From Bacteroidaceae bacterium (GTDB lineage: Bacteria > Bacteroidota > Bacteroidia > Bacteroidales > Bacteroidaceae): 64,000 nucleotides of DNA. The stretch is taken from positions 43,041 to 107,040 of the forward strand of contig JAFUYM010000013.1 in the NCBI GenBank assembly GCA_017470525.1. Reading direction: 5' to 3'. Below are positions 1-64,000 of this stretch, piece after piece; the first letter of the stretch is position 1; each line of letters opens with the position of its first letter. Position numbers and translations under genes: made by a program. The notes under the pieces are model-generated. The model saw only the letters and a list, made by a program, of their open reading frames with translations. It made no database searches and was not told the origin of the DNA.

Positions 1-499
<499 letters not shown>

Positions 500-519
500 T
501 TAAAAACAAATTAGTGTTT

Positions 520-1521
520 ATGCAGTTTCAGTCTTGTGGTAGAGTGGCAGTTTTAGGTGGTGGTAGTTGGGCAACGGCTATCGCGAAGATTGTCATGCAC
601 CATGAAGAGAAAATCACTTGGTACATGCGCAGGGATGACCGCATCGAGGACTTCAAGCGCATGCACCACAATCCTGCTTATTTGACGGGTGTTCATTTCG
701 ATGTGGAGAGAATCCATTTCTCCAGCGACATCAATGAAGTGGTGAAGAATAATGACACGCTCATCTTCGTCATTCCTTCTCCTTACATCAAAAGCCACCT
801 GAAGAAACTGAAAGCGAATATGCGGGAAAAGATGGTGGTGACTGCCATCAAAGGTATTGTGCCGGAAGAGAGTCTGACGGTGAGCCGCTATTTCCAACGT
901 CAGTATAATGTACCAGAAGAGCAGGTGGCATGCATCGGAGGACCGAGCCATGCAGAAGAGGTGGCACTCGACCGTCTGTGCTATTTGACGGTCGGATGTC
1001 ATGATTTGGACAATGCGCAAGTGGTGGCGGATTTGTTTGCCAACAAATATGTGAAAACAAATGTTTCGCTTGATATTGAAGGCATTGAATATTCGTCGGT
1101 GTTGAAAAACGTGTATGCCATTGCCGCAGGTATTTGTCATGGCTTGAAGTTGGGCGATAATTTCCAGGCAGTGTTGGTGGCAAATGCCGTGCAGGAAATG
1201 AAGCGTTTCCTGACAGCGGTGCAACCCGAAGACCGCCATGTGAGTGATTCTGCTTATCTCGGTGACCTGCTGGTGACGATGTACTCCAACTTCTCGCGTA
1301 ACCGTGTGTTCGGTACGATGATTGGTCAGGGATATAGTGTGAAGACGGCGCAGTTGGAAATGGAAATGATTGCCGAAGGCTATTATGGTACTAATTGTAT
1401 GAAGATTCTCAACAAGCGTTATCATGTGAACATGCCGATTCTGGATGCTGTTTATAATATCCTTTATGAGAAGATATCTCCCAGTGTGGAAATCAAGATA
1501 TTGAGTGATTCATTAAGATAA
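520..1521 (+). CDS. gpsA: Glycerol-3-phosphate dehydrogenase [NAD(P)+]
   Basis: The enzyme reduces dihydroxyacetone phosphate to sn-glycerol 3-phosphate for phospholipid synthesis in the cytoplasm. The N-terminal Rossmann motif [13 protein letters not shown] is at residues 11-23, followed by the family segments [25 protein letters not shown] and the catalytic-lysine region [14 protein letters not shown]. Length is 333 residues, normal for GpsA. I chose ATG 520; a GTG six bases upstream is in frame and cannot be excluded. pgi follows 19 bp downstream with no visible promoter or terminator between, so the two are probably co-transcribed. The gene directly follows repeat R1. Confidence 0.95.
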
Positions 1522-1540
1522 TTCTAAAACAAACATAACT

Positions 1541-2875
1541 ATGAAAATTGACATGAGCAAGGCGGCTTCGTTTGTGAATGCTGACCTTTTGAAGGCTTTT
1601 AAGCCCGAAGTGAGAAATGCTCAGGAGGCTCTTGAGCAGGGTACTTGTGCAGGTAACGACTTTCTCGGATGGTTGCATCTGCCCAGTTCCATCACACCTG
1701 AGTTTATTGCAGAACTGAATGAGACAGCACAGGTGCTGAAAGAGAACTGCGAGGCAGTTGTTGTGGCTGGTATTGGCGGTTCCTATCTGGGTGCTCGCAT
1801 GGTGATTGATGCGCTTTCCAATTCGTTCGGCTGGTTGCAGCCCTCGAAGGCTCCACGCATCCTTTTTGCTGGTAACAACATCGGTGAAGATTATCTCTCA
1901 GAACTGATTGGTTATCTGAAAGGTGTGAAGTTCGGTGTCATCAATATCTCCAAGTCGGGTACAACCACCGAAACAGCCATCACCTTCCGTCTGCTGAAGA
2001 AGATGTGTGAAGATCAGCGTGGTAAGGAAGAGGCAAAGAAGGTTATTGTTGCCATCACCGATGCCAAGAAGGGTGCTGCCCGTACAACGGCAGACAAGGA
2101 AGGCTACAAGTCATTCATCATCCCCGACAATGTGGGCGGTCGTTTCTCCGTGCTCACTCCTGTAGGTCTGCTGCCTATCGCTGTGGCTGGTTTTGACATT
2201 GCTGCATTGGTGAAGGGTGCGCAGGACATGGAGAAGCAGTGCAGCATCGATACACCTTGCGAGGAGAATCCTGCTGCCATCTATGCCGCCATCCGCAACG
2301 CACTCTACAAGAGTGGCAAGAAGATTGAAATCATGGCAAACTATCAGCCTAAACTCCACAACCTCGGCGAGTGGTGGAAGCAACTTTATGGCGAGAGTGA
2401 GGGCAAGGACGGCAAGGGCATCTTCCCTGCATCGGTTGACCTTACGACCGACCTCCACTCGATGGGACAGTGGATTCAGGATGGCGAACGCACCATCTTC
2501 GAGACCGTGATTTCGGTAGAGAAACCCAACACTTGCTTGGCTGTGCCATCCGACGAGGAGAACCTTGACGGCTTGAACTTCCTCGCAGGTAAGCGCATCG
2601 ACGAAGTGAACAAGATGGCAGAACTGGGCACACAGTTGGCTCACGTGGACGGTGGTGTGCCTAACATCAAGATTTCCATTGAGAAACTTGATGAGTACAA
2701 CATCGGTCAACTCATCTACTTCTTCGAGAAAGGTTGTGGCATCTCAGGTCTCATCCTCGGTGTCAATCCGTTCAACCAACCCGGTGTGGAGGCATACAAG
2801 AAGAACATGTTTGCCCTACTGAACAAGCCCGGTTATGAGGCTGAAAGCAAAGCAATTCAGGAAAGGCTTAAATAA
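1541..2875 (+). CDS. pgi: Glucose-6-phosphate isomerase
   Basis: The enzyme interconverts glucose 6-phosphate and fructose 6-phosphate in glycolysis and gluconeogenesis. At 444 residues it is the short form seen in Firmicutes and Bacteroidetes rather than the ~550-residue enterobacterial form. Visible motifs are [11 protein letters not shown] (residues ~79-89), the phosphate-binding SKSGTTTET (~137-145), the PGI signature region around [14 protein letters not shown] and the catalytic region [13 protein letters not shown]. It follows gpsA closely and is followed by repeat R2, with no clear hairpin terminator in between. Confidence 0.96.
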
Positions 2876-2885
2876 GATTTTTTTT

Positions 2886-3036
2886 AACAACGAATAGGAC
2901 TAATTTGACGAATCTGGACTTTGAAAATGGAGCAAGCCCCGACGAATGAATCCTTCGGATTTTACGAATGCATTTGTTTTCATTCGTCGCCGCTTGCGGC
3001 ATTTCTTCCATTAGTAAAATTCGTTTCATTCGTTGT
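2886..3036. repeat. Dispersed intergenic repeat R2 (AACAACGAAT family)
   Basis: This is a second copy of the family: AACAACGAAT at the left end, ATTCGTTGT at the right end, and the core CGTCGCCGCTTGCGGCATTT in the same orientation as R1. It fills almost the whole gap between pgi and the flavodiiron gene. Confidence 0.75.
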
Positions 3037-3064
3037 CGAAGAATAAAAAAGAGATAGTGTAGAT

Positions 3065-4240
3065 ATGAAATACGATATTGTTGCGCCTGGTGTAAAATAC
3101 ATCGGTGTGGATGACCTTGACATCGACCTGTTTGAAGGGCAGTATGAAGTGCCGCTCGGCATGTCCTACAATTCCTATCTGATTGACGATGAGAAAGTCG
3201 CCATTATGGACTCTGTAGATGCCACGAAAACGGGCGAGTGGGTGAAGAACCTCGAAACGGCTTTGAACGGCAAGACCCCCGACTATCTGATTGTGCAGCA
3301 CTTGGAACCTGACCACGGTGGCAGCGTGAAGTTCATCATGGAGAAATATCCCAACATGACGGCTGTCTGCTCTCAGAAAGCGGTGGCGATGTTCAAACGT
3401 TTCTTCGATGTCGATTTCGGTGCTCGTCTGCAAGTGGTGAAGGAGGGAGAAACCCTCTCGCTCGGCGAACACACCCTCCAGTTCTTCATGGCTCCGATGG
3501 TACACTGGCCAGAGGTGATGGTCACCTATGAGCAGAAGACCAAGATTCTCTTTGCTGCCGATGGTTTCGGCAAGTTCGGTGCTCTCTGCAAAGAGGAGGA
3601 GGATGATGAAGGGTGGGCGTGTGAGGCACGTCGTTACTACTTCAACATCGTGGGCAAGTATGGTGCGATGGTGCAGAACCTGCTCAAGAAAGCCGCCACA
3701 CTTGACATCCAGCAGATTTGCCCACTGCATGGTCCTATCCTCAGCGAAGACCTTGGCTACTACATTGGTCTTTACGACACATGGAGCAAGTATGAACCCG
3801 AGAACGAAGGCATCTTCATTGCCTATTGCTCGCTGCATGGCAACACCGCCAAGGCTGCCTTGAAACTGGCTGACATCATCCGAGAGAAGAGCAATGTGAA
3901 AGTGTCCACTTCCGACATCGCCCGTGACGACCTGCACGAAGCCGTGGAAGACGCTTTCCGCTACGACCGCATGGTGCTCTGTGCGCCTACCTACGATGGC
4001 GGCATCATGCCCATCATGGAGGACTTCATCAACCACCTCCGCATCAAGACCTACCAGAACCGCAAGGTTGCCTTTGTCGAGAACGGCACTTGGGCACCTG
4101 CTGCCGGCAAGAAGATGCGTGAAGCGATGGAAGCGATGAAGAACATCACCATCATCGAGCCCATCGTCACGGTTGAATCCACCGTCAAAGCCAAGACCAT
4201 CGAAGACCTCAAAGTGCTGGCAGACGCACTGATAGGATAA
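3065..4240 (+). CDS. Flavodiiron protein (FprA family A-type flavoprotein)
   Basis: This is a cytoplasmic reductase of oxygen and/or nitric oxide that protects anaerobes. Residues ~1-245 form the metallo-beta-lactamase-like diiron domain; the iron ligands are present at the usual spacing: H79, E81, D83 and H84 (HLEPDH), H147 (MVHWPE), D166 (AADGFG) and a histidine at ~222 (PLHGPI). Residues ~250-391 form a flavodoxin domain beginning IFIAYCSLHGNTAKAA, with the APTYDGGIMP loop. At 391 residues it is a standard two-domain class A enzyme without a rubredoxin extension. The natural electron donor is not encoded nearby. The stop codon abuts an inverted-repeat element. Confidence 0.94.
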   Translation: MKYDIVAPGVKYIGVDDLDIDLFEGQYEVPLGMSYNSYLIDDEKVAIMDSVDATKTGEWVKNLETALNGKTPDYLIVQHLEPDHGGSVKFIMEKYPNMTAVCSQKAVAMFKRFFDVDFGARLQVVKEGETLSLGEHTLQFFMAPMVHWPEVMVTYEQKTKILFAADGFGKFGALCKEEEDDEGWACEARRYYFNIVGKYGAMVQNLLKKAATLDIQQICPLHGPILSEDLGYYIGLYDTWSKYEPENEGIFIAYCSLHGNTAKAALKLADIIREKSNVKVSTSDIARDDLHEAVEDAFRYDRMVLCAPTYDGGIMPIMEDFINHLRIKTYQNRKVAFVENGTWAPAAGKKMREAMEAMKNITIIEPIVTVESTVKAKTIEDLKVLADALIG

Positions 4241-4374
4241 ACCCAAAATGGTCATTAAAAATAATTTATGGCTAATTCATGGCAATTTATGTTAAAATAA
4301 AACACTAATTTCCATAAATTAGCCATGAATTACCATGAATTTTATGTCAAACGTTCTAATGACCGATTCGGGTT
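4239..4374. repeat. Large imperfect inverted repeat after the flavodiiron gene
   Basis: Outer arms are AACCCaaaaTGGTCATTA and TAATGACCgattcGGGTT. Nested inside is a second pair of about 20 bp (TGGCTAATTCATGGCAATTTA against TAAATTAGCCATGAATTACCA). The left end overlaps the stop codon. It could be a non-autonomous mobile element or a folded 3' UTR. Confidence 0.65.
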
Positions 4375-4395
4375 AAACAAAACCATCTATCATAA

Positions 4396-4436
4396 AAAGA
4401 GTCCCCAAAGTCATCCGACTTTGGGGCTCTTTTTTA
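4396..4436 (+). terminator. Intrinsic terminator downstream of the flavodiiron gene
   Basis: The hairpin AGAGtCCCCAAAGT / ACTTTGGGGCTCT, with one bulged base and a short loop, is followed by TTTTTT. Confidence 0.85.
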
Positions 4437-4562
4437 TCTGCTGAAAATCTGGTGTTTTGTCATTAAATTCTTCCTGATTCTCCCTTGATTTTGAGGTAAT
4501 CATCCGTGTTCTTTCAACTTTTCTTTGGAAGTTTCGCAATAGGACAATATTGCACACTCGAA

Positions 4563-4628
4563 GCCTCAAAAGGGGTGTGACTCACACCTGTACCACACGT
4601 ATGACTCACACCTCTCATCGTTTTCATC
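4563..4628. repeat. Degenerate member of the 19-nt palindromic unit family (locus A)
   Basis: The 9-nt flank GCCTCAAAA (4563-4571) is followed at once by the perfect 15-bp palindrome GGTGTGACTCACACC. A partial second unit, ACACGTATGACTCACACCT, has its centre 24 nt further on. A third unit is not recognisable. Confidence 0.4.
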
Positions 4629-4710
4629 ATCAGAGGCACTATGTGAAGAATAAAAAGTGCCTGAAAATGTCTGTAAAATCGAAGGAGTCATAAAAATGTA
4701 GGCGATTCCT

Positions 4711-4740
4711 TTTGCGGGTCAAAAAGTTTTTGTACATTTG
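4711..4740 (+). promoter_or_regulatory. Bacteroidetes promoter of the acyltransferase gene
   Basis: TTTG (4711-4714), 18 bp, then TACATTTG (4733-4740). Transcription would start near 4748, about 20 bases before ATG 4767, which supports 4767 as the original start codon. Confidence 0.7.
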
Positions 4741-4780
4741 CAATCTATAATAGCTTTCTCAAAGAAATGAATAAATCTTA

Positions 4781-4787
4781 CCCCCCC
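4781..4787 (+). repeat. Poly-C tract (C7), candidate phase-variation switch
   Basis: Seven cytosines lie five codons after ATG 4767 in an AT-rich region. With C7 the frame from ATG 4767 ends after about 28 codons. One more C joins it to the acyltransferase frame, restoring a typical N-terminus that reads MNKSYPPQQ then NNRASNFELLRIIC. Confidence 0.7.
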
Positions 4788-4834
4788 AACAGAATAATCG
4801 AGCGTCAAATTTTGAGTTACTACGTATCATCTGT

Positions 4835-5851
4835 ATGTTACTCATTGTTTTAGGACATATTATCATGGTTCATCATGATGCTAATGAAACAGAATATATC
4901 ATATCACATTTCACAAGACCATTCTCCATTGTTGCTGTTAATGTTTTCATTTTGATTTCTGGCTATTTTGGTATCAGATTTAAAACCTATCGATTGGTGC
5001 AATTAAGTTGTCAAACATGGTTCTATTCCGTTGCCATATTTCTTCTTGTTGTAGCCTTAGGATTACACACTATAAATGTTAGAGTAGACATCCTTGCTTT
5101 TCTCCCTATTTTCAGCAAACAATACTGGTTTATAACAGCATACTTTGTTCTTTATTGTATTGCGCCTTTTATCAACCATGCTATAGAAAATACAAATCAC
5201 CACATTTTCCAGAAGGGTTTATTTGTTGGTTTCCTCCTATTTTACATCTGGCCAACCCTTTGTTATCTCGTCAATACAAATCAGTTGGTATTAGATGCGG
5301 GTTACGGGATTGTCAATTTTATATATCTTTATATTTTTGGTAGATATATACGATTATTTCATACAGAAACAAAAACTCCACAATTCTATTTGACTATATA
5401 TGTTGCCAGCAGTGTCCTCTTATTCTTCTTTCAATATGCACTAAGCCATTTTTTAGGATTTGAATTTAGTTCATGGCTGAGTTACAACACTCTATTTGTC
5501 TTTGTAGCAGCCATTGCTCTGTTTATGTTTTTCAAAAACTTAAATTTCCATTCTCATATAGTTAATGTATTAGCCGCCCCATGTTTGGCAGTCTATCTGG
5601 TACATTTATCACCCTATGGATGGAAACAGATAATACAGGTATTACAAATAGAAGAAAGTCGAGGACTTATATACATCCTTATGTTAGTTAGTTATCCAAT
5701 TATTATATATGCTTTCGGTTTTTGTATAGAACGAATAAGGTTGTTTCTTTTTCAATGGTATGAAAAATTATTATGCAAGTGGATTGAACAATTTATAAAT
5801 AAGCATCTCTACAAAAATATCGAAAATTCGTTGCCGAAGAAGAGGCTCTGA
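4835..5851 (+). CDS. Acyltransferase-3 family membrane protein (5' end out of frame)
   Basis: The protein is a polytopic integral membrane O-acyltransferase of the type that acetylates surface polysaccharides; the substrate is unknown. The open stretch from ATG 4835 gives 338 residues with about ten hydrophobic segments and the family start MLLIVLGHIIMVHH, whose histidine is the likely catalytic residue, followed by FILISGYFGIRF. The same frame is open upstream to 4775 and encodes NNRASNFELLRIIC, the conserved start of this family, but has no start codon there. ATG 4767 lies just behind a good promoter and reaches this frame only if the C7 tract gains one base. The sequenced copy is therefore either phase-off or translated weakly from 4835. 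Base composition is AT-richer than its neighbours, as is common for surface-polysaccharide genes. Confidence 0.8.
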   Translation: MLLIVLGHIIMVHHDANETEYIISHFTRPFSIVAVNVFILISGYFGIRFKTYRLVQLSCQTWFYSVAIFLLVVALGLHTINVRVDILAFLPIFSKQYWFITAYFVLYCIAPFINHAIENTNHHIFQKGLFVGFLLFYIWPTLCYLVNTNQLVLDAGYGIVNFIYLYIFGRYIRLFHTETKTPQFYLTIYVASSVLLFFFQYALSHFLGFEFSSWLSYNTLFVFVAAIALFMFFKNLNFHSHIVNVLAAPCLAVYLVHLSPYGWKQIIQVLQIEESRGLIYILMLVSYPIIIYAFGFCIERIRLFLFQWYEKLLCKWIEQFINKHLYKNIENSLPKKRL

Positions 5852-5964
5852 TGCAAAGGTTCGTAGGCAAGGAAAGTAAATAGCACTCAACATAAACCTT
5901 GTCTTGCAAAAAATCTGCCATTCAACTAAAAGATCACAGATGTTTATGCATATTTGTACATCAA

Positions 5965-5996
5965 TTTGGCAGAGAAAGATAAAATTGCTATGTTTG
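5965..5996 (+). promoter_or_regulatory. Promoter of the pRiA4b ORF-3-like gene
   Basis: TTTG (5965-5968), 20 bp, then TATGTTTG (5989-5996). This places the transcript start near 6003 and favours ATG 6057 over earlier in-frame starts. Confidence 0.7.
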
Positions 5997-6056
5997 CAAT
6001 ACAAATGTGAACTTTCATGTTGCAGGTTTAATGATTGTGCAAAAACAAAAGATGAT

Positions 6057-6938
6057 ATGGCAAATATAGTGAAAATGAATCCTGTTGTTCGTAAGGAGGA
6101 TATGATAGAACAGCAGGAGAGAAAAAGCGTGGATGATATAGTGGCAAAGATGTCTCGGACTGATAGGGATTTGTTGGAAAGTCTTGGTATTACGTCAATG
6201 GATGAACTTTCTGCAGTGATGAAGTTGATGGGCGATGGCTCCAATGAGGAGGAAATTCATAGTTTGCCTCGAAATTTCTTTTTGAAAACAGATGATGTGA
6301 AGGAATATCATATCCGTATCAAACTGAACAACTCTCCCGTAAAGGTGTGGCGAGAACTGAAGGTGCCATCTAATATCTCGATGGAACTGTTTGCCAAGTT
6401 CTTGATGCATGCAATGGGATGGGAAGATTGTCACCTTTATCAGTTTCGGAAACGGGGCAATCGCCACGAAAGGGACATCTTGTATAAGGGGCAGAGTGCT
6501 TGTGACACAGCAGAAGAAATGTATGGAAAGTCACCTTGGTATCAGAGAAGTGAAGATGCTAACGAACATACGCTTGCGGAAGTGCTTCCAGAAAAGGGTG
6601 ACCGCATCATCTTCGAATATGATTTTGGCGATAAATGGAATCACGATGTGTGGGTGAAAGGCATACGTGATTATAAACTTGATGAGGAACATGGAATTTT
6701 GTTGGTAAGGGGGCAAGGTGCCTGTCCGCCTGAAGACTGTGGTGGTGTGTGGGGATATGAAGACCTTTTAGCGATAAGAGAGAAAAAACGCAAATCAAAG
6801 GAAGAAAAGGAGCGTTTGGAATGGTATGGGATGGATACTCCTGATTTTGACACAAATTATTATGACTTGGAAGATGAGCAGGACTTCATTGAGGACTATT
6901 GGGATTTTATCAAGGGTCTTTTGGATGAGGACGAATAA
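6057..6938 (+). CDS. Plasmid pRiA4b ORF-3-like family protein
   Basis: Residues ~75-230 match the pRiA4b ORF-3-like domain, a family of unknown biochemical role. Seen here are the hallmark stretches YHIRIKL...PVKVWRELKVP, HAMGWEDCHLYQF, the FEYDFGDKWNHDVWV segment and the GQGACPPEDCGGVWGYE segment. The first ~70 residues are charged and helical; the last ~60 are rich in D and E. I start it at ATG 6057 because a good promoter lies at 5965-5996 and the in-frame DNA before it would be untranscribed. The gene stands alone, and 46 bp separate it from the convergent Fur-family gene. No function can be stated beyond the family name. Confidence 0.85.
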   Translation: MANIVKMNPVVRKEDMIEQQERKSVDDIVAKMSRTDRDLLESLGITSMDELSAVMKLMGDGSNEEEIHSLPRNFFLKTDDVKEYHIRIKLNNSPVKVWRELKVPSNISMELFAKFLMHAMGWEDCHLYQFRKRGNRHERDILYKGQSACDTAEEMYGKSPWYQRSEDANEHTLAEVLPEKGDRIIFEYDFGDKWNHDVWVKGIRDYKLDEEHGILLVRGQGACPPEDCGGVWGYEDLLAIREKKRKSKEEKERLEWYGMDTPDFDTNYYDLEDEQDFIEDYWDFIKGLLDEDE

Positions 6939-6984
6939 GAATATTTGCTTATAAACACCAACACTCTTCAAAGCATGCATTTGG

Positions 6985-7407
6985 TTATGGGAATGACTTC
7001 TGCTTAGTGCACTTGGGGCAAATGCCTTTTACGATGTATTCCACTTCTTGTGGGAGAAATCCGTCGGGAAGTGTGACAAGAGGGATGGTGTGGTCTTCGA
7101 GGCAATAGGTGTGGAAGCAACGGGTGCAGGCGAAATGGATGTGATTGAGGTGGTGCCGGTCTTCGCAGCGGCAGACACAGTATTTTGCGGTGCCGGAACC
7201 GTCATCGATTTCGTGGAGAATCTGATGTTCGGCGAAAAGACGAAGGGTGCGGAATATGCTGGAACGGTCCATGTCGGGAAGCCAGTTCTCTGTGTCAGCA
7301 AGTGAGAATGCTTCGGAACGGTGACGGATGGCTCGATAGACGAGTATGCGGACTGCCGTGGGACGAATGCCGTGATGGAGAAGGGTGGCTTCGGTGGATG
7401 TTTCCAT
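6985..7407 (-). CDS. Fur-family metal-responsive transcriptional regulator
   Basis: The protein has 140 residues. The N-terminal winged helix contains RPTAVRILVYRAI and the recognition region MDRSSIFRTLRLF. The dimerisation part has the metal-site string HHLNHIHFACTRCFHTYC (starting at residue ~91) and the structural zinc pair CPKC near the end, so four cysteines form the zinc site as in Fur, Zur and PerR. Which metal it senses cannot be told from sequence. ATG 7407 is chosen; the upstream in-frame extension is low-complexity and overlaps the M15 gene. It follows the M15 peptidase gene by 7 bp and is probably read with it. Confidence 0.85.
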   Translation of the reverse strand: METSTEATLLHHGIRPTAVRILVYRAIRHRSEAFSLADTENWLPDMDRSSIFRTLRLFAEHQILHEIDDGSGTAKYCVCRCEDRHHLNHIHFACTRCFHTYCLEDHTIPLVTLPDGFLPQEVEYIVKGICPKCTKQKSFP

Positions 7408-7414
7408 AAAAAGA

Positions 7415-8188
7415 TTATTTTTTGGCTTTGATGGGGAGTTTGTTTTTGATGTTGGTGAGGATTTGTTTTGATTTCTCAAAGTGCTGATAGTCTTTCACTG
7501 ACAACCAATTGCCGCCCCATGTGAAACCATGCTGGACGAACTGTTGGTAGCAGGGGTCTTGTTTGTCTATGATGGGCACCTTCGTGTTGGTGATTTTATG
7601 GCGATTGGTTGCATAGGCTTTGGCATTGGATGGCTCCACTTTTCCTGTGCCGAGGTGAAGGCATGGGTTGTAGAGGGGGTTGATGTCGATTGCGAGTCCT
7701 TGGGCATGTTTGGATAATTTTTTGCTGCCTGAAACTACACGATAGTTGAAGCAGGAGGTGTTGTTGGCAGCCATGCTGCGTTCGTCGTCGGCACCGTATT
7801 CGTCAATCAGGACGATGCGCTCAATCTTGTAGTTCAGTTCGTAGAGTTGCCGAAAGATGACGAGCAGGTCTTCGGCAATGCTGGCATTGCACACCAGTTC
7901 TCCCAATTGGCTGTTGCCATCTGCATTGCGATGCAGGACATGCAGGTAGCGGAGCGAGGAGCGTGGAATGGTGCAATCTGCTTTGTAGGACTTTCCCTGC
8001 ATGCGTTTGAAGATGGCATCGCTGATGGGATATGCCTTGAAACAGGAGTCGAGGGTGCAGGTCTTGACGGCTTCGTCGCTGATGACTGCGGCTGGTGTCC
8101 ATTGGCGAAGTGCTTCCTGCTCGTCGGGTGGTGGGGCGAAGGAGCAGAGAAGTGTGGCAAAAAGGAGTATGATAGAGGTTCTTTTCAT
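7415..8188 (-). CDS. Secreted M15 family (D-Ala-D-Ala carboxypeptidase-like) protein
   Basis: The N-terminus is a signal peptide (MKRTSIILLFATLLCSF). The C-terminal half carries the M15C zinc-peptidase pattern: S159-K-H161-A-Q-G-L-A-I-D168 and a distal DYQHFE, giving the His, Asp and His zinc ligands, with GFTWGGNW between as in VanY and L-alanyl-D-glutamate peptidases. It probably acts on peptidoglycan stem peptides in the periplasm. Length is 257 residues. The promoter is a TAATTTTG box on the minus strand at 8221-8228. The Fur-like gene lies directly downstream. Confidence 0.85.
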   Translation of the reverse strand: MKRTSIILLFATLLCSFAPPPDEQEALRQWTPAAVISDEAVKTCTLDSCFKAYPISDAIFKRMQGKSYKADCTIPRSSLRYLHVLHRNADGNSQLGELVCNASIAEDLLVIFRQLYELNYKIERIVLIDEYGADDERSMAANNTSCFNYRVVSGSKKLSKHAQGLAIDINPLYNPCLHLGTGKVEPSNAKAYATNRHKITNTKVPIIDKQDPCYQQFVQHGFTWGGNWLSVKDYQHFEKSKQILTNIKNKLPIKAKK

Positions 8189-8220
8189 GACTTATTATTT
8201 AGTGAATGAGTAAACGATGG

Positions 8221-8228
8221 CAAAATTA
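8221..8228 (-). promoter_or_regulatory. -7 box for the M15 peptidase / Fur-like pair
   Basis: TAATTTTG on the minus strand, 32 bp before the start codon at 8188. Confidence 0.6.
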
Positions 8229-8350
8229 CAGATTTTTGTTGACTTGGATGAAGGAATGTGGCTCTGTTTTCATTTTTTACGTCTTTTCTGTGGAAAAAAG
8301 GATGAATATTGTCTTTTTTATCGTCTTTTTATAAAATAAAGCGGTGGTGG

Positions 8351-8382
8351 TTTGAGTATGTGGTTTTTTTTTCGTTAATTTG
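8351..8382 (+). promoter_or_regulatory. Probable promoter of the V-type ATPase operon
   Basis: TTTG (8351-8354), 20 bp, then TTAATTTG (8375-8382), one mismatch to TAnnTTTG. It lies 31 bp before the subunit E start. Confidence 0.5.
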
Positions 8383-8413
8383 TAACGAAATGTGTATTAA
8401 TTGTAATAGTAAC

Positions 8414-9010
8414 ATGGAAAATAAAATTCAAGAATTGACGGAGAAACTTCTGAAAGAAGGAGTTGAAAGAGGCAATGCTGAAGCGGAGAAAATCATTGCT
8501 GCTGCGAATGAAAAGGCTGCCCAGATTGTTGCCGATGCGAAGGCACAGGCTGAAGAGATTGAGGCTGCTGCCAAGAAGAACACCCAAGGCATGGAAGAGA
8601 ACATGAAGAGCGAAATCAAGATGTATGCTGCTCAGGCTCTGAATGCACTGAAGAGTGAAGTTGCCAATGTGGTGGGCAGCAAGGTGGTGAAGGAAGCCAC
8701 TGCAGAGATTGCGGGTGACAAGGACTTTATGAACGAGTTTGTGCTGAAGTTGGCAGAGAAGTGGGGTGCAGGGGAAGATATCGTGATTTCTACTGCTGAT
8801 GCCAAGAGTCTGAAAGCGCTCTTTGCTAAGAAGGCAAAGGCTTTGCTTGACAAGGGTGTGAAGATTGAAGAAGTGAACGGGCAAAAGGCACTCTTCACTG
8901 TTCAGCCTGCCGATGGCTCTTACAAGGTGAACTTTGGCGAGACAGAGTTTGAGGAGTATTTCAAAAACTTCCTTCGTCCACAACTGGTTGAAATTTTGTT
9001 TAATGCATAA
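8414..9010 (+). CDS. ntpE: V-type ATP synthase/ATPase subunit E
   Basis: This is a peripheral stalk (stator) subunit of the membrane ATPase. The start MENKIQELTEKLLKEGVERG is followed by a long alanine- and glutamate-rich coiled coil (residues ~20-75), then a globular C-terminal part, as in the vATP-synt_E family. Length is 198 residues. ATG 8414 is chosen; in-frame starts further up fall before or within the promoter. It is the first gene of the operon. Its last two residues and stop codon (AAT GCA TAA) are formed by the first copies of a TAATGCA heptamer repeat. Confidence 0.88.
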   Translation: MENKIQELTEKLLKEGVERGNAEAEKIIAAANEKAAQIVADAKAQAEEIEAAAKKNTQGMEENMKSEIKMYAAQALNALKSEVANVVGSKVVKEATAEIAGDKDFMNEFVLKLAEKWGAGEDIVISTADAKSLKALFAKKAKALLDKGVKIEEVNGQKALFTVQPADGSYKVNFGETEFEEYFKNFLRPQLVEILFNA

Positions 9011-9109
9011 TGCATAATGCATAATGCATAATTAGGCTGACGCGACATTCCAACCGAACGGCAATTATGCATTGTGCATTATGAATTATGCATTATGAAT
9101 TATGCATTG
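9004..9109. repeat. Inverted clusters of the TAATGCA heptamer
   Basis: About four head-to-tail copies of TAATGCA (9004-9032) are followed by a 32-bp unique spacer and then several imperfect copies in the opposite sense, (A)ATTATGCATT / GTGCATTATG (9063-9109). The cluster sits between subunit E and the DUF2764 gene and overlaps the stop codon of the former. Confidence 0.8.
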
Positions 9110-9114
9110 AAAAG

Positions 9115-10002
9115 ATGGGAAATTACTATTGTTTAATGGCAGGTCTGCCAGACATCACGCTGGAGAACACGAAGCATGAGGTCTGCATTCCCGACTTGAG
9201 GGAAGAACTGGAGGCTATCTTGTCTGAAAAGGACAAGAGGGTCTTGTCTTACTTCTTCCTCAAGAATGACTGCGTGAACCTCGTCAAACTTCTGAAGAAT
9301 CCGAATGCGGAGATTGATGACCACGGCAACTTGACCATGGAACAGTATGTCGATTTGATGACTTCGGCGAGAGAGATGAACTTCAACGTCCATCGTTATC
9401 CTGCTTTCATGAGTGAGTTTGCACGTGATTATGCCTATAATAAGGACAAGGAGGGGTACTTCCCCGAGGATGATATGCTGTACAAGTTCTACAGATATGC
9501 CATCGACACCTGTCCGAACAAGATGGTGCGCCAGTGGTACAAACTCAATCTTGACATCACTAACATCCTCACGGCATTCTTGGCACGAAAGAACGGCTGG
9601 AATGTGGCTGATTTCATTCAAGGGGAGGATGAGGTGACGGAGATGATTCTCACCAACAACACGAAAGACTTCAACCTGACCGCAGAATATGACTATGTGG
9701 CAGATTTGCTGAAGATCGTGGAATGTGAGGATCCCGTGGAGAAGGAACGAAAGATGGATGCCTTCAAGTGGATATGGTTGGAGGACAAGACCTTCTTCAA
9801 CATCTTCTCGGTGGAGGCTGTGTTTGCCTATCTCTGCAAACTCGAAATGCTGTTCCGATGGGACAAACTCGATGTGGAAAAGGGTAGAGAGGTTTTCCGC
9901 CAGATTATAGAGAATCTGCGTGGTGAAGCCCGTGTGCCCGAGGAATTCCAAACGAAGGCTCCTCATGTGAGGAACCTGATGGGTGATGGTGAAGCATCGT
10001 GA
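9115..10002 (+). CDS. DUF2764 family protein of the V-type ATPase operon
   Basis: The protein has 295 residues beginning MGNYYCLMAGLPDITLE, a start typical of DUF2764 proteins, which are found in Bacteroidetes and spirochaete V-ATPase operons. It is soluble, acidic and mostly helical, with no signal peptide or membrane segment. It lies between E and A, where many V-ATPase operons place subunit C, and no other subunit C is visible, so it may be the divergent C (central stalk adaptor) subunit; this is inference from position and shape. ATG 9115 is chosen; an in-frame ATG at 9088 lies inside the heptamer repeat. Confidence 0.85.
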   Translation: MGNYYCLMAGLPDITLENTKHEVCIPDLREELEAILSEKDKRVLSYFFLKNDCVNLVKLLKNPNAEIDDHGNLTMEQYVDLMTSAREMNFNVHRYPAFMSEFARDYAYNKDKEGYFPEDDMLYKFYRYAIDTCPNKMVRQWYKLNLDITNILTAFLARKNGWNVADFIQGEDEVTEMILTNNTKDFNLTAEYDYVADLLKIVECEDPVEKERKMDAFKWIWLEDKTFFNIFSVEAVFAYLCKLEMLFRWDKLDVEKGREVFRQIIENLRGEARVPEEFQTKAPHVRNLMGDGEAS

Positions 10003-10039
10003 TGACGTAATAAAGCAAGAAATTTTAAAATAGCAAAAT

Positions 10040-11782
10040 ATGACAAAAGGAACTGTTAGTGGCGTTATTGCCAACATGGTGACGCTGGCGGTCGATGGTC
10101 CTGTGAAGCAGGGAGAAATCTGCTACATTGAGACTGGTGGCGACAAGTTGATGAGTGAGGTCATCAAGGTGGTGGGCAGTAACGTGTATGTCCAGGTGTT
10201 TGAGTCGACACGTGGGCTGAAGGTGGGTGCGCCTGCCGAATTTACAGGACACATGCTGGAAGTGCAGTTGGGACCTGGCATGTTGTCGAAAAACTACGAT
10301 GGTTTGCAGAACGACCTCGACAAGATGGAGGGCGTCTTCCTGAAGCGTGGTCAATATACAGAGCCGCTTGACAAGGAGCGTGAATGGGATTTCGTGCCAC
10401 TTGCCAAGGTGGGCGACGTGGTGGAGGCTTCTGCTTGGCTCGGCGAAGTGGAAGAGAACTCCCAGAAACTCAAAATCATGGTTCCCTTCCAGTTGGAAGG
10501 CAAGGCGAAGGTGAAGAGCATCGCCAAGGCTGGCAAGTATAAGATTCACGATGTGATGGCTGTGCTCGAAAAGGAGGATGGCGCCGAGGTGAAGGTCGAT
10601 ATGGTGCAGCACTGGCCTGTGAAGTTCGCCATGACGAACTATAAGGAAAAACCACGTCCATTCAAACTGCTGGAAACGGGTGTGCGCACGATTGACACCT
10701 TCAATCCCATTGTGGAAGGCGGTACGGGTTTCATTCCTGGTCCTTTCGGTACGGGCAAGACGGTGCTTCAGCATGCCATCTCTAAGCAGGCAGAGGCTGA
10801 CATCGTGATTATCGCTGCCTGTGGTGAACGTGCCAACGAGGTGGTGGAAATCTTCACCGAGTTCCCTGAACTGGTGGACCCACACACGGGCAGAAAGTTG
10901 ATGGAGCGTACCATCATCATCGCCAACACGTCCAACATGCCGGTGGCTGCACGTGAGGCGTCTGTCTATACAGCCATGACGATGGCAGAGTTCTACCGTT
11001 CGATGGGACTTCGTGTCTTGCTGATGGCTGACTCAACTTCTCGTTGGGCACAGGCACTCCGTGAGATGTCGAACCGTATGGAGGAACTGCCTGGTCCCGA
11101 CGCTTTCCCGATGGACTTGGGTGCTCTGATTTCCAATTTCTATGGTCGTGCAGGTTATGTATATCTGAACAATGGCGAGGTGGGCAGCATCACCTTCATC
11201 GGAACTGTGTCGCCAGCGGGTGGTAACTTGAAGGAGCCTGTGACGGAGAACACCAAGAAGGTGGCTCGCTGTTTCTACGGGCTGGAGCAGGACCGTGCGG
11301 ACAAGAAGCGTTATCCAGCCGTGAACCCGATTGACTCTTACTCGAAGTATCTGGAATATCCTGAATTTGCAGAGTATATCTCTAAGAAAATCAACGACAA
11401 GTGGATTCCAAAGGTGCTTGACCTGAAGACCCGCATGCAGCGTGGCAAGGAGATTGCTGAGCAAATCAACATCTTGGGTGATGACGGTGTGCCAGTAGAT
11501 TATCATGTGGTTTTCTGGAAGTCTGAGATTATCGACTTCGTGCTTTTGCAGCAGGATGCGTTTGACGAGGTGGATGCTGTGACTTCTCTGGAGCGTCAGG
11601 AAGCCATTCTTGACATGGTGACTGAGATTTGTGAGAAAGATTTCAAGTTTGACCACTTTGAGGATTGTGTTGATTTCTTCCGTAAACTTATCAACCTCTG
11701 CAAGCAGATGAACTACTCGCAGTTCAAGAGCGAACAGTATAACGAATTTGTTTCACAGATAAAGGCAATGCTTGCCGCATAA
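10040..11782 (+). CDS. ntpA: V-type ATP synthase/ATPase catalytic subunit A
   Basis: This is the catalytic ATP-binding subunit of the V1 head. The Walker A loop GPFGTGKT is at residues 234-241. It is preceded by the A-subunit 'non-homologous' insertion (about residues 110-200) and followed by GERANEV, the Walker B region LRVLLMADSTSRWAQALREMS and PGPDAFPMDLG. Length is 580 residues, as expected. Subunit B follows 6 bp downstream. It is encoded 37 bp after the DUF2764 gene in the same operon. Confidence 0.97.
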   Translation: MTKGTVSGVIANMVTLAVDGPVKQGEICYIETGGDKLMSEVIKVVGSNVYVQVFESTRGLKVGAPAEFTGHMLEVQLGPGMLSKNYDGLQNDLDKMEGVFLKRGQYTEPLDKEREWDFVPLAKVGDVVEASAWLGEVEENSQKLKIMVPFQLEGKAKVKSIAKAGKYKIHDVMAVLEKEDGAEVKVDMVQHWPVKFAMTNYKEKPRPFKLLETGVRTIDTFNPIVEGGTGFIPGPFGTGKTVLQHAISKQAEADIVIIAACGERANEVVEIFTEFPELVDPHTGRKLMERTIIIANTSNMPVAAREASVYTAMTMAEFYRSMGLRVLLMADSTSRWAQALREMSNRMEELPGPDAFPMDLGALISNFYGRAGYVYLNNGEVGSITFIGTVSPAGGNLKEPVTENTKKVARCFYGLEQDRADKKRYPAVNPIDSYSKYLEYPEFAEYISKKINDKWIPKVLDLKTRMQRGKEIAEQINILGDDGVPVDYHVVFWKSEIIDFVLLQQDAFDEVDAVTSLERQEAILDMVTEICEKDFKFDHFEDCVDFFRKLINLCKQMNYSQFKSEQYNEFVSQIKAMLAA

Positions 11783-11788
11783 ACGATT

Positions 11789-13111
11789 ATGGCTACCGCT
11801 TTTCAGAAGATATATACAAAAATAGGTCAGATTACGAAGGCCACAGTCTCCCTTAAGGCAAAGGGAGTGGGATATGATGAACTTGCCACTATCAACGGCA
11901 AGTTGGCTCAGGTTGTGAAGATTGCTGGCGACGATGTGACGCTGCAGGTGTTTGAAGGCACAGGCGGCATCCCGACTAATGCCGAAGTGGTGTTCCTTGG
12001 CAAGGCTCCTTCGCTGAAGGTGGGTGAGCAGTTGGCAGGACGCTTTTTCAATGCTTATGGTAACCCGATTGATGGAGGTCCGGAGATTGAGGGTAAGGAA
12101 GTGGAGATTGGCGGTCCGTCGGTGAACCCCGTGCGCCGCAAGCAGCCATCGGAACTGATTGCAACAGGTATTGCAGGTATCGACTTGAACAACACGCTGG
12201 TTTCTGGTCAGAAGATTCCGTTCTTTGCCGACCCCGACCAGCCGTTCAACGAAGTGATGGCACTCGTTGCCCTCCGTGCCAAGGTGGACAAGATTATCCT
12301 TGGCGGCATGGGTATGACAAATGATGACTACTACTTCTTTAAGAACACTTTCTCCAATGCTGGTGCCCTTGACCGCATCATCGCATTCATGAATACGACC
12401 GAAGACCCTGCTGTGGAGCGACTGCTTGTGCCTGATATGGCATTGACGGCTGCCGAGTACTTCGCTGTGGAGAAGCATGAAACGGTGCTGGTGCTCCTGA
12501 CGGATATGACTTCCTACGCAGACTCGCTTTCCATCGTGAGCAACCGTATGGACCAGATTCCTTCGAAGGACTCCATGCCGGGTTCTCTCTATTCCGACTT
12601 GGCGAAGATTTACGAGAAGGCGGTGCAGTTCCCAGAGAGTGCAGGTGGCGGTTCCATCACCATCATCGCTGTGACGACCCTTTCGGGTGGCGACATCACG
12701 CATGCTGTGCCTGACAATACGGGTTACATCACCGAGGGTCAACTTTACTTGCGTCGCGACTCCGACATCGGTAAGGTCATCGTTGACCCATTCCGTTCAC
12801 TCTCTCGTCTGAAGCAACTTGTGGCAGGTAAGAAGACCCGTAAGGACCACTCGCAGGTGATGAACGCTGCCATCCGTCTGTACTCTGATGCTGCCAATGC
12901 CAAGACCAAGATGGAGAACGGTTTCGACTTGACCGACTATGACAACCGTTGCCTTGACTTTGCCAAGGAATATGCCAGCAAACTTCTTGCCATTGACGTC
13001 AATCTCGATACGACTGAAATGCTGGATGTTACGTGGTCACTCTTCAAGAAGTACTTCAAACTCGAAGAGGTTAACATCAAGAAAGAATTTACCGATATCT
13101 ATTGGAAGTAA
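11789..13111 (+). CDS. ntpB: V-type ATP synthase/ATPase regulatory subunit B
   Basis: This is the non-catalytic nucleotide-binding subunit alternating with A in the V1 hexamer. It lacks a Walker A lysine loop, as expected for B (the region reads SGQKIPFFADPDQPFNE), and has the family segments LLTDMTSYADSLSIVSNRMDQIPS and GYITEGQLYLRRD. Length is 440 residues. It is followed 3 bp later by subunit D. Confidence 0.97.
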   Translation: MATAFQKIYTKIGQITKATVSLKAKGVGYDELATINGKLAQVVKIAGDDVTLQVFEGTGGIPTNAEVVFLGKAPSLKVGEQLAGRFFNAYGNPIDGGPEIEGKEVEIGGPSVNPVRRKQPSELIATGIAGIDLNNTLVSGQKIPFFADPDQPFNEVMALVALRAKVDKIILGGMGMTNDDYYFFKNTFSNAGALDRIIAFMNTTEDPAVERLLVPDMALTAAEYFAVEKHETVLVLLTDMTSYADSLSIVSNRMDQIPSKDSMPGSLYSDLAKIYEKAVQFPESAGGGSITIIAVTTLSGGDITHAVPDNTGYITEGQLYLRRDSDIGKVIVDPFRSLSRLKQLVAGKKTRKDHSQVMNAAIRLYSDAANAKTKMENGFDLTDYDNRCLDFAKEYASKLLAIDVNLDTTEMLDVTWSLFKKYFKLEEVNIKKEFTDIYWK

Positions 13112-13114
13112 TTT

Positions 13115-13765
13115 ATGGCAATTAAGTTTCAATATAACAAGACATCGCTTCAGCAGATTGAGAAGAACCTCAAGATGCGACAGCGCACACTCCCCATCAT
13201 CAAGAATAAGGAGACAGCGTTGCGTCTGGAGGTGAAGAAGAGCAAGCAGGAGGCGGAGGACTTGGAGAAGAAACTGCAAAGCCAGATTGGTGGCTACGAG
13301 TCGATGTATGCCCTGTGGGGCGAGTTCGACACGTCGCTGGTCAGCCTGAAGGATGTGCAACTCGATGTGAAGAAGGTGGCAGGTGTACGTGTGCCAGTGC
13401 TGCTGAACATCGAACTGGACGTGAAACCCTTCGGACTGTTCTCTGCCCCGAAGTGGTACTTCGATGGCATCAATCTGTTGCAGGGACTTGCCAAGACCGC
13501 TGTGGAACGTGAGTTTGTGCTTGCCAAACTCGGTCTGCTCGACCATGCGCGCCGCAAGACGACCCAGAAGGTGAACCTCTTTGAGAAGGTGCAGATTCCG
13601 GGCTATCAAGAGGCTATCCGCAAAATCAAGCGATTCATGGAGGACGAGGAAAACCTTTCCAAGTCTTCGCAAAAGATTCTCAAGTCTCTGCAAGAGGCTC
13701 GGAAGAAGAAAGAGGAAGAGGAAAATGAAGCCTCTTCTGTAAGAAAGGAGGGAGTTGCGGTATGA
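13115..13765 (+). CDS. ntpD: V-type ATP synthase/ATPase subunit D
   Basis: This is the central rotor shaft subunit. It shows two long amphipathic helices: residues ~5-60 (KTSLQQIEKNLKMRQRTLP, then KKSKQEAEDLEKKL) and ~140-210 (RRKTTQKVNLFEKVQIPGYQEAIRKIKRF), the antiparallel coiled coil of the family. Length is 216 residues. The stop overlaps the start of subunit I by four bases, implying translational coupling. Confidence 0.93.
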   Translation: MAIKFQYNKTSLQQIEKNLKMRQRTLPIIKNKETALRLEVKKSKQEAEDLEKKLQSQIGGYESMYALWGEFDTSLVSLKDVQLDVKKVAGVRVPVLLNIELDVKPFGLFSAPKWYFDGINLLQGLAKTAVEREFVLAKLGLLDHARRKTTQKVNLFEKVQIPGYQEAIRKIKRFMEDEENLSKSSQKILKSLQEARKKKEEEENEASSVRKEGVAV

Positions 13766-15645
13766 TACAAGACATGAAGAAACTCACGTTCCTTGTTACC
13801 AACAAGGAATACGACAAGTTCATTGCTGACATTCGCGACTTGGGAGTCATCCACGTGGAAGAACTTCAGCAAGGAGCCACCAGCGACGAATTGCAGGCAG
13901 GTCTTGACCTTGCCGAGCGATACAAGAATGCGCTCAAGGCACTCGATTACGCAGCCGAGACCTACGAGTCATCCACGACCTACACCCCTCAACCCGCCGA
14001 TGCCACGAAAGGCATAGCCTTGGTGGACACCGTGGAGCGTCTGCTCGACGAAGAGAACAGCGTGAAGCACAGTCTCGATGCCACCGAGGATGCCATCAGC
14101 CAACTGGAGCCCTTCGGCGAGTTCAGTTGGGACAGCATCCGTCAGTTGGAGCAGTCGGGTTACAGACCCTACTTCTATGCCGTTAATAATAAGATGTATA
14201 AAGCAGAGTGGGGTGAGAAATACTTTGCCACGCCTGTCAACGAGGTGAACAAGAAGACTTACTTCGTGGCTTTCACCAACGAGGACAAGGAGCCTGAAAT
14301 CACGGCTGAGCGCCTCTTCTTGCCCGAAGAGTCACTTTCTGTCTATCAGGAGAAGTACAAGACTCTCAGCGAACAACTTGCCAGCATCCACGAACAGATG
14401 CTCCAAGTGAATGCCGTTGACCGCGCTTCCATCGAGGCAGGAAAGATTGACAATGAGAACGACATCCAACTCTCCAAGGTGCATCTCAGCAACGAGAACA
14501 TCGCCGGCGGAGCCGTGAAACTCATGATTGGCTGGACACTGAAGGACAAAGCCGACGGGGTGGTGGATTACCTCGAAAAGGAGCACATCTTCTACGAACT
14601 GGCAGACCCAGCCTTCGACGACAATGTGCCCATCCAGATTAAGAACGACAAGTTCTCGTCGCTCTTCGAGCCGATTCTGCGCATGTATTCGTTGCCCAAC
14701 TACCACGACATTGACCCGCTGCCGTTCTTTGCTCCCTTCTTCATGCTCTTCTTCGGACTCTGCATGGGAGATATGGGCTACGGTTTACTCATCCTTGGTG
14801 CTAGCATCGCACTTATTTTTGCGAAGCCTAATCTGGCTTCTTACGGCAAACTTGGTGCCCTGCTGGGTGGCATGACCTGCATCTGCGGATTCATTACAGG
14901 TACCTTCTTCGGCATCGACTTGGCTACTGTCGATTGGGAATGGATCAAACCGATTCAGCCTTACTTCATCAACGACTCGATGAAGGACAGTGTCTTTGGT
15001 TATTCGCCCATGATGGTCATTTCAGTTATCATCGGTCTCATTCAGGTGCTGCTTGGCATGACCTTGGCAGGATGCAAGGCGGTGAAGAACTATGGCTTCA
15101 TTTACGGAGTCGGCAAGTTCTCGTGGGTGGTGGCATTGCTCAGTGCCACGGTGCTCTTCGGCTTCCCCCTCTTTGGTGTGGAATGGTCGCAGCCCGTGCA
15201 GTACGTGCTCTATGCCCTTATCGCCCTGTCCGCTTTTGGCATCTTCTTCCTCAACAATCCGAACGCCTACAAGAAAGACTCTGCTCTGGGTAAGGCACTC
15301 GGCGTGGGAAGCAACCTCGGTGCTGGTATTTGGGCAACCTACGGCATGTCCACAGGACTCTTGGGTGACCTGCTCAGTTACATCCGCCTCTTTGCCCTTG
15401 GACTTACTGGTGGTGTGCTCGGCTCCGTGTTCAACAGCCTTGCCATCGAAATGAGTCCCGACATCCCCGTGGTGCACGAGTTAGTCATGCTCATCATCCT
15501 CCTCTTCGGTCATGGCATCAACTTCGGTCTCTGCATGATTTCATCCTTTGTGCACCCGATGCGCCTCACCTTTGTGGAGTACTTCAAGAATGCCGACTTC
15601 GAAGGCAATGGAAAAGAGTATCAGCCATTCAAAGTGAAAGTTTAA
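13762..15645 (+). CDS. ntpI: V-type ATP synthase/ATPase subunit I
   Basis: This is the membrane subunit corresponding to subunit a of other V-ATPases, forming the ion half-channels beside the rotor. Residues ~1-320 are cytosolic with coiled-coil segments; from about residue 330 there are seven to eight hydrophobic segments, starting PLPFFAPFFMLFFGLCMGDMGYG, with the conserved LSYIRLFALGL segment and its arginine that faces the ring carboxylate. Length is 627 residues. It overlaps ntpD by four bases. Confidence 0.95.
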   Translation: MIQDMKKLTFLVTNKEYDKFIADIRDLGVIHVEELQQGATSDELQAGLDLAERYKNALKALDYAAETYESSTTYTPQPADATKGIALVDTVERLLDEENSVKHSLDATEDAISQLEPFGEFSWDSIRQLEQSGYRPYFYAVNNKMYKAEWGEKYFATPVNEVNKKTYFVAFTNEDKEPEITAERLFLPEESLSVYQEKYKTLSEQLASIHEQMLQVNAVDRASIEAGKIDNENDIQLSKVHLSNENIAGGAVKLMIGWTLKDKADGVVDYLEKEHIFYELADPAFDDNVPIQIKNDKFSSLFEPILRMYSLPNYHDIDPLPFFAPFFMLFFGLCMGDMGYGLLILGASIALIFAKPNLASYGKLGALLGGMTCICGFITGTFFGIDLATVDWEWIKPIQPYFINDSMKDSVFGYSPMMVISVIIGLIQVLLGMTLAGCKAVKNYGFIYGVGKFSWVVALLSATVLFGFPLFGVEWSQPVQYVLYALIALSAFGIFFLNNPNAYKKDSALGKALGVGSNLGAGIWATYGMSTGLLGDLLSYIRLFALGLTGGVLGSVFNSLAIEMSPDIPVVHELVMLIILLFGHGINFGLCMISSFVHPMRLTFVEYFKNADFEGNGKEYQPFKVKV

Positions 15646-15707
15646 TACACATTTATAAACCCGGGTTCTCCTTGTCAGAAAGTCCTTCTCATGGACGACA
15701 GAGTTAA

Positions 15708-16181
<474 letters not shown>

Positions 16182-16202
16182 TATAGACTTCATCTTGCAC
16201 TC

Positions 16203-16347
16203 ATGAGGGTGTGTCAAAATACATGCTTCTATAGCCTCTGAATCGATATCGACGACATCGACTGACCGATGTCGTCGACATCGGTTAACCGACATCGACG
16301 ATGTCGATTTCGAGGAGTTGAGACGATGTAATTTGACACACCCTCAT
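16203..16347. repeat. Inverted-repeat element with 19-nt palindromic units (locus B)
   Basis: Outer arms ATGAGGGTGTGTCAAA (16203-16218) and TTTGACACACCCTCAT (16332-16347) are exact complements. Between them are the flank GCCTCTGAA (16234-16242) and three 19-nt units at 16243-16261, 16266-16284 and 16289-16307 (TCGATATCGACGACATCGA, CCGATGTCGTCGACATCGG, CCGACATCGACGATGTCGA) with 4-nt linkers. It lies between the convergent ntpK and helicase genes and may also end transcription from both sides. Confidence 0.85.
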
Positions 16348-16373
16348 TTGTTTTCTTGACCACATTCCATGTT

Positions 16374-18311
16374 TTACTCTGTGGAGTGTTCAATGTCTTC
16401 TACATATTTGATGAGTTTGTGGTAGAAGGCATGATGCTGGAGAGTTTCTTTGTTGCCGAAAATGATGAGTTTCATGCGGGCGCGGGTCATGGCTACGTTC
16501 ATGCGGCGGAGGTCAGCAAGAAAACCGATTTGACCATTGTCATTGCTGCGTACAAGGCTGATGAGTATGATGTCGCGTTCTTGTCCTTGGAAGCCATCGA
16601 CCGTATTGACGCTGATGACTTGACGGAATGAGCGGAATTCCTCACGTTTGCGAATTTGTTGGCGCAGGTATTGAGTTTGCACTTTGTAAGGAGAGATGAT
16701 GCCTACGTCGAAACGTTCACGAAGAAATCGCTCTTTACCGATTTTTTCTATGTAGTTTTTGAGAGTCGTAAGTACCAATTCGGCTTCAGCCTTATTGATG
16801 CGTCCGTGGTTCTCACCGATGAATTGTTCTGAGAAGTCAATGTCGAGTTTCTCATTGTCTGCCCCTTGTCTTGCCAGTTCCTCATTCACCTCTTGTAAGA
16901 TTTCATACCCATCTATCCATTGGATAGGATGTTCCCAGTCGAGCACGGAACGATGTCTGACGTTGGGGGCAGATTCGACCTGCCCATGATAGAACCAGTC
17001 AGAGGAGAACTGCATGATAGCATCGTTCATGCGATATTGTACCTTAAGCAAGGTGACTGCTTCGGGTTGGTTTTCCACGATGCGTTCCATCAGTGTTTTT
17101 CCAAGTCCTTGTCGCATGGCTTCGTAGCACTTGATGGTAGGAGGCAGTTGCTGGTGGTCGCCTGCCAGAATAACTCTGGAGGCTTTACGAATGGCTATCC
17201 AACAGGCTGGTTCGAGCGCTTGAGCCGCTTCATCGATGAAGAGGGTCGAAAATTTCTGGCGGAAGAGGATTTTATTGGCAGAGCCAACGAGTGTGCAGGC
17301 AATGACACGGGCTTCGTCGAAAAGTTGAGCATTGATAGCCATTTCAATTTCGCTGGCTCGATCGCGAAGGCGAGCGATTTTCTGATGGATATTTTCACCA
17401 CGCTTTCGGTTTTCCTTCATCTGACGGATGGTTTTGCGAATGCTCCACAATTCGGGGTAGTCGGGATGACTTTCAAATTTGCGCTCATAAGTGAAGGAGA
17501 GCATCTTGTCGTTTACCCGTGATGGATTGCCGATGCGGAGGACGGGTACTCCGTGGTCAACGAGTTGTTCACTTATCCAATCGACAGCCATATTGCTTTG
17601 GGCACATACAAGCACTTGGGTCTCGCGGTGCAAGGTCTCATAGATGGCTTCGACGAGGGTCGTAGTCTTGCCTGTACCGGGGGGGCCATGCACCACCTCT
17701 ACATCTTTTGCCCAAAGCACTTCGTTGACGGCTTCTTCCTGTGTCTTGTTCAGCCAAGGGAAAGACATGGGGATGAAGGTTCGTTTCTGTGGTGTTTGTT
17801 GTCCTGCAAAAATGTCTCTCAAGTCTGCCAGTCGGTTGTTTTTAGCATTAATGGCATCGTCGAGGGCATGAAACATCGTTTTGTAGGAGGTCTCGTCAAA
17901 ATATAGTTGTACGCCCAGATGGTCTGCATTTTGCAAGTCAATGAGAGCTTGGGATGAAGGAAGAGTAACCACCATACGGTCACCATCAGCATAGGAGACC
18001 GTGGACGAGAAGGGAAGGTAGGAGGGAGATTCTTCGTTCTGGAAGAACTGAATAGGCTTGCCATATTCGAACAGGTGTTCGATGTCTTCGTCCGTTTCGT
18101 CTTTATCACGTTTCGTTATTTCCACAACGAGTTGGTTGAGGGAGTTGTAATAACTTCGTCCAGCCTCTACGGGATACCAGCAAATACCACGATGGATTTT
18201 CCGCTTGATGCCCATCTTTTCTGTCTGGATGCGGAATTCCTCTTTTTCTGCCTCATATTCCATTTGTAGCAATTGACGCAGACGTTGTAAATATAGAGTG
18301 CTGTTCTGCAT
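16374..18311 (-). CDS. Superfamily 1 DNA/RNA helicase (DNA2/IGHMBP2-like)
   Basis: The protein has 645 residues. Motif I is HGPPGTGKTTTLVEAI, motif II is LFIDEAAQALEP, motif III is AGDHQQLPPT, and the C-terminal motifs include QYRMND, VNTVDGFQGQERDIILISLVRS and NVAMTRARMKL. This set is typical of SF1B helicases of the UPF1/DNA2/IGHMBP2 group. ATG 18311 overlaps the upstream TPR gene region (stop at 18316-18318), so it is the last gene of the operon beginning at 22540. The in-frame extension beyond 18311 lies within the TPR gene and is rejected. Its nucleic-acid substrate is unknown. Confidence 0.9.
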   Translation of the reverse strand: MQNSTLYLQRLRQLLQMEYEAEKEEFRIQTEKMGIKRKIHRGICWYPVEAGRSYYNSLNQLVVEITKRDKDETDEDIEHLFEYGKPIQFFQNEESPSYLPFSSTVSYADGDRMVVTLPSSQALIDLQNADHLGVQLYFDETSYKTMFHALDDAINAKNNRLADLRDIFAGQQTPQKRTFIPMSFPWLNKTQEEAVNEVLWAKDVEVVHGPPGTGKTTTLVEAIYETLHRETQVLVCAQSNMAVDWISEQLVDHGVPVLRIGNPSRVNDKMLSFTYERKFESHPDYPELWSIRKTIRQMKENRKRGENIHQKIARLRDRASEIEMAINAQLFDEARVIACTLVGSANKILFRQKFSTLFIDEAAQALEPACWIAIRKASRVILAGDHQQLPPTIKCYEAMRQGLGKTLMERIVENQPEAVTLLKVQYRMNDAIMQFSSDWFYHGQVESAPNVRHRSVLDWEHPIQWIDGYEILQEVNEELARQGADNEKLDIDFSEQFIGENHGRINKAEAELVLTTLKNYIEKIGKERFLRERFDVGIISPYKVQTQYLRQQIRKREEFRSFRQVISVNTVDGFQGQERDIILISLVRSNDNGQIGFLADLRRMNVAMTRARMKLIIFGNKETLQHHAFYHKLIKYVEDIEHSTE

Positions 18312-18315
18312 AGGC

Positions 18316-20523
18316 TCAGTCGATGTGGAGGGTGAGGGCATCCATGAAGAGAGTGAGGGTGTTGGGGAGAAGTAGTTGATGGAGGCTGAGCGTGTTGAGT
18401 TGCTGCCGTAGTTTGCTGAGGTTGCTGTCGTTGACGAGGTGGCGTAAACGTTGGTAGGCTTCTTGGGTTTTACCGTCAATCAGCAGAACGATGGCGAATA
18501 AAATGTCAGCCTCTTCGTTGGTGGCATCAGTTGCCTGCATTTCGAGGACGAGTTTCATGGCTTCGTCATTCTTGCCACCGACAATGAGGCACCATGCCAG
18601 CAGTTGTTTGGCTTCATGTGACTGTTCATCCAAATAAGATGCTTTATAAAGCAACGGTTCTGCTTCGTTGTAGCGATGGCATTGCATCAGCGACTGGGCT
18701 GCATTGATTAGATACTTCTGGTTCTCGGGACTGATGGAGAGCAATTCCTGGTAATACCTTGCAGAGTCTTCCATTTTTCCAGTTGTGTAGCACAATGCTG
18801 CGAGGTGGCTTAGAGTCCATTTGAAATTGGGTTTAATGCTATTGGCAATAGTGTAGGCATGAATGGTTTCGACAGTGTGATTGAGTTTTTGATGGCAGAA
18901 ACCGATTTTTTGCCAAATGCTTGTGAGGGAGAGGTCAAACTCGTTGATGGCAAGGGTCTCAAAGATGTCGAGTGCCGCTTGATAGAACTCTTTCCGCATA
19001 AGGAAGTCAGCATATTGTGCCATTTCCTCTTGGTCATCAGCGAGCAGTTCCTGTAGCCATGAGTTACTGAAGGGGGTAATGGGGTGTTCTTTCAGGATGG
19101 CGAAAGGGTTCTGGAATTGTTGTTTGTAAGGATAATTGTAGTAGAACCGATAGAGGTCGCAAACGTATTGCCGACGAATGTCGGCTTTCTTGGGTTTCTG
19201 TAAGTCTGCACTCTCTGTCAATTCCTCAAGTTCTTCTTTGTCTGGGAACTGGCTGTTGATTTGTGCTTCAATAGCACTTTCAGCCATATTGCCGAGATTG
19301 GAGAATGTGAAACAGAGAGAGTACTTGTCGCTGTTGCAGAAGGGGCTTCCGTTAAGAATAAGGCGAATGATTTTGTTGATGGCACCTTTCTGGAATTTCC
19401 TAATTTCGGGTATGTAGTTATCCTCCAAAGAGAAAGGGTAGAACCAATGAGGCATTTGACTGAAGAAGGGATAGCCTTTCATCATGGAAAAGGTAGAGTA
19501 GTAGATGTCGGATCCGTCCAATTGCATCTCTGCCATCTCCTGCATTTTTTTATTCATGTTTTCGTTGGTCATCCATTCGGGATTTTCCCCATTCTTGATG
19601 AATACCTCTGGGTCTATTGTTTGTTGTTCGGTTTTGTTTTTCTTCTGTAGCCCTTTCATGAGTGCTGGCATTATGTCGTTGCGCATTTTAGATGTGACGC
19701 TGTCGGTAGTGCAACTCATCTGCAATTGCATCATGGTGGAATACACGTCGTGGACGAAAGAGGTGTCGTCATGATAGATGTTAAGTCGGTCTTTGAGGTC
19801 TTGGTTGTGTTTGATTTCATCGAAATGCAGATAGCAGACCAAAATGAAGCCCACAAGCGCACGTTGTGAAATTTGTTCATCTTCCACCAAATAACTGTCC
19901 AGTAGGAAGAGGAGTTTTCCCATATCCATCAGTTCAAAAAGAGAGAGGGTGACGGCACTAACAAAAACGGCTTTATCATGAGTCTTGATGCTGTCGGTGA
20001 AAAGAATGCGATTGGCTTGGTCGGTGTCGGTGTGTTGCCATACCTCGCTGGTCCATGTCCAGTTGAACAAGGTCTGCAAAGTGATTTCATGCCGTTGGAA
20101 GAGGTCCTCGAGACGGTGCTCGCGGATAGAATCTCTGAGCAATTCGTCGTGGGTTACTTCATCTATTTCTTGTGATAGGTTTTCCAGTTGGCTAACAAGA
20201 TGTTCAAATGAAGGAATGTTGTCGAGCCCTTTCCTTGCGTTGGCATATTTCTCATTGGGAGTGTTCTTTATGCGTTCAAGGCGTTCGAGGCGACTCACGG
20301 CAAATTGTAACCGCTGACAGATACTGTTGCGGATGCGTTCACTTTGTGGGTCGTTCATGCCTTGCAACATGAACTGCAACATCTGTTGATAGGTATTCCA
20401 CAAGTTTTCTACTTCTTCGGTGAGTTCCCAATTGCCAATTGCGGAAACTTTCTTTCGGATGAGTGGGAATGTTTCTGATAGATTGCTGCTTCTCAGTTTT
20501 GTCTGTATGTCAAGATAGTCCAT
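18316..20523 (-). CDS. Tetratricopeptide-repeat protein of unknown function
   Basis: The protein has 735 residues and is cytoplasmic with no signal peptide. The N-terminal two thirds are helical and not recognised. From about residue 510 there are repeated helix pairs with TPR character, for example the stretches beginning WQKIGFCHQKLNHT, LSHLAALCYTTGKMEDSARY and LINAAQSLMQCHRYNEAEPL. It follows the solute-binding lipoprotein gene by 13 bp and overlaps the helicase region. Proteins of this build usually act as interaction scaffolds, but no partner can be named from sequence beyond its operon neighbours. Confidence 0.75.
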   Translation of the reverse strand: MDYLDIQTKLRSSNLSETFPLIRKKVSAIGNWELTEEVENLWNTYQQMLQFMLQGMNDPQSERIRNSICQRLQFAVSRLERLERIKNTPNEKYANARKGLDNIPSFEHLVSQLENLSQEIDEVTHDELLRDSIREHRLEDLFQRHEITLQTLFNWTWTSEVWQHTDTDQANRILFTDSIKTHDKAVFVSAVTLSLFELMDMGKLLFLLDSYLVEDEQISQRALVGFILVCYLHFDEIKHNQDLKDRLNIYHDDTSFVHDVYSTMMQLQMSCTTDSVTSKMRNDIMPALMKGLQKKNKTEQQTIDPEVFIKNGENPEWMTNENMNKKMQEMAEMQLDGSDIYYSTFSMMKGYPFFSQMPHWFYPFSLEDNYIPEIRKFQKGAINKIIRLILNGSPFCNSDKYSLCFTFSNLGNMAESAIEAQINSQFPDKEELEELTESADLQKPKKADIRRQYVCDLYRFYYNYPYKQQFQNPFAILKEHPITPFSNSWLQELLADDQEEMAQYADFLMRKEFYQAALDIFETLAINEFDLSLTSIWQKIGFCHQKLNHTVETIHAYTIANSIKPNFKWTLSHLAALCYTTGKMEDSARYYQELLSISPENQKYLINAAQSLMQCHRYNEAEPLLYKASYLDEQSHEAKQLLAWCLIVGGKNDEAMKLVLEMQATDATNEEADILFAIVLLIDGKTQEAYQRLRHLVNDSNLSKLRQQLNTLSLHQLLLPNTLTLFMDALTLHID

Positions 20524-20536
20524 TTGTCTGATTCAG

Positions 20537-21433
20537 TTATTTGATACCTCTTTCTTTTATCCATCGTCTCACGTCCTGCATGATAGAATCGGTGGGTTGA
20601 ATGCTGGTTTTCAGAGGCGAATAAGTGAAGAGTGTGTCGGGTAGGTACATCTGGTGTTCCTTTGGGAAAAAGGATAGCAGGTTGGAGAGTGTGTCAGCGT
20701 TCATTGCTACGACGGCTTTGTCATACGCTTTCCTTATCAACTCGATTTCGTCTTTTCTTGCTTGATAGATGGAATCATTGAACAGTACACACATCAGGTT
20801 TCCGATGCCTAAGTCTTTTGTGCCTGTCAGTCGCTTTGCTCCTCTTGCTACCGCCTCGCTGGCATAGGGATCAGGCAAGATAGCACCGTCCAGTTGGTTT
20901 TGGTCAATCATCAAGGTGCGGAGTTGCAGATTGTTGATTTGAGGCTTGTTGAGGTCGATGCTTTGTAGTTTCACTGATGAAAGGACTTTGTCTGTAAAGT
21001 AATCTACGGCTGAATGTCTGGTGATGCCAATAATTTTTTCTTTCAGACTTTCTGCTTTCAGCAATCGGGCATTTGGGGCAGTGACGAGCCACAGCCTCAG
21101 TTCTGCCACCATTGCCAGATATGTCGAATCTCCCTTGTTTTGCCAGATGCAAGCCTTCACTAAGTCTGTTGTGATGCCGTCAATACAGCCGTTCATGAAA
21201 GCGGTGTCTGCATCCATTGCAGCATCGAATGTGACGAGTTTCACAGTCACTCCAAGCGAGTCGAACAGCCCTGCTGAATCAGCATAATAGAAAGGAAGGC
21301 ACTCTACCGTGGGAAGCACTCCCAATTGAAGGGTAAGAGAGTCTTTTTCTACAACCTTTTCCGTTGTTTGATGACAGGAGCCGCACAGGAGTATTGCTAT
21401 CAGCGATATGAAAGTATATAATAATTTGTGCAT
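20537..21433 (-). CDS. ABC-type substrate-binding lipoprotein (NitT/TauT or NMT1-like)
   Basis: The N-terminus MHKLLYTFISLIAILLCGSC is a lipoprotein signal with the acceptor Cys at residue 20. The mature part begins with a strand typical of type II periplasmic binding proteins (LQLGVLPTVECLPFYYADSAGLF) and continues with IDGITTDLVKACI and LDGAILPDPYASEAVARGAK, as in NMT1/THI5, SsuA and TauA-like proteins. Length is 298 residues. No permease or ATPase gene is adjacent, so either the transporter is encoded elsewhere or the protein has a sensing role. It lies 12 bp after the RelA/SpoT-domain gene. Confidence 0.8.
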   Translation of the reverse strand: MHKLLYTFISLIAILLCGSCHQTTEKVVEKDSLTLQLGVLPTVECLPFYYADSAGLFDSLGVTVKLVTFDAAMDADTAFMNGCIDGITTDLVKACIWQNKGDSTYLAMVAELRLWLVTAPNARLLKAESLKEKIIGITRHSAVDYFTDKVLSSVKLQSIDLNKPQINNLQLRTLMIDQNQLDGAILPDPYASEAVARGAKRLTGTKDLGIGNLMCVLFNDSIYQARKDEIELIRKAYDKAVVAMNADTLSNLLSFFPKEHQMYLPDTLFTYSPLKTSIQPTDSIMQDVRRWIKERGIK

Positions 21434-21445
21434 GTTGTGGGGAAT

Positions 21446-22540
21446 CTATTTATTCATGAAAGGCAATATGGGGGCTTGCTTGATGATGATGTCAGCAAGA
21501 TTTTTGTTGTCTTGGTCTTCGCCATTGATGATGTCGTAAAATCGGATGAGTCCAGAGCGACCACCTCCATCTTTCAAAATGTGAACGATACAGAGGTTCA
21601 TTAGACCAATGTTTTCAGAAATGATGTCGAGGTCGGTCAATGCCAGTTGGGAAATAGCGAACTTGTAAGCATCGTCAGTGTTCTCCGCAATAAAGTTTTC
21701 CACATCGCCCAAGGTGTTGAATCTAAATTCCTTTTGCAGAACTGGCAAGAAAGGCAGCAGGGTGGTGGGTAGGATTTCAGCCTGATTAGTGGCAGCAATA
21801 CGCTGGTTCAGACGGTCGAATGGATGTAGGTTCAGATAGTTGCGAAAAGTTTCGGTGTCTAAAGGCACATCTTTCAATTGCCCGGAGGTGACGAGCGACT
21901 GTACCTTGCGACGGTATTCTGTCAGTTCTGTGCGCAACCGACTGAATTCGTCGTCAATGAGTTCTAGCATACCAGCCAATCGGCTGAACTGGCGACGGTA
22001 TTCATTGGGAATTTTCACGTCACCTTTGTAACCCGTATCATGTTCGATGGTTGACCATACGTGTTGCAGTGCGGTGCGCATTTGGAGTTCAAATCGGTAT
22101 TCGTTGAGTTCGGGCATATCGGGGTCATCGATGATGCTTTTAGGCAAACGGCAGATGTAGTGAAGGGAACTATAGCCAAAACTATTGAGTTCATGCACTT
22201 TTCGTTTGTCGACAGATTCTTTCCAGTTAATATCAAAAGTTTGCTGGGCTATGGCTGCCACCTTATCCACGTCGTCTGTATAGAAGGTTGTGACACGAAG
22301 ACCCAGAATGTCCGTGATGTCTTCAAGCGACCTGTATTTTGTGCCTTTCAACTCCAGTTTCCCTGCCAACGATTTTTCTTCTTTGATGCGGTGTTCAATG
22401 GAGGTGACATACAATCCTTGTTGCTGTAGAGATTGTTGCAGATGCTTGACTGCGATTTGTTCTATACGCTGAAAAATAGGGTAACGCTCTTTATATTGTT
22501 GGAGCAGGGTTTCCCCGTGTGGGTCTAAACCATAATTCAT
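21446..22540 (-). CDS. RelA/SpoT-domain (p)ppGpp synthetase-like protein
   Basis: The protein has 364 residues with a synthetase domain at about 25-190. Visible motifs are HRIKEEKSLAGKLELKG (ATP/G-loop region), DITDILGLRVTTFY, NSFGYSSLHYICRLP and FELQMRTALQHVWSTIEHDTGYKG, corresponding to the conserved (p)ppGpp synthetase motifs including the catalytic Glu. It has no HD hydrolase domain, TGS or ACT domain, so it is a small alarmone synthetase, here with an unusual ~170-residue C-terminal extension of unknown role. It heads a four-gene operon. Whether it makes (p)ppGpp, (p)ppApp or modifies RNA, as toxic small synthetases do, cannot be decided. Confidence 0.85.
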   Translation of the reverse strand: MNYGLDPHGETLLQQYKERYPIFQRIEQIAVKHLQQSLQQQGLYVTSIEHRIKEEKSLAGKLELKGTKYRSLEDITDILGLRVTTFYTDDVDKVAAIAQQTFDINWKESVDKRKVHELNSFGYSSLHYICRLPKSIIDDPDMPELNEYRFELQMRTALQHVWSTIEHDTGYKGDVKIPNEYRRQFSRLAGMLELIDDEFSRLRTELTEYRRKVQSLVTSGQLKDVPLDTETFRNYLNLHPFDRLNQRIAATNQAEILPTTLLPFLPVLQKEFRFNTLGDVENFIAENTDDAYKFAISQLALTDLDIISENIGLMNLCIVHILKDGGGRSGLIRFYDIINGEDQDNKNLADIIIKQAPILPFMNK

Positions 22541-22564
22541 ATATGATGGATGTTTTTTGTTTGT

Positions 22565-22572
22565 ACAAATAT
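22565..22572 (-). promoter_or_regulatory. -7 box of the RelA/SpoT-domain operon
   Basis: TATATTTG on the minus strand, 24 bp before the start codon at 22540. Confidence 0.65.
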
Positions 22573-22590
22573 AGAGTAAAAAAGAGTTTG

Positions 22591-24225
22591 TTAGAATCCC
22601 ATAAAGGGGAAACCGCCATTAAACTGTGGTTTGATTTCGGTAGGTGGTTGGATATGAGGCTCAAAGTCCTTGTCGAAACGGGCGATGTTCTTGTCAAGGA
22701 ATGCGAGACGGTCTGCAAGCCATTTTTTGAGCACCTTGATTTCCTCTTCGTAAGAACTGACTTGATAAGCAGCATACCATGCGATGACATTTGTACCGCC
22801 GTTGCCCATACCTTGCATTCCGCCGAAACCACCAAATCCTTGCATTCCGCCGAAACCTTCTGGCATCTGAAACCCTCCAAACATACTGCCAAAGCCACCT
22901 TGTTGACTGGATTGCTGTTGTTGTTTCTTTTGTTTTTCGTCCACAAGCAATTCGGGATATTCCTTGAAATGTCGGTCTTTTGCTTGTTCCACCAGTTTGA
23001 CGTGGTTATCAATATAAGCGTTGATGGCTTTGTCGCTCATTACCCCTTTACGCAGTTCAAAATATCTGGTTTTTACCATCTTGCGGAAAGCAGGGTCTTG
23101 TAAGAGCCGTTGCCATAAAGCAGGGGTGGGTTGTGTGTTGCCACCTTCGAAGCACCATGCATCTATTTTGTTGGCGTTGCAGAAGTTACAGTTGCCGTAT
23201 GCAAGGTTGTAGTCCCATACGGGACCTGCAAACATCTTGCCACCTGTTCCGTCAGCATGCTGTCGCTCTTTGTAGAAATAAGCACTACGCTTGTAGCCAT
23301 CGGCATTTAGGCTCAGTTCTGTATGGATGAAATAGTCCACAAATGATGGCACATCGATGTATTTGGCATAACCCGATTTGGGGTCTGCAAAGTCGGGCGA
23401 CTGAATCACCTGCTCCATCTCATCCACATAGTTTTGAATGTACTGTTGTTGCTCTGGTTGCATGTTCTTTTTTTTCGGATAGATACATGACCATGTGATT
23501 TGGCTGGTCATAATTCCCTCGCCGATACCTGGCACTTTTGATGGGAATGTGGCATCCTCTTCGTTGTAGGTGTCGATGCGCAGGATGTAGCCTCCAGTCA
23601 GGGCTGTGCCTTCGGTGTCAGTCTTCTGCATCTTGTCAATGTTTACTCGGTCAGTGCCGCGTTTGATGGCTTCAGAGAGGATGTAGATGCCGAGGTATTC
23701 GCCATCCATCAGCACCTCCACCATACGAGTGCGTGGTCCCCAATGTCCCATTTCTCGCCAGAGGTGAAAGGCGAAAGGGTCACGTATCATTGACACATCA
23801 TTGTAAGGCGAAAGCAACACCCAATGGCTTCCTGCAGGCATTCCTAAAAGGCTTGCTTTCAGTTCATTCCCATCTTCGTCTCGTGTTTCGACCGTATATT
23901 TCTTTTGGTTGAATGCCAAAGAACTATTACCGCGTAGTTTGATGCCGATGTAACCATCATACCCTTCCATTTTCATTTTTGCCATCACTTTCTTCTCCGA
24001 GGTTAATGGCTTGTCTGTGGTGATGGTAATGACAGGCAGGTTGGATTCCAGTTGCTCCATCTTGGTGTGCTTCACTTTTGGAAGCATGTCTTCCATCTTG
24101 AAGTCGCCCATGTTGAAACCTCCCATGTTGAATCCTCCGAATTGAGCATTTATTTGTGTGGTGGGCATCAGGCAAGTTGCCATTGTCAGCAAGAGTGCTG
24201 CTTGTTTGATATGTTTTCTTTTCAT
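22591..24225 (-). CDS. CotH-family secreted protein
   Basis: The protein has 544 residues with a signal peptide (MKRKHIKQAALLLTMATCLM). The CotH kinase-like fold spans about residues 65-430, with the conserved stretches GIKLRGNSSLAFNQKKYTVE, HWVLLSPYNDVSMIRDPFAF and the metal/ATP region AGPVWDYNLAYGN. CotH proteins phosphorylate other proteins in Bacillus spores; the role in Bacteroidetes is not known. The N- and C-terminal parts carry low-complexity runs rich in Gly, Phe and Met (GGFNMGGFNMGDF; GFGGMQGFGGFGGMQGMG). It begins 38 bp after the helicase-nuclease gene stop and is probably in its operon. The chosen start is ATG 24225. Confidence 0.85.
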   Translation of the reverse strand: MKRKHIKQAALLLTMATCLMPTTQINAQFGGFNMGGFNMGDFKMEDMLPKVKHTKMEQLESNLPVITITTDKPLTSEKKVMAKMKMEGYDGYIGIKLRGNSSLAFNQKKYTVETRDEDGNELKASLLGMPAGSHWVLLSPYNDVSMIRDPFAFHLWREMGHWGPRTRMVEVLMDGEYLGIYILSEAIKRGTDRVNIDKMQKTDTEGTALTGGYILRIDTYNEEDATFPSKVPGIGEGIMTSQITWSCIYPKKKNMQPEQQQYIQNYVDEMEQVIQSPDFADPKSGYAKYIDVPSFVDYFIHTELSLNADGYKRSAYFYKERQHADGTGGKMFAGPVWDYNLAYGNCNFCNANKIDAWCFEGGNTQPTPALWQRLLQDPAFRKMVKTRYFELRKGVMSDKAINAYIDNHVKLVEQAKDRHFKEYPELLVDEKQKKQQQQSSQQGGFGSMFGGFQMPEGFGGMQGFGGFGGMQGMGNGGTNVIAWYAAYQVSSYEEEIKVLKKWLADRLAFLDKNIARFDKDFEPHIQPPTEIKPQFNGGFPFMGF

Positions 24226-24263
24226 CGTTTTTATTGATATGGCTTTCGTCGTTTTTTGTATGT

Positions 24264-27200
24264 TTATATGGGTACGATGAGGCTGTCCAGAATGTACCAC
24301 AGGAAGGCTTTCACCTCGGTGTAGCCAATCTGTGCAAGAAGCCGTTTATAATCGTCTATTTGTTTTTTGTTTTCGCTGGGCGGCACAAAAGTCCCGTCTG
24401 CTTTTTGGCGCACCACCCCCTGTGCCGTTTTGTAGTCGATGATGATGGCTTGGTTGCCGTTCACAATGACGCGGTCAGGACGTTTCGTCACGAGCATATG
24501 ATTCTCAAGGAAAAGAATGGCGCGCTCGTTCAGAGCCTGCCAGTCGGGTGAGAACCATTCGGGGTGCTCGGGCATGATGTCTTCAATCATTCGGCTCACA
24601 GCCTCCCGTGCCTCTTGGGCATCGAGCAAAGTGCCGAAACAGCCTTTTGATTCGAGCAAACGAACCGCATGCGGTACATCATCCACCGTTCGGATGCGTT
24701 CAAAGATGGCATGATACAAGTTGCCAAGACTGATGAGACGGATTCGCTCGGAATGTTGTTGTGTTTTCGGATGGGGAGAGTCTTCTGTGATGAATAGGTC
24801 TGATTCGTAACTTTGCCTGAATTCTGCCACCGAAGGGTGGGAGACAAACGAAACGGGTAGTGCATCATATTCACATTCCATCACATTCCGCTCTTTCTGC
24901 TGTTCGTGATTCTCCTCTTTTTCATGTTTGCTCCCCACAATCTTTCCCATCTGATACTGCATGATGACTCCTTCGACATCGGTTTGTTCCATCTGTTCAG
25001 GCATGGATTTGATGAGGAAAGATTGAGCGGTCTCCACTTTCCCATCTATATCTAAGGTTTTGCCTATTTTGTTGCCAGTCAAGATGATAAGGTTGTGCTT
25101 GGCACGTGTGAAAGCCACGTATAGCACATTGATGTTATCGACCAGTGTTCGTAGTTCTTCCTCACGGCGGTCAGCGGCAAAGATGCTATCATCTTTAGCC
25201 TTGTTCACGCTGATAGGCAGTAGCGGCATTTGGTTGTAAGGGGCAGTGTTGGGCATGCACCACATCACCTCTTTGTCATTCGGTTTGATGGACCATGAGC
25301 AGGAAGGGATGATAACGCTATGAAATTCGAGACCTTTTGATTTGTGCATGGTCATGATGCGTACGCCCTCTGATGCTCCATTGGGGATGGTCTTCTCGCA
25401 GAGTTTTTCGTCCCATGCTTGCAGGAAGGTGTCAAGGTCGGTCATGTTATCCTCACAAAATTGCTCCACAATGTCATTGAAAAAGAAAAGGTACGCATCT
25501 TGGTTGGGCAGTTCGTCCAGATGGAAGATTTGGTAGATTTCTTCCGTCAGTTCCGTCAATGACTTGAATTGCATTTCCTGCCGTGCCTTCAGGTTGAAGC
25601 CATTGGGGATGGGTTTCCCGTAGTGATGTTCCAGCGTTGTCAAGTGCAGTTTGTCGTCTTGAGCAGCCAACACTCTCATGGCATCAATGATGAGATTGAT
25701 GGCTGGCGATGCATCCAGTCGGAAGGCATCGTCGGACACCACTTTTACATTCAGCATCTCTTGGTGAGAATTGAAATAGTCACTAATGAGTGGCACCTCT
25801 TTATTGGTTCTGATGAGGATGGTGATGTCGTTGGCGTTCACCCCATTATCTATCAACTCCTTTACTGATAGTTGAATGCGTTGCAAGGTTGCTTCATCGT
25901 ACTTTTCAGAGGTCTCCTTGTCCCACACTTCAGGCAGATTCTCTGGGTCGATATTGTGGTAGTCGATGTTCTCAATCCTCACAAATCCTGCCTCTTGGCT
26001 TTTCTTGGCAATTTGATGCACATCGCCGTATGCCGTAGAGAGGGCAGGGCAGTCTTCCTTCAAAATGTCTATCGCATTTTTAAACAGTTCGTTGTTGAAA
26101 TCCACCACGCGTTTGGAAGAACGGAAGTTGAAGGTGGCAGGAATGTGCTCCATATAATTCTTCAACTCTTTGTCTTTTTCAATACCGTTCAGAATTTGCC
26201 AATCAGAGTTTCGGAAGCGGTAGATGCTCTGTTTTACGTCGCCTACAATCAGGCATGAACCATCCATCGAAAGGCTGTTCAGAATGAGCGGTTTGAAATT
26301 GCCCCATTGTAGGGTGGAGGTGTCTTGAAACTCGTCAATCATGATATGTTTGATGACGGCACCAGTCTTTTCGTAAATGAAAGGGATGTCCTGATTGTTC
26401 ATCACATTGCGCAGGAAATTCGCAGTTTCAGACAAGAGGAATCGGTTGCTGTTCTCGTTCAGCGACTTCACCGTCTGGCTGATTTCATTGAGCAGCATGA
26501 GCGAATACAAATGCTGAGTGATTGCTGTTACCGTGTGCAGGTGGCTCACATATTCCGTATGTCGTTCGAAGGCTTCAGACAACAGGGGCATCAGCATCCG
26601 CTCCACCTGTGGCTGCAACACATCTCGGTTTTTTGAGGTCTTCTTAAACCATTTGTCCACATTTTCACGATATTCCCCGATGGCATCAGAAAAAGTGCCA
26701 GGGCTTTGTGTGGTCGGTTCCGTAATTCGATAATCGCGAACCTTCTCCATAAATGTGAAAATGGTCTTGCTCCCGTCTTTCTCCGTCATTCCACAATTTT
26801 CCCATGCCTCCAGCATCTTTTTGCCAACCTCTATTACTGCCGATTTCTTCTCTTCCAACAGATTGTTGATGATGCTTTTGTACTTGAAAATGGCATTGAA
26901 GTCTGTAATTTTCTGCCTCACATCCTCTCCATGAATCAGGTAGTTCTCTTTGAAAATGCAACGTCCGAACTCCTTCACCGTTTCCTCCACTTGCCACGAA
27001 CGGTTTTCCCTGATTTTCTCCTCAATAAACTCAATGATGGTTCGGAACTCGCTCGAGCCTTCACGCAGGTTTTCGATGATTTGGTCGATGGCATCTGATA
27101 GTACTTCCGTTTCGTCCAACTCCACTTTCATCTTGGTGGAAAGTTCCAGTTCGCTGGCTATCTCGCGCACAATGCTCTGAAAAAACGAGTCGATAGTTTC

Positions 27201-27575
27201 GATGTGGAAACGGCTGTAATCATGGATGATGTTCGACAAGGCTTCCTTTGCCCGCTGTCTCAACACGTCGCGGTTCATCTTTGTCAAAGCCGAGCGGTAA
27301 GGCTCTTCCTGATAGGGTGGCATTGATTTTCTTGCCTCAAGGTTCTGCAAGATGTTGTCGATGTAGTCATTCGCACTGGTCAGTCCATTCGCGATGCCGT
27401 AAAGCGTAGCCAAGATGCGTTGCTTCATCTCTGCCGTCGCCTTGTTCGTGAAGGTCACCGCAAGGATGTTCTGATAAGCCATCGGATTCACCGCCAGCAG
27501 AGAGATATATTCCACTGCCAGTGTGAATGTTTTGCCCGAACCTGCCGATGCTTTGTAAATCCGCAATGGTTTCAT
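24264..27575 (-). CDS. addA: AddA/RecB-like UvrD helicase-nuclease
   Basis: This is a DNA end-resection helicase for double-strand break repair. Walker A is at residues 9-16 (ASAGSGKT); later SF1A motifs include IMIDEFQDTSTLQW, VGDVKQSIYRFRNSD, RIMTMHKSKGLEFHSVII and LYVAFTRAKHNL. The C-terminal ~150 residues hold a PD-(D/E)XK nuclease region ending in AIIIDYKTA. Length of 1103 residues fits AddA. The partner subunit AddB is not next to it, which is unusual. ATG 27575 is preferred because a TATCTTTG box lies at 27610-27617 on the minus strand; ATG 27590 or 27593 would leave almost no leader. Confidence 0.85.
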   Translation of the reverse strand: MKPLRIYKASAGSGKTFTLAVEYISLLAVNPMAYQNILAVTFTNKATAEMKQRILATLYGIANGLTSANDYIDNILQNLEARKSMPPYQEEPYRSALTKMNRDVLRQRAKEALSNIIHDYSRFHIETIDSFFQSIVREIASELELSTKMKVELDETEVLSDAIDQIIENLREGSSEFRTIIEFIEEKIRENRSWQVEETVKEFGRCIFKENYLIHGEDVRQKITDFNAIFKYKSIINNLLEEKKSAVIEVGKKMLEAWENCGMTEKDGSKTIFTFMEKVRDYRITEPTTQSPGTFSDAIGEYRENVDKWFKKTSKNRDVLQPQVERMLMPLLSEAFERHTEYVSHLHTVTAITQHLYSLMLLNEISQTVKSLNENSNRFLLSETANFLRNVMNNQDIPFIYEKTGAVIKHIMIDEFQDTSTLQWGNFKPLILNSLSMDGSCLIVGDVKQSIYRFRNSDWQILNGIEKDKELKNYMEHIPATFNFRSSKRVVDFNNELFKNAIDILKEDCPALSTAYGDVHQIAKKSQEAGFVRIENIDYHNIDPENLPEVWDKETSEKYDEATLQRIQLSVKELIDNGVNANDITILIRTNKEVPLISDYFNSHQEMLNVKVVSDDAFRLDASPAINLIIDAMRVLAAQDDKLHLTTLEHHYGKPIPNGFNLKARQEMQFKSLTELTEEIYQIFHLDELPNQDAYLFFFNDIVEQFCEDNMTDLDTFLQAWDEKLCEKTIPNGASEGVRIMTMHKSKGLEFHSVIIPSCSWSIKPNDKEVMWCMPNTAPYNQMPLLPISVNKAKDDSIFAADRREEELRTLVDNINVLYVAFTRAKHNLIILTGNKIGKTLDIDGKVETAQSFLIKSMPEQMEQTDVEGVIMQYQMGKIVGSKHEKEENHEQQKERNVMECEYDALPVSFVSHPSVAEFRQSYESDLFITEDSPHPKTQQHSERIRLISLGNLYHAIFERIRTVDDVPHAVRLLESKGCFGTLLDAQEAREAVSRMIEDIMPEHPEWFSPDWQALNERAILFLENHMLVTKRPDRVIVNGNQAIIIDYKTAQGVVRQKADGTFVPPSENKKQIDDYKRLLAQIGYTEVKAFLWYILDSLIVPI

Positions 27576-27609
27576 GCTCTTGTCTTCCATCATCCAGCCA
27601 ATTTGACTG

Positions 27610-27617
27610 CAAAGATA
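27610..27617 (-). promoter_or_regulatory. -7 box of the addA-like gene
   Basis: TATCTTTG on the minus strand, 34 bp before ATG 27575. Confidence 0.7.
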
Positions 27618-27751
27618 GGAAAAAAAACTAAGAAGTTCAAGGAGAATGATAAAATTCATCATATAGACCTCAATTTATCATACATATTTTTTGTGCTGCA
27701 TCTTTTGCCGAAAATGGATTCACGAATATTGCTCTCAATGTCTCTTCAAGA

Positions 27752-27834
27752 ACCTCTAAATCGATGTGCTCCACTCCGCTTTGTCGATGTGCTCCACATC
27801 GATTGACCGATGTGGAGCACATCGATTTAGAGGT
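27752..27834. repeat. 19-nt palindromic unit element (locus C)
   Basis: Complementary flanks ACCTCTAAA (27752-27760) and TTTAGAGGT (27826-27834) enclose three 19-nt units: TCGATGTGCTCCACTCCGC (27761-27779), TCGATGTGCTCCACATCGA (27784-27802) and CCGATGTGGAGCACATCGA (27807-27825), with 4-nt linkers TTTG and TTGA. This is the most symmetrical copy. Confidence 0.9.
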
Positions 27835-27875
27835 TGTGAAAGCCTTCTTTTTGTCGCTCCTTCATGATGCGGAAA

Positions 27876-28027
27876 AAGAGAAACCGCTCAATGGGTTCGT
27901 CGCGAACCAATTGAGCGGTCATTTTGTCTCTAACATTTTATGGTTTACGTAATTCTATGAAAGCGTGTCTCACGACATGGCGTTTTTATCTATTATTATG
28001 AGTAAAGATTCGAGTGCTTTCCTTTTT
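27876..28027 (-). ncRNA. Candidate small RNA with its own promoter and terminator
   Basis: On the minus strand a TTG (28065-28063), 21 bp, TAACTTTG (28041-28034) promoter is followed by about 150 nt without a convincing reading frame. The stretch ends in a strong hairpin, ACCGCTCAAT..TTCG / CGAA..ATTGAGCGGT (about 27882-27918), and then TTTCTCTTTTTCC. A short stem with a GTGA loop (TGTC-GTGA-GACA) lies inside. No match to a named RNA family could be made by eye. Confidence 0.45.
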
Positions 28028-28033
28028 TCGGGT

Positions 28034-28065
28034 GCAAAGTTACGCACTTTTTCCTGCCCCCACAA
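28034..28065 (-). promoter_or_regulatory. Promoter of the candidate small RNA
   Basis: Minus-strand TTG, a 21-bp spacer and a perfect TAACTTTG box. Confidence 0.55.
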
Positions 28066-28109
28066 TACCTAAAAAATGTGATTTTTCCCATTTCTGTTCC
28101 CATAAACAA

Positions 28110-28142
28110 GGTATCGACTCACGAAATTTGTTACTCGATACC
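28110..28142. promoter_or_regulatory. Inverted repeat upstream of the restriction-modification genes
   Basis: The perfect arms GGTATCGA and TCGATACC are separated by 17 bp and lie about 200 bp before the HNH gene promoter. They could be an operator. The rest of 27930-28330 is AT-rich and holds nothing else I recognise. Confidence 0.35.
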
Positions 28143-28338
28143 CTTCAATGTCAACGAAATACTCAATTTTGTGAGGTGTTTATGCCTTGAGTCTGTAAGG
28201 TTGTGTATATCGCCAAATGATGGTGCTACATTGTTGTATGGATAAAAGAGTGTACAATATTATGAGGTGAATGTCCCCCTTTTATCCTCTCTCTTTGTTT
28301 TTTTCGAGATGGAAGGTGTGAAAATGAAAAAAACTTTG

Positions 28339-28346
28339 TATCTTTG
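28339..28346 (+). promoter_or_regulatory. -7 box of the HNH endonuclease gene
   Basis: TATCTTTG lies 40 bp before ATG 28387. It falls inside the longer open frame that begins at 28267, so that longer start is unlikely. Confidence 0.6.
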
Positions 28347-28386
28347 CACTGATATTTGTAGCATTCGAAAAGAAATAGAAAAGGTT

Positions 28387-29583
28387 ATGACAGCATGGAG
28401 ATGGGATCAAGGACGTGTTTTGTATTTTCAATTTGATGTACTTCGGGAAATAGCGAAGGTTTTGGTCACATTTGAGGAGAAAGACATCAATGATAATTCA
28501 ATTAACGATGATTTACGAAAATCGTTAATGGAAAATGTTGGTTTACCATTCGCTCCGGGAAGTTATAAGATTAATAGGAACTATTCACGGGTGTTTCAAT
28601 GCGCGTTATTGGCACGTCTGCAAGGAAAAAGTCTTTATGTATCTGACATTTGCAAGTTGCTGGCCTCTGATGATTCTTATTTGTCTAATTGTGATAATTA
28701 CATGTATGAGATTGTTAGGCGGTTCCGTTTCCCATTTCCTGCTTTCGACGATTATGAAGCGCAGGCAGAACGCATCTATCCCTTTTGTGCAATTATCAAG
28801 TATCTCATAGCTCTAAGAGAACAAGGGCGTGAAGCAAAAGTTTCTTTAGATGATATTTGTAGTTTTATCATAGGCAATTCATGCACAGGACTTGAGGATG
28901 TGGATTTTTACAAAACTCTTCATCCAACGGCATATAGAGTAGAGGGCGATTCCGTAAGACAACTTCGTGAGATGCTTGCCTTTATCAGCCAATGGAGTTT
29001 CTTTAAAGTATTTAACAAAGAGCTTTATTTAGATGTTTATGGTGATGAAGATATTAAGCATCTATTGCAAAACATTCATATCCTAAATGTTCAAGAGCCG
29101 ATGGCTGATAAAGGTGATGAATTTTGCAAAATGACAAAGGTTTTAAGACAGTTGGTTATTCCTAATGTGAATACATCTTCTGTCAATCTTCAGTCACCGC
29201 TAAGTATTCTTGACAAAGATTTTACGGAGGGAAAAAGAGTTCGAGTTCAACATTTAAGAATTGAACGAAGTACATTGTTACGTAAATTCTACATATCCTT
29301 ACATCCAGAACCTGTTTGCGAGGCCTGTAAGGAGCATGTGAGAGAGAAATATCCATGGGTCGATTACATGTTGGATGTTCATCATTTATTACCATTGGCA
29401 TCTGTAATAAAACTTTCGATAGAAGGAACTTCGTTAGATGATATGGTCGGTTTGTGTCCATCTTGCCATAAGGCTATTCATTCTTATTACAGAAAGTGGC
29501 TGAAGGCGAACAATCAGGATGATTTTAAGAGTAAGCAAGAAGCTATGTCTGTCTATTTAAATGCGGTAAAGGAGATTGCGTGA
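28387..29583 (+). CDS. HNH endonuclease, probable type II restriction enzyme
   Basis: The protein has 398 residues from ATG 28387. The first ~300 residues are unrecognised and presumably bind DNA. The C-terminus (about 310-375) is an HNH nuclease module: zinc pair CEAC, then DVHHLLPLASV with the catalytic histidines, and CPSCHKAIH as the second zinc pair and final His. The stop overlaps the methyltransferase start (TGATG), so endonuclease and methylase are translationally coupled as a restriction-modification unit. The gene is clearly AT-richer than pheT and the housekeeping genes, a sign of transfer. Recognition sequence cannot be predicted. The longer start at 28267 is rejected on promoter position. 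Confidence 0.85.
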   Translation: MTAWRWDQGRVLYFQFDVLREIAKVLVTFEEKDINDNSINDDLRKSLMENVGLPFAPGSYKINRNYSRVFQCALLARLQGKSLYVSDICKLLASDDSYLSNCDNYMYEIVRRFRFPFPAFDDYEAQAERIYPFCAIIKYLIALREQGREAKVSLDDICSFIIGNSCTGLEDVDFYKTLHPTAYRVEGDSVRQLREMLAFISQWSFFKVFNKELYLDVYGDEDIKHLLQNIHILNVQEPMADKGDEFCKMTKVLRQLVIPNVNTSSVNLQSPLSILDKDFTEGKRVRVQHLRIERSTLLRKFYISLHPEPVCEACKEHVREKYPWVDYMLDVHHLLPLASVIKLSIEGTSLDDMVGLCPSCHKAIHSYYRKWLKANNQDDFKSKQEAMSVYLNAVKEIA

Positions 29584-30797
29584 TGAAAATTGCTTTCGGT
29601 GAACAAAATGACATATTGCATCAGGCTGTTGATGAAGGTGTGAAACTATCTGATTTGTTGGAGTCTAAACACTATCAATATGATAATTTGCAGTATTCTG
29701 ATGGTTTGGATTTTAATGAAGAAGAGAATCCTTTTGAGCCTATTGATCTAATGGATAATGTTCCAGTATATTGGGATGATATCCCTGCTGTCAGTTTTTT
29801 TTCTGGGGCAGGAGGACTGGATATAGGTTTTAAATATGCAGGGTTTCATAACATTATTGGGATTGAGCACACAGAACTTTTTTGTAACACATTAAGGCTT
29901 AATAATCCAGATCAACTCGTTATAGGACCTCCTTTTTATGAGGGTGATATCAGTAAACGCGAGGAAATTGCGATACTTCTTAGAGCAAATGGGATTAACG
30001 AGAACTTCAATGGGGTTTTTCATGGTGGTCCTCCATGCCAATCTTTCAGCATAGCGGCTAATCAACGATTCAATAAAGATGGTGACAATTTTAAGAGAAC
30101 AGGATTTGAAGATGCAGAAAAAGGCACCTTGATATTTGATTATATATGGTATATTCAGCAATTTCGCCCCCTTGCTTTTCTCATTGAAAATGTGTCTGGA
30201 ATTGTTGAATGTGATCCTGAAGGAAGAATAGCAGAAGCATTGGATGGTTTAAGGGCTATGGGGTATCGTGTCCAAGAACCACAAGTTTTGGATGCCACCT
30301 ATTATGGGGTGCCTCAACATAGAAAAAGATGGATTGTCATGGGAACACGTGGCCATCGCAATATAGAATATCCAGTTCCTCAATTCCATGAAACACCATG
30401 TGGACATGTGTTTGTACGTCCTTTGAATGGAGTACCTAATCATGTCACTCGAAAACATAGCGCGGAGTCTGTCATGAGGTACAGCATGTTGGAATTAGGT
30501 GCCAGAGATCAGCAAGGAAGAGTTGATAGACTTGACCCATATAAACCGTCGAAAACCGTTATAGCAGGAGGCGTGAAAGGTGGAGGACGTTCACATTTAC
30601 ATCCTTTTACACCTCGAACAATATCCGTAAGGGAGTGTGCACGATTGCAAACATTCCCTGATAATTATGAATTTACAGGAACACCGGCTCGTCAATTCAC
30701 GCAGGTTGGAAATGCTGTTCCTCCAATGCTTGCATACAAATTGGCTTTGCAGATAAAAGAAGCTATATTGCCTGATTATCAGGCTCAATTGGGGTAA
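29583..30797 (+). CDS. DNA (cytosine-5)-methyltransferase
   Basis: The protein has 404 residues and methylates cytosine C5 in a specific DNA sequence, protecting it from the partner HNH enzyme. Motif I FFSGAGGLDIGF (~72-83), motif IV GGPPCQSFS with catalytic Cys152, motif VI IENVSGI (~201-207), motif VIII QHRKRWIVMG, and the C-terminal motifs IX and X (RECARLQTFPDNY and QVGNAVPP) are all present. The target-recognition region (~265-330) is short. The first 65 residues before motif I are longer than in minimal enzymes. ATG 29583 overlaps the HNH stop codon. AT-rich like its partner. Confidence 0.95.
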   Translation: MKIAFGEQNDILHQAVDEGVKLSDLLESKHYQYDNLQYSDGLDFNEEENPFEPIDLMDNVPVYWDDIPAVSFFSGAGGLDIGFKYAGFHNIIGIEHTELFCNTLRLNNPDQLVIGPPFYEGDISKREEIAILLRANGINENFNGVFHGGPPCQSFSIAANQRFNKDGDNFKRTGFEDAEKGTLIFDYIWYIQQFRPLAFLIENVSGIVECDPEGRIAEALDGLRAMGYRVQEPQVLDATYYGVPQHRKRWIVMGTRGHRNIEYPVPQFHETPCGHVFVRPLNGVPNHVTRKHSAESVMRYSMLELGARDQQGRVDRLDPYKPSKTVIAGGVKGGGRSHLHPFTPRTISVRECARLQTFPDNYEFTGTPARQFTQVGNAVPPMLAYKLALQIKEAILPDYQAQLG

Positions 30798-30930
30798 TAG
30801 TGGCGATGTCCGTTTTTATATAGTATATGAGTAGTCTCGAAAAACTTCTTTTGTACTTACTTATTATACAAATTTTTACTTTTGGGAAAGAAAATGTATT
30901 TTCTATATATTTACTTACCTGTTTTTTTTG

Positions 30931-30938
30931 TACCTTTG
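30931..30938 (+). promoter_or_regulatory. -7 box of pheT
   Basis: TACCTTTG lies 89 bp before the pheT start codon; the leader between contains GC-rich words (GCGCGTATGCGTGTGT). The remainder of 30798-30930 is AT-rich with nothing recognised. Confidence 0.6.
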
Positions 30939-31026
30939 CAGCGTTTTTCGCGCGTATGCGTGTGTAGGCATGTGCGTAAATATTATTGGATTATTGGTAA
31001 AGAGATAAATACTAAAATTTCATGAT

Positions 31027-33618
31027 ATGAACATTTCTTACAAATGGTTGAAGGAATACGTTGACTTCGACATGACGGCAGAGGAAGTGGGCAAGGCGCT
31101 CACGAGCATGGGCTTGGAGGTCGAGGCAGTGGAAGAGGTGCAGAGCATCAAGGGTGGTCTTGAAGGGCTCGTGGTGGGTCAGGTGTTGACCTGCGAACCT
31201 CATCCGAACAGCGACCACATGCACGTGACGACCGTGGATGAAGGTAACGGCGTGGTGGAACAGATTGTCTGTGGCGCACCCAATGTTGCCGCTAGTCAGA
31301 AAGTGATTGTGGCTCAGTTGGGTTGCAAATTGTATGATGGCGACAAGGAGTTTGTCATCAAGAAGAGCAAACTGCGTGGCATCGAGTCGAATGGCATGAT
31401 TTGTGCTGAAGACGAAATCGGCATCGGCACCAGCCATGATGGCATCATCGTGTTGCCAGAGACGGCGGTGGTGGGCACACCTGCTGCCAAGTATTACGGC
31501 ATCGAGAGCGACTTTGTGATTGAGGTGGACATCACACCCAACCACTCCGACGCTTGTTCGCACTGGGGTGTGGCTCGCGACTTCTACGCCTATCTGAAGC
31601 AGAACGGTTATGAGACATCGCTGCATCGTCCGAGTGTGGACGACTTCAAGGTGCAGAACACCGACCTGAAGTTCGATGTGGTGGTGGAAGCACAGGAGGC
31701 TTGCCCACGCTATTGTGCCGTGTCGGTGAAGAACTGCGAGGTGAAGGAAAGCCCGAAGTGGTTGAAGGATAGGCTGACTACGATTGGCCAGCGTCCTATC
31801 AACAACATCGTCGATATCACCAACTACATCATGATGGCTTACGGTCAGCCACTTCACTGCTTCGATGCTGATATGGTGAAGGGTGGAAAAGTGGTTGTGA
31901 AGACCTTGCCAGAAGGCACTCCATTCGTCACACTGGATGGCGAGGAACACAAACTGAGCGACCGCGACTTGGCGATTTGCAATGTGGAAGAACCGATGTG
32001 TATCGCTGGTGTGTTTGGTGGAAAGGGTAGTGGTACGTATGAAACCACGAAGAATGTGCTCTTCGAGAGTGCTTACTTCCACCCCACATGGATTCGCAAG
32101 AGTGCCCGTCGTCACGGACTTCAGACCGATGCCAGTTTCCGCTTCGAGCGTGGCATTGACCCCGCTGGTCAGATTTATGCCATCAAACGTGCCGCCATGT
32201 TGGCACAGGAATTGGCTGGTGGTGAAATCAGCATGGAGATTGTGGATGTGAAGAACGACACGCTGCCACAGGATGCCATCATCGATGTGGAATACAAGTA
32301 TGTGGCTGACCTCATTGGCAAGGAACTCCCCGTGGAGACGCAGCAGAGCATCTTGAAGAACCTCGGTTTTGAGATTCTTTCATCGGATGACGAGAAGATG
32401 CAGGTGAAGGCTCCTGCCTTCCGCGTGGATGTGAAGAAGCCTTGCGACGTGGTGGAAGAGATTCTTCGCATCTATGGCTATAACAACATCGAGATTCCTT
32501 CACAGGTGCGTTCGTCGCTGACCACGAAGGGAGAGTTGGACAAGAGCAATAAATTGCAGAACATTGTGGCTGAACAGTTGGTGGGTTGCGGCTTCAATGA
32601 GATTCTGAACAATTCGCTGACGAAGGTGTCTTACTACGAAGACGGTGAACCGACGGAGCAGCGAGAGGCATCAAGTTCGCTTGAATGCCCGAGTCGTGAC
32701 GGAGGAAGGCGAAGCCAGACCTACAAGGCAGAGAACAGCGTGAAACTGATGAACCCATTGAGCCAAGACCTCGGGGTGTTGCGTCAGACATTGCTGTTCG
32801 GTGGCTTGGAGTGCATTGCCCGCAACAGCAATCGCCGCATGCCCGACTTGAAGTTCTTCGAGTTTGGCAATTGTTACTACTTTGCTCCAGAACGCAATCA
32901 GGAGAAGGTGGACGAGAACGGCGAGACGCTGAAAGCCAGTGCCGAGTCGTCGAAGAAGATTCTGGCTGCCTACAGCGAGGACTATCACCTCGGCCTTTGG
33001 CAGACAGGCAAACGTGTGAACGGCAACTGGGCACACGCTGACGAGGAAAGCACCGTGTACGAAATGAAGGCATACGTGCTCAACATCCTCAAGCGTCTTG
33101 GCGTGCCATTCGGTGCCCTTGTGTTTGGCGAGGAGAAAAATGACATCTTCTCGATTGCCACAACCATCACACAGCGTGGCGGCAAGCAGATTGCTGAGTT
33201 CGGCATTGTGACCAAGAAGGTGGCAAAGAAACTCGATGTGGAGGCTCCAGTCTTCTATGCTGACATCAACTGGACGAACCTGATGAAACTCATCAAGAAG
33301 GTGACGGTTTCCTATTACGACCTCTCGAAGTTCCCTGCCGTGAGTCGTGACCTTGCCTTGCTCGTTGACGAAGGCGTTGAGTTCGCTCAGATTGAGGCAG
33401 CCGCTTATCAGGCAGAGAAGAAACTGCTGAAGGAAGTGAAACTCTTCGATGTGTATGAAGGCAAGAACCTCGAGGCAGGTAAGAAGTCGTATGCGGTTAA
33501 CTTCACCCTCCAGAGCGAGGAGAAGACGCTGAACGACAAAGCCATCGAAGCCATCATGAGCAAGATTGAGCAGAACATCTGCAAAGCGACGGGGGCAACT
33601 GTTCGTGGAAAAGGATAA
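31027..33618 (+). CDS. pheT: Phenylalanine--tRNA ligase beta subunit
   Basis: This is the beta chain of the alpha2-beta2 PheRS that charges tRNA-Phe. The N-terminus MNISYKWLKEYVDF is followed by a tRNA-binding OB domain (~40-150), the B3/B4 editing domain (~210-380), B5 (~410-480), the catalytic-like core (~490-740) and a C-terminal anticodon-binding domain (~770-863; FPAVSRDLALLVDEG). Length of 863 residues is slightly above the usual ~820. The excess includes an odd charged insertion around residues 540-565 (REASSSLECPSRDGGRRSQ) just before VKLMNPLSQDLGVLRQTLL, encoded by a stretch containing a TTCG-loop hairpin. No pheS is adjacent. Confidence 0.96.
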   Translation: MNISYKWLKEYVDFDMTAEEVGKALTSMGLEVEAVEEVQSIKGGLEGLVVGQVLTCEPHPNSDHMHVTTVDEGNGVVEQIVCGAPNVAASQKVIVAQLGCKLYDGDKEFVIKKSKLRGIESNGMICAEDEIGIGTSHDGIIVLPETAVVGTPAAKYYGIESDFVIEVDITPNHSDACSHWGVARDFYAYLKQNGYETSLHRPSVDDFKVQNTDLKFDVVVEAQEACPRYCAVSVKNCEVKESPKWLKDRLTTIGQRPINNIVDITNYIMMAYGQPLHCFDADMVKGGKVVVKTLPEGTPFVTLDGEEHKLSDRDLAICNVEEPMCIAGVFGGKGSGTYETTKNVLFESAYFHPTWIRKSARRHGLQTDASFRFERGIDPAGQIYAIKRAAMLAQELAGGEISMEIVDVKNDTLPQDAIIDVEYKYVADLIGKELPVETQQSILKNLGFEILSSDDEKMQVKAPAFRVDVKKPCDVVEEILRIYGYNNIEIPSQVRSSLTTKGELDKSNKLQNIVAEQLVGCGFNEILNNSLTKVSYYEDGEPTEQREASSSLECPSRDGGRRSQTYKAENSVKLMNPLSQDLGVLRQTLLFGGLECIARNSNRRMPDLKFFEFGNCYYFAPERNQEKVDENGETLKASAESSKKILAAYSEDYHLGLWQTGKRVNGNWAHADEESTVYEMKAYVLNILKRLGVPFGALVFGEEKNDIFSIATTITQRGGKQIAEFGIVTKKVAKKLDVEAPVFYADINWTNLMKLIKKVTVSYYDLSKFPAVSRDLALLVDEGVEFAQIEAAAYQAEKKLLKEVKLFDVYEGKNLEAGKKSYAVNFTLQSEEKTLNDKAIEAIMSKIEQNICKATGATVRGKG
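32667..32689. repeat. TTCG-loop hairpin inside pheT
   Basis: GGCAT-CAAG-TTCG-CTTG-A-ATGCC forms a stem with a TTCG tetraloop. It lies within the in-frame insertion of pheT. Confidence 0.55.
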
Positions 33619-33637
33619 CACTGATAAGTTTTATAAA

Positions 33638-33803
33638 AACAACGAATTTGGCGAATGAAACGAATTTTATGGGGGAATGCCGCAAGCGGTAACGAATGAA
33701 AGCGAACCTTCAGATCGGCGTAGCCAATGCCATTCGTTTCTATTCGGCGCACCGAAGGTGCATTGTCCGAAAGATATTCGCGAAATTCGAAAAATTCGTT
33801 GTT
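33638..33803. repeat. Dispersed intergenic repeat R3 (AACAACGAAT family)
   Basis: This is the third copy: AACAACGAAT left end, ATTCGTTGTT right end, and the core AATGCCGCAAGCGG in the opposite orientation to R1 and R2. An extra inner hairpin-like part (GGCGCACCGAAGGTGC) is present. It separates pheT from yebC. Confidence 0.75.
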
Positions 33804-33855
33804 CAAGAGTCGTTGTGAAAAATAAATTGTAAAAATAAAAATAGTAAATAAGATT

Positions 33856-34587
33856 ATGGGAAGAGCATTTGAGTTCCGTAAAGCGAGAAAACTGAAAAGA
33901 TGGGGTAACATGGCAAAGACTTTCACACGCCTTGGCAAGCAACTTGCCATCGCTGTGGCTGAAGGTGGTCCTGACCCAGACAACAACGCACACCTTCGTG
34001 CTGTCATCGCGACTTGTCGTCACGAGAACATGCCAAAGGACAACATCGACCGTGCCATCAAGAATGCCATCGGCAAGGACAAGTCGGCATGGAAGAGCGT
34101 GACTTACGAAGGATATGGTCCTCACGGAGTGGCTGTGTTTGTTGATACTTTGACCGACAACACAACCCGCACGGTGGCTGACGTTCGTTCTGTCTTCAAC
34201 AAGTTCAGCGGCAACATGGGTACGACCGGTTCGCTTTCGTTCCTGTTCGACCACTACAGCCAGTTCACTTTCAAGAAGAAGGATGATATGGATATGGATG
34301 AGTTCATTCTTGAAGCCATCGAGTTTGGCGTGAACGATGAGTACGATGAGGAATATGACGAGGAGAAGGATGAAACGACCATCACCATCTATGGTGACCC
34401 CAAGTCATTCTCTCAGATTCAGAAGTTCCTTGAGGACGGTGGTTATGAAATCATAGGTGCAGAGTTCACATACGTGCCCAACGACTTGAAGGAAGTGACG
34501 GACGAGCAGCGTGAAACCATTGACAAGATGGTGGAACGTCTCGAAGAGTTTGACGATGTGCAGAACGTCTATACCAACATGAAGTAA
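33856..34587 (+). CDS. yebC: YebC/PmpR family protein
   Basis: The protein has 243 residues. It begins MGRAFEFRKARKLKRWGNMAKTF, the Bacteroidetes version of the YebC start, with the conserved central GGPDPDNNAHLRAVI and PKDNIDRAIKNA and the YEGYGPHGVAVFVDTLTDN segment. YebC proteins were described as transcriptional regulators and, more recently, some as factors relieving ribosome stalling; I cannot say which applies here. A small TSCPD gene begins 4 bp downstream. Confidence 0.93.
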   Translation: MGRAFEFRKARKLKRWGNMAKTFTRLGKQLAIAVAEGGPDPDNNAHLRAVIATCRHENMPKDNIDRAIKNAIGKDKSAWKSVTYEGYGPHGVAVFVDTLTDNTTRTVADVRSVFNKFSGNMGTTGSLSFLFDHYSQFTFKKKDDMDMDEFILEAIEFGVNDEYDEEYDEEKDETTITIYGDPKSFSQIQKFLEDGGYEIIGAEFTYVPNDLKEVTDEQRETIDKMVERLEEFDDVQNVYTNMK

Positions 34588-34591
34588 GGTT

Positions 34592-34846
34592 ATGAAGACG
34601 GTTTACGAAACGAAAGGAACCTGTTCCAAGGCGATTGAACTGGATGTTGATGATGCAACTGGCATCATCAACTCCGTTCAGTTCATTGGTGGTTGTGCTG
34701 GCAACATTGCTGGCATCTCTCAGTTGGTGCGTGGCATGAAAGCCGAAGATGTCATCAGTCGTCTGGAAGGTGTTCGATGTGGTTTGAAACCCACCAGTTG
34801 TCCCGACCAATTGGCAACGGCATTGCGTCAAATCATAACTCGGTAA
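34592..34846 (+). CDS. Small TSCPD domain protein (TIGR03905 type)
   Basis: The protein has 84 residues. It carries GGCAGNIAGISQLVRG and the terminal signature KPTSCPDQLATAL that names the TSCPD domain, the same fold found at the C-terminus of adenosylcobalamin-dependent ribonucleotide reductases. Conserved cysteines at the domain core are present. Biochemical role is unknown. It is tightly spaced between yebC and a lipoprotein gene (4 and 6 bp). Confidence 0.85.
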   Translation: MKTVYETKGTCSKAIELDVDDATGIINSVQFIGGCAGNIAGISQLVRGMKAEDVISRLEGVRCGLKPTSCPDQLATALRQIITR

Positions 34847-34852
34847 TATTAT

Positions 34853-35263
34853 ATGTACGCACGTGTATCTTATATATTATTGATTTCTGCAACCATCTTC
34901 CTGCTTTCTTCCTGTCAAGAGAAAAAGGAAGACTTCTTCGAGCGTGAAGCACGAGAATATACCCAATCCCATTGTCCGCTACAGATGGATTCCTACACTC
35001 GCTTGGATAGCCTCGTCTTCGAAAAAGGAGAGGAAGCGGGCACCCTCAAATCATATTACACATTGACATTGACCGGCGAGGCTCGCGAGGAACTGATGAA
35101 TCGCCTCGGTGAATTAGGCGACATGAACCTGAAGATTGTCCGAAACTCCGTCGTTTTCTCCAAGTACAAAGAAGCAGGTGTAAATTTCACCTACATCTAC
35201 CATGACGAAGCCACTGGTGACAAAATCGTGGAATACAATTTCACCCCCAAAGACTACGAATAA
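34853..35263 (+). CDS. Small lipoprotein of unknown function
   Basis: The protein has 136 residues. The N-terminal segment ISATIFLLSSC is a lipoprotein signal (L-S-S-C), and the mature protein starts QEKKEDFFERE. The rest is a small alpha/beta domain with no recognised family. It lies 6 bp after the TSCPD gene, and its stop codon is in the loop of the operon terminator. Confidence 0.75.
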   Translation: MYARVSYILLISATIFLLSSCQEKKEDFFEREAREYTQSHCPLQMDSYTRLDSLVFEKGEEAGTLKSYYTLTLTGEAREELMNRLGELGDMNLKIVRNSVVFSKYKEAGVNFTYIYHDEATGDKIVEYNFTPKDYE

Positions 35264-35278
35264 TTGTAGTCTTTTTTT
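35249..35278 (+). terminator. Terminator overlapping the lipoprotein stop codon
   Basis: The stem AAAGACTAC / GTAGTCTTT (9 bp, perfect) has the TAA stop in its loop and is followed by TTTT. It ends the pheT-yebC-TSCPD-lipoprotein transcript. Confidence 0.85.
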
Positions 35279-35438
35279 GTCATCTTTTCTTTTTTCGCTT
35301 CTTTTACGTTGAAAGTAGCGCCCCTATCCATTTTATTGTTATGAGAGTTGTTTTACCTTTGGGCATACTCTATTCTTATCTATGATTAACTCGTAACAAT
35401 CAGTAGGAATAATTGTCGCGATTTTTCAAAAATAAGGG

Positions 35439-35474
35439 AAATCCACCATGTTTTTTTGAAAATGTGGTGGATTT
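35439..35474. promoter_or_regulatory. Inverted repeat next to the alcohol dehydrogenase promoter
   Basis: The arms AAATCCACCA and TGGTGGATTT (10 bp, perfect) are separated by a T-rich spacer and end 15 bp before the -7 box. This is a possible operator. Confidence 0.45.
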
Positions 35475-35488
35475 ATTTTGGAATTGTA

Positions 35489-35496
35489 TATCTTTG
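35489..35496 (+). promoter_or_regulatory. -7 box of the alcohol dehydrogenase gene
   Basis: TATCTTTG lies 23 bp before ATG 35520, which fixes the start codon. The earlier in-frame ATG at 35478 lies upstream of the box. Confidence 0.7.
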
Positions 35497-35519
35497 CAAA
35501 CAAAAACAAATGTGATAGT

Positions 35520-36710
35520 ATGAAGGATTTTTCATTTTATGCACCTACCGAGGTTGTGTTTGGTAAGGAATCGGAAGAGCAGGTGGCTCGATTAGTGAAA
35601 AAATATGGTGGTAGCCGTGTGCTGGTGCATTATGGCGGTCAGAGTGCAAAACGGTCGGGACTGCTGGATAAGATTTGCGGTTTGCTTGATGAGGGTGGAG
35701 TTGAGTATGCCTTGTTGGGTGGAGTGGTGCCAAACCCGCGTCTGTCGAAAGTGCATGAGGGAATAGCATTGTGCCGTGAGAAGAAGATTGACTTTATTCT
35801 TGCGATTGGTGGAGGCAGTGTGATAGATTCGTCGAAGGCGATTGCATACGGTGTACCTTACGAGGGCGAGGTGTGGGATTTTTATGCAGGAAAGTCACAG
35901 CCGAAGACGTGTCTGCCTGTGGCGAGCGTGCTGACCATTCCTGCGGCTGGTAGTGAGATGAGCGAGGCAAGCGTGATTACCGATGATGTTCACGGAGAGG
36001 TCTGGATGAAATTGGGTTATTCAAACAATATCTCTCGTCCAAAGTTTGCTATCATGAACCCATGCAGAACCTTCACGTTGCCTCCTTATCAGACAGCGGC
36101 TGGTGTGACGGATATTATGCTGCACACGATGGAACGTTATTTTAATCCTGATTGCGACATGACTTTGACGGATGCGGTGGCGGAGGCACTGATGCGCACG
36201 ATGAAAGATTGTGTGTTTGAAGTGCTGAAAAATCCAGAGGACTATCGCAATCGGGCACAAATCATGTGGGCGGGCAGTTTGGCACACAACGATGTGACGG
36301 GCAATCGTGTGAATGGTGACTGGGCGACTCATCAGATTGAACATGAGTTGAGTGCCATGTTTGATGTAACACATGGTGCGGGATTGGCTGTCATCTGGCC
36401 CAGTTGGGCACGTTATGTGATGAAGGCGAATGTGAGTCGCTTTGTGCGTTTTGCTGTCAATGTGACGGGTGTGGAGAATGACTACACCGACCCTGAAGGA
36501 ACTGCTTTGAGGGGCATTGCGGCAATGGAACGTTTCTATCATGCCATTGGCATGCCTAACAGCATTCACGAACTGATTGGTCGTGAGGTGACTGACGAGG
36601 AAATCAAGGAAATGGCGCGTAAATGCACTCGCAATTACACCATTACGCAAGGCAAATTCAAGGTGCTTCGTGCTGAAGACATCGAAGAAATTTATCGGAT
36701 GGCGAGATAA
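35520..36710 (+). CDS. Iron-containing alcohol dehydrogenase (butanol dehydrogenase/YqhD-like)
   Basis: This is a cytoplasmic group III alcohol dehydrogenase, probably reducing aldehydes with NAD(P)H. The nucleotide-binding motif GGGSVIDSSKAIA is at ~98-110, and the metal-site region is THQIEHELSAMFDVTHGAGLA with the conserved histidines. The SVLTIPAAGSEMSEASVIT stretch is typical. Length is 396 residues. It is transcribed alone, and only 8 bp separate its stop from that of the convergent pectinase gene with no terminator visible. Confidence 0.93.
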   Translation: MKDFSFYAPTEVVFGKESEEQVARLVKKYGGSRVLVHYGGQSAKRSGLLDKICGLLDEGGVEYALLGGVVPNPRLSKVHEGIALCREKKIDFILAIGGGSVIDSSKAIAYGVPYEGEVWDFYAGKSQPKTCLPVASVLTIPAAGSEMSEASVITDDVHGEVWMKLGYSNNISRPKFAIMNPCRTFTLPPYQTAAGVTDIMLHTMERYFNPDCDMTLTDAVAEALMRTMKDCVFEVLKNPEDYRNRAQIMWAGSLAHNDVTGNRVNGDWATHQIEHELSAMFDVTHGAGLAVIWPSWARYVMKANVSRFVRFAVNVTGVENDYTDPEGTALRGIAAMERFYHAIGMPNSIHELIGREVTDEEIKEMARKCTRNYTITQGKFKVLRAEDIEEIYRMAR

Positions 36711-36718
36711 GGGAAACG

Positions 36719-39376
36719 TCAAAATCCCGCACATTCTTCTAATGCCTCCATTTCCAGCGATGCCCAGATGAAGGGACCGATGCCTTTGGCGTCGTTCTCG
36801 CGAATGGGTTCGGAGAGGTAGTAGGCGAAAGAGCCGTCGCGCCGTTTGTTCTCTTTTACTTTTGGAGCGGCTTTCAGCACCTTCTCGCTGATGCCAGGAC
36901 CTAATCCTGCAACGGAACAGCAGTGGGTGAGCGAAAGGGTTTTGTCTTCATTCACTTTGATGAAGTGGTTGAGGATGCCTTGGTATGCTTTGATGCCGGC
37001 ATCCCGATAAGTGCTTCCTACATATCCCTTTCGGTATGCTTTCAACAGAACGTAGGCGAACATGGAGGAGCAAGTGGCTTCGAGATAGTTGCCCTCACGT
37101 TGGGGAGCATCCATCACTTGATACCAGACGCCAGACTCTTTATCTTGCCATTTCATCACGGCATCCAAATCCTTTTTCAATAGTTCAATCACCTCGTTGC
37201 GCCTTTCATAATTCTCTGGTAATGCGTCCAATAGTTCGATGAGTGCCATCGTGTACCAACCTTGCGCCCGTCCCCAGCAGTGTTGGCTCAGTCCCGTTTG
37301 CTTGTCTGCCCAAAACATTTCGTGGGTCTCGTCCCAGGCATGGCGGTTCAGTCCTGTCTGAGGGTCGAGCGTTCGCTGATAAGTTGTCTTTAATTGGTTG
37401 ACGGCATCGTCATACACCTTCTTCGCTTCCAGCGGTTTCAACAGCATCGAGGCGGTCAGCACATGGTAGGGGAGCCCCATGAAAATGCCGTCGAGCCACA
37501 CTTGGTAACTGTAGATGGCTTTGTGCCAAAACACGCCGTCCTCCGCCGTTCGGGGCTGATTCATCAGTTGCCTCATCATCGTTTTCATTGCCAGAAGATT
37601 TTTCGCTTCGGGCTTCTGTTGATACATCCTTGCCACGAAATGCCCCGTGCGGATGTTGTCGAGGTTATAGTCCTCCAGTCGGTAACCCTGGATGTTGCCT
37701 TTCGGGTCAATCATCGTGTCGGTGTATTGCTGGCAATACTCCATGATGCGCTGTCCGCCGTGTCGGAGATAGGTGTCAAGCATCGCTTCCAGTTCAATGC
37801 CCATCACATAACTCCACTTGGGTTTGGTTGAGAAATCCAGCAAGAAACTTTTGGGCACCCGTTGCATTTCCGAGTAAGTCATCCATTCGCTGTAATGTTT
37901 GTATGGTCTTTCCTGCAAGCACATCGAACCATTCACAAACAGGTGGTCAAACAGAATGTTCCGTGTTTTTCCTGTGATGGTGTTGCCCTGCTTCACGCCG
38001 TTGAAGCGGCAATTCCTCACCGTGATGTCATGCACATAGGTGTCTTCTTCCAGTCCGATGATTTGCACTCCGTATTTTGATTTTTCGCATGTCACGTTCT
38101 CCATCAGCACATTCCTCACGGTCGGGTAGTTGCCTCGGCAGCACACCTCATTGTGTTCGTAATCCAAATTGATTTTCAACACCGACTCGCCGCATTGTCC
38201 CACCTTGATGTCTCTCATGTTGATGTGTTCAATCACACCGCCACGGCACGAGTTGGTCTTGATGCGCAACACACGGTCGAGGTTGGGGGAGTCCATCATG
38301 CAGTCGTGCGCAAACACGTTCTTGCATCCGCCGCTGATTTCAGAGCCAATCACCACACCGCCATGTCCGTTCTTCATCTCACAATGACGGATGATGATGT
38401 TTTGGCTTGGCATCCCGCGTGTTCTTCCATCTCGGTTTCTGCCGCTCTTGATGGCGATGCAGTCGTCGCCCGTGTTGAAAAAGCAATGCTCAATCAGCAC
38501 ACGGTTGCATGATTCAGGGTCGCAGCCGTCACCATTGGGTCCATTGTTGTTGATGTGAACTCCTCTGACCGTCACGTCCACACATTTCAGCGGATGAATC
38601 ACCCAGAAGGGAGAACTCAGCAGGGTCACATCTTCTATCAAGACACGTTCGCACTGGTTGAAACCCACCAGTTGGGGACGCATCCCGTCCTTTGCCGTGA
38701 AAGTGCGCAATGCCGACCGCTTTCCCTTCTCATCCACCATCGGCACCCCGTCTTCACCATTTTGCAGGAGCCTCGCACGTGCGCCGTTCTTCTGGCTCAC
38801 CATGCCCTCCTTCCAGCCATATTTTGCAGCACCGCACCATGGCCACCATGTGTCTCGGTTGCCGCCACCATCAATCGTTCCATTGCCCGTCACGGCGATG
38901 TCCTTTGCTTTGAAAGCATAGATGCACGGCGACAGGTTGTAGCAGTCCAGACCTTCCCATGAGGTTTCCACGATGGGGTAGAGTTCAGGCTCAAACACAA
39001 ATGCCAGCACAGCCCCATCTTCCACCACCAAGTTCACACCGCTTTTCAGTTCGATGGCACCAGTCTTGAAGGTCAGTCCTGCTGGCACAATCACCTTGCC
39101 GCCGCCTTTTTTTGAACATCTGTCAATCGCTCTCTGAATTGCCTTCTGGTTGGCTGCTGCCGATGCCGTGGTGCTCGCTCCCGTCTTTGTGATAGGCACG
39201 GCTTTTGTTCCCGTTTGGGGCTTCCGAATGCTGTTTTCGATTTGCCGATAGAGCACTTCGTCCCATTCTTCGGCAGAGGTTGCGAAGGGCAGGAACTGTA
39301 GGGTCAATGCTATCAATAACTGGCAGGTCGTTTTCTTGTTTAGAAACGATTTCAATGGGGTGTGGAGTGTTGCCAT
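36719..39376 (-). CDS. GH28-GH105 two-domain pectin-degrading enzyme
   Basis: The protein has 885 residues with a signal peptide (KTTCQLLIALTLQFLPFATSA), so it acts in the periplasm or outside. Residues ~60-490 are a glycoside hydrolase family 28 beta-helix (polygalacturonase or rhamnogalacturonase): NGDGCDPESC, FNTGDDCIAIKSG and GHGGVVIGSE hold the catalytic Asp residues and His. From ~520 a GH105-type unsaturated rhamnogalacturonyl/glucuronyl hydrolase domain follows (YSEWMTYSEMQRVP, FWHKAIYSYQVWLDGIFMGLPYH, QHCWGRAQGWYTMALIELLD). The two activities are successive steps in rhamnogalacturonan or pectin breakdown. ATG 39376 is set by the -7 box at 39406-39413; the upstream in-frame stretch reads through a repeat. 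Confidence 0.92.
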   Translation of the reverse strand: MATLHTPLKSFLNKKTTCQLLIALTLQFLPFATSAEEWDEVLYRQIENSIRKPQTGTKAVPITKTGASTTASAAANQKAIQRAIDRCSKKGGGKVIVPAGLTFKTGAIELKSGVNLVVEDGAVLAFVFEPELYPIVETSWEGLDCYNLSPCIYAFKAKDIAVTGNGTIDGGGNRDTWWPWCGAAKYGWKEGMVSQKNGARARLLQNGEDGVPMVDEKGKRSALRTFTAKDGMRPQLVGFNQCERVLIEDVTLLSSPFWVIHPLKCVDVTVRGVHINNNGPNGDGCDPESCNRVLIEHCFFNTGDDCIAIKSGRNRDGRTRGMPSQNIIIRHCEMKNGHGGVVIGSEISGGCKNVFAHDCMMDSPNLDRVLRIKTNSCRGGVIEHINMRDIKVGQCGESVLKINLDYEHNEVCCRGNYPTVRNVLMENVTCEKSKYGVQIIGLEEDTYVHDITVRNCRFNGVKQGNTITGKTRNILFDHLFVNGSMCLQERPYKHYSEWMTYSEMQRVPKSFLLDFSTKPKWSYVMGIELEAMLDTYLRHGGQRIMEYCQQYTDTMIDPKGNIQGYRLEDYNLDNIRTGHFVARMYQQKPEAKNLLAMKTMMRQLMNQPRTAEDGVFWHKAIYSYQVWLDGIFMGLPYHVLTASMLLKPLEAKKVYDDAVNQLKTTYQRTLDPQTGLNRHAWDETHEMFWADKQTGLSQHCWGRAQGWYTMALIELLDALPENYERRNEVIELLKKDLDAVMKWQDKESGVWYQVMDAPQREGNYLEATCSSMFAYVLLKAYRKGYVGSTYRDAGIKAYQGILNHFIKVNEDKTLSLTHCCSVAGLGPGISEKVLKAAPKVKENKRRDGSFAYYLSEPIRENDAKGIGPFIWASLEMEALEECAGF

Positions 39377-39405
39377 AAGGTCAAGTCTTTTGTGAAAATT
39401 CCCAC

Positions 39406-39413
39406 AAAAGTAC
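39406..39413 (-). promoter_or_regulatory. -7 box of the pectin-enzyme gene
   Basis: TACTTTTG on the minus strand, 29 bp before ATG 39376. Confidence 0.65.
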
Positions 39414-39608
39414 AGATTTTTGGAGACATTTAGTCGCAGCCGACAAGATTTCTTTCTCAAATTGTGCGTTTTCACAGTCTTCTTCCTTTGTTCGGCGCTG
39501 AAAAAGCAAAAACTGGGCACAAAGAAAGGTCTTTCTTTCTTCAAAGGCATCGTTGGGGATGCTGCCTTCGGGGGTGCGTGTGTAAAGAGGAAAAGATGCG
39601 CTTCCACA

Positions 39609-39685
39609 GCCTCTTCATCGTACTGCTCCAGTCCGATGAACCGCACTGCTCCAGTCCGACACATCGGACTGGAGCAGTGCGATTT
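39609..39685. repeat. 19-nt palindromic unit element (locus D)
   Basis: The flank GCCTCTTCA (39609-39617) is followed by units TCGTACTGCTCCAGTCCGA (39618-39636), CCGCACTGCTCCAGTCCGA (39641-39659) and TCGGACTGGAGCAGTGCGA (39664-39682), with linkers TGAA and CACA, then TTTTT. The rest of 39414-39608 holds nothing I recognise. Confidence 0.9.
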
Positions 39686-39705
39686 TTATGCTATGTAAGC
39701 ATCTG

Positions 39706-41391
39706 CTAATCTTTCAATCCATCTTCGTGTACATCCTTCACGGCTCTGCCGCTTGGCTCGTTCATGTTCTTGAAGGCGGCATCCCATTCCAGTGCGATGG
39801 CGGTGGAGCATGCCACCGAAGCCTCCTGATTGACGCTTCGTGCTGCCGACTCGCTGGGGAAGTGTTCTTCGAAGATGCTGCGGTAGTAATATTCCTCCTT
39901 GTTCAGCGGCGGATTGATGGGGAAACTTTCTTTGGCATGCGCCATCTGTTCGTCTGTCACCAATTTGGATGTGAGTTCCTTCAGTGTGTCAATCCAACTG
40001 TAGCCGACGCCGTCGCTGAACTGCTCTTTCTGTCGCCATGCCACACTCTCAGGCAGCATGTCGGCAAACGCCTCGCGCACCACGCCCTTCTCCATCGTCT
40101 TGCCAGGACACATTTTCAGTGCTGGGTCGATGCGCATAGCCACATCGAGAAATTCTTTGTCGAGGAACGGAACACGTCCTTCAATGCCCCATGCCATGAG
40201 CGATTTGTTGGCGCGGAGACAGTCGTAGAAGTGGAGTTTGCTGAGTTTCCTCACTGTTTCTTCGTGGAACGCCTGTGCATCGGGAGCCTTGTGGAAATAG
40301 AGATAACCACCGAAAATCTCATCGGCACCCTCACCGCTCAGCACCATCTTGATGCCCATGCTGCGGATGACTCTTGCCAGCAGATACATCGGTGTAGATG
40401 CCCTTACGGTGGTCACATCGTAGGTTTCCGTATAGTAAATCACGTCGCGAATGGCATCCAGACCTTCTTGGATGGTGTAGTTCACCTCGTGATGTACCGT
40501 GCCGATGTGTTCTGCCACCTCGCGGGCTTTCGACAGGTCGGGCGCACCTTTCAGTCCCACGGCGAAGGAGTGCAGACGTGGCCACCAGGCATCGTGCTGG
40601 TCGTCGGTCTCGATACGTTTTGCCGCATACAGTTTGGCAATGGCAGACACCACCGAACTGTCCAGACCTCCCGACAGCAGGACACCATAGGGCACATCGC
40701 TCATCAGTTGACGTTTCACGGCTGCCATCAGCCCTTCTTTCACCATCTGCACAGCCTCTTTGCGGTCGGATGTAGCCCATTGCATGCCGTCATACTTGAA
40801 CCAGTCGCGCTGGTACCAACGTTCTGGCTTGCCGTCGTGTTTGCTTGTGCAGAAATGTCCAGGCGGGAAAGGCTCAAACGAGTCACATTGACCTTCCAAA
40901 GCCTTCAGTTCGCTTGCCGCATACACAGTGCCGTCCTTGTCGTGGCCGATGTAGAGCGGAACAACCCCCATCGGGTCGCGGGCAATCAGGTAGTCGTCGG
41001 TTGTGGAGTCGTAGAGCACAAACGAGAAGATGCCGTTGAGACGGTCGATGAAGTCAACCCCATACTGCTCATACAATGCCAGAATGACCTCGCAGTCAGA
41101 CCCTGTTTTGTATTCGAACGCGCTTTTCGTTTCCTCACGCAACAGTTGGTGATTGTAAATTTCGCCATTCACTGCCAGTACTTTCTTGCCGTCGGGCGAA
41201 TACAATGGCTGTCCGCCAGAAAGAGGGTCAACAATCGCCAACCGCTCATGCGCCAGCACCGCTTTCTCACTGCTATACACCCCGCTCCAGTCGGGACCGC
41301 GATGCCGAATCTTTCTCGACATCTTCAGCGCCTGCTCACGTTTCTTCTGAGCATCGCCTTTCATCTTCAGTATTGCTACAAATCCGCACAT
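39706..41391 (-). CDS. asnB: Asparagine synthase B (glutamine-hydrolysing)
   Basis: This enzyme makes asparagine from aspartate, ATP and glutamine. The N-terminus MCGFVAIL exposes the catalytic Cys2 of the class II glutaminase domain, with RHRGPDWSGVY and AVNGEIYNHQ. The synthetase domain has the PP-loop VLLSGGLDSSVVSAIA (~234-249) and GEGADEIFGGYLYF. Length is 561 residues. A TAATTTTG box lies upstream on the minus strand (41457-41464). It is divergent from dapF. Confidence 0.96.
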   Translation of the reverse strand: MCGFVAILKMKGDAQKKREQALKMSRKIRHRGPDWSGVYSSEKAVLAHERLAIVDPLSGGQPLYSPDGKKVLAVNGEIYNHQLLREETKSAFEYKTGSDCEVILALYEQYGVDFIDRLNGIFSFVLYDSTTDDYLIARDPMGVVPLYIGHDKDGTVYAASELKALEGQCDSFEPFPPGHFCTSKHDGKPERWYQRDWFKYDGMQWATSDRKEAVQMVKEGLMAAVKRQLMSDVPYGVLLSGGLDSSVVSAIAKLYAAKRIETDDQHDAWWPRLHSFAVGLKGAPDLSKAREVAEHIGTVHHEVNYTIQEGLDAIRDVIYYTETYDVTTVRASTPMYLLARVIRSMGIKMVLSGEGADEIFGGYLYFHKAPDAQAFHEETVRKLSKLHFYDCLRANKSLMAWGIEGRVPFLDKEFLDVAMRIDPALKMCPGKTMEKGVVREAFADMLPESVAWRQKEQFSDGVGYSWIDTLKELTSKLVTDEQMAHAKESFPINPPLNKEEYYYRSIFEEHFPSESAARSVNQEASVACSTAIALEWDAAFKNMNEPSGRAVKDVHEDGLKD

Positions 41392-41456
41392 GTGTTTTTG
41401 TTTTTATATTTGTATTGTGGTTTATCAAATTGTAAGCGTATTTTTAAAATCGGTTG

Positions 41457-41464
41457 CAAAATTA
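41457..41464 (-). promoter_or_regulatory. -7 box of asnB
   Basis: TAATTTTG on the minus strand, 65 bp before the start codon. Confidence 0.6.
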
Positions 41465-41590
41465 CATATAATTCTTTAATTTGAGAAATATTTTGTCAAT
41501 TTAACGGTTGTTTTTACATTTTATATTGACACAAGTCAATAATTTTTATTAAAGTTCTTTCTTTTTGATATATAAATGTTGAATAATGCT

Positions 41591-41598
41591 TACCTTTG
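41591..41598 (+). promoter_or_regulatory. -7 box of dapF
   Basis: TACCTTTG lies 30 bp before ATG 41629. A TTTG at 41564-41567 may be the upstream element, though 23 bp is a long spacing. Confidence 0.65.
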
Positions 41599-41628
41599 TA
41601 TAATAAAAATGGTAAAAATAAATACAAT

Positions 41629-42483
41629 ATGAAACGGACGATTCATTTCACTAAAATGCATGGGGCAGGAAACGATTACATCTATGTCAACACATTATTA
41701 TATAATATACCTGACCCTTCGGCGGTTTCCATCGAGTGGAGCAAACCCCACTTCGGCATCGGTAGCGACGGGCTTATTCTGATTGGTGCACCAACCCGTC
41801 CCGATGCCGACTTTTCCATGCGCATCTTCAATAACGACGGTTCCGAAGCCATGATGTGCGGCAACGGCACCCGATGTGTGGCAAAATTCCTCCATGACAA
41901 AGGTGTGACCGACAAGAACCCTATTCGTCTCGAAACCCTCTCTGGCATAAAAGTGCTGCAACTCCATCTGGATGGGGAGAACAAGGTGGATGCCGTCACC
42001 GTCGATATGGGTGAGCCAATCTTGAGAGACCCGAAGCAATTCACTCCTGGCAATGGCAATGCCACTGATTTTGAGGTGACTGTGGATGGCCGCACCTTTG
42101 TGGGCACTTTCGTTTCTATGGGCAATCCTCATTTTGTCATCTTCCTGCATGATGATGTGGAGCAGTTCCCGTTGGCACACTATGGTGCTCTGCTCGAACA
42201 TGCAGATATTTTTCCGCAACGCTGTAATATTGAATTTGCCCAAGTCGTCGATGAGGACACTTTCCGCATGCGTGTGTGGGAACGTGGCTCGGGCATCACT
42301 CTTGCTTGTGGTACAGGGGCTTGTGCTACCGCTGTGGCTGCGCATCTGACAGGTAGGGCTGGGCGGATGAGCAACATTCAGATGGATGGAGGAACCCTTC
42401 AAATCCATTGGAACGAAGCCGATAACCACATCCTCATGACAGGACCTGCTGCAATAACATTTGAGGGAGAAATCAGTCTTTGA
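41629..42483 (+). CDS. dapF: Diaminopimelate epimerase
   Basis: The enzyme converts LL-diaminopimelate to meso-diaminopimelate for lysine and peptidoglycan. It begins [20 protein letters not shown]. The two active cysteines are C77 (MMCGNGTRC) and C227 ([10 protein letters not shown]), at the family's usual places. Length is 284 residues. The start at 41629 follows the -7 box; an earlier in-frame ATG at 41596 overlaps it. dapL, which makes its substrate, is on the opposite strand 1.6 kb away. Its 3' end forms half of a perfect hairpin. Confidence 0.96.
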
Positions 42484-42495
42484 TTTCTCCCTCAA
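42461..42495. terminator. Hairpin between convergent dapF and pyrG
   Basis: The 15-bp perfect stem TTGAGGGAGAAATCA / TGATTTCTCCCTCAA has the 5-nt loop GTCTT. The dapF stop codon begins the right arm. The T-run after it is weak. Confidence 0.7.
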
Positions 42496-42524
42496 TGATT
42501 GGTGATTTTTATGTAACAGGGTGC

Positions 42525-44117
42525 TTAGACGGTCATCGCTTTGATGAAGTCCATGAATAGCGGATGCGGATTGAGCACCGTAGAAGTGTATTCTGGGTGG
42601 AACTGTGTGCCGATGAACCAGCGATGGTCGGGAATCTCGACCATTTCAACAAGGTTGTTGTCAGGGTTGGTCCCTACGCATTGCATGCCGTGAGCCTCGA
42701 ATTCGTTAAGGTAGAGATTGTTGAATTCGTAGCGGTGACGGTGACGTTCCGTAATGTCGGGTTTCCCGTAGATGGCGTATGCTTTGCTGTCATCCCGCAG
42801 ATGGCAGGGATAGGCTCCGAGGCGCATGGTGCCCCCCATTCCTGTGATGTGTTTTTGCTCTTCCATGAGGTCGATGACTGGATGGGTGGTCTGAGGATTC
42901 ATCTCCATGCTGTGGGCATCTGAGTGACCAAGCACATGACGGGCAAACTCGATGACCATCATCTGCATGCCGAGGCAGATGCCAAAGGTGGGGATGCCGT
43001 GGGTGCGGGTGTGTTGGATGGCTGTGATTTTGCCTTCAATGCCGCGCTGTCCGAAACCTGGACAGATGATGACACCTGACAGCCCTTCGAGTTTTTCTGC
43101 CACATTGTCGGGGGTGATGTCTTCGCTGTTGACGAAATGAAGTCGTGCCTTACGACCGTTGTAGATGGCTGCAAGATGCAGACTTTCGCGGATGCTCTTG
43201 TAAGCGTCTTGAAGGTCATATTTGCCGACGAGCCCGATGTGGACTTCTGCTTTTGCCTCTTGCTGAAGATGGAGAAAATCGTGCCATGACTTCATGGCGG
43301 GTGTCTCGCCTACGGGGATGCCGATTTTCCTCATGATGGCGGCATCGAGTCCTTGACGTTGCATGCTGACGGGCACCTCGTAGATGCTGGGCATGTCTTC
43401 GCTCTGCACGACACATTCGAGGTCCACATTGCAGAAGGAAGCGACCTTCATGCGGAGAGAATCGTCAAGGTGTCGCTCGGTACGCAGAACGAGAATGTCT
43501 GGCTGGATGCCCATGCTCTGCAGTTCCTTGACGGAGTGCTGAGTGGGTTTGGTCTTGAGTTCGTCGGCGGCTTTCAGATAGGGCACGTAAGTGAGATGCA
43601 CACAGACGGCATCCCTGCCCAGTTGCCAGCGCAGTTGTCGGATGGCTTCCATGAAAGGGGCACTCTCGATGTCGCCAATGGTTCCGCCCACCTCGGTGAT
43701 GACAAAATCAAGTCCTTCTTCCAAGCCTTCTCGAAGCATGCGATGCTTGATTTCGTCGGTGATGTGCGGGACGACTTGGATGGTCTTGCCGAGATAGTCG
43801 CCGTGACGCTCGCGGTCGATGACGGTCTTGTAGATGCGTCCAGTGGTGATGGAGTTGTTGCGTGTGGTCTGAATATCGGTGAATCGCTCATAGTGCCCGA
43901 GGTCGAGGTCGGTTTCCATACCATCGGCTGTGACGTAACATTCACCGTGCTCATAGGGGTTGAGTGTGCCCGGGTCGATATTGATATAGGGGTCGAACTT
44001 CTGGATGGTGACCTTGTAGCCACGTGCCTGAAGGAGTTTGCCAATACTGGCGGAGATGATGCCCTTTCCGAGGGAGGAAACCACGCCGCCTGTGACGAAG
44101 ATGTATTTTGTATCCAT
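42525..44117 (-). CDS. pyrG: CTP synthase
   Basis: This enzyme aminates UTP to CTP with glutamine and ATP. The N-terminal amidoligase domain begins MDTKYIFVTGGVVSSLGKGIIS, with IQKFDPYINIDPGTLNPYEHGE and EVGGTIGDIES. The C-terminal class I glutaminase (~290-530) has PGFGQRGIEGKI, the nucleophile region FGICLGMQ and a final QFHPEY. Length is 530 residues. It is the last gene of the gltB-gltD-dapL-pyrG series, 18 bp after dapL. Confidence 0.97.
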   Translation of the reverse strand: MDTKYIFVTGGVVSSLGKGIISASIGKLLQARGYKVTIQKFDPYINIDPGTLNPYEHGECYVTADGMETDLDLGHYERFTDIQTTRNNSITTGRIYKTVIDRERHGDYLGKTIQVVPHITDEIKHRMLREGLEEGLDFVITEVGGTIGDIESAPFMEAIRQLRWQLGRDAVCVHLTYVPYLKAADELKTKPTQHSVKELQSMGIQPDILVLRTERHLDDSLRMKVASFCNVDLECVVQSEDMPSIYEVPVSMQRQGLDAAIMRKIGIPVGETPAMKSWHDFLHLQQEAKAEVHIGLVGKYDLQDAYKSIRESLHLAAIYNGRKARLHFVNSEDITPDNVAEKLEGLSGVIICPGFGQRGIEGKITAIQHTRTHGIPTFGICLGMQMMVIEFARHVLGHSDAHSMEMNPQTTHPVIDLMEEQKHITGMGGTMRLGAYPCHLRDDSKAYAIYGKPDITERHRHRYEFNNLYLNEFEAHGMQCVGTNPDNNLVEMVEIPDHRWFIGTQFHPEYTSTVLNPHPLFMDFIKAMTV

Positions 44118-44135
44118 GATGTAATGGAAGAATTA

Positions 44136-45320
44136 TTATAAAATCTTTTTGACGCGTTGCATTGCCTCAATGCTCGCTTCCTGGGTGCCGAAAGCGGTGA
44201 TGCGGACAAATCCTTCGCCATGCTTGCCGAATCCCTCGCCTGGAGTGACCACGACGTTGGCTTGGGTCAGCAGACGGTGGAAGAACGACCACGAATCCTC
44301 GCCTTCGGGTGTCGATACCCAGATGTAAGGGGAGTGTTCGCCTCCATACACCGTGAGCCCGTAGCGGGCAAGGCTGTCGTGGATGTAGTGGGCGTTCTGC
44401 ATATAGTAACGGATGGTGTCCTTCACCTGCTGTTGCCCCTCAGGGGTGTAGATGGCTTCGGCACCGCGTTGAGATATGTAGGAGGCTCCGTTGAACTTGC
44501 TGCACTGACGGCGATTCCAGAGAGCGTTGAGGCTCTGTCCGTCAGCAGAGGTGAGTTCTTTGGGGATGATGGTGTAGCCGCATCGGATGCCCGTGAATCC
44601 TGCGGTCTTGGAGAAACTGCGGAACTCAATGGCACACTCCTTGGCTCCTTCAATCTCGTAGATGGAGTGGGGAAGTGCTTCATCTTGGATGAAGGCTTCG
44701 TATGCGGAATCGTAGAGGATGATGGCATCGTTCTCTCGTGCATACTTGACCCATTGTGCCAACTTCTCTTTCGTGATGACAGCCCCTGTGGGATTGTTGG
44801 GGTAGCAGAGATAAATGATGTCCAGATGCTCTTGAGGTATATCTCCCGTAAAGCCATTTCCTGCATGGCAAGGAATGTAACGGAGTTGACGCCCCGCCAT
44901 GATGTTGGTGTCAACATAAACGGGATAGACAGGATCGGTGATGCCGACAATATTATCTGTAGAAAGGATGTCACCGATATTGCCTGTGTCGCTTTTCGCG
45001 CCATCGCTGATGAAGACCTCTTCGCGGCTGAGTTGGATGCCGCGAGGCAAGAAGTCGTGCTGGATGATGGCATCGATGAGGAAGTCATAACCATGTTCGG
45101 GGCCATAACCTCGGAAGGTCTTTCCGTCGGCACATTCATCCACCGCACGATGCATGGCTTGAATAGATGCCTTGGGAAGTGGGCGGGTCACATCGCCGAT
45201 GCCCAGTCGGATGAGTTGGGCTTCGGGATGTTCTGCCTTATAGTCGTTCACCTGTTGTGCTATCTCGGCAAAGAGATAACGCTGGGAAAGTTTTTGATAG
45301 TTTGTATTTGTGTATGCCAT
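44136..45320 (-). CDS. dapL: LL-diaminopimelate aminotransferase
   Basis: This PLP enzyme converts tetrahydrodipicolinate directly to LL-diaminopimelate with glutamate as amino donor, bypassing the succinylase or acetylase routes. It starts NYQKLSQRYLFAEIAQQV and has IRLGIGDVTRPLP, GYGPEHGYDFL and the PLP-lysine region SFSKTAGFTGIRCGY. Length is 394 residues. It follows gltD by 38 bp, so the glutamate supplier and the glutamate user are co-transcribed. Confidence 0.95.
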   Translation of the reverse strand: MAYTNTNYQKLSQRYLFAEIAQQVNDYKAEHPEAQLIRLGIGDVTRPLPKASIQAMHRAVDECADGKTFRGYGPEHGYDFLIDAIIQHDFLPRGIQLSREEVFISDGAKSDTGNIGDILSTDNIVGITDPVYPVYVDTNIMAGRQLRYIPCHAGNGFTGDIPQEHLDIIYLCYPNNPTGAVITKEKLAQWVKYARENDAIILYDSAYEAFIQDEALPHSIYEIEGAKECAIEFRSFSKTAGFTGIRCGYTIIPKELTSADGQSLNALWNRRQCSKFNGASYISQRGAEAIYTPEGQQQVKDTIRYYMQNAHYIHDSLARYGLTVYGGEHSPYIWVSTPEGEDSWSFFHRLLTQANVVVTPGEGFGKHGEGFVRITAFGTQEASIEAMQRVKKIL

Positions 45321-45358
45321 ATTGTTTGTGGTCGTTATCGCGTTATTTCATTCTCTCG

Positions 45359-46723
45359 TCATTTCGGCAGAAATTCGTCCACAGCCTCTGCGGTCTTTCT
45401 GCCTGATGCAATGGCTCTCACCACGAGAGATGCACCGTTGGCGGCATCACCTGCCACAAAGACATTTTCAGGGAATTTCGGTTGTGTAGGCTTGATGAAA
45501 CCCATGGCGAGGAGAACGAGGTCAGCCTCAATCACTTCAGGTTCACCAGCCTCCACCATGATGGGGCGGCCACCCTCGGGATTCGGCTTCCAGTCGATGG
45601 GTTGAACACGTACACCTGTCACCTTACCATCCTTCCCGAGAAATTCGAGGGTGTTGATGTTCCAACGACGTTCGCAACCTTCCTCATGGGACGATGTGGT
45701 TTTGAGGATGACAGGCCAATTGGGCCAAGGGGTGGCAGGGTTATGTCCCACAGGAGGCTTAGGCATGATTTCGATTTGTGTCACTGATTTTGCCCCTTGT
45801 CGATGAGACGTACCAATGCAGTCGCTACCCGTATCACCACCACCAATAACCAGCACTTTCTTACCTTTGGCAGTCACACGCTCCTCTTTGGAGAACTCCA
45901 TACCAGCCAACACACGGTTCTGCTGACTGAGCAGTTCAAGGGCGAGATGAATGCCTTTCAGTTCACGACCAGGGGCTTTGAGGTCACGTGCTTCTGGTGT
46001 GCCTGTGGCAACGACAATCGCATCAGGTTTCCCAAGTTCTTCTAGAATCTCTAGATTGTCTAGTTCTTCTAGATTGAACTCCTTCCCATACACAAACTTC
46101 ACCCCTTCCTGCTCCATCACTCGGATGCGGCGGTCGATGATGCTCTTGTTCAGTTTGAAGTTCGGAATGCCATAACGGAGCAATCCGCCGGCGGCTTCGT
46201 TCTTGTCGAACACCGTCACTTCATATCCCTTATAGTTCAACTGATTGGCGGCAGCAAGTCCTGCAGGACCAGCACCAATCACCGCCACCTTCTTGCCGTT
46301 CCTTTCAGGATGCTCGATGGTCACGTATCCTTCCAGATAGGCACGTTCGGCAATGGCACACTCGTTTTCGCGATTGGTCACCGCCTCGCCTGTGGTCAGA
46401 TAGAGCACACACGACTTTTCGCAGAGGGCAGGGCAGATGCGTCCTGTGAACTCGGGAAAGTCGTTGGTCTTTTTCAGGATTTTATAGGCGGTTTCCCATT
46501 CGCCACGATAGAGGGCATCGTTCCATTCGGGGTCTTTATTGCCCAGCGGACAAGCCCAATGGCAGAAAGGCACACCGCAATCCATGCAGCGGCTTGCCTG
46601 CTCTTGTCGGTCTCTTGTATTGAGTGTCTGTTCCACCTCACCAAAATCGTGGATGCGGTCATGAACAGGACGATATCCAGCCTCCTTGCGAGGCACTGTC
46701 AGAAATGCTTTTGGATTTCCCAT
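45359..46723 (-). CDS. gltD: Glutamate synthase small subunit
   Basis: This subunit passes electrons from NADPH to the large subunit. N-terminal cysteines for Fe-S clusters are present (CMDCGVPFCHWACPLGN, CPALCEKSCVL), then the FAD motif VAVIGAGPAGLAAANQL and the NADPH motif VLVIGGGDTGSDC, ending with VFVAGDAANGASLVVRAI. Length is 454 residues. It lies 33 bp after gltB. Confidence 0.96.
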   Translation of the reverse strand: MGNPKAFLTVPRKEAGYRPVHDRIHDFGEVEQTLNTRDRQEQASRCMDCGVPFCHWACPLGNKDPEWNDALYRGEWETAYKILKKTNDFPEFTGRICPALCEKSCVLYLTTGEAVTNRENECAIAERAYLEGYVTIEHPERNGKKVAVIGAGPAGLAAANQLNYKGYEVTVFDKNEAAGGLLRYGIPNFKLNKSIIDRRIRVMEQEGVKFVYGKEFNLEELDNLEILEELGKPDAIVVATGTPEARDLKAPGRELKGIHLALELLSQQNRVLAGMEFSKEERVTAKGKKVLVIGGGDTGSDCIGTSHRQGAKSVTQIEIMPKPPVGHNPATPWPNWPVILKTTSSHEEGCERRWNINTLEFLGKDGKVTGVRVQPIDWKPNPEGGRPIMVEAGEPEVIEADLVLLAMGFIKPTQPKFPENVFVAGDAANGASLVVRAIASGRKTAEAVDEFLPK

Positions 46724-46756
46724 TTTTCTCTTCTATCTTTAATTTTGTAATGAGGT

Positions 46757-49700
46757 TTAATAGTCACGTTGGATGTCGGAAATCTTCTGTTGAAGTTTCG
46801 CCATCTGTTCTTCCTGCAAGACACGTTTGTACTCAATCGGCACCACTTGAATGAACTCTTCCACATAGCGGCTCCAGTCATCCAGCATCTTTCCTGCAAG
46901 GGCAGAACCGGTGTAGAGATAGTGCTTGCGGATAAGTTCCTTCAGTTCCTTTCGGAAAGCGGCATCTTCCACAAGGTTGATTTCCACCATGTCCATGTTG
47001 CAGAAATAATCGAAGTTGTGGTTCTTGTCCCATACGTATGCCACACCGCCAGACATACCAGCGGCGAAGTTTCTGCCAGTCTCACCAAGCACCACCACAC
47101 GACCACCTGTCATGTATTCACAGCAATGGTCGCCTGCACCTTCAATCACAGCAATAGCCCCCGAGTTTCGCACACCAAAGCGTTCGCCCACACGGCCGTT
47201 CACATACAGTTCGCCTGTCGTGGCACCATACAATCCAGTGTTTCCTGCGATGATGTTGTCTTCAGCCACAAAGTCGCTGCTGCTGCGTGCTGGTGGCAAG
47301 ATGCTGATGCGACCGCCGCTGAGCCCTTTCCCGAAGTAGTCGTTGCACTCGCCTTCGAGTTTGAGGTTTACGCCCTTCACGGCAAAAGCACCAAACGATT
47401 GTCCTGCCGAACCTTTGAATTTAATGTTGATGGTGCTGTCTGGCAATCCATCCTCACCATGCTTCTTGGCAATCACGCCACTGAGCATCGTGCCCACGGC
47501 TCTATCCGTGTTCTTGATGGCATAGTCGAGATTCACCTCTTCTTTATTCTCGATGGCACGTTGAGCCGCCTTGATGATTTCCTCGTCTTTTGCCGCCGAA
47601 ACCTTTGTGAACTCACCTCTATCCCAGTAGAGTGCCTTGTCCGTTTCCACCTTTGTCAAGAGGCGTGTGAAGTCCATCGTGCCCTGCTTGGTGGATGGGT
47701 CGGCGGCTTTCACTTCGATGAGGTCGGTTCTGCCGATAATGTCCTTGAGTTTGTGAACACCCATCTCAGAAAGATACTCACGCACTTGCTCTGCCAAGAA
47801 AGTGAAGTAATTCACTACGTATTCTGCCCTTCCCATAAATCGGGCGCGAAGGCGTTCGTCTTGTGTTGCCACACCCACGGGGCAGGTGTTCGTGTTGCAT
47901 TTTCTCATCATCACACACCCCAACACGATGAGAGGCAACGTGCCAAACGAGAACTCGTCAGCACCCAACATTGCCATGATAATCACGTCGCGGGCGGTCT
48001 TCAACTGACCGTCGGTTTGCAGACGTACCTGATTGCGAAGTCCATTCAATACGAGCGTCTGCTGAGTCTCTGCCAAACCAATCTCAGGACTGATGCCTGC
48101 AAACCGCATGGAAGAGGCAGGAGAGGCTCCCGTACCGCCTTCAGCACCACTGATGACAATGAGGTCAGCCTTTGCTTTTGCCACACCTGCGGCAATCGTG
48201 CCCACGCCACTTTCTGCCACCAATTTAACTGATACTGCGGCAGTTGGGTTGATGTTCTTCAAGTCGAAGATGAGTTGTGCCAAATCCTCAATTGAGTAGA
48301 TGTCGTGATGTGGTGGAGGCGAGATGAGCGAGATGCCGGGGATGGCGTTTCGAGTCTTGGCGATAATCTTGTTCACCTTGAAACCAGGCAACTGACCACC
48401 TTCGCCAGGCTTGGCTCCTTGTGCCACCTTGATTTGGATTTCCTCTGCATTCACCAAGTATTCGGCAGTCACACCGAAACGTCCCGAGGCAATCTGCTTC
48501 GTCTTGGAAGAAAGGCTGACACCATCCACCTCGGTATGGTAACGTGCGTTGTCCTCGCCGCCTTCACCCGTATTGCTGCGTGTGCCGAGTTTGTTCATAG
48601 CCAACGCCAAAGCCTCATGCGCTTCGATGCTGAGAGCACCAAACGACATGGCTCCTGTGACGAAATGTTTCACGATGGAATCGACACTTTCCACTTCTTC
48701 CATCGGCGTTGGCTTGGCTGCTTTCTTGAAGCCGAAGAAGTCGCGAATGAAGATGGGCTTCTCCTTTTCATCGACCAACTTTGCCCATTCCTTAAATTTC
48801 TTGTACGAACCAAGTCGCGTGGCAATCTGCAAGTTTGCGATAGTGTCTGGATTCCACGCATGAAGGATGCCGTCCTTGCGATAGGAGAACTGTCCGTTGT
48901 TGGGCAGGAACTCGTTGATTTCAGCAGGTTTGAAGGCTTCATCATGCAGACGGATGGCATCACGGGCAATATCTCGCAAGCCGATACCGCCAATGGTGGA
49001 GATTTCTGTGCCGAAATAGCGACGCAATAAATCCTCCGAAAGTCCGATGGATTCGAAGATTTTGGCTCCACGATACGAACGGATGGTGGAAATGCCCATC
49101 TTGCTCATGATTTTCTTCAAGCCCTTATCCACCGCCTTGATGTAGTTGTGTTCGGCTGTTGTGTATTCCTCCTGAATCTTGTGCTTTTTCACCAAATCGT
49201 CCAGCACGGCAAACGTCATGTACGGACAAATGGCACTCGCACCATAACCCAGCAACAGAGCCGCATGCATCACCTCGCGAATTTCTCCACTTTCCACAAT
49301 CAGCGCGGTTTGTACTCGCTTCTGCACATTGATGAGGTAATGGTGTACTGCTGAGACAGCGAGCAACGAAGGAATGGCTGCATGTTTTTCGTCTATATCT
49401 CTATCCGAAAGGATGATGTAGTTCACGCCTTCATCCACACTCGCTTCCGCTTCCTTGCAGAGGTCTTCGATGGCTTGGCGCAATCCGCTGGCACCCTTCT
49501 CGATGTCGAACAGCATGGAGAGTTTCTTGGTTTTGAATCCCTTGTAGCGAATGTTGCAGAGAATGTCTAACTGCGTGTTGGTCAATACAGGTTGGGGAAG
49601 GCGCACCATCTTGCAGTTCGATTCGTCGGGAGTCAAGATGTTGGTGCCCACCGCACCGATATATTCTGTGAGCGACATGACCAGTTCCTCACGAATCGGG

Positions 49701-51256
49701 TCGATGGCAGGATTGGTCACCTGTGCAAACTGCTGACGGAAATAGTTGAAGAAAATCTGTGGACGGTCGCTGATGATGGCGAGTGGGGTGTCGTTGCCCA
49801 TGGCAGCAACAGGCTCCTGTCCGTTGACAGCCATCGGAACCACCGTCTTGTCGATGTCTTCCTGACCAAAGCCGAAGTTGATGAGTTTCCGTTCGTAGTT
49901 CTCCACGCTGTTTTCCACGTGGCGACCACTCTTCAGTTTCTCCAACTGGATGCGGTTGGTCGAAAGCCATTGGCGGTATGGGTGTTCCGATGCCAGTTTC
50001 TCCTTGATTTCCCCATCATAATAAATCTTGCCCTCCTGCGTGTCGATGAGAAGAATTTTTCCTGGTTGCAAACGTCCTTTGCTCACCACGTCGCTTGGCT
50101 CAAAGTCCATCACACCCACTTCGGATGCCACGACCATCATGCCATTCTTCGTGATGGTGTAGCGTGAGGGGCGAAGACCGTTTCTGTCGAGCATACCGCC
50201 TGCATACCGTCCGTCGGAGAACATCAGGGCGGCAGGGCCATCCCAAGGCTCCATCAGAATGGAATGATATTCATAGAACGCCTTCAAGTCCTCGCTGATA
50301 GGGTTCTTGTCGTTGAACGATTCTGGCACCAGTATCGCCATTGCCTGTGGCAGGCTCAATCCGCTCATCACCAAGAACTCAAACACGTTGTCGAGACTTG
50401 CCGAGTCGCTCATGTCCTCCTGCAGGATAGGGCGAATCTCCTTGATATCGCCGAGGGCAGGGGAGGAGAGCACACTCTCACGTGCCTGCATCCAGCCACG
50501 GTTGCCACGCACAGTGTTGATTTCACCATTGTGGCACAGGTAGCGGAACGGCTGTGCCAACTTCCACTTTGGGAACGTGTTGGTGCTGAAACGTGAATGC
50601 ACCAGTGCCAATCCGCTCGTGAAGTAGTCGTTGCTCAGGTCGAGGAAATACCGCCTCAACTGCCCCGAGGTCAACATGCCTTTATAGATAATGTCCTTGC
50701 TCGACAACGAACAGATGTAGAAGTCCTCGTCGTCGATGCGGTTCTCAATCTTCTTGCGTACCTTATATAATATACGTTCAAACACAGGCACATCCTCGTC
50801 GCTCACCCCCGTCACAAACATTTGCTTGATGTCGGGTTCCACGCTGTGTGCCCCTTCGCCCAGTGCCTCGCTGTTGGTCGGCACATTGCGCAAGTGCATC
50901 AGTTGCAATCCTGCACGTTCGATTTCTTCAATCATGATAGACAGGATTTCCTCCTGTCGGGTGGCATCCTTGGGCAAGAACACCAGTCCCGTGCCGTATT
51001 TTCCCTTTTCAGGCACAGGAATGCCCTGCAACAAGATGAACTCATGCGGAATCTGCACCAAGATGCCGGCACCGTCGCCTGTCTTGTCGCGAGTCTCAGC
51101 ACCACGGTGCTCCATGTTCTCCAAAACTTTCAGTGCGTTATCGACTAGTTCATGGCTCTTGCCACCATGAATGTTGACCACCATTCCGACACCGCAAGCG
51201 TCGTGCTCATACGCCGCACTGTACAATCCCTGATTTTCTAATCTACGTTTTGCCAT
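46757..51256 (-). CDS. gltB: Glutamate synthase large subunit
   Basis: This subunit converts glutamine plus 2-oxoglutarate to two glutamates. It has 1499 residues. The short propeptide region (MAKRRLENQGLYSAAYEHDA) is followed by CGVGMV, whose Cys is the glutaminase nucleophile after processing. The central part has the FMN/2-oxoglutarate-binding domain (SPPPHHDIYSIEDLAQLIFDLK, GAEGGTGASPASS) and the 3Fe-4S cysteines in CVMMRKCNTNTCPVGVATQ; the C-terminal beta-helix domain is Gly-rich (GKGLSGGRISI). ATG 51256 is chosen, 48 bp after a TAATTTTG box. Confidence 0.96.
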   Translation of the reverse strand: MAKRRLENQGLYSAAYEHDACGVGMVVNIHGGKSHELVDNALKVLENMEHRGAETRDKTGDGAGILVQIPHEFILLQGIPVPEKGKYGTGLVFLPKDATRQEEILSIMIEEIERAGLQLMHLRNVPTNSEALGEGAHSVEPDIKQMFVTGVSDEDVPVFERILYKVRKKIENRIDDEDFYICSLSSKDIIYKGMLTSGQLRRYFLDLSNDYFTSGLALVHSRFSTNTFPKWKLAQPFRYLCHNGEINTVRGNRGWMQARESVLSSPALGDIKEIRPILQEDMSDSASLDNVFEFLVMSGLSLPQAMAILVPESFNDKNPISEDLKAFYEYHSILMEPWDGPAALMFSDGRYAGGMLDRNGLRPSRYTITKNGMMVVASEVGVMDFEPSDVVSKGRLQPGKILLIDTQEGKIYYDGEIKEKLASEHPYRQWLSTNRIQLEKLKSGRHVENSVENYERKLINFGFGQEDIDKTVVPMAVNGQEPVAAMGNDTPLAIISDRPQIFFNYFRQQFAQVTNPAIDPIREELVMSLTEYIGAVGTNILTPDESNCKMVRLPQPVLTNTQLDILCNIRYKGFKTKKLSMLFDIEKGASGLRQAIEDLCKEAEASVDEGVNYIILSDRDIDEKHAAIPSLLAVSAVHHYLINVQKRVQTALIVESGEIREVMHAALLLGYGASAICPYMTFAVLDDLVKKHKIQEEYTTAEHNYIKAVDKGLKKIMSKMGISTIRSYRGAKIFESIGLSEDLLRRYFGTEISTIGGIGLRDIARDAIRLHDEAFKPAEINEFLPNNGQFSYRKDGILHAWNPDTIANLQIATRLGSYKKFKEWAKLVDEKEKPIFIRDFFGFKKAAKPTPMEEVESVDSIVKHFVTGAMSFGALSIEAHEALALAMNKLGTRSNTGEGGEDNARYHTEVDGVSLSSKTKQIASGRFGVTAEYLVNAEEIQIKVAQGAKPGEGGQLPGFKVNKIIAKTRNAIPGISLISPPPHHDIYSIEDLAQLIFDLKNINPTAAVSVKLVAESGVGTIAAGVAKAKADLIVISGAEGGTGASPASSMRFAGISPEIGLAETQQTLVLNGLRNQVRLQTDGQLKTARDVIIMAMLGADEFSFGTLPLIVLGCVMMRKCNTNTCPVGVATQDERLRARFMGRAEYVVNYFTFLAEQVREYLSEMGVHKLKDIIGRTDLIEVKAADPSTKQGTMDFTRLLTKVETDKALYWDRGEFTKVSAAKDEEIIKAAQRAIENKEEVNLDYAIKNTDRAVGTMLSGVIAKKHGEDGLPDSTINIKFKGSAGQSFGAFAVKGVNLKLEGECNDYFGKGLSGGRISILPPARSSSDFVAEDNIIAGNTGLYGATTGELYVNGRVGERFGVRNSGAIAVIEGAGDHCCEYMTGGRVVVLGETGRNFAAGMSGGVAYVWDKNHNFDYFCNMDMVEINLVEDAAFRKELKELIRKHYLYTGSALAGKMLDDWSRYVEEFIQVVPIEYKRVLQEEQMAKLQQKISDIQRDY

Positions 51257-51304
51257 TTGTCGTGTCTGTTTCTTATAAATCCTATACTTGTGTAAATTTG
51301 ACTG

Positions 51305-51312
51305 CAAAATTA
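51305..51312 (-). promoter_or_regulatory. -7 box of the gltBD-dapL-pyrG operon
   Basis: TAATTTTG on the minus strand upstream of gltB. Confidence 0.6.
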
Positions 51313-51408
51313 CAACTTTAATTTCATTTTATCGTAAACTTTTGTGAAATAATTACAATTTGTATTGAAAATATTTAATTTTAATGACAAAAAGTACTCT
51401 TTTGAATC

Positions 51409-51446
51409 AAAAAGCCTGCCGAATATCTACTCGACAGGCTTTTTCG
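51409..51446 (-). terminator. Terminator after the HU-like gene
   Basis: On the minus strand AAAAAGCCTGTCGA / TCGGCAGGCTTTTT forms a 10-bp core stem (one G-U pair) flanked by A and T runs, so it can act in both directions. It lies directly after the HU-like stop codon. Confidence 0.8.
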
Positions 51447-51450
51447 CATT

Positions 51451-51861
51451 TCAGTTCTCAGGGTTTTCGTTCAGAGCATCCATATCTTCGAAATCCATCC
51501 TTCTCAAGGTGTCCTGAAACTCCTTGTGCGGGAAAAACCGCACCTTCACCGTTCGGACGAGTTCGGTGCCCAAATCGGCAGGGTTTTCCGCGCTCGAAGC
51601 ATTAAAGACAGGTTTCAGTGTGCCGATGCCACCCAGTTGCACACTGTGCCCCAGTTCCAGATAGTGGCGCAGACGGTCGGACATCGCGGTGGCAATGCCT
51701 TTCACTTGAGCGGCTGACACGCCTTGCGACATCACGCACTCTTTCACAAAGTTCTCAAACTTCACAGGTGGATAACTCACCTGCTGCATCACCCAAGCCT
51801 CACGCATCGTGTACTCGGGAGTGAAGACTGACTTCTTCACTTTCCGGTATGCAATAGACAT
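51451..51861 (-). CDS. HU-family-like DNA-binding protein (Bacteroidetes histone-like type)
   Basis: The protein has 136 residues. It starts MSIAYRKVKKSVFT and contains the helical part FENFVKECVMSQGVSAAQVKGIATAMSDRL and the strand LGHSVQLGGIGTLKPVFN, the pattern of the HU-related family abundant in Bacteroidetes. The C-terminal part, ending FPHKEFQDTLRRMDF, is longer than classical HU (~90 residues). It probably binds and bends DNA, but sequence specificity is unknown. A TAACTTTG box lies at 51919-51926 on the minus strand. Confidence 0.85.
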   Translation of the reverse strand: MSIAYRKVKKSVFTPEYTMREAWVMQQVSYPPVKFENFVKECVMSQGVSAAQVKGIATAMSDRLRHYLELGHSVQLGGIGTLKPVFNASSAENPADLGTELVRTVKVRFFPHKEFQDTLRRMDFEDMDALNENPEN

Positions 51862-51918
51862 AATTAAAAAAAGAATTAGAAAGTTAAAAAATAATGGTTT
51901 TTGAAAAAATCTCGACTA

Positions 51919-51926
51919 CAAAGTTA
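51919..51926 (-). promoter_or_regulatory. -7 box of the HU-like gene
   Basis: TAACTTTG on the minus strand, 57 bp before the start codon. Confidence 0.65.
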
Positions 51927-52000
51927 CGAAAAAAAATCGTAATATGCAAGACCTTTGTATAATTACTTCATCCTGAATCTCTTAAAATATTTCTTCCAGA

Positions 52001-52077
52001 ACCCCTGAATCGGACTGCTCCAGTCCGGTGAACCGCACTGCTCCAGTCCGACGCACCGCACTGGAGCAGTCCGACAG
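52001..52077. repeat. 19-nt palindromic unit element (locus E)
   Basis: The flank ACCCCTGAA (52001-52009) is followed by units TCGGACTGCTCCAGTCCGG (52010-52028), CCGCACTGCTCCAGTCCGA (52033-52051) and CCGCACTGGAGCAGTCCGA (52056-52074), with linkers TGAA and CGCA. It lies between the divergent HU-like and lipoprotein genes; unit 2 is identical to unit 2 of locus D. Confidence 0.9.
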
Positions 52078-52208
52078 ACAGGCTGTGAGTGTATGGGTAT
52101 TTTCTGTTTTCAGATTGCACCTTTGCTCTATTTCTTCCGCTTTGTGGTCTTTTACGCTTTTTTTTACACATTTTTCCCAAGAAAGGAAGTTGTTTTGTGG
52201 AAAATGCT

Positions 52209-52216
52209 TAACTTTG
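52209..52216 (+). promoter_or_regulatory. -7 box of the acidic lipoprotein gene
   Basis: TAACTTTG lies 43 bp before ATG 52260. Confidence 0.65.
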
Positions 52217-52259
52217 TGCCTAAGAAAAAGTATTTATTCACTTAAAAACAAATGCGGCA

Positions 52260-52814
52260 ATGAAGAAAATTTATTTATCTATCGTATGCATCGCAGCCCT
52301 CGCACTGATGGCTTGTGGTGGAAACAGCAACAAGACAGAGGCTCCAGAAGAAAGTGTGGAGCAGGTGGAAGAAACTGCAGAAACAGAAACTCCCGAAACA
52401 ACTTCAAGCGAAACCCCGATGGACTTTGAGGACTTCTCTGCTCAACTGAAGGGAGCCTGTGGAGTGGCGGCTATAGCCAATGATAAGATGACCAAAATCG
52501 TTGTGCGTAAAGACGACGAAAATAAATTCTTCATGGCATCGCCTGTGACCGATGACATCGATAAGGATGCCGTGCAGCGCGAGTATTTCAATGCCTTTGC
52601 CAAGGTTGCCGATGGGAACAACATCTATGGTTTCCACATGAATGGGGAGCGAGGCACTGACGCGTTCAAGGATTACGACGAATACGTGAAATTCATCAAG
52701 GCGAATGGAGATTATGCCGTAGCCAATTATGGCTATGACTACAAAGGCAAGCCGGTCAAAGTCTCCTGCTTTGTTGCGTTTGGCGACTTTGGCTTAGACG
52801 TTACCATTGAGTGA
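52260..52814 (+). CDS. Lipoprotein of unknown function with acidic linker
   Basis: The protein has 184 residues. The signal MKKIYLSIVCIAALALMAC ends in a lipobox (L-M-A-C). A linker of about 35 residues rich in Glu, Thr, Pro and Ser follows, then a globular domain of ~130 residues (ACGVAAIANDKMTKIVV to SCFVAFGDFGLDVTIE) that I do not recognise. It is likely anchored in the cell envelope. Single-gene transcript with its own promoter and terminator. Confidence 0.75.
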   Translation: MKKIYLSIVCIAALALMACGGNSNKTEAPEESVEQVEETAETETPETTSSETPMDFEDFSAQLKGACGVAAIANDKMTKIVVRKDDENKFFMASPVTDDIDKDAVQREYFNAFAKVADGNNIYGFHMNGERGTDAFKDYDEYVKFIKANGDYAVANYGYDYKGKPVKVSCFVAFGDFGLDVTIE

Positions 52815-52826
52815 TATTTCACATTC

Positions 52827-52874
52827 CCCGTTCAGGCAAGTGTATGAATCCTTCCGAACGGGGGATTTTTGATG
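52827..52874 (+). terminator. Terminator of the acidic lipoprotein gene
   Basis: The stem ATTCCCCGTTC..AGG / CCT..GAACGGGGGAT is followed by TTTTT. Confidence 0.75.
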
Positions 52875-52944
52875 TTTTTTAATTCTTGTTCCTGTAATTA
52901 TGCTAAAATAGATACAAAACCGCATTTGTATTCAATAAAAGTAG

Positions 52945-52952
52945 TACCTTTG
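52945..52952 (+). promoter_or_regulatory. Second -7 box upstream of the lipocalin gene
   Basis: TACCTTTG. It is followed by ATG 52955 with a 28-codon frame that ends at 53041 before the lipocalin promoter. The small frame may be chance. Confidence 0.4.
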
Positions 52953-53057
52953 TAATGATGAATGCTATCCACTTTGAGAAACATTATTTTTGTTTCTCTT
53001 CCTTGGCAAAGGTGCAACTTTTTCCAGAAAGTTTGTCTTGATTAAAAGGAAAATCAT

Positions 53058-53065
53058 TATCTTTG
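53058..53065 (+). promoter_or_regulatory. -7 box of the lipocalin gene
   Basis: TATCTTTG lies 20 bp before ATG 53086, which selects that start over an upstream in-frame ATG at 52990. Confidence 0.65.
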
Positions 53066-53085
53066 TGGCAAATCTCAAAAGTAAG

Positions 53086-53586
53086 ATGAAGACAACAGCA
53101 TTTTTCACACGCATTCTCAGTTGGCTGACAGGCAGTCGGCTGACGGTGGACAATTCGGTGGTGAGGGAACTTGACCTCAACCGCTTCTTGGGCAGTTGGT
53201 ACGAGGTGGCTCGCTTCGACCATTTCTTTGAGCATAGCATGTCGCAAACCAAAGCCAACTATGTGCTCCGCGAGGACGGCGACATCGACGTCATCAACAC
53301 GGGCATCAAGGACGGCAAGTCCAAGACCGCCAAAGGCAAGGCAAAACGCACCGACACACCCGCCCTGTTCCGTGTCTCCTTCTTCGGTCCCTTCTACTCC
53401 GACTATCGCGTCATGCTCTTCGATGCCGACTACCGCTACATGCTCATCGGCAGCGGCTCCGACACCTACCTCTGGATTCTCTCCCGCACACCCCAACTCT
53501 CCGACAGTGACCGCACCACCATCCTCACCGAAGCCCAACGCCGCGGCTACGACACCACCAAACTGATTTGGGTGAAACAGGACTGA
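53086..53586 (+). CDS. blc: Lipocalin family protein (Blc-like)
   Basis: The protein has 166 residues. The lipocalin signature is LDLNRFLGSWYEVARFDHFFE (G-x-W-Y motif, ~33-53), followed by RVSFFGPFYSDYRVMLFD and the terminal region LWILSRTPQLSD, as in bacterial lipocalin Blc. The first ~25 residues (TAFFTRILSWLTG) are hydrophobic but lack a lipobox, so it may be membrane-associated or secreted rather than a lipoprotein. These proteins bind fatty acids or lysophospholipids. The second half is rich in GC codons (runs of ACC, TCC, GAC). Symbol by similarity only. Confidence 0.88.
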   Translation: MKTTAFFTRILSWLTGSRLTVDNSVVRELDLNRFLGSWYEVARFDHFFEHSMSQTKANYVLREDGDIDVINTGIKDGKSKTAKGKAKRTDTPALFRVSFFGPFYSDYRVMLFDADYRYMLIGSGSDTYLWILSRTPQLSDSDRTTILTEAQRRGYDTTKLIWVKQD

Positions 53587-53654
53587 AAATTCATGAAATT
53601 TCTTGTTTTAGATTTTTTTATGGCTATTATTTTCTTGTATTCCAAACTTTTTAT

Positions 53655-53662
53655 TACTTTTG
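53655..53662 (+). promoter_or_regulatory. -7 box of the DUF4160-DUF2442 pair
   Basis: TACTTTTG lies 29 bp before ATG 53692. Confidence 0.65.
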
Positions 53663-53691
53663 CACTCACAGAACAATAGAACAAAAGCGAT

Positions 53692-53949
53692 ATGCCAGAG
53701 ATAAGCAAATTCTACGGAATCATCATCTATATGTACATTGACGACCACAATCCGCCGCATTTTCATGTATGGTATGATGACTACCAGTGTGAAATCACCA
53801 TCAAGGACGGTATTGTCCGTGGTGAAATGCCTCGCCGAGCACTGCGTCTCGTCTATGAGTGGCTCGACCTGCACCGCGACGAGTTGATGGAGAACTGGGT
53901 GCGCCTGTCGAACAGCGAGGCTGCCAAGAAGATTGATCCATTAAAATAA
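53692..53949 (+). CDS. DUF4160 family protein
   Basis: The protein has 85 residues. It shows the family core MPEISKFYGIIIYMYIDDHNPPHFHVWYDDYQ with the conserved HNPPHFH string, then GEMPRRALRLVYEWLDLHRDEL. DUF4160 genes commonly precede DUF2442 genes, and the pair is often listed as a possible toxin-antitoxin module; no activity is established. A DUF2442 gene begins 15 bp downstream. Confidence 0.88.
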   Translation: MPEISKFYGIIIYMYIDDHNPPHFHVWYDDYQCEITIKDGIVRGEMPRRALRLVYEWLDLHRDELMENWVRLSNSEAAKKIDPLK

Positions 53950-53964
53950 TAAGGAGGAAGCGAT

Positions 53965-54216
53965 ATGAACACAACGAACCCACTGCTGAAAATCACAGCC
54001 GCCGAATACGTGAGCGACTACACTCTGCGCCTTACGTTCAGCACAGGCGAAGTCCGCTTGGTGGACTTCACACCGCTTATGCAGAAAGGCATCTGCCGCA
54101 AGTTGCAAGACCTCGATTATTTTCGTTCCTTCCGCCTTGACCCATTCACCGTCGATTGGAACGACGAAATCGGCTTTGCCCCCCGCTATCTTTATGAGCG
54201 AGGCATTGCTGCATAG
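53965..54216 (+). CDS. DUF2442 family protein
   Basis: The protein has 83 residues. It has the family pattern ITAAEYVSDYTLRLTFSTGEVRLVDFTPL and ends with the DWNDEIGFAPRYLYERG region. It is the usual partner of DUF4160 and is co-transcribed with it here. Role unknown. Confidence 0.88.
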   Translation: MNTTNPLLKITAAEYVSDYTLRLTFSTGEVRLVDFTPLMQKGICRKLQDLDYFRSFRLDPFTVDWNDEIGFAPRYLYERGIAA

Positions 54217-54314
54217 TTATAAAAATAATATGGTGTAATCATTAAACAGATAAGCCAATGGACAGATAAAAAATAATAGGACATAAGAAGACTGAACGTC
54301 CACTTTTGATTCTT

Positions 54315-54462
54315 GTTTCAGATAATTGGGGAATTAAATGAAACTATCAAGAACTGAAGTAGATAGTTCACGCCGTTCGGCGTGGGCATTTACTCGTTTA
54401 AGATAGTTAGGTTATCCCCAATACCTCTGAAACGTAAGCGAAGTAGATTGCTCACGTTTTTT
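54315..54462 (+). ncRNA. Candidate 6S-like structured RNA
   Basis: A closing stem GTTTCAGA (54315-54322) / TCTGAAAC (54426-54433), a small internal loop, a second stem ATTGGGGA / TCCCCAAT, a large open region, AACTATC / GATAGTT, and a terminal hairpin ACGCC-GTTC-GGCGT give the long rod with a central bubble known for 6S RNA. It is followed by CGTAAGC..GCTCACG and TTTTTT, a terminator. No protein frame fits. The start could lie upstream of 54315. The rest of 54217-54546 shows nothing recognised. Confidence 0.5.
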
Positions 54463-54546
54463 CTATCCATTTGGACATAGAGAAAAGAACAGAATAGGGG
54501 CTAAACAAAAAGTGCTGATATGAATGTCCGATAAATACAGATATTT

Positions 54547-56301
54547 ATGAAGACAAAGGGAAACAAGAAAATCGTACTCGATGAGTATCAAAGAAAGGTG
54601 CTTGCTTACGTTGCCAGCGGGGAGAGTCTTTTCATCACGGGTAAGGCTGGAACAGGTAAAACCTCATTGCTTCGGGAAATAAAGAAAATGTATGCTGGTA
54701 AGAAAGTTGTTGCAGTTCTTGCTCCTACTGGTGTTGCTGCAAGAAATGCTGAGGGCTATACGATGCATAGTTTCTTGCGGCTGCCATTAAAACCTTATCT
54801 ACCAGAACATAAGGTTAAACCAGATTTATATCAACTCAATAATAGTGGTGCTGAAACTATTCGCAGTATTGACACGCTGATAATAGACGAGATAAGTATG
54901 GTTCGCTGCGATATGCTTGACGCAGCCGATGCTATACTCCAGCATTATCGTCACAATAGCAGGCCTTTCGGTGGTGTACAACTCATTATGTTTGGCGACC
55001 TTTATCAGTTATCCCCTGTTGCTGACAGCGAGGATAAAAAAGTTCTGAAGGGTGGCTATAATGCGAATGAGTTTTACTTCTTCTTGAGTCAGGCTCTTCG
55101 TCATTTCGATTATCGTGTCGTGGAATTACAAAAAATCCACCGTCAGGATAATCGCAAGTTCATAAACCTTCTAAATGCAGTGCGCATAGGCGAAATTAAT
55201 GTGGAGAGCCTAAAGATGTTAGAAAGCCGTGTTGACAAGAATATCAAACAAACTCCACAAGATGGTGTCATCACTCTAATGACCCACAACTACCAAAGCA
55301 AAAATCTAAACAGGGATATGTATGAGAAACTGAATACCAAAGAATATCTTTACAAGGCAAAAATTGTGGAGTATACAGACCGATGGCACGATAAATATCC
55401 AGTGGATTACAAATTTAGGCTTAAAGTAGGTGCAAGGGTTATGTTCCAGCGTAATGATAATGAGAATAAAAAATACAACAACGGAACGATGGGGTGGGTG
55501 ATACACCTTGCTGATGATTGTATTTTAGTAGAAACAGATAATGGTGACAGGGTAAGTGTTAAGAGGGCTGTATGGCAACAGTTTGATTACTTTGTTGACA
55601 AAAAGACCAAAACCATTTATACACAAGTGTCTGCCGAGTATCACCAATATCCATTGAAACTGGCGTGGGCTGTAAGTATTCATAAGAGCCAGGGGTTGAC
55701 ATTAAAAGAAGTAAATATTGACGCATCTCAAGCATTCGCTTTCGGTCAGGTGTATGTGGCATTAAGCCGTTGTGAAACGCTGGAAGGCATCCATCTTTTG
55801 GAAATGATACCATCACATAAAATTATTGCCGACGATGTGGTTCGACAATATATGGAAAGTATTGATGAAGAAGGATATGTTACGAGGACAGACGATTTCA
55901 ATGATGATAATTATGAGGTCGAGCCACTTGTGTTAAGTGTTAAATCTGCAACTTTCAACAAAATAATATCAGGAGACAAAAAGAAACATCAGCAACTTAT
56001 AAAAGATTCCGATAGTGCTCGCAGACTCTTTGCCCACAATGAGGATGGTAGTGTCTGTATTAATAATGTTTGGGTGGATGAGAGAAAAATAACTAACTAT
56101 TGGGATATGAACGGAAATCATTTCCCATTCGTATTTCGAAGATACCGAACAGTACGATTCGTTGATAAGATTGATGGTAGAATGGTGGATGTTGAAGTAG
56201 ATGGGGCTTTTGAACCCTATAAAGGGGTAGATGCAGAAGATTATTATAACTGGGGATTTAAATTCAGATTTGGCAAGATAATAAGACGAAAAAGAAAATA
56301 A
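54547..56301 (+). CDS. PIF1-like DNA helicase
   Basis: The protein has 584 residues. Walker A GKAGTGKTS is at 32-40, Walker B LIIDEISMVRCDM, then GDLYQLSPV and, near ~370-395, AVSIHKSQGLTL and VYVALSRCETLEGIHL, all PIF1/RecD2-type superfamily 1B motifs. The last ~120 residues form an extra domain of unknown function. The gene is AT-rich and sits in an accessory stretch between the structured RNA and a Fic remnant. Substrates may include G-quadruplex or forked DNA as for other PIF1 helicases. Confidence 0.88.
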   Translation: MKTKGNKKIVLDEYQRKVLAYVASGESLFITGKAGTGKTSLLREIKKMYAGKKVVAVLAPTGVAARNAEGYTMHSFLRLPLKPYLPEHKVKPDLYQLNNSGAETIRSIDTLIIDEISMVRCDMLDAADAILQHYRHNSRPFGGVQLIMFGDLYQLSPVADSEDKKVLKGGYNANEFYFFLSQALRHFDYRVVELQKIHRQDNRKFINLLNAVRIGEINVESLKMLESRVDKNIKQTPQDGVITLMTHNYQSKNLNRDMYEKLNTKEYLYKAKIVEYTDRWHDKYPVDYKFRLKVGARVMFQRNDNENKKYNNGTMGWVIHLADDCILVETDNGDRVSVKRAVWQQFDYFVDKKTKTIYTQVSAEYHQYPLKLAWAVSIHKSQGLTLKEVNIDASQAFAFGQVYVALSRCETLEGIHLLEMIPSHKIIADDVVRQYMESIDEEGYVTRTDDFNDDNYEVEPLVLSVKSATFNKIISGDKKKHQQLIKDSDSARRLFAHNEDGSVCINNVWVDERKITNYWDMNGNHFPFVFRRYRTVRFVDKIDGRMVDVEVDGAFEPYKGVDAEDYYNWGFKFRFGKIIRRKRK

Positions 56302-56456
56302 ATGTGGATGTTAACGATTACCTTTTGTGCTGTAGATGTAAATGAATAATAGAAAAAAGTCAGCACACAGCATTAACAGATTGAGCAAGTTCTGTGAATC
56401 GTCATTACCGAATAGGTAAGGTAATGGCGGTTTGTTTTTGTACAATTGTTGGGGAC

Positions 56457-56517
56457 AAGAAAACGCACTGGAAAAATACAATTTTGAATGAAAGTTGCAT
56501 TTTTCCAGTGCGTTTTT
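56457..56517. terminator. Long hairpin terminator between the helicase gene and the Fic remnant
   Basis: The arms GAAAACGCACTGGAAAAAT and ATTTTTCCAGTGCGTTTTTC are nearly perfect complements (about 18 bp) with A/T runs on both sides, so it can stop transcription from both the helicase gene and the Fic-type frame. A smaller hairpin, CATTACC / GGTAATG, lies just before it (56403-56427). Nothing else is seen in 56302-56560. Confidence 0.7.
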
Positions 56518-56560
56518 CATTGTGCTGAATATGTGGCTATAAGATGGAAAAAGATGATTG

Positions 56561-56901
56561 TCAGAAGTACGTTTCCACGGCAAAACGGAATTGGTCAATG
56601 AAAATCTGTTTGAAGGCGGAGATATTGTTTTGCTCGTAGAATAGCAGCATGGCTTTCTTGTAGTCGATGCTGTCAACTGTTCGAAAAGATATGGGGCAAT
56701 AGCCATTGGCAATCAAGATGACATTGCTGGTGATACGGGCAATACGCTTGTTGCCATCGTTGAATGCTTGAATATTGGGAACTCATTGTCAATAGGGCGA
56801 TAATTTGTTCCTGTGATGCCGACACGTCGGGTGCGAATATTGCGGTCAACACCAAGTTCCTTGACAAGCAAACTGTGAATGTCCTCTATACGAGAGATTT
56901 G
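56561..56901 (-). pseudogene. Remnant of a Fic-domain protein with internal deletion
   Basis: Reading the minus strand, one frame encodes IEDIHSLLVKELGVDRNIRT and NYRPIDNEFPI, and a second frame then gives QAFNDGNKRIARITSN, LIANGYCPISFRTVDSIDY and QIFIDQFRFAVETYF before the stop at 56561. This is a Fic protein with its FNDGNKR core, but about 30 codons that normally separate the two parts are missing, the frame changes at about 56780, and the first half of the protein is absent. It cannot make the full enzyme. The catalytic His of the HxFx(D/E)GN motif is replaced by Gln (IQAFNDGN-type). Confidence 0.75.
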
Positions 56902-56933
56902 AGTAGTTACATGAGAAATTTTTCTAAAAAAGA

Positions 56934-56964
56934 GTTGTTTATTCAGATTTTATGTTTACCTTTG
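56934..56964 (+). promoter_or_regulatory. Promoter of the DUF4143-type ATPase gene
   Basis: GTTG (56934-56937), 19 bp, then TACCTTTG (56957-56964), 50 bp before ATG 57015. Confidence 0.65.
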
Positions 56965-57014
56965 CACTTGTGAATGAACATTTTTGTTCAGGGCATTGAA
57001 CATTTTGTAAAAAT

Positions 57015-58205
57015 ATGTATCAAAGAAAACAATATCAAGAAGTTATGAGTCGACTGCAAGAACGCAGAAGATTCATTCAGGTGCTGGCAGGACCGCGTCA
57101 GGTGGGGAAATCCACACTTATCGGTCAAGTGCTGCAAGCCATTGACATGCCATATAGCAGTTACTCATCGGAAGACACACCTAATGCCACCAATGCATGG
57201 ATTAGCGATGTGTGGGAAGCCGCCCGTTCAAAGATGATAATTAACAAGCAGGGTGAACATTTGCTGGTCATTGATGAAATCCAGAAGATAGACAACTGGA
57301 GCGAGACCGTCAAGAAGGAATGGGACAGAGACACACGAGAAGGCACGAACTTGAAAGTGGTGTTGTTGGGTTCGTCGCGACTGCTGTTGAAAAAAGGACT
57401 TACAGAGTCGCTGGCTGGTCGTTTCGAAATGATACGTCTTGGTCATTGGTCATACGTCGAGATGCGGGATGCGTTCGGGCTCTCGCTTGACGAATACATA
57501 TTCTATGGAGGTTATCCGGGTACGGCAGACCTCATCCACGACGAAGAACGTTGGCAAGTGTATGTACGAGATGCACTTGTGGAAAGTGCTATCACAAAAG
57601 ATGTCCTACTCACAACAACCATCAACAAACCATCTTTGCTACGCCGTCTCTTTGAACTTGGTTGTCAGTACTCTGGGCGGGAACTATCGTTGACCAAAAT
57701 GCTGGGCGAATTGCAAGAGAAAGGAAATGTGACGACACTTGCAGGTTACTTGTATCTGCTGGATGAGTGTAATCTTCTCACGGGACTTCAGAAATTTGCA
57801 GGCGATGCCGCTCGCAAGTACAACAGCGCGCCTAAGTTCCAAGTCTATAATAATGCTCTACTCAATTACCGCAATGCTAATGGCTTCAAGGAAGAGCGCC
57901 TGGATGCCAAGAGTTGGGGGCGACAAGTGGAATCTGCCATTGGTGCCCACCTGCTCAATCATGCAGACCATTTGGGCTATCAGGTCTATTACTGGAGAGA
58001 GCGAAATGATGAAGTAGATTACGTTATTCAAAAAGGGCATAAATTATGTGCCATCGAAGTGAAGAGCGGACGGCGCACTTCTAATAAAGGTATGGGACTT
58101 TTCCGTGAGCAGTTCCATCCTCAACTCTCCTTGATAGTCGGTTCAGGTGGTATGCCTGTTGCTGAATTTCTGGCATTGGACATCAAAGAACTCTTCACGG
58201 CTTAA
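57015..58205 (+). CDS. AAA ATPase with DUF4143-type C-terminus
   Basis: The protein has 396 residues. Walker A GPRQVGKST is at 26-34, Walker B LLVIDEIQKI, and a sensor-like VVLLGSSRLLL; the C-terminal half contains a winged-helix-like part (ELGCQYSGRELSLTKMLGELQ) and the nuclease-like end YWRERNDEVDYVIQKGHKLCAIEVKSG with the E-VDYV-x-EVK pattern of DUF4143/PD-(D/E)XK proteins. These ATPases are common in anaerobes; their function is not established. It borders the Fic remnant and nifJ. A related but different ATPase lies on the other side of nifJ. Confidence 0.88.
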   Translation: MYQRKQYQEVMSRLQERRRFIQVLAGPRQVGKSTLIGQVLQAIDMPYSSYSSEDTPNATNAWISDVWEAARSKMIINKQGEHLLVIDEIQKIDNWSETVKKEWDRDTREGTNLKVVLLGSSRLLLKKGLTESLAGRFEMIRLGHWSYVEMRDAFGLSLDEYIFYGGYPGTADLIHDEERWQVYVRDALVESAITKDVLLTTTINKPSLLRRLFELGCQYSGRELSLTKMLGELQEKGNVTTLAGYLYLLDECNLLTGLQKFAGDAARKYNSAPKFQVYNNALLNYRNANGFKEERLDAKSWGRQVESAIGAHLLNHADHLGYQVYYWRERNDEVDYVIQKGHKLCAIEVKSGRRTSNKGMGLFREQFHPQLSLIVGSGGMPVAEFLALDIKELFTA

Positions 58206-58266
58206 CAAGTCTGTGAGCCCCCCAAAATAGCAGTCAGCACACAATTGAATGTGTGGTTGTGGAATG

Positions 58267-58301
58267 GAAAAAGGGGATGCTGTCAAGCATCCCCTTCCTT
58301 C
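58267..58301 (-). terminator. Terminator downstream of nifJ
   Basis: GGGGATGC / GCATCCCC with a short loop. On the minus strand it is followed by TTTTT, and it lies about 100 bp after the nifJ stop codon. It may also serve the ATPase gene on the plus strand. Confidence 0.7.
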
Positions 58302-58395
58302 TTGAGTATTTGTGTGGTTCGATTATTGACTTCGTCGAAAATGCTTTCGCTCGGCATTGTTCAAAAAAACTTGGCTCTGTACTCGCTTCATCGCA

Positions 58396-61950
<3,555 letters not shown>

Positions 61951-61985
61951 AATAATAATTTATAATAATAAAAATGTATAATCTT

Positions 61986-63167
61986 TTAGTAGAGGAATCC
62001 GAAAATCCAGAGAGGGATTTGGTTGCCTTCGCCGATGTCGCACTGGTTGACGGCATAGAGCGATTTGGCCTTGCTCTTCAGTTTGGTGCTGTGTTCGGCA
62101 ATCTTGAACTCCAGTTGCTCGTCGATGAGGAAGGAGCAGAGGTTGCCGTGCTTGTTCACCTTGTGGTCTTTCCAGAGCGTGTTGCAGAAGAAGGTCTCCA
62201 GCACGTCATGCTCGTCGAAGCAGCGGGGGTAGAAACTGTACATGAGGTTGGAGTTGTGCAGCAGCACACGGGCAGGCTTCTTGGGGAATTCGTCGCCTTT
62301 CCCGTAAATCATGTTCACCAGTCGAGCCTCCTCCAGATACTTGATGTAGTGCATCACCGTGGCACGGCTCATGCCCAGTTCCTGTGCCAACTGGCTGACA
62401 TTGGGCACACTGCTGCCGCTCGTGGTGAGCATATAGAAAAGTTGCTTGATTTTTGCCAGATATTTCAGTTCAATCTGCTTAACCAGCAGAATATCGACCT
62501 CAATCATCATGTTCATGTTCTTCAACAAGTTTTCGCTGTAGTTCGCCTTGTCAAGGAAGAAAGGATAGAAACCATGATGCAGGTAGGCTTGGAAATATTC
62601 GCGCGGATTAACCTTTGCAAAGATTTCTGTGGCAATCTGTTTGTGGTTGGCAATGATTTCATCAAGGGTATAGGAGCGCAATTGCAGACCTGTAGAGAGG
62701 TTGAGGAACTCACGGAACGAGAAACCACGCAAATTGTATGATTTCACAATGCCGTTCAGTTCAGGGTTTTCCTCCTTCAGACGCATCACGGGAGACCCCG
62801 TAAATACAATCTTCAACCCAGGATAACGGTCGTAGCATTCACGCAACTGGGCACTCCAGTCAGGCTGCTTGAACACTTGGTCGATGAGCAACACCTTGCC
62901 ACCTGAATGATAAAACTCACCAGCAAACTCTGCGATGCCGATGTTTTGGACGTAAAAGTTGTTAGTGTTGATATACAGACACGAATGGTCGTATGGGGAA
63001 AAATGCTCTTTAGCATACTGCAGCAAAAAAGTGGTTTTGCCCACACCGCGAGCACCTTTGATGCCAATCATTCGGTCTTTCCAATTAATCTCGTCCATCA
63101 GGTCACGACGCACGGGGGCCTTCAGGTGCTCCACTAAATAAGCATGTGTACGGAAAAAGGATTCCAT
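61986..63167 (-). CDS. AAA ATPase with C-terminal winged helix
   Basis: The protein has 393 residues. Walker A GARGVGKTT is at 38-46, Walker B KVLLIDQVFK (Asp without the following Glu), and a sensor segment KIVFTGSPVM; a helix-turn-helix follows at ~255-290 (VPNVSQLAQELGMSRATVMHYIKYLEEARLV) and a DUF4143-like tail. It could both hydrolyse ATP and bind DNA. It is directly upstream of nifJ on the same strand and may share its transcript. Its 5' leader contains a 12-bp palindrome. Function unknown. Confidence 0.85.
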   Translation of the reverse strand: MESFFRTHAYLVEHLKAPVRRDLMDEINWKDRMIGIKGARGVGKTTFLLQYAKEHFSPYDHSCLYINTNNFYVQNIGIAEFAGEFYHSGGKVLLIDQVFKQPDWSAQLRECYDRYPGLKIVFTGSPVMRLKEENPELNGIVKSYNLRGFSFREFLNLSTGLQLRSYTLDEIIANHKQIATEIFAKVNPREYFQAYLHHGFYPFFLDKANYSENLLKNMNMMIEVDILLVKQIELKYLAKIKQLFYMLTTSGSSVPNVSQLAQELGMSRATVMHYIKYLEEARLVNMIYGKGDEFPKKPARVLLHNSNLMYSFYPRCFDEHDVLETFFCNTLWKDHKVNKHGNLCSFLIDEQLEFKIAEHSTKLKSKAKSLYAVNQCDIGEGNQIPLWIFGFLY

Positions 63168-63188
63168 AAATCTTTGGTTTTGTTAATT

Positions 63189-63231
63189 CATTCGCGAATG
63201 TGTCACTTCGGCACTAAAAATACCATTGTGA
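63189..63231. promoter_or_regulatory. Palindromes in the leader of the AAA ATPase gene
   Basis: CATTCGCGAATG (63189-63200) is a perfect 12-bp palindrome, and GTCAC (63202-63206) / GTGAC (63227-63231) flank the next stretch. They lie between the -7 box and the start codon and could be operators. Confidence 0.35.
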
Positions 63232-63243
63232 CGAAATTTTCTG

Positions 63244-63251
63244 CAAAAGTA
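63244..63251 (-). promoter_or_regulatory. -7 box of the AAA ATPase gene (possibly also nifJ)
   Basis: TACTTTTG on the minus strand, 76 bp before the start codon at 63167. Confidence 0.6.
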
Positions 63252-63374
63252 CGACTTTTTTCCGTAAAATGCAAACTTGACTTTGCAAAAATTGATTTTC
63301 GATGTAAAATATTTTTTCAAAGCCAACTTTAGTTCTTAAAAAGAATAATGAATAGGCAATATCGTCCAATTTGT

Positions 63375-63450
63375 CCTTAAAAATCGGACTGCTCCAGTCC
63401 GCCGTGCCGCACTGGAGCAGTCCGATGCGTCGGAGTGGAGCAGTCCGAAA
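63375..63450. repeat. 19-nt palindromic unit element (locus F)
   Basis: A weak flank CCTTAAAAA is followed by units TCGGACTGCTCCAGTCCGC (63384-63402), CCGCACTGGAGCAGTCCGA (63407-63425) and TCGGAGTGGAGCAGTCCGA (63430-63448), with linkers CGTG and TGCG. Unit 2 is identical to unit 3 of locus E. Confidence 0.9.
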
Positions 63451-63486
63451 GAGAGGTGCTGAAAGCGTCATTCAGCACCTCTCTTT
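63447..63486 (-). terminator. Terminator of the secreted protein gene
   Basis: The perfect stem AAAGAGAGGTGCTGAA / TTCAGCACCTCTCTTT (16 bp) has a 7-nt loop and begins immediately after the stop codon of the minus-strand gene; its other end touches element F. Confidence 0.8.
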
Positions 63487-64000
63487 TTATTTGGCAGCAA
63501 CCTTCTTCCCGTTTCGGATGTACACACCCTTCCCCGCAGGTCTTCCCTTCAACTTCCTGCCGTCCAGCGTGTACCAGTCGGCAGCGTCATCGTCGGTCTC
63601 TGTCTGTATGCCGCCGATGCCGTCAGGAACCGCAGCCTCCTGCAGCATCCAGACAAAGTTGGGCGTCCAGCTGTAGTCAGCCTCCGGCATGCCGTCATTG
63701 TCCGTGTCAAGCACCGTCCAGTAGGTGGAGGCGCCCCACTCGTCGCTCACGGCGTTCGTGCTGCGCACCGCATAGCGGCCACCGTCGCCCCTGTACCACA
63801 CCTGGCCCTCCCACGAGTCACGGCTGTTGCCCTTGTCCGTGCGGATGCACCCGTGCGGGTTCAGTTCGCCGGTGGCGCCGCCGTCGCTCAGGTGCGGGTT
63901 CGAGAAGCATTCGTCCAGTTTCCATCCCGGGGAGCGGAAGAGGTCGCCGCCCTCCGTCTTGTGGAAGGTGAATGTGCCTGCCTCCTGCTCCGTGTCCGTC
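63487..64000 (-). CDS. Secreted protein with C-terminal sorting-like tail (C-terminal part)
   Basis: The frame is open to the window edge, giving the last ~170 residues of a larger protein. The visible part has EGQVWYRGDGGRYAVRSTNA and YWTVLDTDNDGMPEADYSW, suggesting an extracellular carbohydrate-active or binding module, and ends with the segment DWYTLDGRKLKGRPAGKGVY then IRNGKKVAAK. This tail (YTLDGR-x-L...GVYI-x-NGKKV) is typical of secreted Prevotella proteins and probably directs export or surface anchoring. Codon use is strongly GC-rich compared with every neighbour. The family of the catalytic part cannot be told from this piece. Confidence 0.75.
   Translation of the reverse strand, partial: TDTEQEAGTFTFHKTEGGDLFRSPGWKLDECFSNPHLSDGGATGELNPHGCIRTDKGNSRDSWEGQVWYRGDGGRYAVRSTNAVSDEWGASTYWTVLDTDNDGMPEADYSWTPNFVWMLQEAAVPDGIGGIQTETDDDAADWYTLDGRKLKGRPAGKGVYIRNGKKVAAK

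What the first reader, a model, noticed from the sequence alone, without database searches (positions are those of the whole stretch)
27752..27834. A family of intergenic elements built as three 19-nt near-palindromes at exact 23-nt spacing, with locus-specific palindromes
Seen directly: five loci (16243, 27761, 39618, 52010, 63384) each contain 19-nt unit, 4-nt linker, 19-nt unit, 4-nt linker, 19-nt unit. Four have a clear left flank close to RCCTCTRAA ending exactly at unit 1; at 63375 it is weak. Here the flanks are also complementary (ACCTCTAAA / TTTAGAGGT). The palindrome differs between loci (GATGTCGTCGACATC, GATGTGCTCCACATC, GGACTGCTCCAGTCC) but is shared among units of one locus. Geometry is conserved while sequence changes in concert. 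That suggests selection for foldback structure plus local copying or gene conversion, or a REP-like element moved by a transposase encoded elsewhere. I know of no named family with this design.
Basis: seen in the sequence. Interest (0 to 1): 0.88.

Follow-up and report, generated by a model that had tools for sequence, protein, structure and literature searches.

The report
Triple-palindrome arrays matched to HU proteins
Dozens of same-format DNA elements, each three short mirror-image sequences 23 bases apart, are scattered through certain gut bacteria in species-specific 'dialects' that mostly match the dialect beside that species' own HU-type DNA-binding gene, which points to an undescribed DNA-marking system.

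Summary
The window holds five arrays of three 17-nt near-palindromes (CG...CG) at exactly 23-nt period; at least 77 places exist in its genome. 20 of 37 same-genus genomes match, 0 of 24 from other genera. Y1 transposases do not track the arrays. An HU-fold protein (Pfam HU-HIG), here window 51451-51861 beside the 52011 array, does: close homologues occur in 14 of 16 array-rich and 0 of 21 poor or array-free genomes. Of 23 such genes, 19 have a three-unit array 104-450 nt upstream, two have one 709-862 nt away, one has two units, one none. Palindrome 'flavours' follow the HU gene tree, and scattered arrays match their genome's HU-upstream flavours in 164 of 207 (2 of 5040 permutations as high). 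At one in-frame site in a glycerate kinase gene 11 species carry the array in four flavours: flavours seem rewritten in place. Best reading: sequence-specific HU-HIG binding sites. Binding and function are inferred. G003, G013 and part of G014 do not fit.

The parts
16244..16306 (.). Triple array, flavour G (CGAYRTCG-T-CGAYRTCG type), nested in a longer inverted-repeat element (GAGGGTGTGTCAAA ends)
27752..27834 (.). The element of the finding: flank ACCTCTAAAT, three units 27762-27778, 27785-27801, 27808-27824 (GATGTGCTCCACATC type), flank ATTTAGAGGT; lies between divergent ORFs 24264-27662(-) and 28267-29583(+)
39619..39681 (.). Triple array, flavour A (CGGACTGCTCCAGTCCG type)
52011..52073 (.). 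Triple array, flavour A, upstream of the HU-HIG gene; its end lies 84 nt before the -7 box
63385..63447 (.). Triple array, flavour A; left flank weak
51451..51861 (-). HU-HIG gene (136 aa, PF18291, HU/IHF fold), proposed cognate DNA-binding protein of flavour A
51919..51949 (-). Predicted promoter of the HU-HIG gene: TTG, 20 nt, TAACTTTG

Best explanation
The arrays are dispersed, sequence-specific binding sites for a dedicated clade of HU/IHF-fold proteins (HU-HIG). Each array is six half-sites in alternating orientation, forming three 17-bp dyads at a 23-bp period; the CG ends are common to nearly all and the inner five positions of each arm are the specificity 'flavour'. A genome carries one or a few HU-HIG paralogues; each typically has an array of its own flavour just upstream of its promoter (probably autoregulation) and owns a set of scattered arrays of the same flavour (7 to 36 for the matched flavours of the three genomes read most fully). 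When a paralogue's specificity drifts, the scattered arrays follow in place, by selection or by copying from other arrays, without moving. SHOWN: the arrays, their geometry and copy number, the HU-HIG neighbour, the flavour match, different flavours at one orthologous site. INFERRED: binding, autoregulation, the rewriting mechanism, and the function. The function I think most likely is anchoring or marking chromosome domains: about one array per 42 kb in the window's genome, with short spacings avoided there.
For: Co-occurrence: HU-HIG genes with E below 1e-50 in 14 of 16 genomes with 15 or more model matches, 0 of 21 with 0-2 matches. Position: of 23 such genes 19 have a three-unit array 104-450 nt upstream, two at 709 and 862 nt, one a two-unit array, one none; no three-unit array downstream in the stretches held. 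Register: from the array end to the -7 box of the first TTG-N20-TAnnTTT promoter is 60-63 (11 loci, L287 by its TAnnTTTG box alone), 84-86 (2) or 106-109 nt (6), steps of 23, in 19 of 21; many of these are orthologues, and in L288 and L088 that promoter lies about 280 and 600 nt before the HU start. Flavour on the HU tree: 8 changes for 8 classes against 10-14 in 300 shuffles. Scattered arrays match the genome's HU-upstream flavours in 164 of 207 typed arrays of seven genomes (158 of 201 without six HU-upstream copies); per-genome mean 80% observed against 23% on permuting HU sets, 2 of 5040 as high including the true one. A more distant HU-HIG (L270, 38% identity, genome G024) predicts its own flavour, found in 4 of 8 G024 loci. 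In-place change: glycerate kinase site, array in frame in 11 of 17 readable genomes with flavours G, D, C and Bp, absent in 6; flavour matches an own HU in 9 of 10 genomes that have a close one. Protein: HU-HIG by Pfam, AlphaFold model pLDDT 89.6, PDB matches of the HU/IHF kind.
Against: G003 is rich in arrays (8 G, 3 C of 11 read) yet no close HU-HIG gene was found in a 98%-complete assembly. G013's glycerate-kinase array is D while its HU is G. G014 has 17 B arrays without a B-clade HU found, and at most two arrays resembling its second HU's flavour E. The B-clade HU of the window's genome (L284) has no array. Array-rich genomes may be mostly relatives, so shared ancestry inflates the counts; flavour on the HU tree partly reflects plain cis linkage. 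HU-family proteins mostly show little sequence specificity (general knowledge). No binding, expression or strain data exist here. R1 was built from the window's own copies, and only part of the matches were read: G007 16, G035 17, G018 25, G036 5 of larger lists.
Confidence: 0.7

Rival explanations
1. Selfish MITE-like elements spread by an unidentified transposase; the HU-HIG protein is at most an architectural helper of their movement.
For: Flanks form imperfect terminal inverted repeats (CTTCCACARCCTCTAAAT) in many copies; patchy distribution; copies lie in frame inside a few genes: 5 of 74 own and 7 of 74 GTDB elements sit in an ORF by a loose test; 11 own copies have at least one end of a longer element, GAGGGTGTGTCAAA.
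Against: No transposase recurs among the immediate neighbours (transposase families other than Y1 were not searched genome-wide); no target duplication was identified; most G018 arrays read lack the CCTCT flank; flavours differ at fixed sites while the right-hand flank stays the same, which transposition does not readily explain; no autonomous copy was seen, though it was not sought by a dedicated search.
Confidence: 0.17
2. RNA-level elements: hairpins at mRNA 3' ends acting as terminators, stabilisers or attenuators.
For: Arrays lie nearer stops (median 66 nt) than starts (median 222), own and GTDB sets together; 21 of 59 own intergenic cases are convergent against 26 of 175 gaps.
Against: In the GTDB set only 12 of 63 are convergent and 18 divergent. 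Within 150 nt, 66 promoters point away from an array and 6 toward it (at least 16 of the 66 are HU loci), so arrays near promoters are mostly upstream of them; pairing inside units is no better supported than pairing between units; no Rfam match in the window.
Confidence: 0.07
3. REP/BIME elements propagated by a RAYT (Y1 transposase).
For: Size, copy number, palindromes, intergenic bias; one REP-type Y1 protein in the genome (below the NCBIfam cut-off).
Against: Y1_Tnp hits in 5 of 16 array-rich, 2 of 4 array-poor and 9 of 17 array-free genomes; its gene here has no array in its flanks; no GTAG or CGTC tag is a fixed end of the unit (flavour A units carry neither).
Confidence: 0.02
4. No functional link: an ancestral array happened to sit before the HU-HIG gene and was inherited; genome-wide flavour change is an independent conversion process.
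For: The HU-upstream array keeps one register across paralogues, so it is probably old; other sites are shared between species too; relatedness confounds co-occurrence.
Against: Two paralogues of one genome keep different flavours, each matching a scattered set, e.g. G020 F 17 and B 7 of 32; a blind conversion process would tend to give them one flavour. Six of seven B-clade HU genes have a B array (one with two units, one at 862 nt) and none has another flavour.
Confidence: 0.12

Closest known systems
REP/BIME elements with RAYT (tnpA-REP) transposases
   Same: Short dispersed intergenic palindromes, many types, one partner gene suggested to coevolve with its REPs (PMC6006769, passages); the CGTC type is reported to lack a dedicated transposase and to occur also in Bacteroidetes (PMC3733652, passages)
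   Different: Partner here is an HU-fold protein, not an HUH transposase; fixed three-unit 23-nt format; no fixed unpaired GTAG/CGTC tag (CGTC does occur inside many C, D and G units); Y1 genes do not track the arrays
BrickBuilt MITE of Porphyromonas gingivalis
   Same: 23-nt tandem unit, intergenic, inverted-repeat ends (PMC4596501, parts 1-3 of 9 read); same phylum
   Different: BrickBuilt: 1 to 22.8 direct repeats of one degenerate consensus (AGAYCATARTATCCTCTCRTRTG), IS5-like ends, 19 copies; here mostly exactly three dyads, many flavours
PINSR repeat of Prevotella intermedia
   Same: High-copy intergenic repeat of a Prevotella lineage (PMC4755523, abstract and passages)
   Different: 188 bp, no terminal inverted repeats, no three-unit format described in what I saw
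Rickettsia palindromic elements (RPE)
   Same: Palindromic repeats in frame inside protein genes (PMC10969869, passages)
   Different: Only a small minority of our arrays are intragenic; flavour rewriting and an HU partner are not mentioned in the passages seen
Dispersed sites with a dedicated chromosome protein (matS-MatP, parS-ParB) and DNA-uptake dialects with ComP (recalled, no call)
   Same: Scattered recognition sites matched to one protein, lineage dialects
   Different: Several dialects per genome, one HU paralogue each, in triple dyads

Membership tests
REP/RAYT | RAYT (Y1) gene present where the repeats are and flanked by them | tested here: not met
   Y1 loci of other genomes were not checked for flanking arrays
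REP/RAYT | 20-40 bp palindrome tagged at one end by GTAG or CGTC (PMC3733652, abstract and passages) | tested here: not met
   Unit ends are paired CG; flavour A units carry neither motif; CGTC occurs inside C, D and G units
MITE | Terminal inverted repeats | tested here: inconclusive
   Imperfect in many own copies, lacking in most G018 copies read
MITE | Target-site duplication and a cognate transposase | tested here: inconclusive
   Empty glycerate-kinase alleles too diverged to read a duplication; no recurrent transposase among immediate neighbours
BrickBuilt | Its 23-nt consensus and IS5-type ends | tested here: not met
   By eye: printed consensus and ends
PINSR | 188-bp repeat without inverted ends | tested here: not met
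   Element is 63 nt plus often inverted flanks; the PINSR sequence itself was not available to compare
Rickettsia palindromic elements | In-frame insertion in many protein genes | tested here: inconclusive
   5 of 74 and 7 of 74 by a loose ORF test, 1 of 74 each by a strict one; multiples of three at one site
Rho-independent terminators | Hairpin followed by a T run at gene ends | tested here: inconclusive
   Three dyads, also upstream of promoters; no terminator scan was run
HU/IHF superfamily, HU-HIG (protein) | PF18291 above cut-off and HU fold | tested here: met
   70.3 bits against 26.2; HU and IHF structures among the best fold matches
HU/IHF superfamily, HU-HIG (protein) | Binds the arrays | not testable with these tools
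   needs EMSA or ChIP-seq

The most novel reading that the evidence does not exclude
HU-fold proteins of this clade are sequence-specific readers: each paralogue owns a private, genome-wide dialect of triple-dyad arrays, controls its own gene through one of them, and drags its sites through dialect changes in place over evolution. The arrays would be an orthogonal, evolvable chromosome-organising code, with the 23-bp step as the repeat of a protein filament.
Probability: 0.45. Interest if true: 0.93.

Novelty: new variant of a known kind. Interest (0 to 1): 0.86.

Why it matters
HU-type proteins related to this one are present in many copies in these genomes (up to 15 matches per genome) and I know of no assigned target for HU-HIG. 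A cis element matched to a given paralogue makes their function directly testable. It would show sequence-specific dialects in the HU superfamily, and it gives a clean natural case of concerted evolution of dozens of dispersed sites, including one inside a coding gene where the encoded peptide changes with the dialect.

Tried and rejected
RAYT/Y1 transposase as partner: tested and dropped. A transposase or other gene recurring beside arrays: clustering 280 neighbour proteins found no transposase among the clusters printed; the only recurrent DNA-binding neighbour was HU-HIG (5 rows, two of them one array). Rfam: no hit in the window at gathering thresholds. Hairpin covariation as proof of a fold: it does not discriminate, and two of its five measures barely exceed shuffles (pairs with a change on both sides 380/500, pair types 20/500 for the hairpin scheme). 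Promoter phasing at non-HU arrays: offsets are spread, no clear 23-nt register (judged by eye). A first promoter script used a wrong spacer and is void. A strict intragenic test found 2 of 148 and was loosened. Regular spacing as a general rule: clear in the window and its genome (intervals under 8 kb: 2 against 10.4 expected, P 0.0002; 2 against 12.0, P 0.0005, with simulated contigs) and in G003 (0 against 4.3, P 0.0075), not in G020 (6 against 9.2, P 0.15) or G014 (5 against 5.0). PDB by sequence: no hit. Paper searches listed no description of this system that I recognised; only open-licence papers are held and most listed papers were not opened.

Full report
OBSERVATION. The five loci are real and unlike chance. 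Period 23 is the only period from 19 to 31 that gives triple near-palindromes in the window, and 20 shuffles give none at the same threshold. The useful unit is a 17-mer CG-N13-CG with 6-nt linkers. In the whole genome a covariance model of the five copies lists 150 matches on both strands, with 150 of 634 candidates scored; I merged them to 77 places. 74 were parsed: 64 of three units, 9 of two, 1 of four (L108, L111 and L112 gave none). In 61 genomes, 20 of 37 of the genus and 0 of 24 of other genera match, under stricter filters that lose weak matches. The titles of the 74 are Bacteroidaceae, Prevotellaceae or Bacteroidales MAGs, several named after ruminants.

FLAVOURS. I name palindrome types A (CTGCTCCAG centre), B (ACCCCTCGGGT), Bp (ACCCGTCGGGT), C (GTGCCCCAC), D (GTCCCCGAC), E (GTTCGTCGAAC), F (CCACGTCGTGG), G (TCGTCGA), H (TGAGACTCTCA), I (TGTGAGTCACA). 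Units of one array mostly share a flavour, with some hybrids. The own genome has A 36, G 26, B 4, C 4, D 2, F 1, I 1 of 74. On 81 arrays of many flavours, pairing within units, pairing between neighbouring units and a whole fold-back give 90.1, 89.7 and 84.7% standard pairs, all far above slid controls. So each array is six concerted half-sites; the data do not say that hairpins form.

PARTNER. Y1 transposases fail as partner. The gene beside the 52011 array encodes a 136-aa HU-HIG protein. Its close homologues (E below 1e-50) are in G000, G002, G007, G010, G011, G013, G014, G017, G018, G020, G026, G033, G035, G036: 14 of the 16 genomes with 15 or more model matches; the other two rich ones are G003 and G024. 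None of the 21 genomes with 0-2 matches has one. Among 23 such genes read (at least 62% identity), 19 have a three-unit array 104-450 nt upstream, L088 at 709 and L255 at 862 nt, L261 a two-unit B array, L284 none. Of 27 more distant HU-type genes in the same table, 2 have one (L298, flavour H; L270, flavour I). From array density I would expect about 0.005 arrays per 220 nt (77 per 3.24 Mb; my arithmetic). The arrays lie upstream of promoters: from the array end to the -7 box of the first TTG-N20-TAnnTTT promoter is 60-63 nt in 11 loci (L287 has the box without the TTG), 84-86 in 2, 106-109 in 6, with L255 (95) and L262 (172) off; these are steps of 23. In L288 and L088 that promoter is far from the HU start and may serve something else. 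I read the steps as one old array that gains and loses whole units. The AlphaFold model (pLDDT 89.6) matches HU and IHF structures; the top hits are chains of 4fmr, a putative DNA-binding protein of Bacteroides vulgatus.

FLAVOUR MATCH. On the tree of the HU genes flavour needs 8 changes for 8 classes over 21 rows (10-14 in 300 shuffles). On a wider tree with 23 labelled rows flavour needs 10 changes for 10 classes and genome 20 for 15 genomes. Scattered arrays: G020 F 17 and B 7 of 32 typed (5 more loci gave no chain; HU flavours F and B); G014 D 18, B 17, G 3 of 38 (2 more gave no chain; HU flavours D and E); G007 C 15 of 16 (HU C and B); G035 Bp 17 of 17 (HU Bp); G018 C 25 of 25 (HU C, H and a two-unit B); G036 B 3 of 5 (HU B); own A and G 62 of 74. 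Sum 164 of 207; 2 of 5040 permutations as high, the true one included. Six HU-upstream copies are inside these counts; without them 158 of 201. In G024 4 of 8 loci have flavour I as predicted; three others form a related type at 24-nt period and one is a two-unit piece.

IN-PLACE CHANGE. Orthologous sites carry different flavours at or near the same position. The best case is a variable loop of a glycerate kinase ORF (named from its sequence, no family search): of 27 loci examined 17 could be read; 11 hold an array in frame (segment lengths 189, 195 or 204 nt) and 6 lack it (102-138 nt). Flavours: G in G000, G003, G017, G026, G010, G011; D in G014, G013; C in G007, G018; Bp in G035. The right edge RTTTTGA stays the same. 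Independent insertions at one base are less likely than one insertion and later rewriting, but are not excluded. A dead insertion would be expected to lose its symmetry over this divergence; something seems to maintain it.

FUNCTION. Within 150 nt, 66 promoters point away from an array and 6 toward it, over 303 elements, at least 16 of the 66 at HU genes. In the own genome 21 of 59 intergenic arrays are in convergent gaps against 26 of 175 gaps of 150 nt or more; in the GTDB set it is 12 of 63 (home-made gene caller). In the window the four successive distances are 11.5, 11.9, 12.4 and 11.4 kb (0 of 20,000 random draws as even), and short distances are avoided in the own genome and G003 but not clearly in G020 or G014. 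Domain anchoring or insertion immunity could both cause this. I commit to HU-HIG-bound chromosome sites as most likely, with the function the least certain step.

LITERATURE. Seen: abstract and passages of PMC4755523, passages of PMC10969869, PMC3733652 and PMC6006769, and parts 1-3 of 9 of PMC4596501. Proposed roles of HU-HIG come from a 2017 comparative paper that I recall and did not see; matS, parS, ComP dialects and supercoil-domain sizes are recalled too.

On recount I mended the spread of array-set sizes, the promoter wording, the GTDB convergent share, the six HU copies inside the match count and the terminator row (now inconclusive).

Noticed in passing
window 16243-63447: The five arrays, of different flavours, are spaced 11.5, 11.9, 12.4 and 11.4 kb apart, far more evenly than chance; the own genome avoids intervals under 8 kb, other genomes only partly.
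   Followed up: partly
window about 16200-16345: The G-flavour array is nested in a roughly 130-150-bp inverted-repeat element with ends GAGGGTGTGTCAAA; 11 own copies show at least one such end. Its transposase was not sought.
   Followed up: partly
L472, L476, L480: A related triple array at 24-nt instead of 23-nt period (CGGTCTGCCCCAGACCG type) in genome G024.
   Followed up: no
L347, L372: Arrays of six units; in L372 three C units are followed in register by three B-type units.
   Followed up: no
L113:1027-2007: A 326-aa Y1/REP-type transposase (NF047646, below cut-off) without arrays in its intergenic flanks.
   Followed up: yes
L095, window 27762: Hybrid units mixing arms of two flavours, possible intermediates of flavour change.
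   Followed up: no
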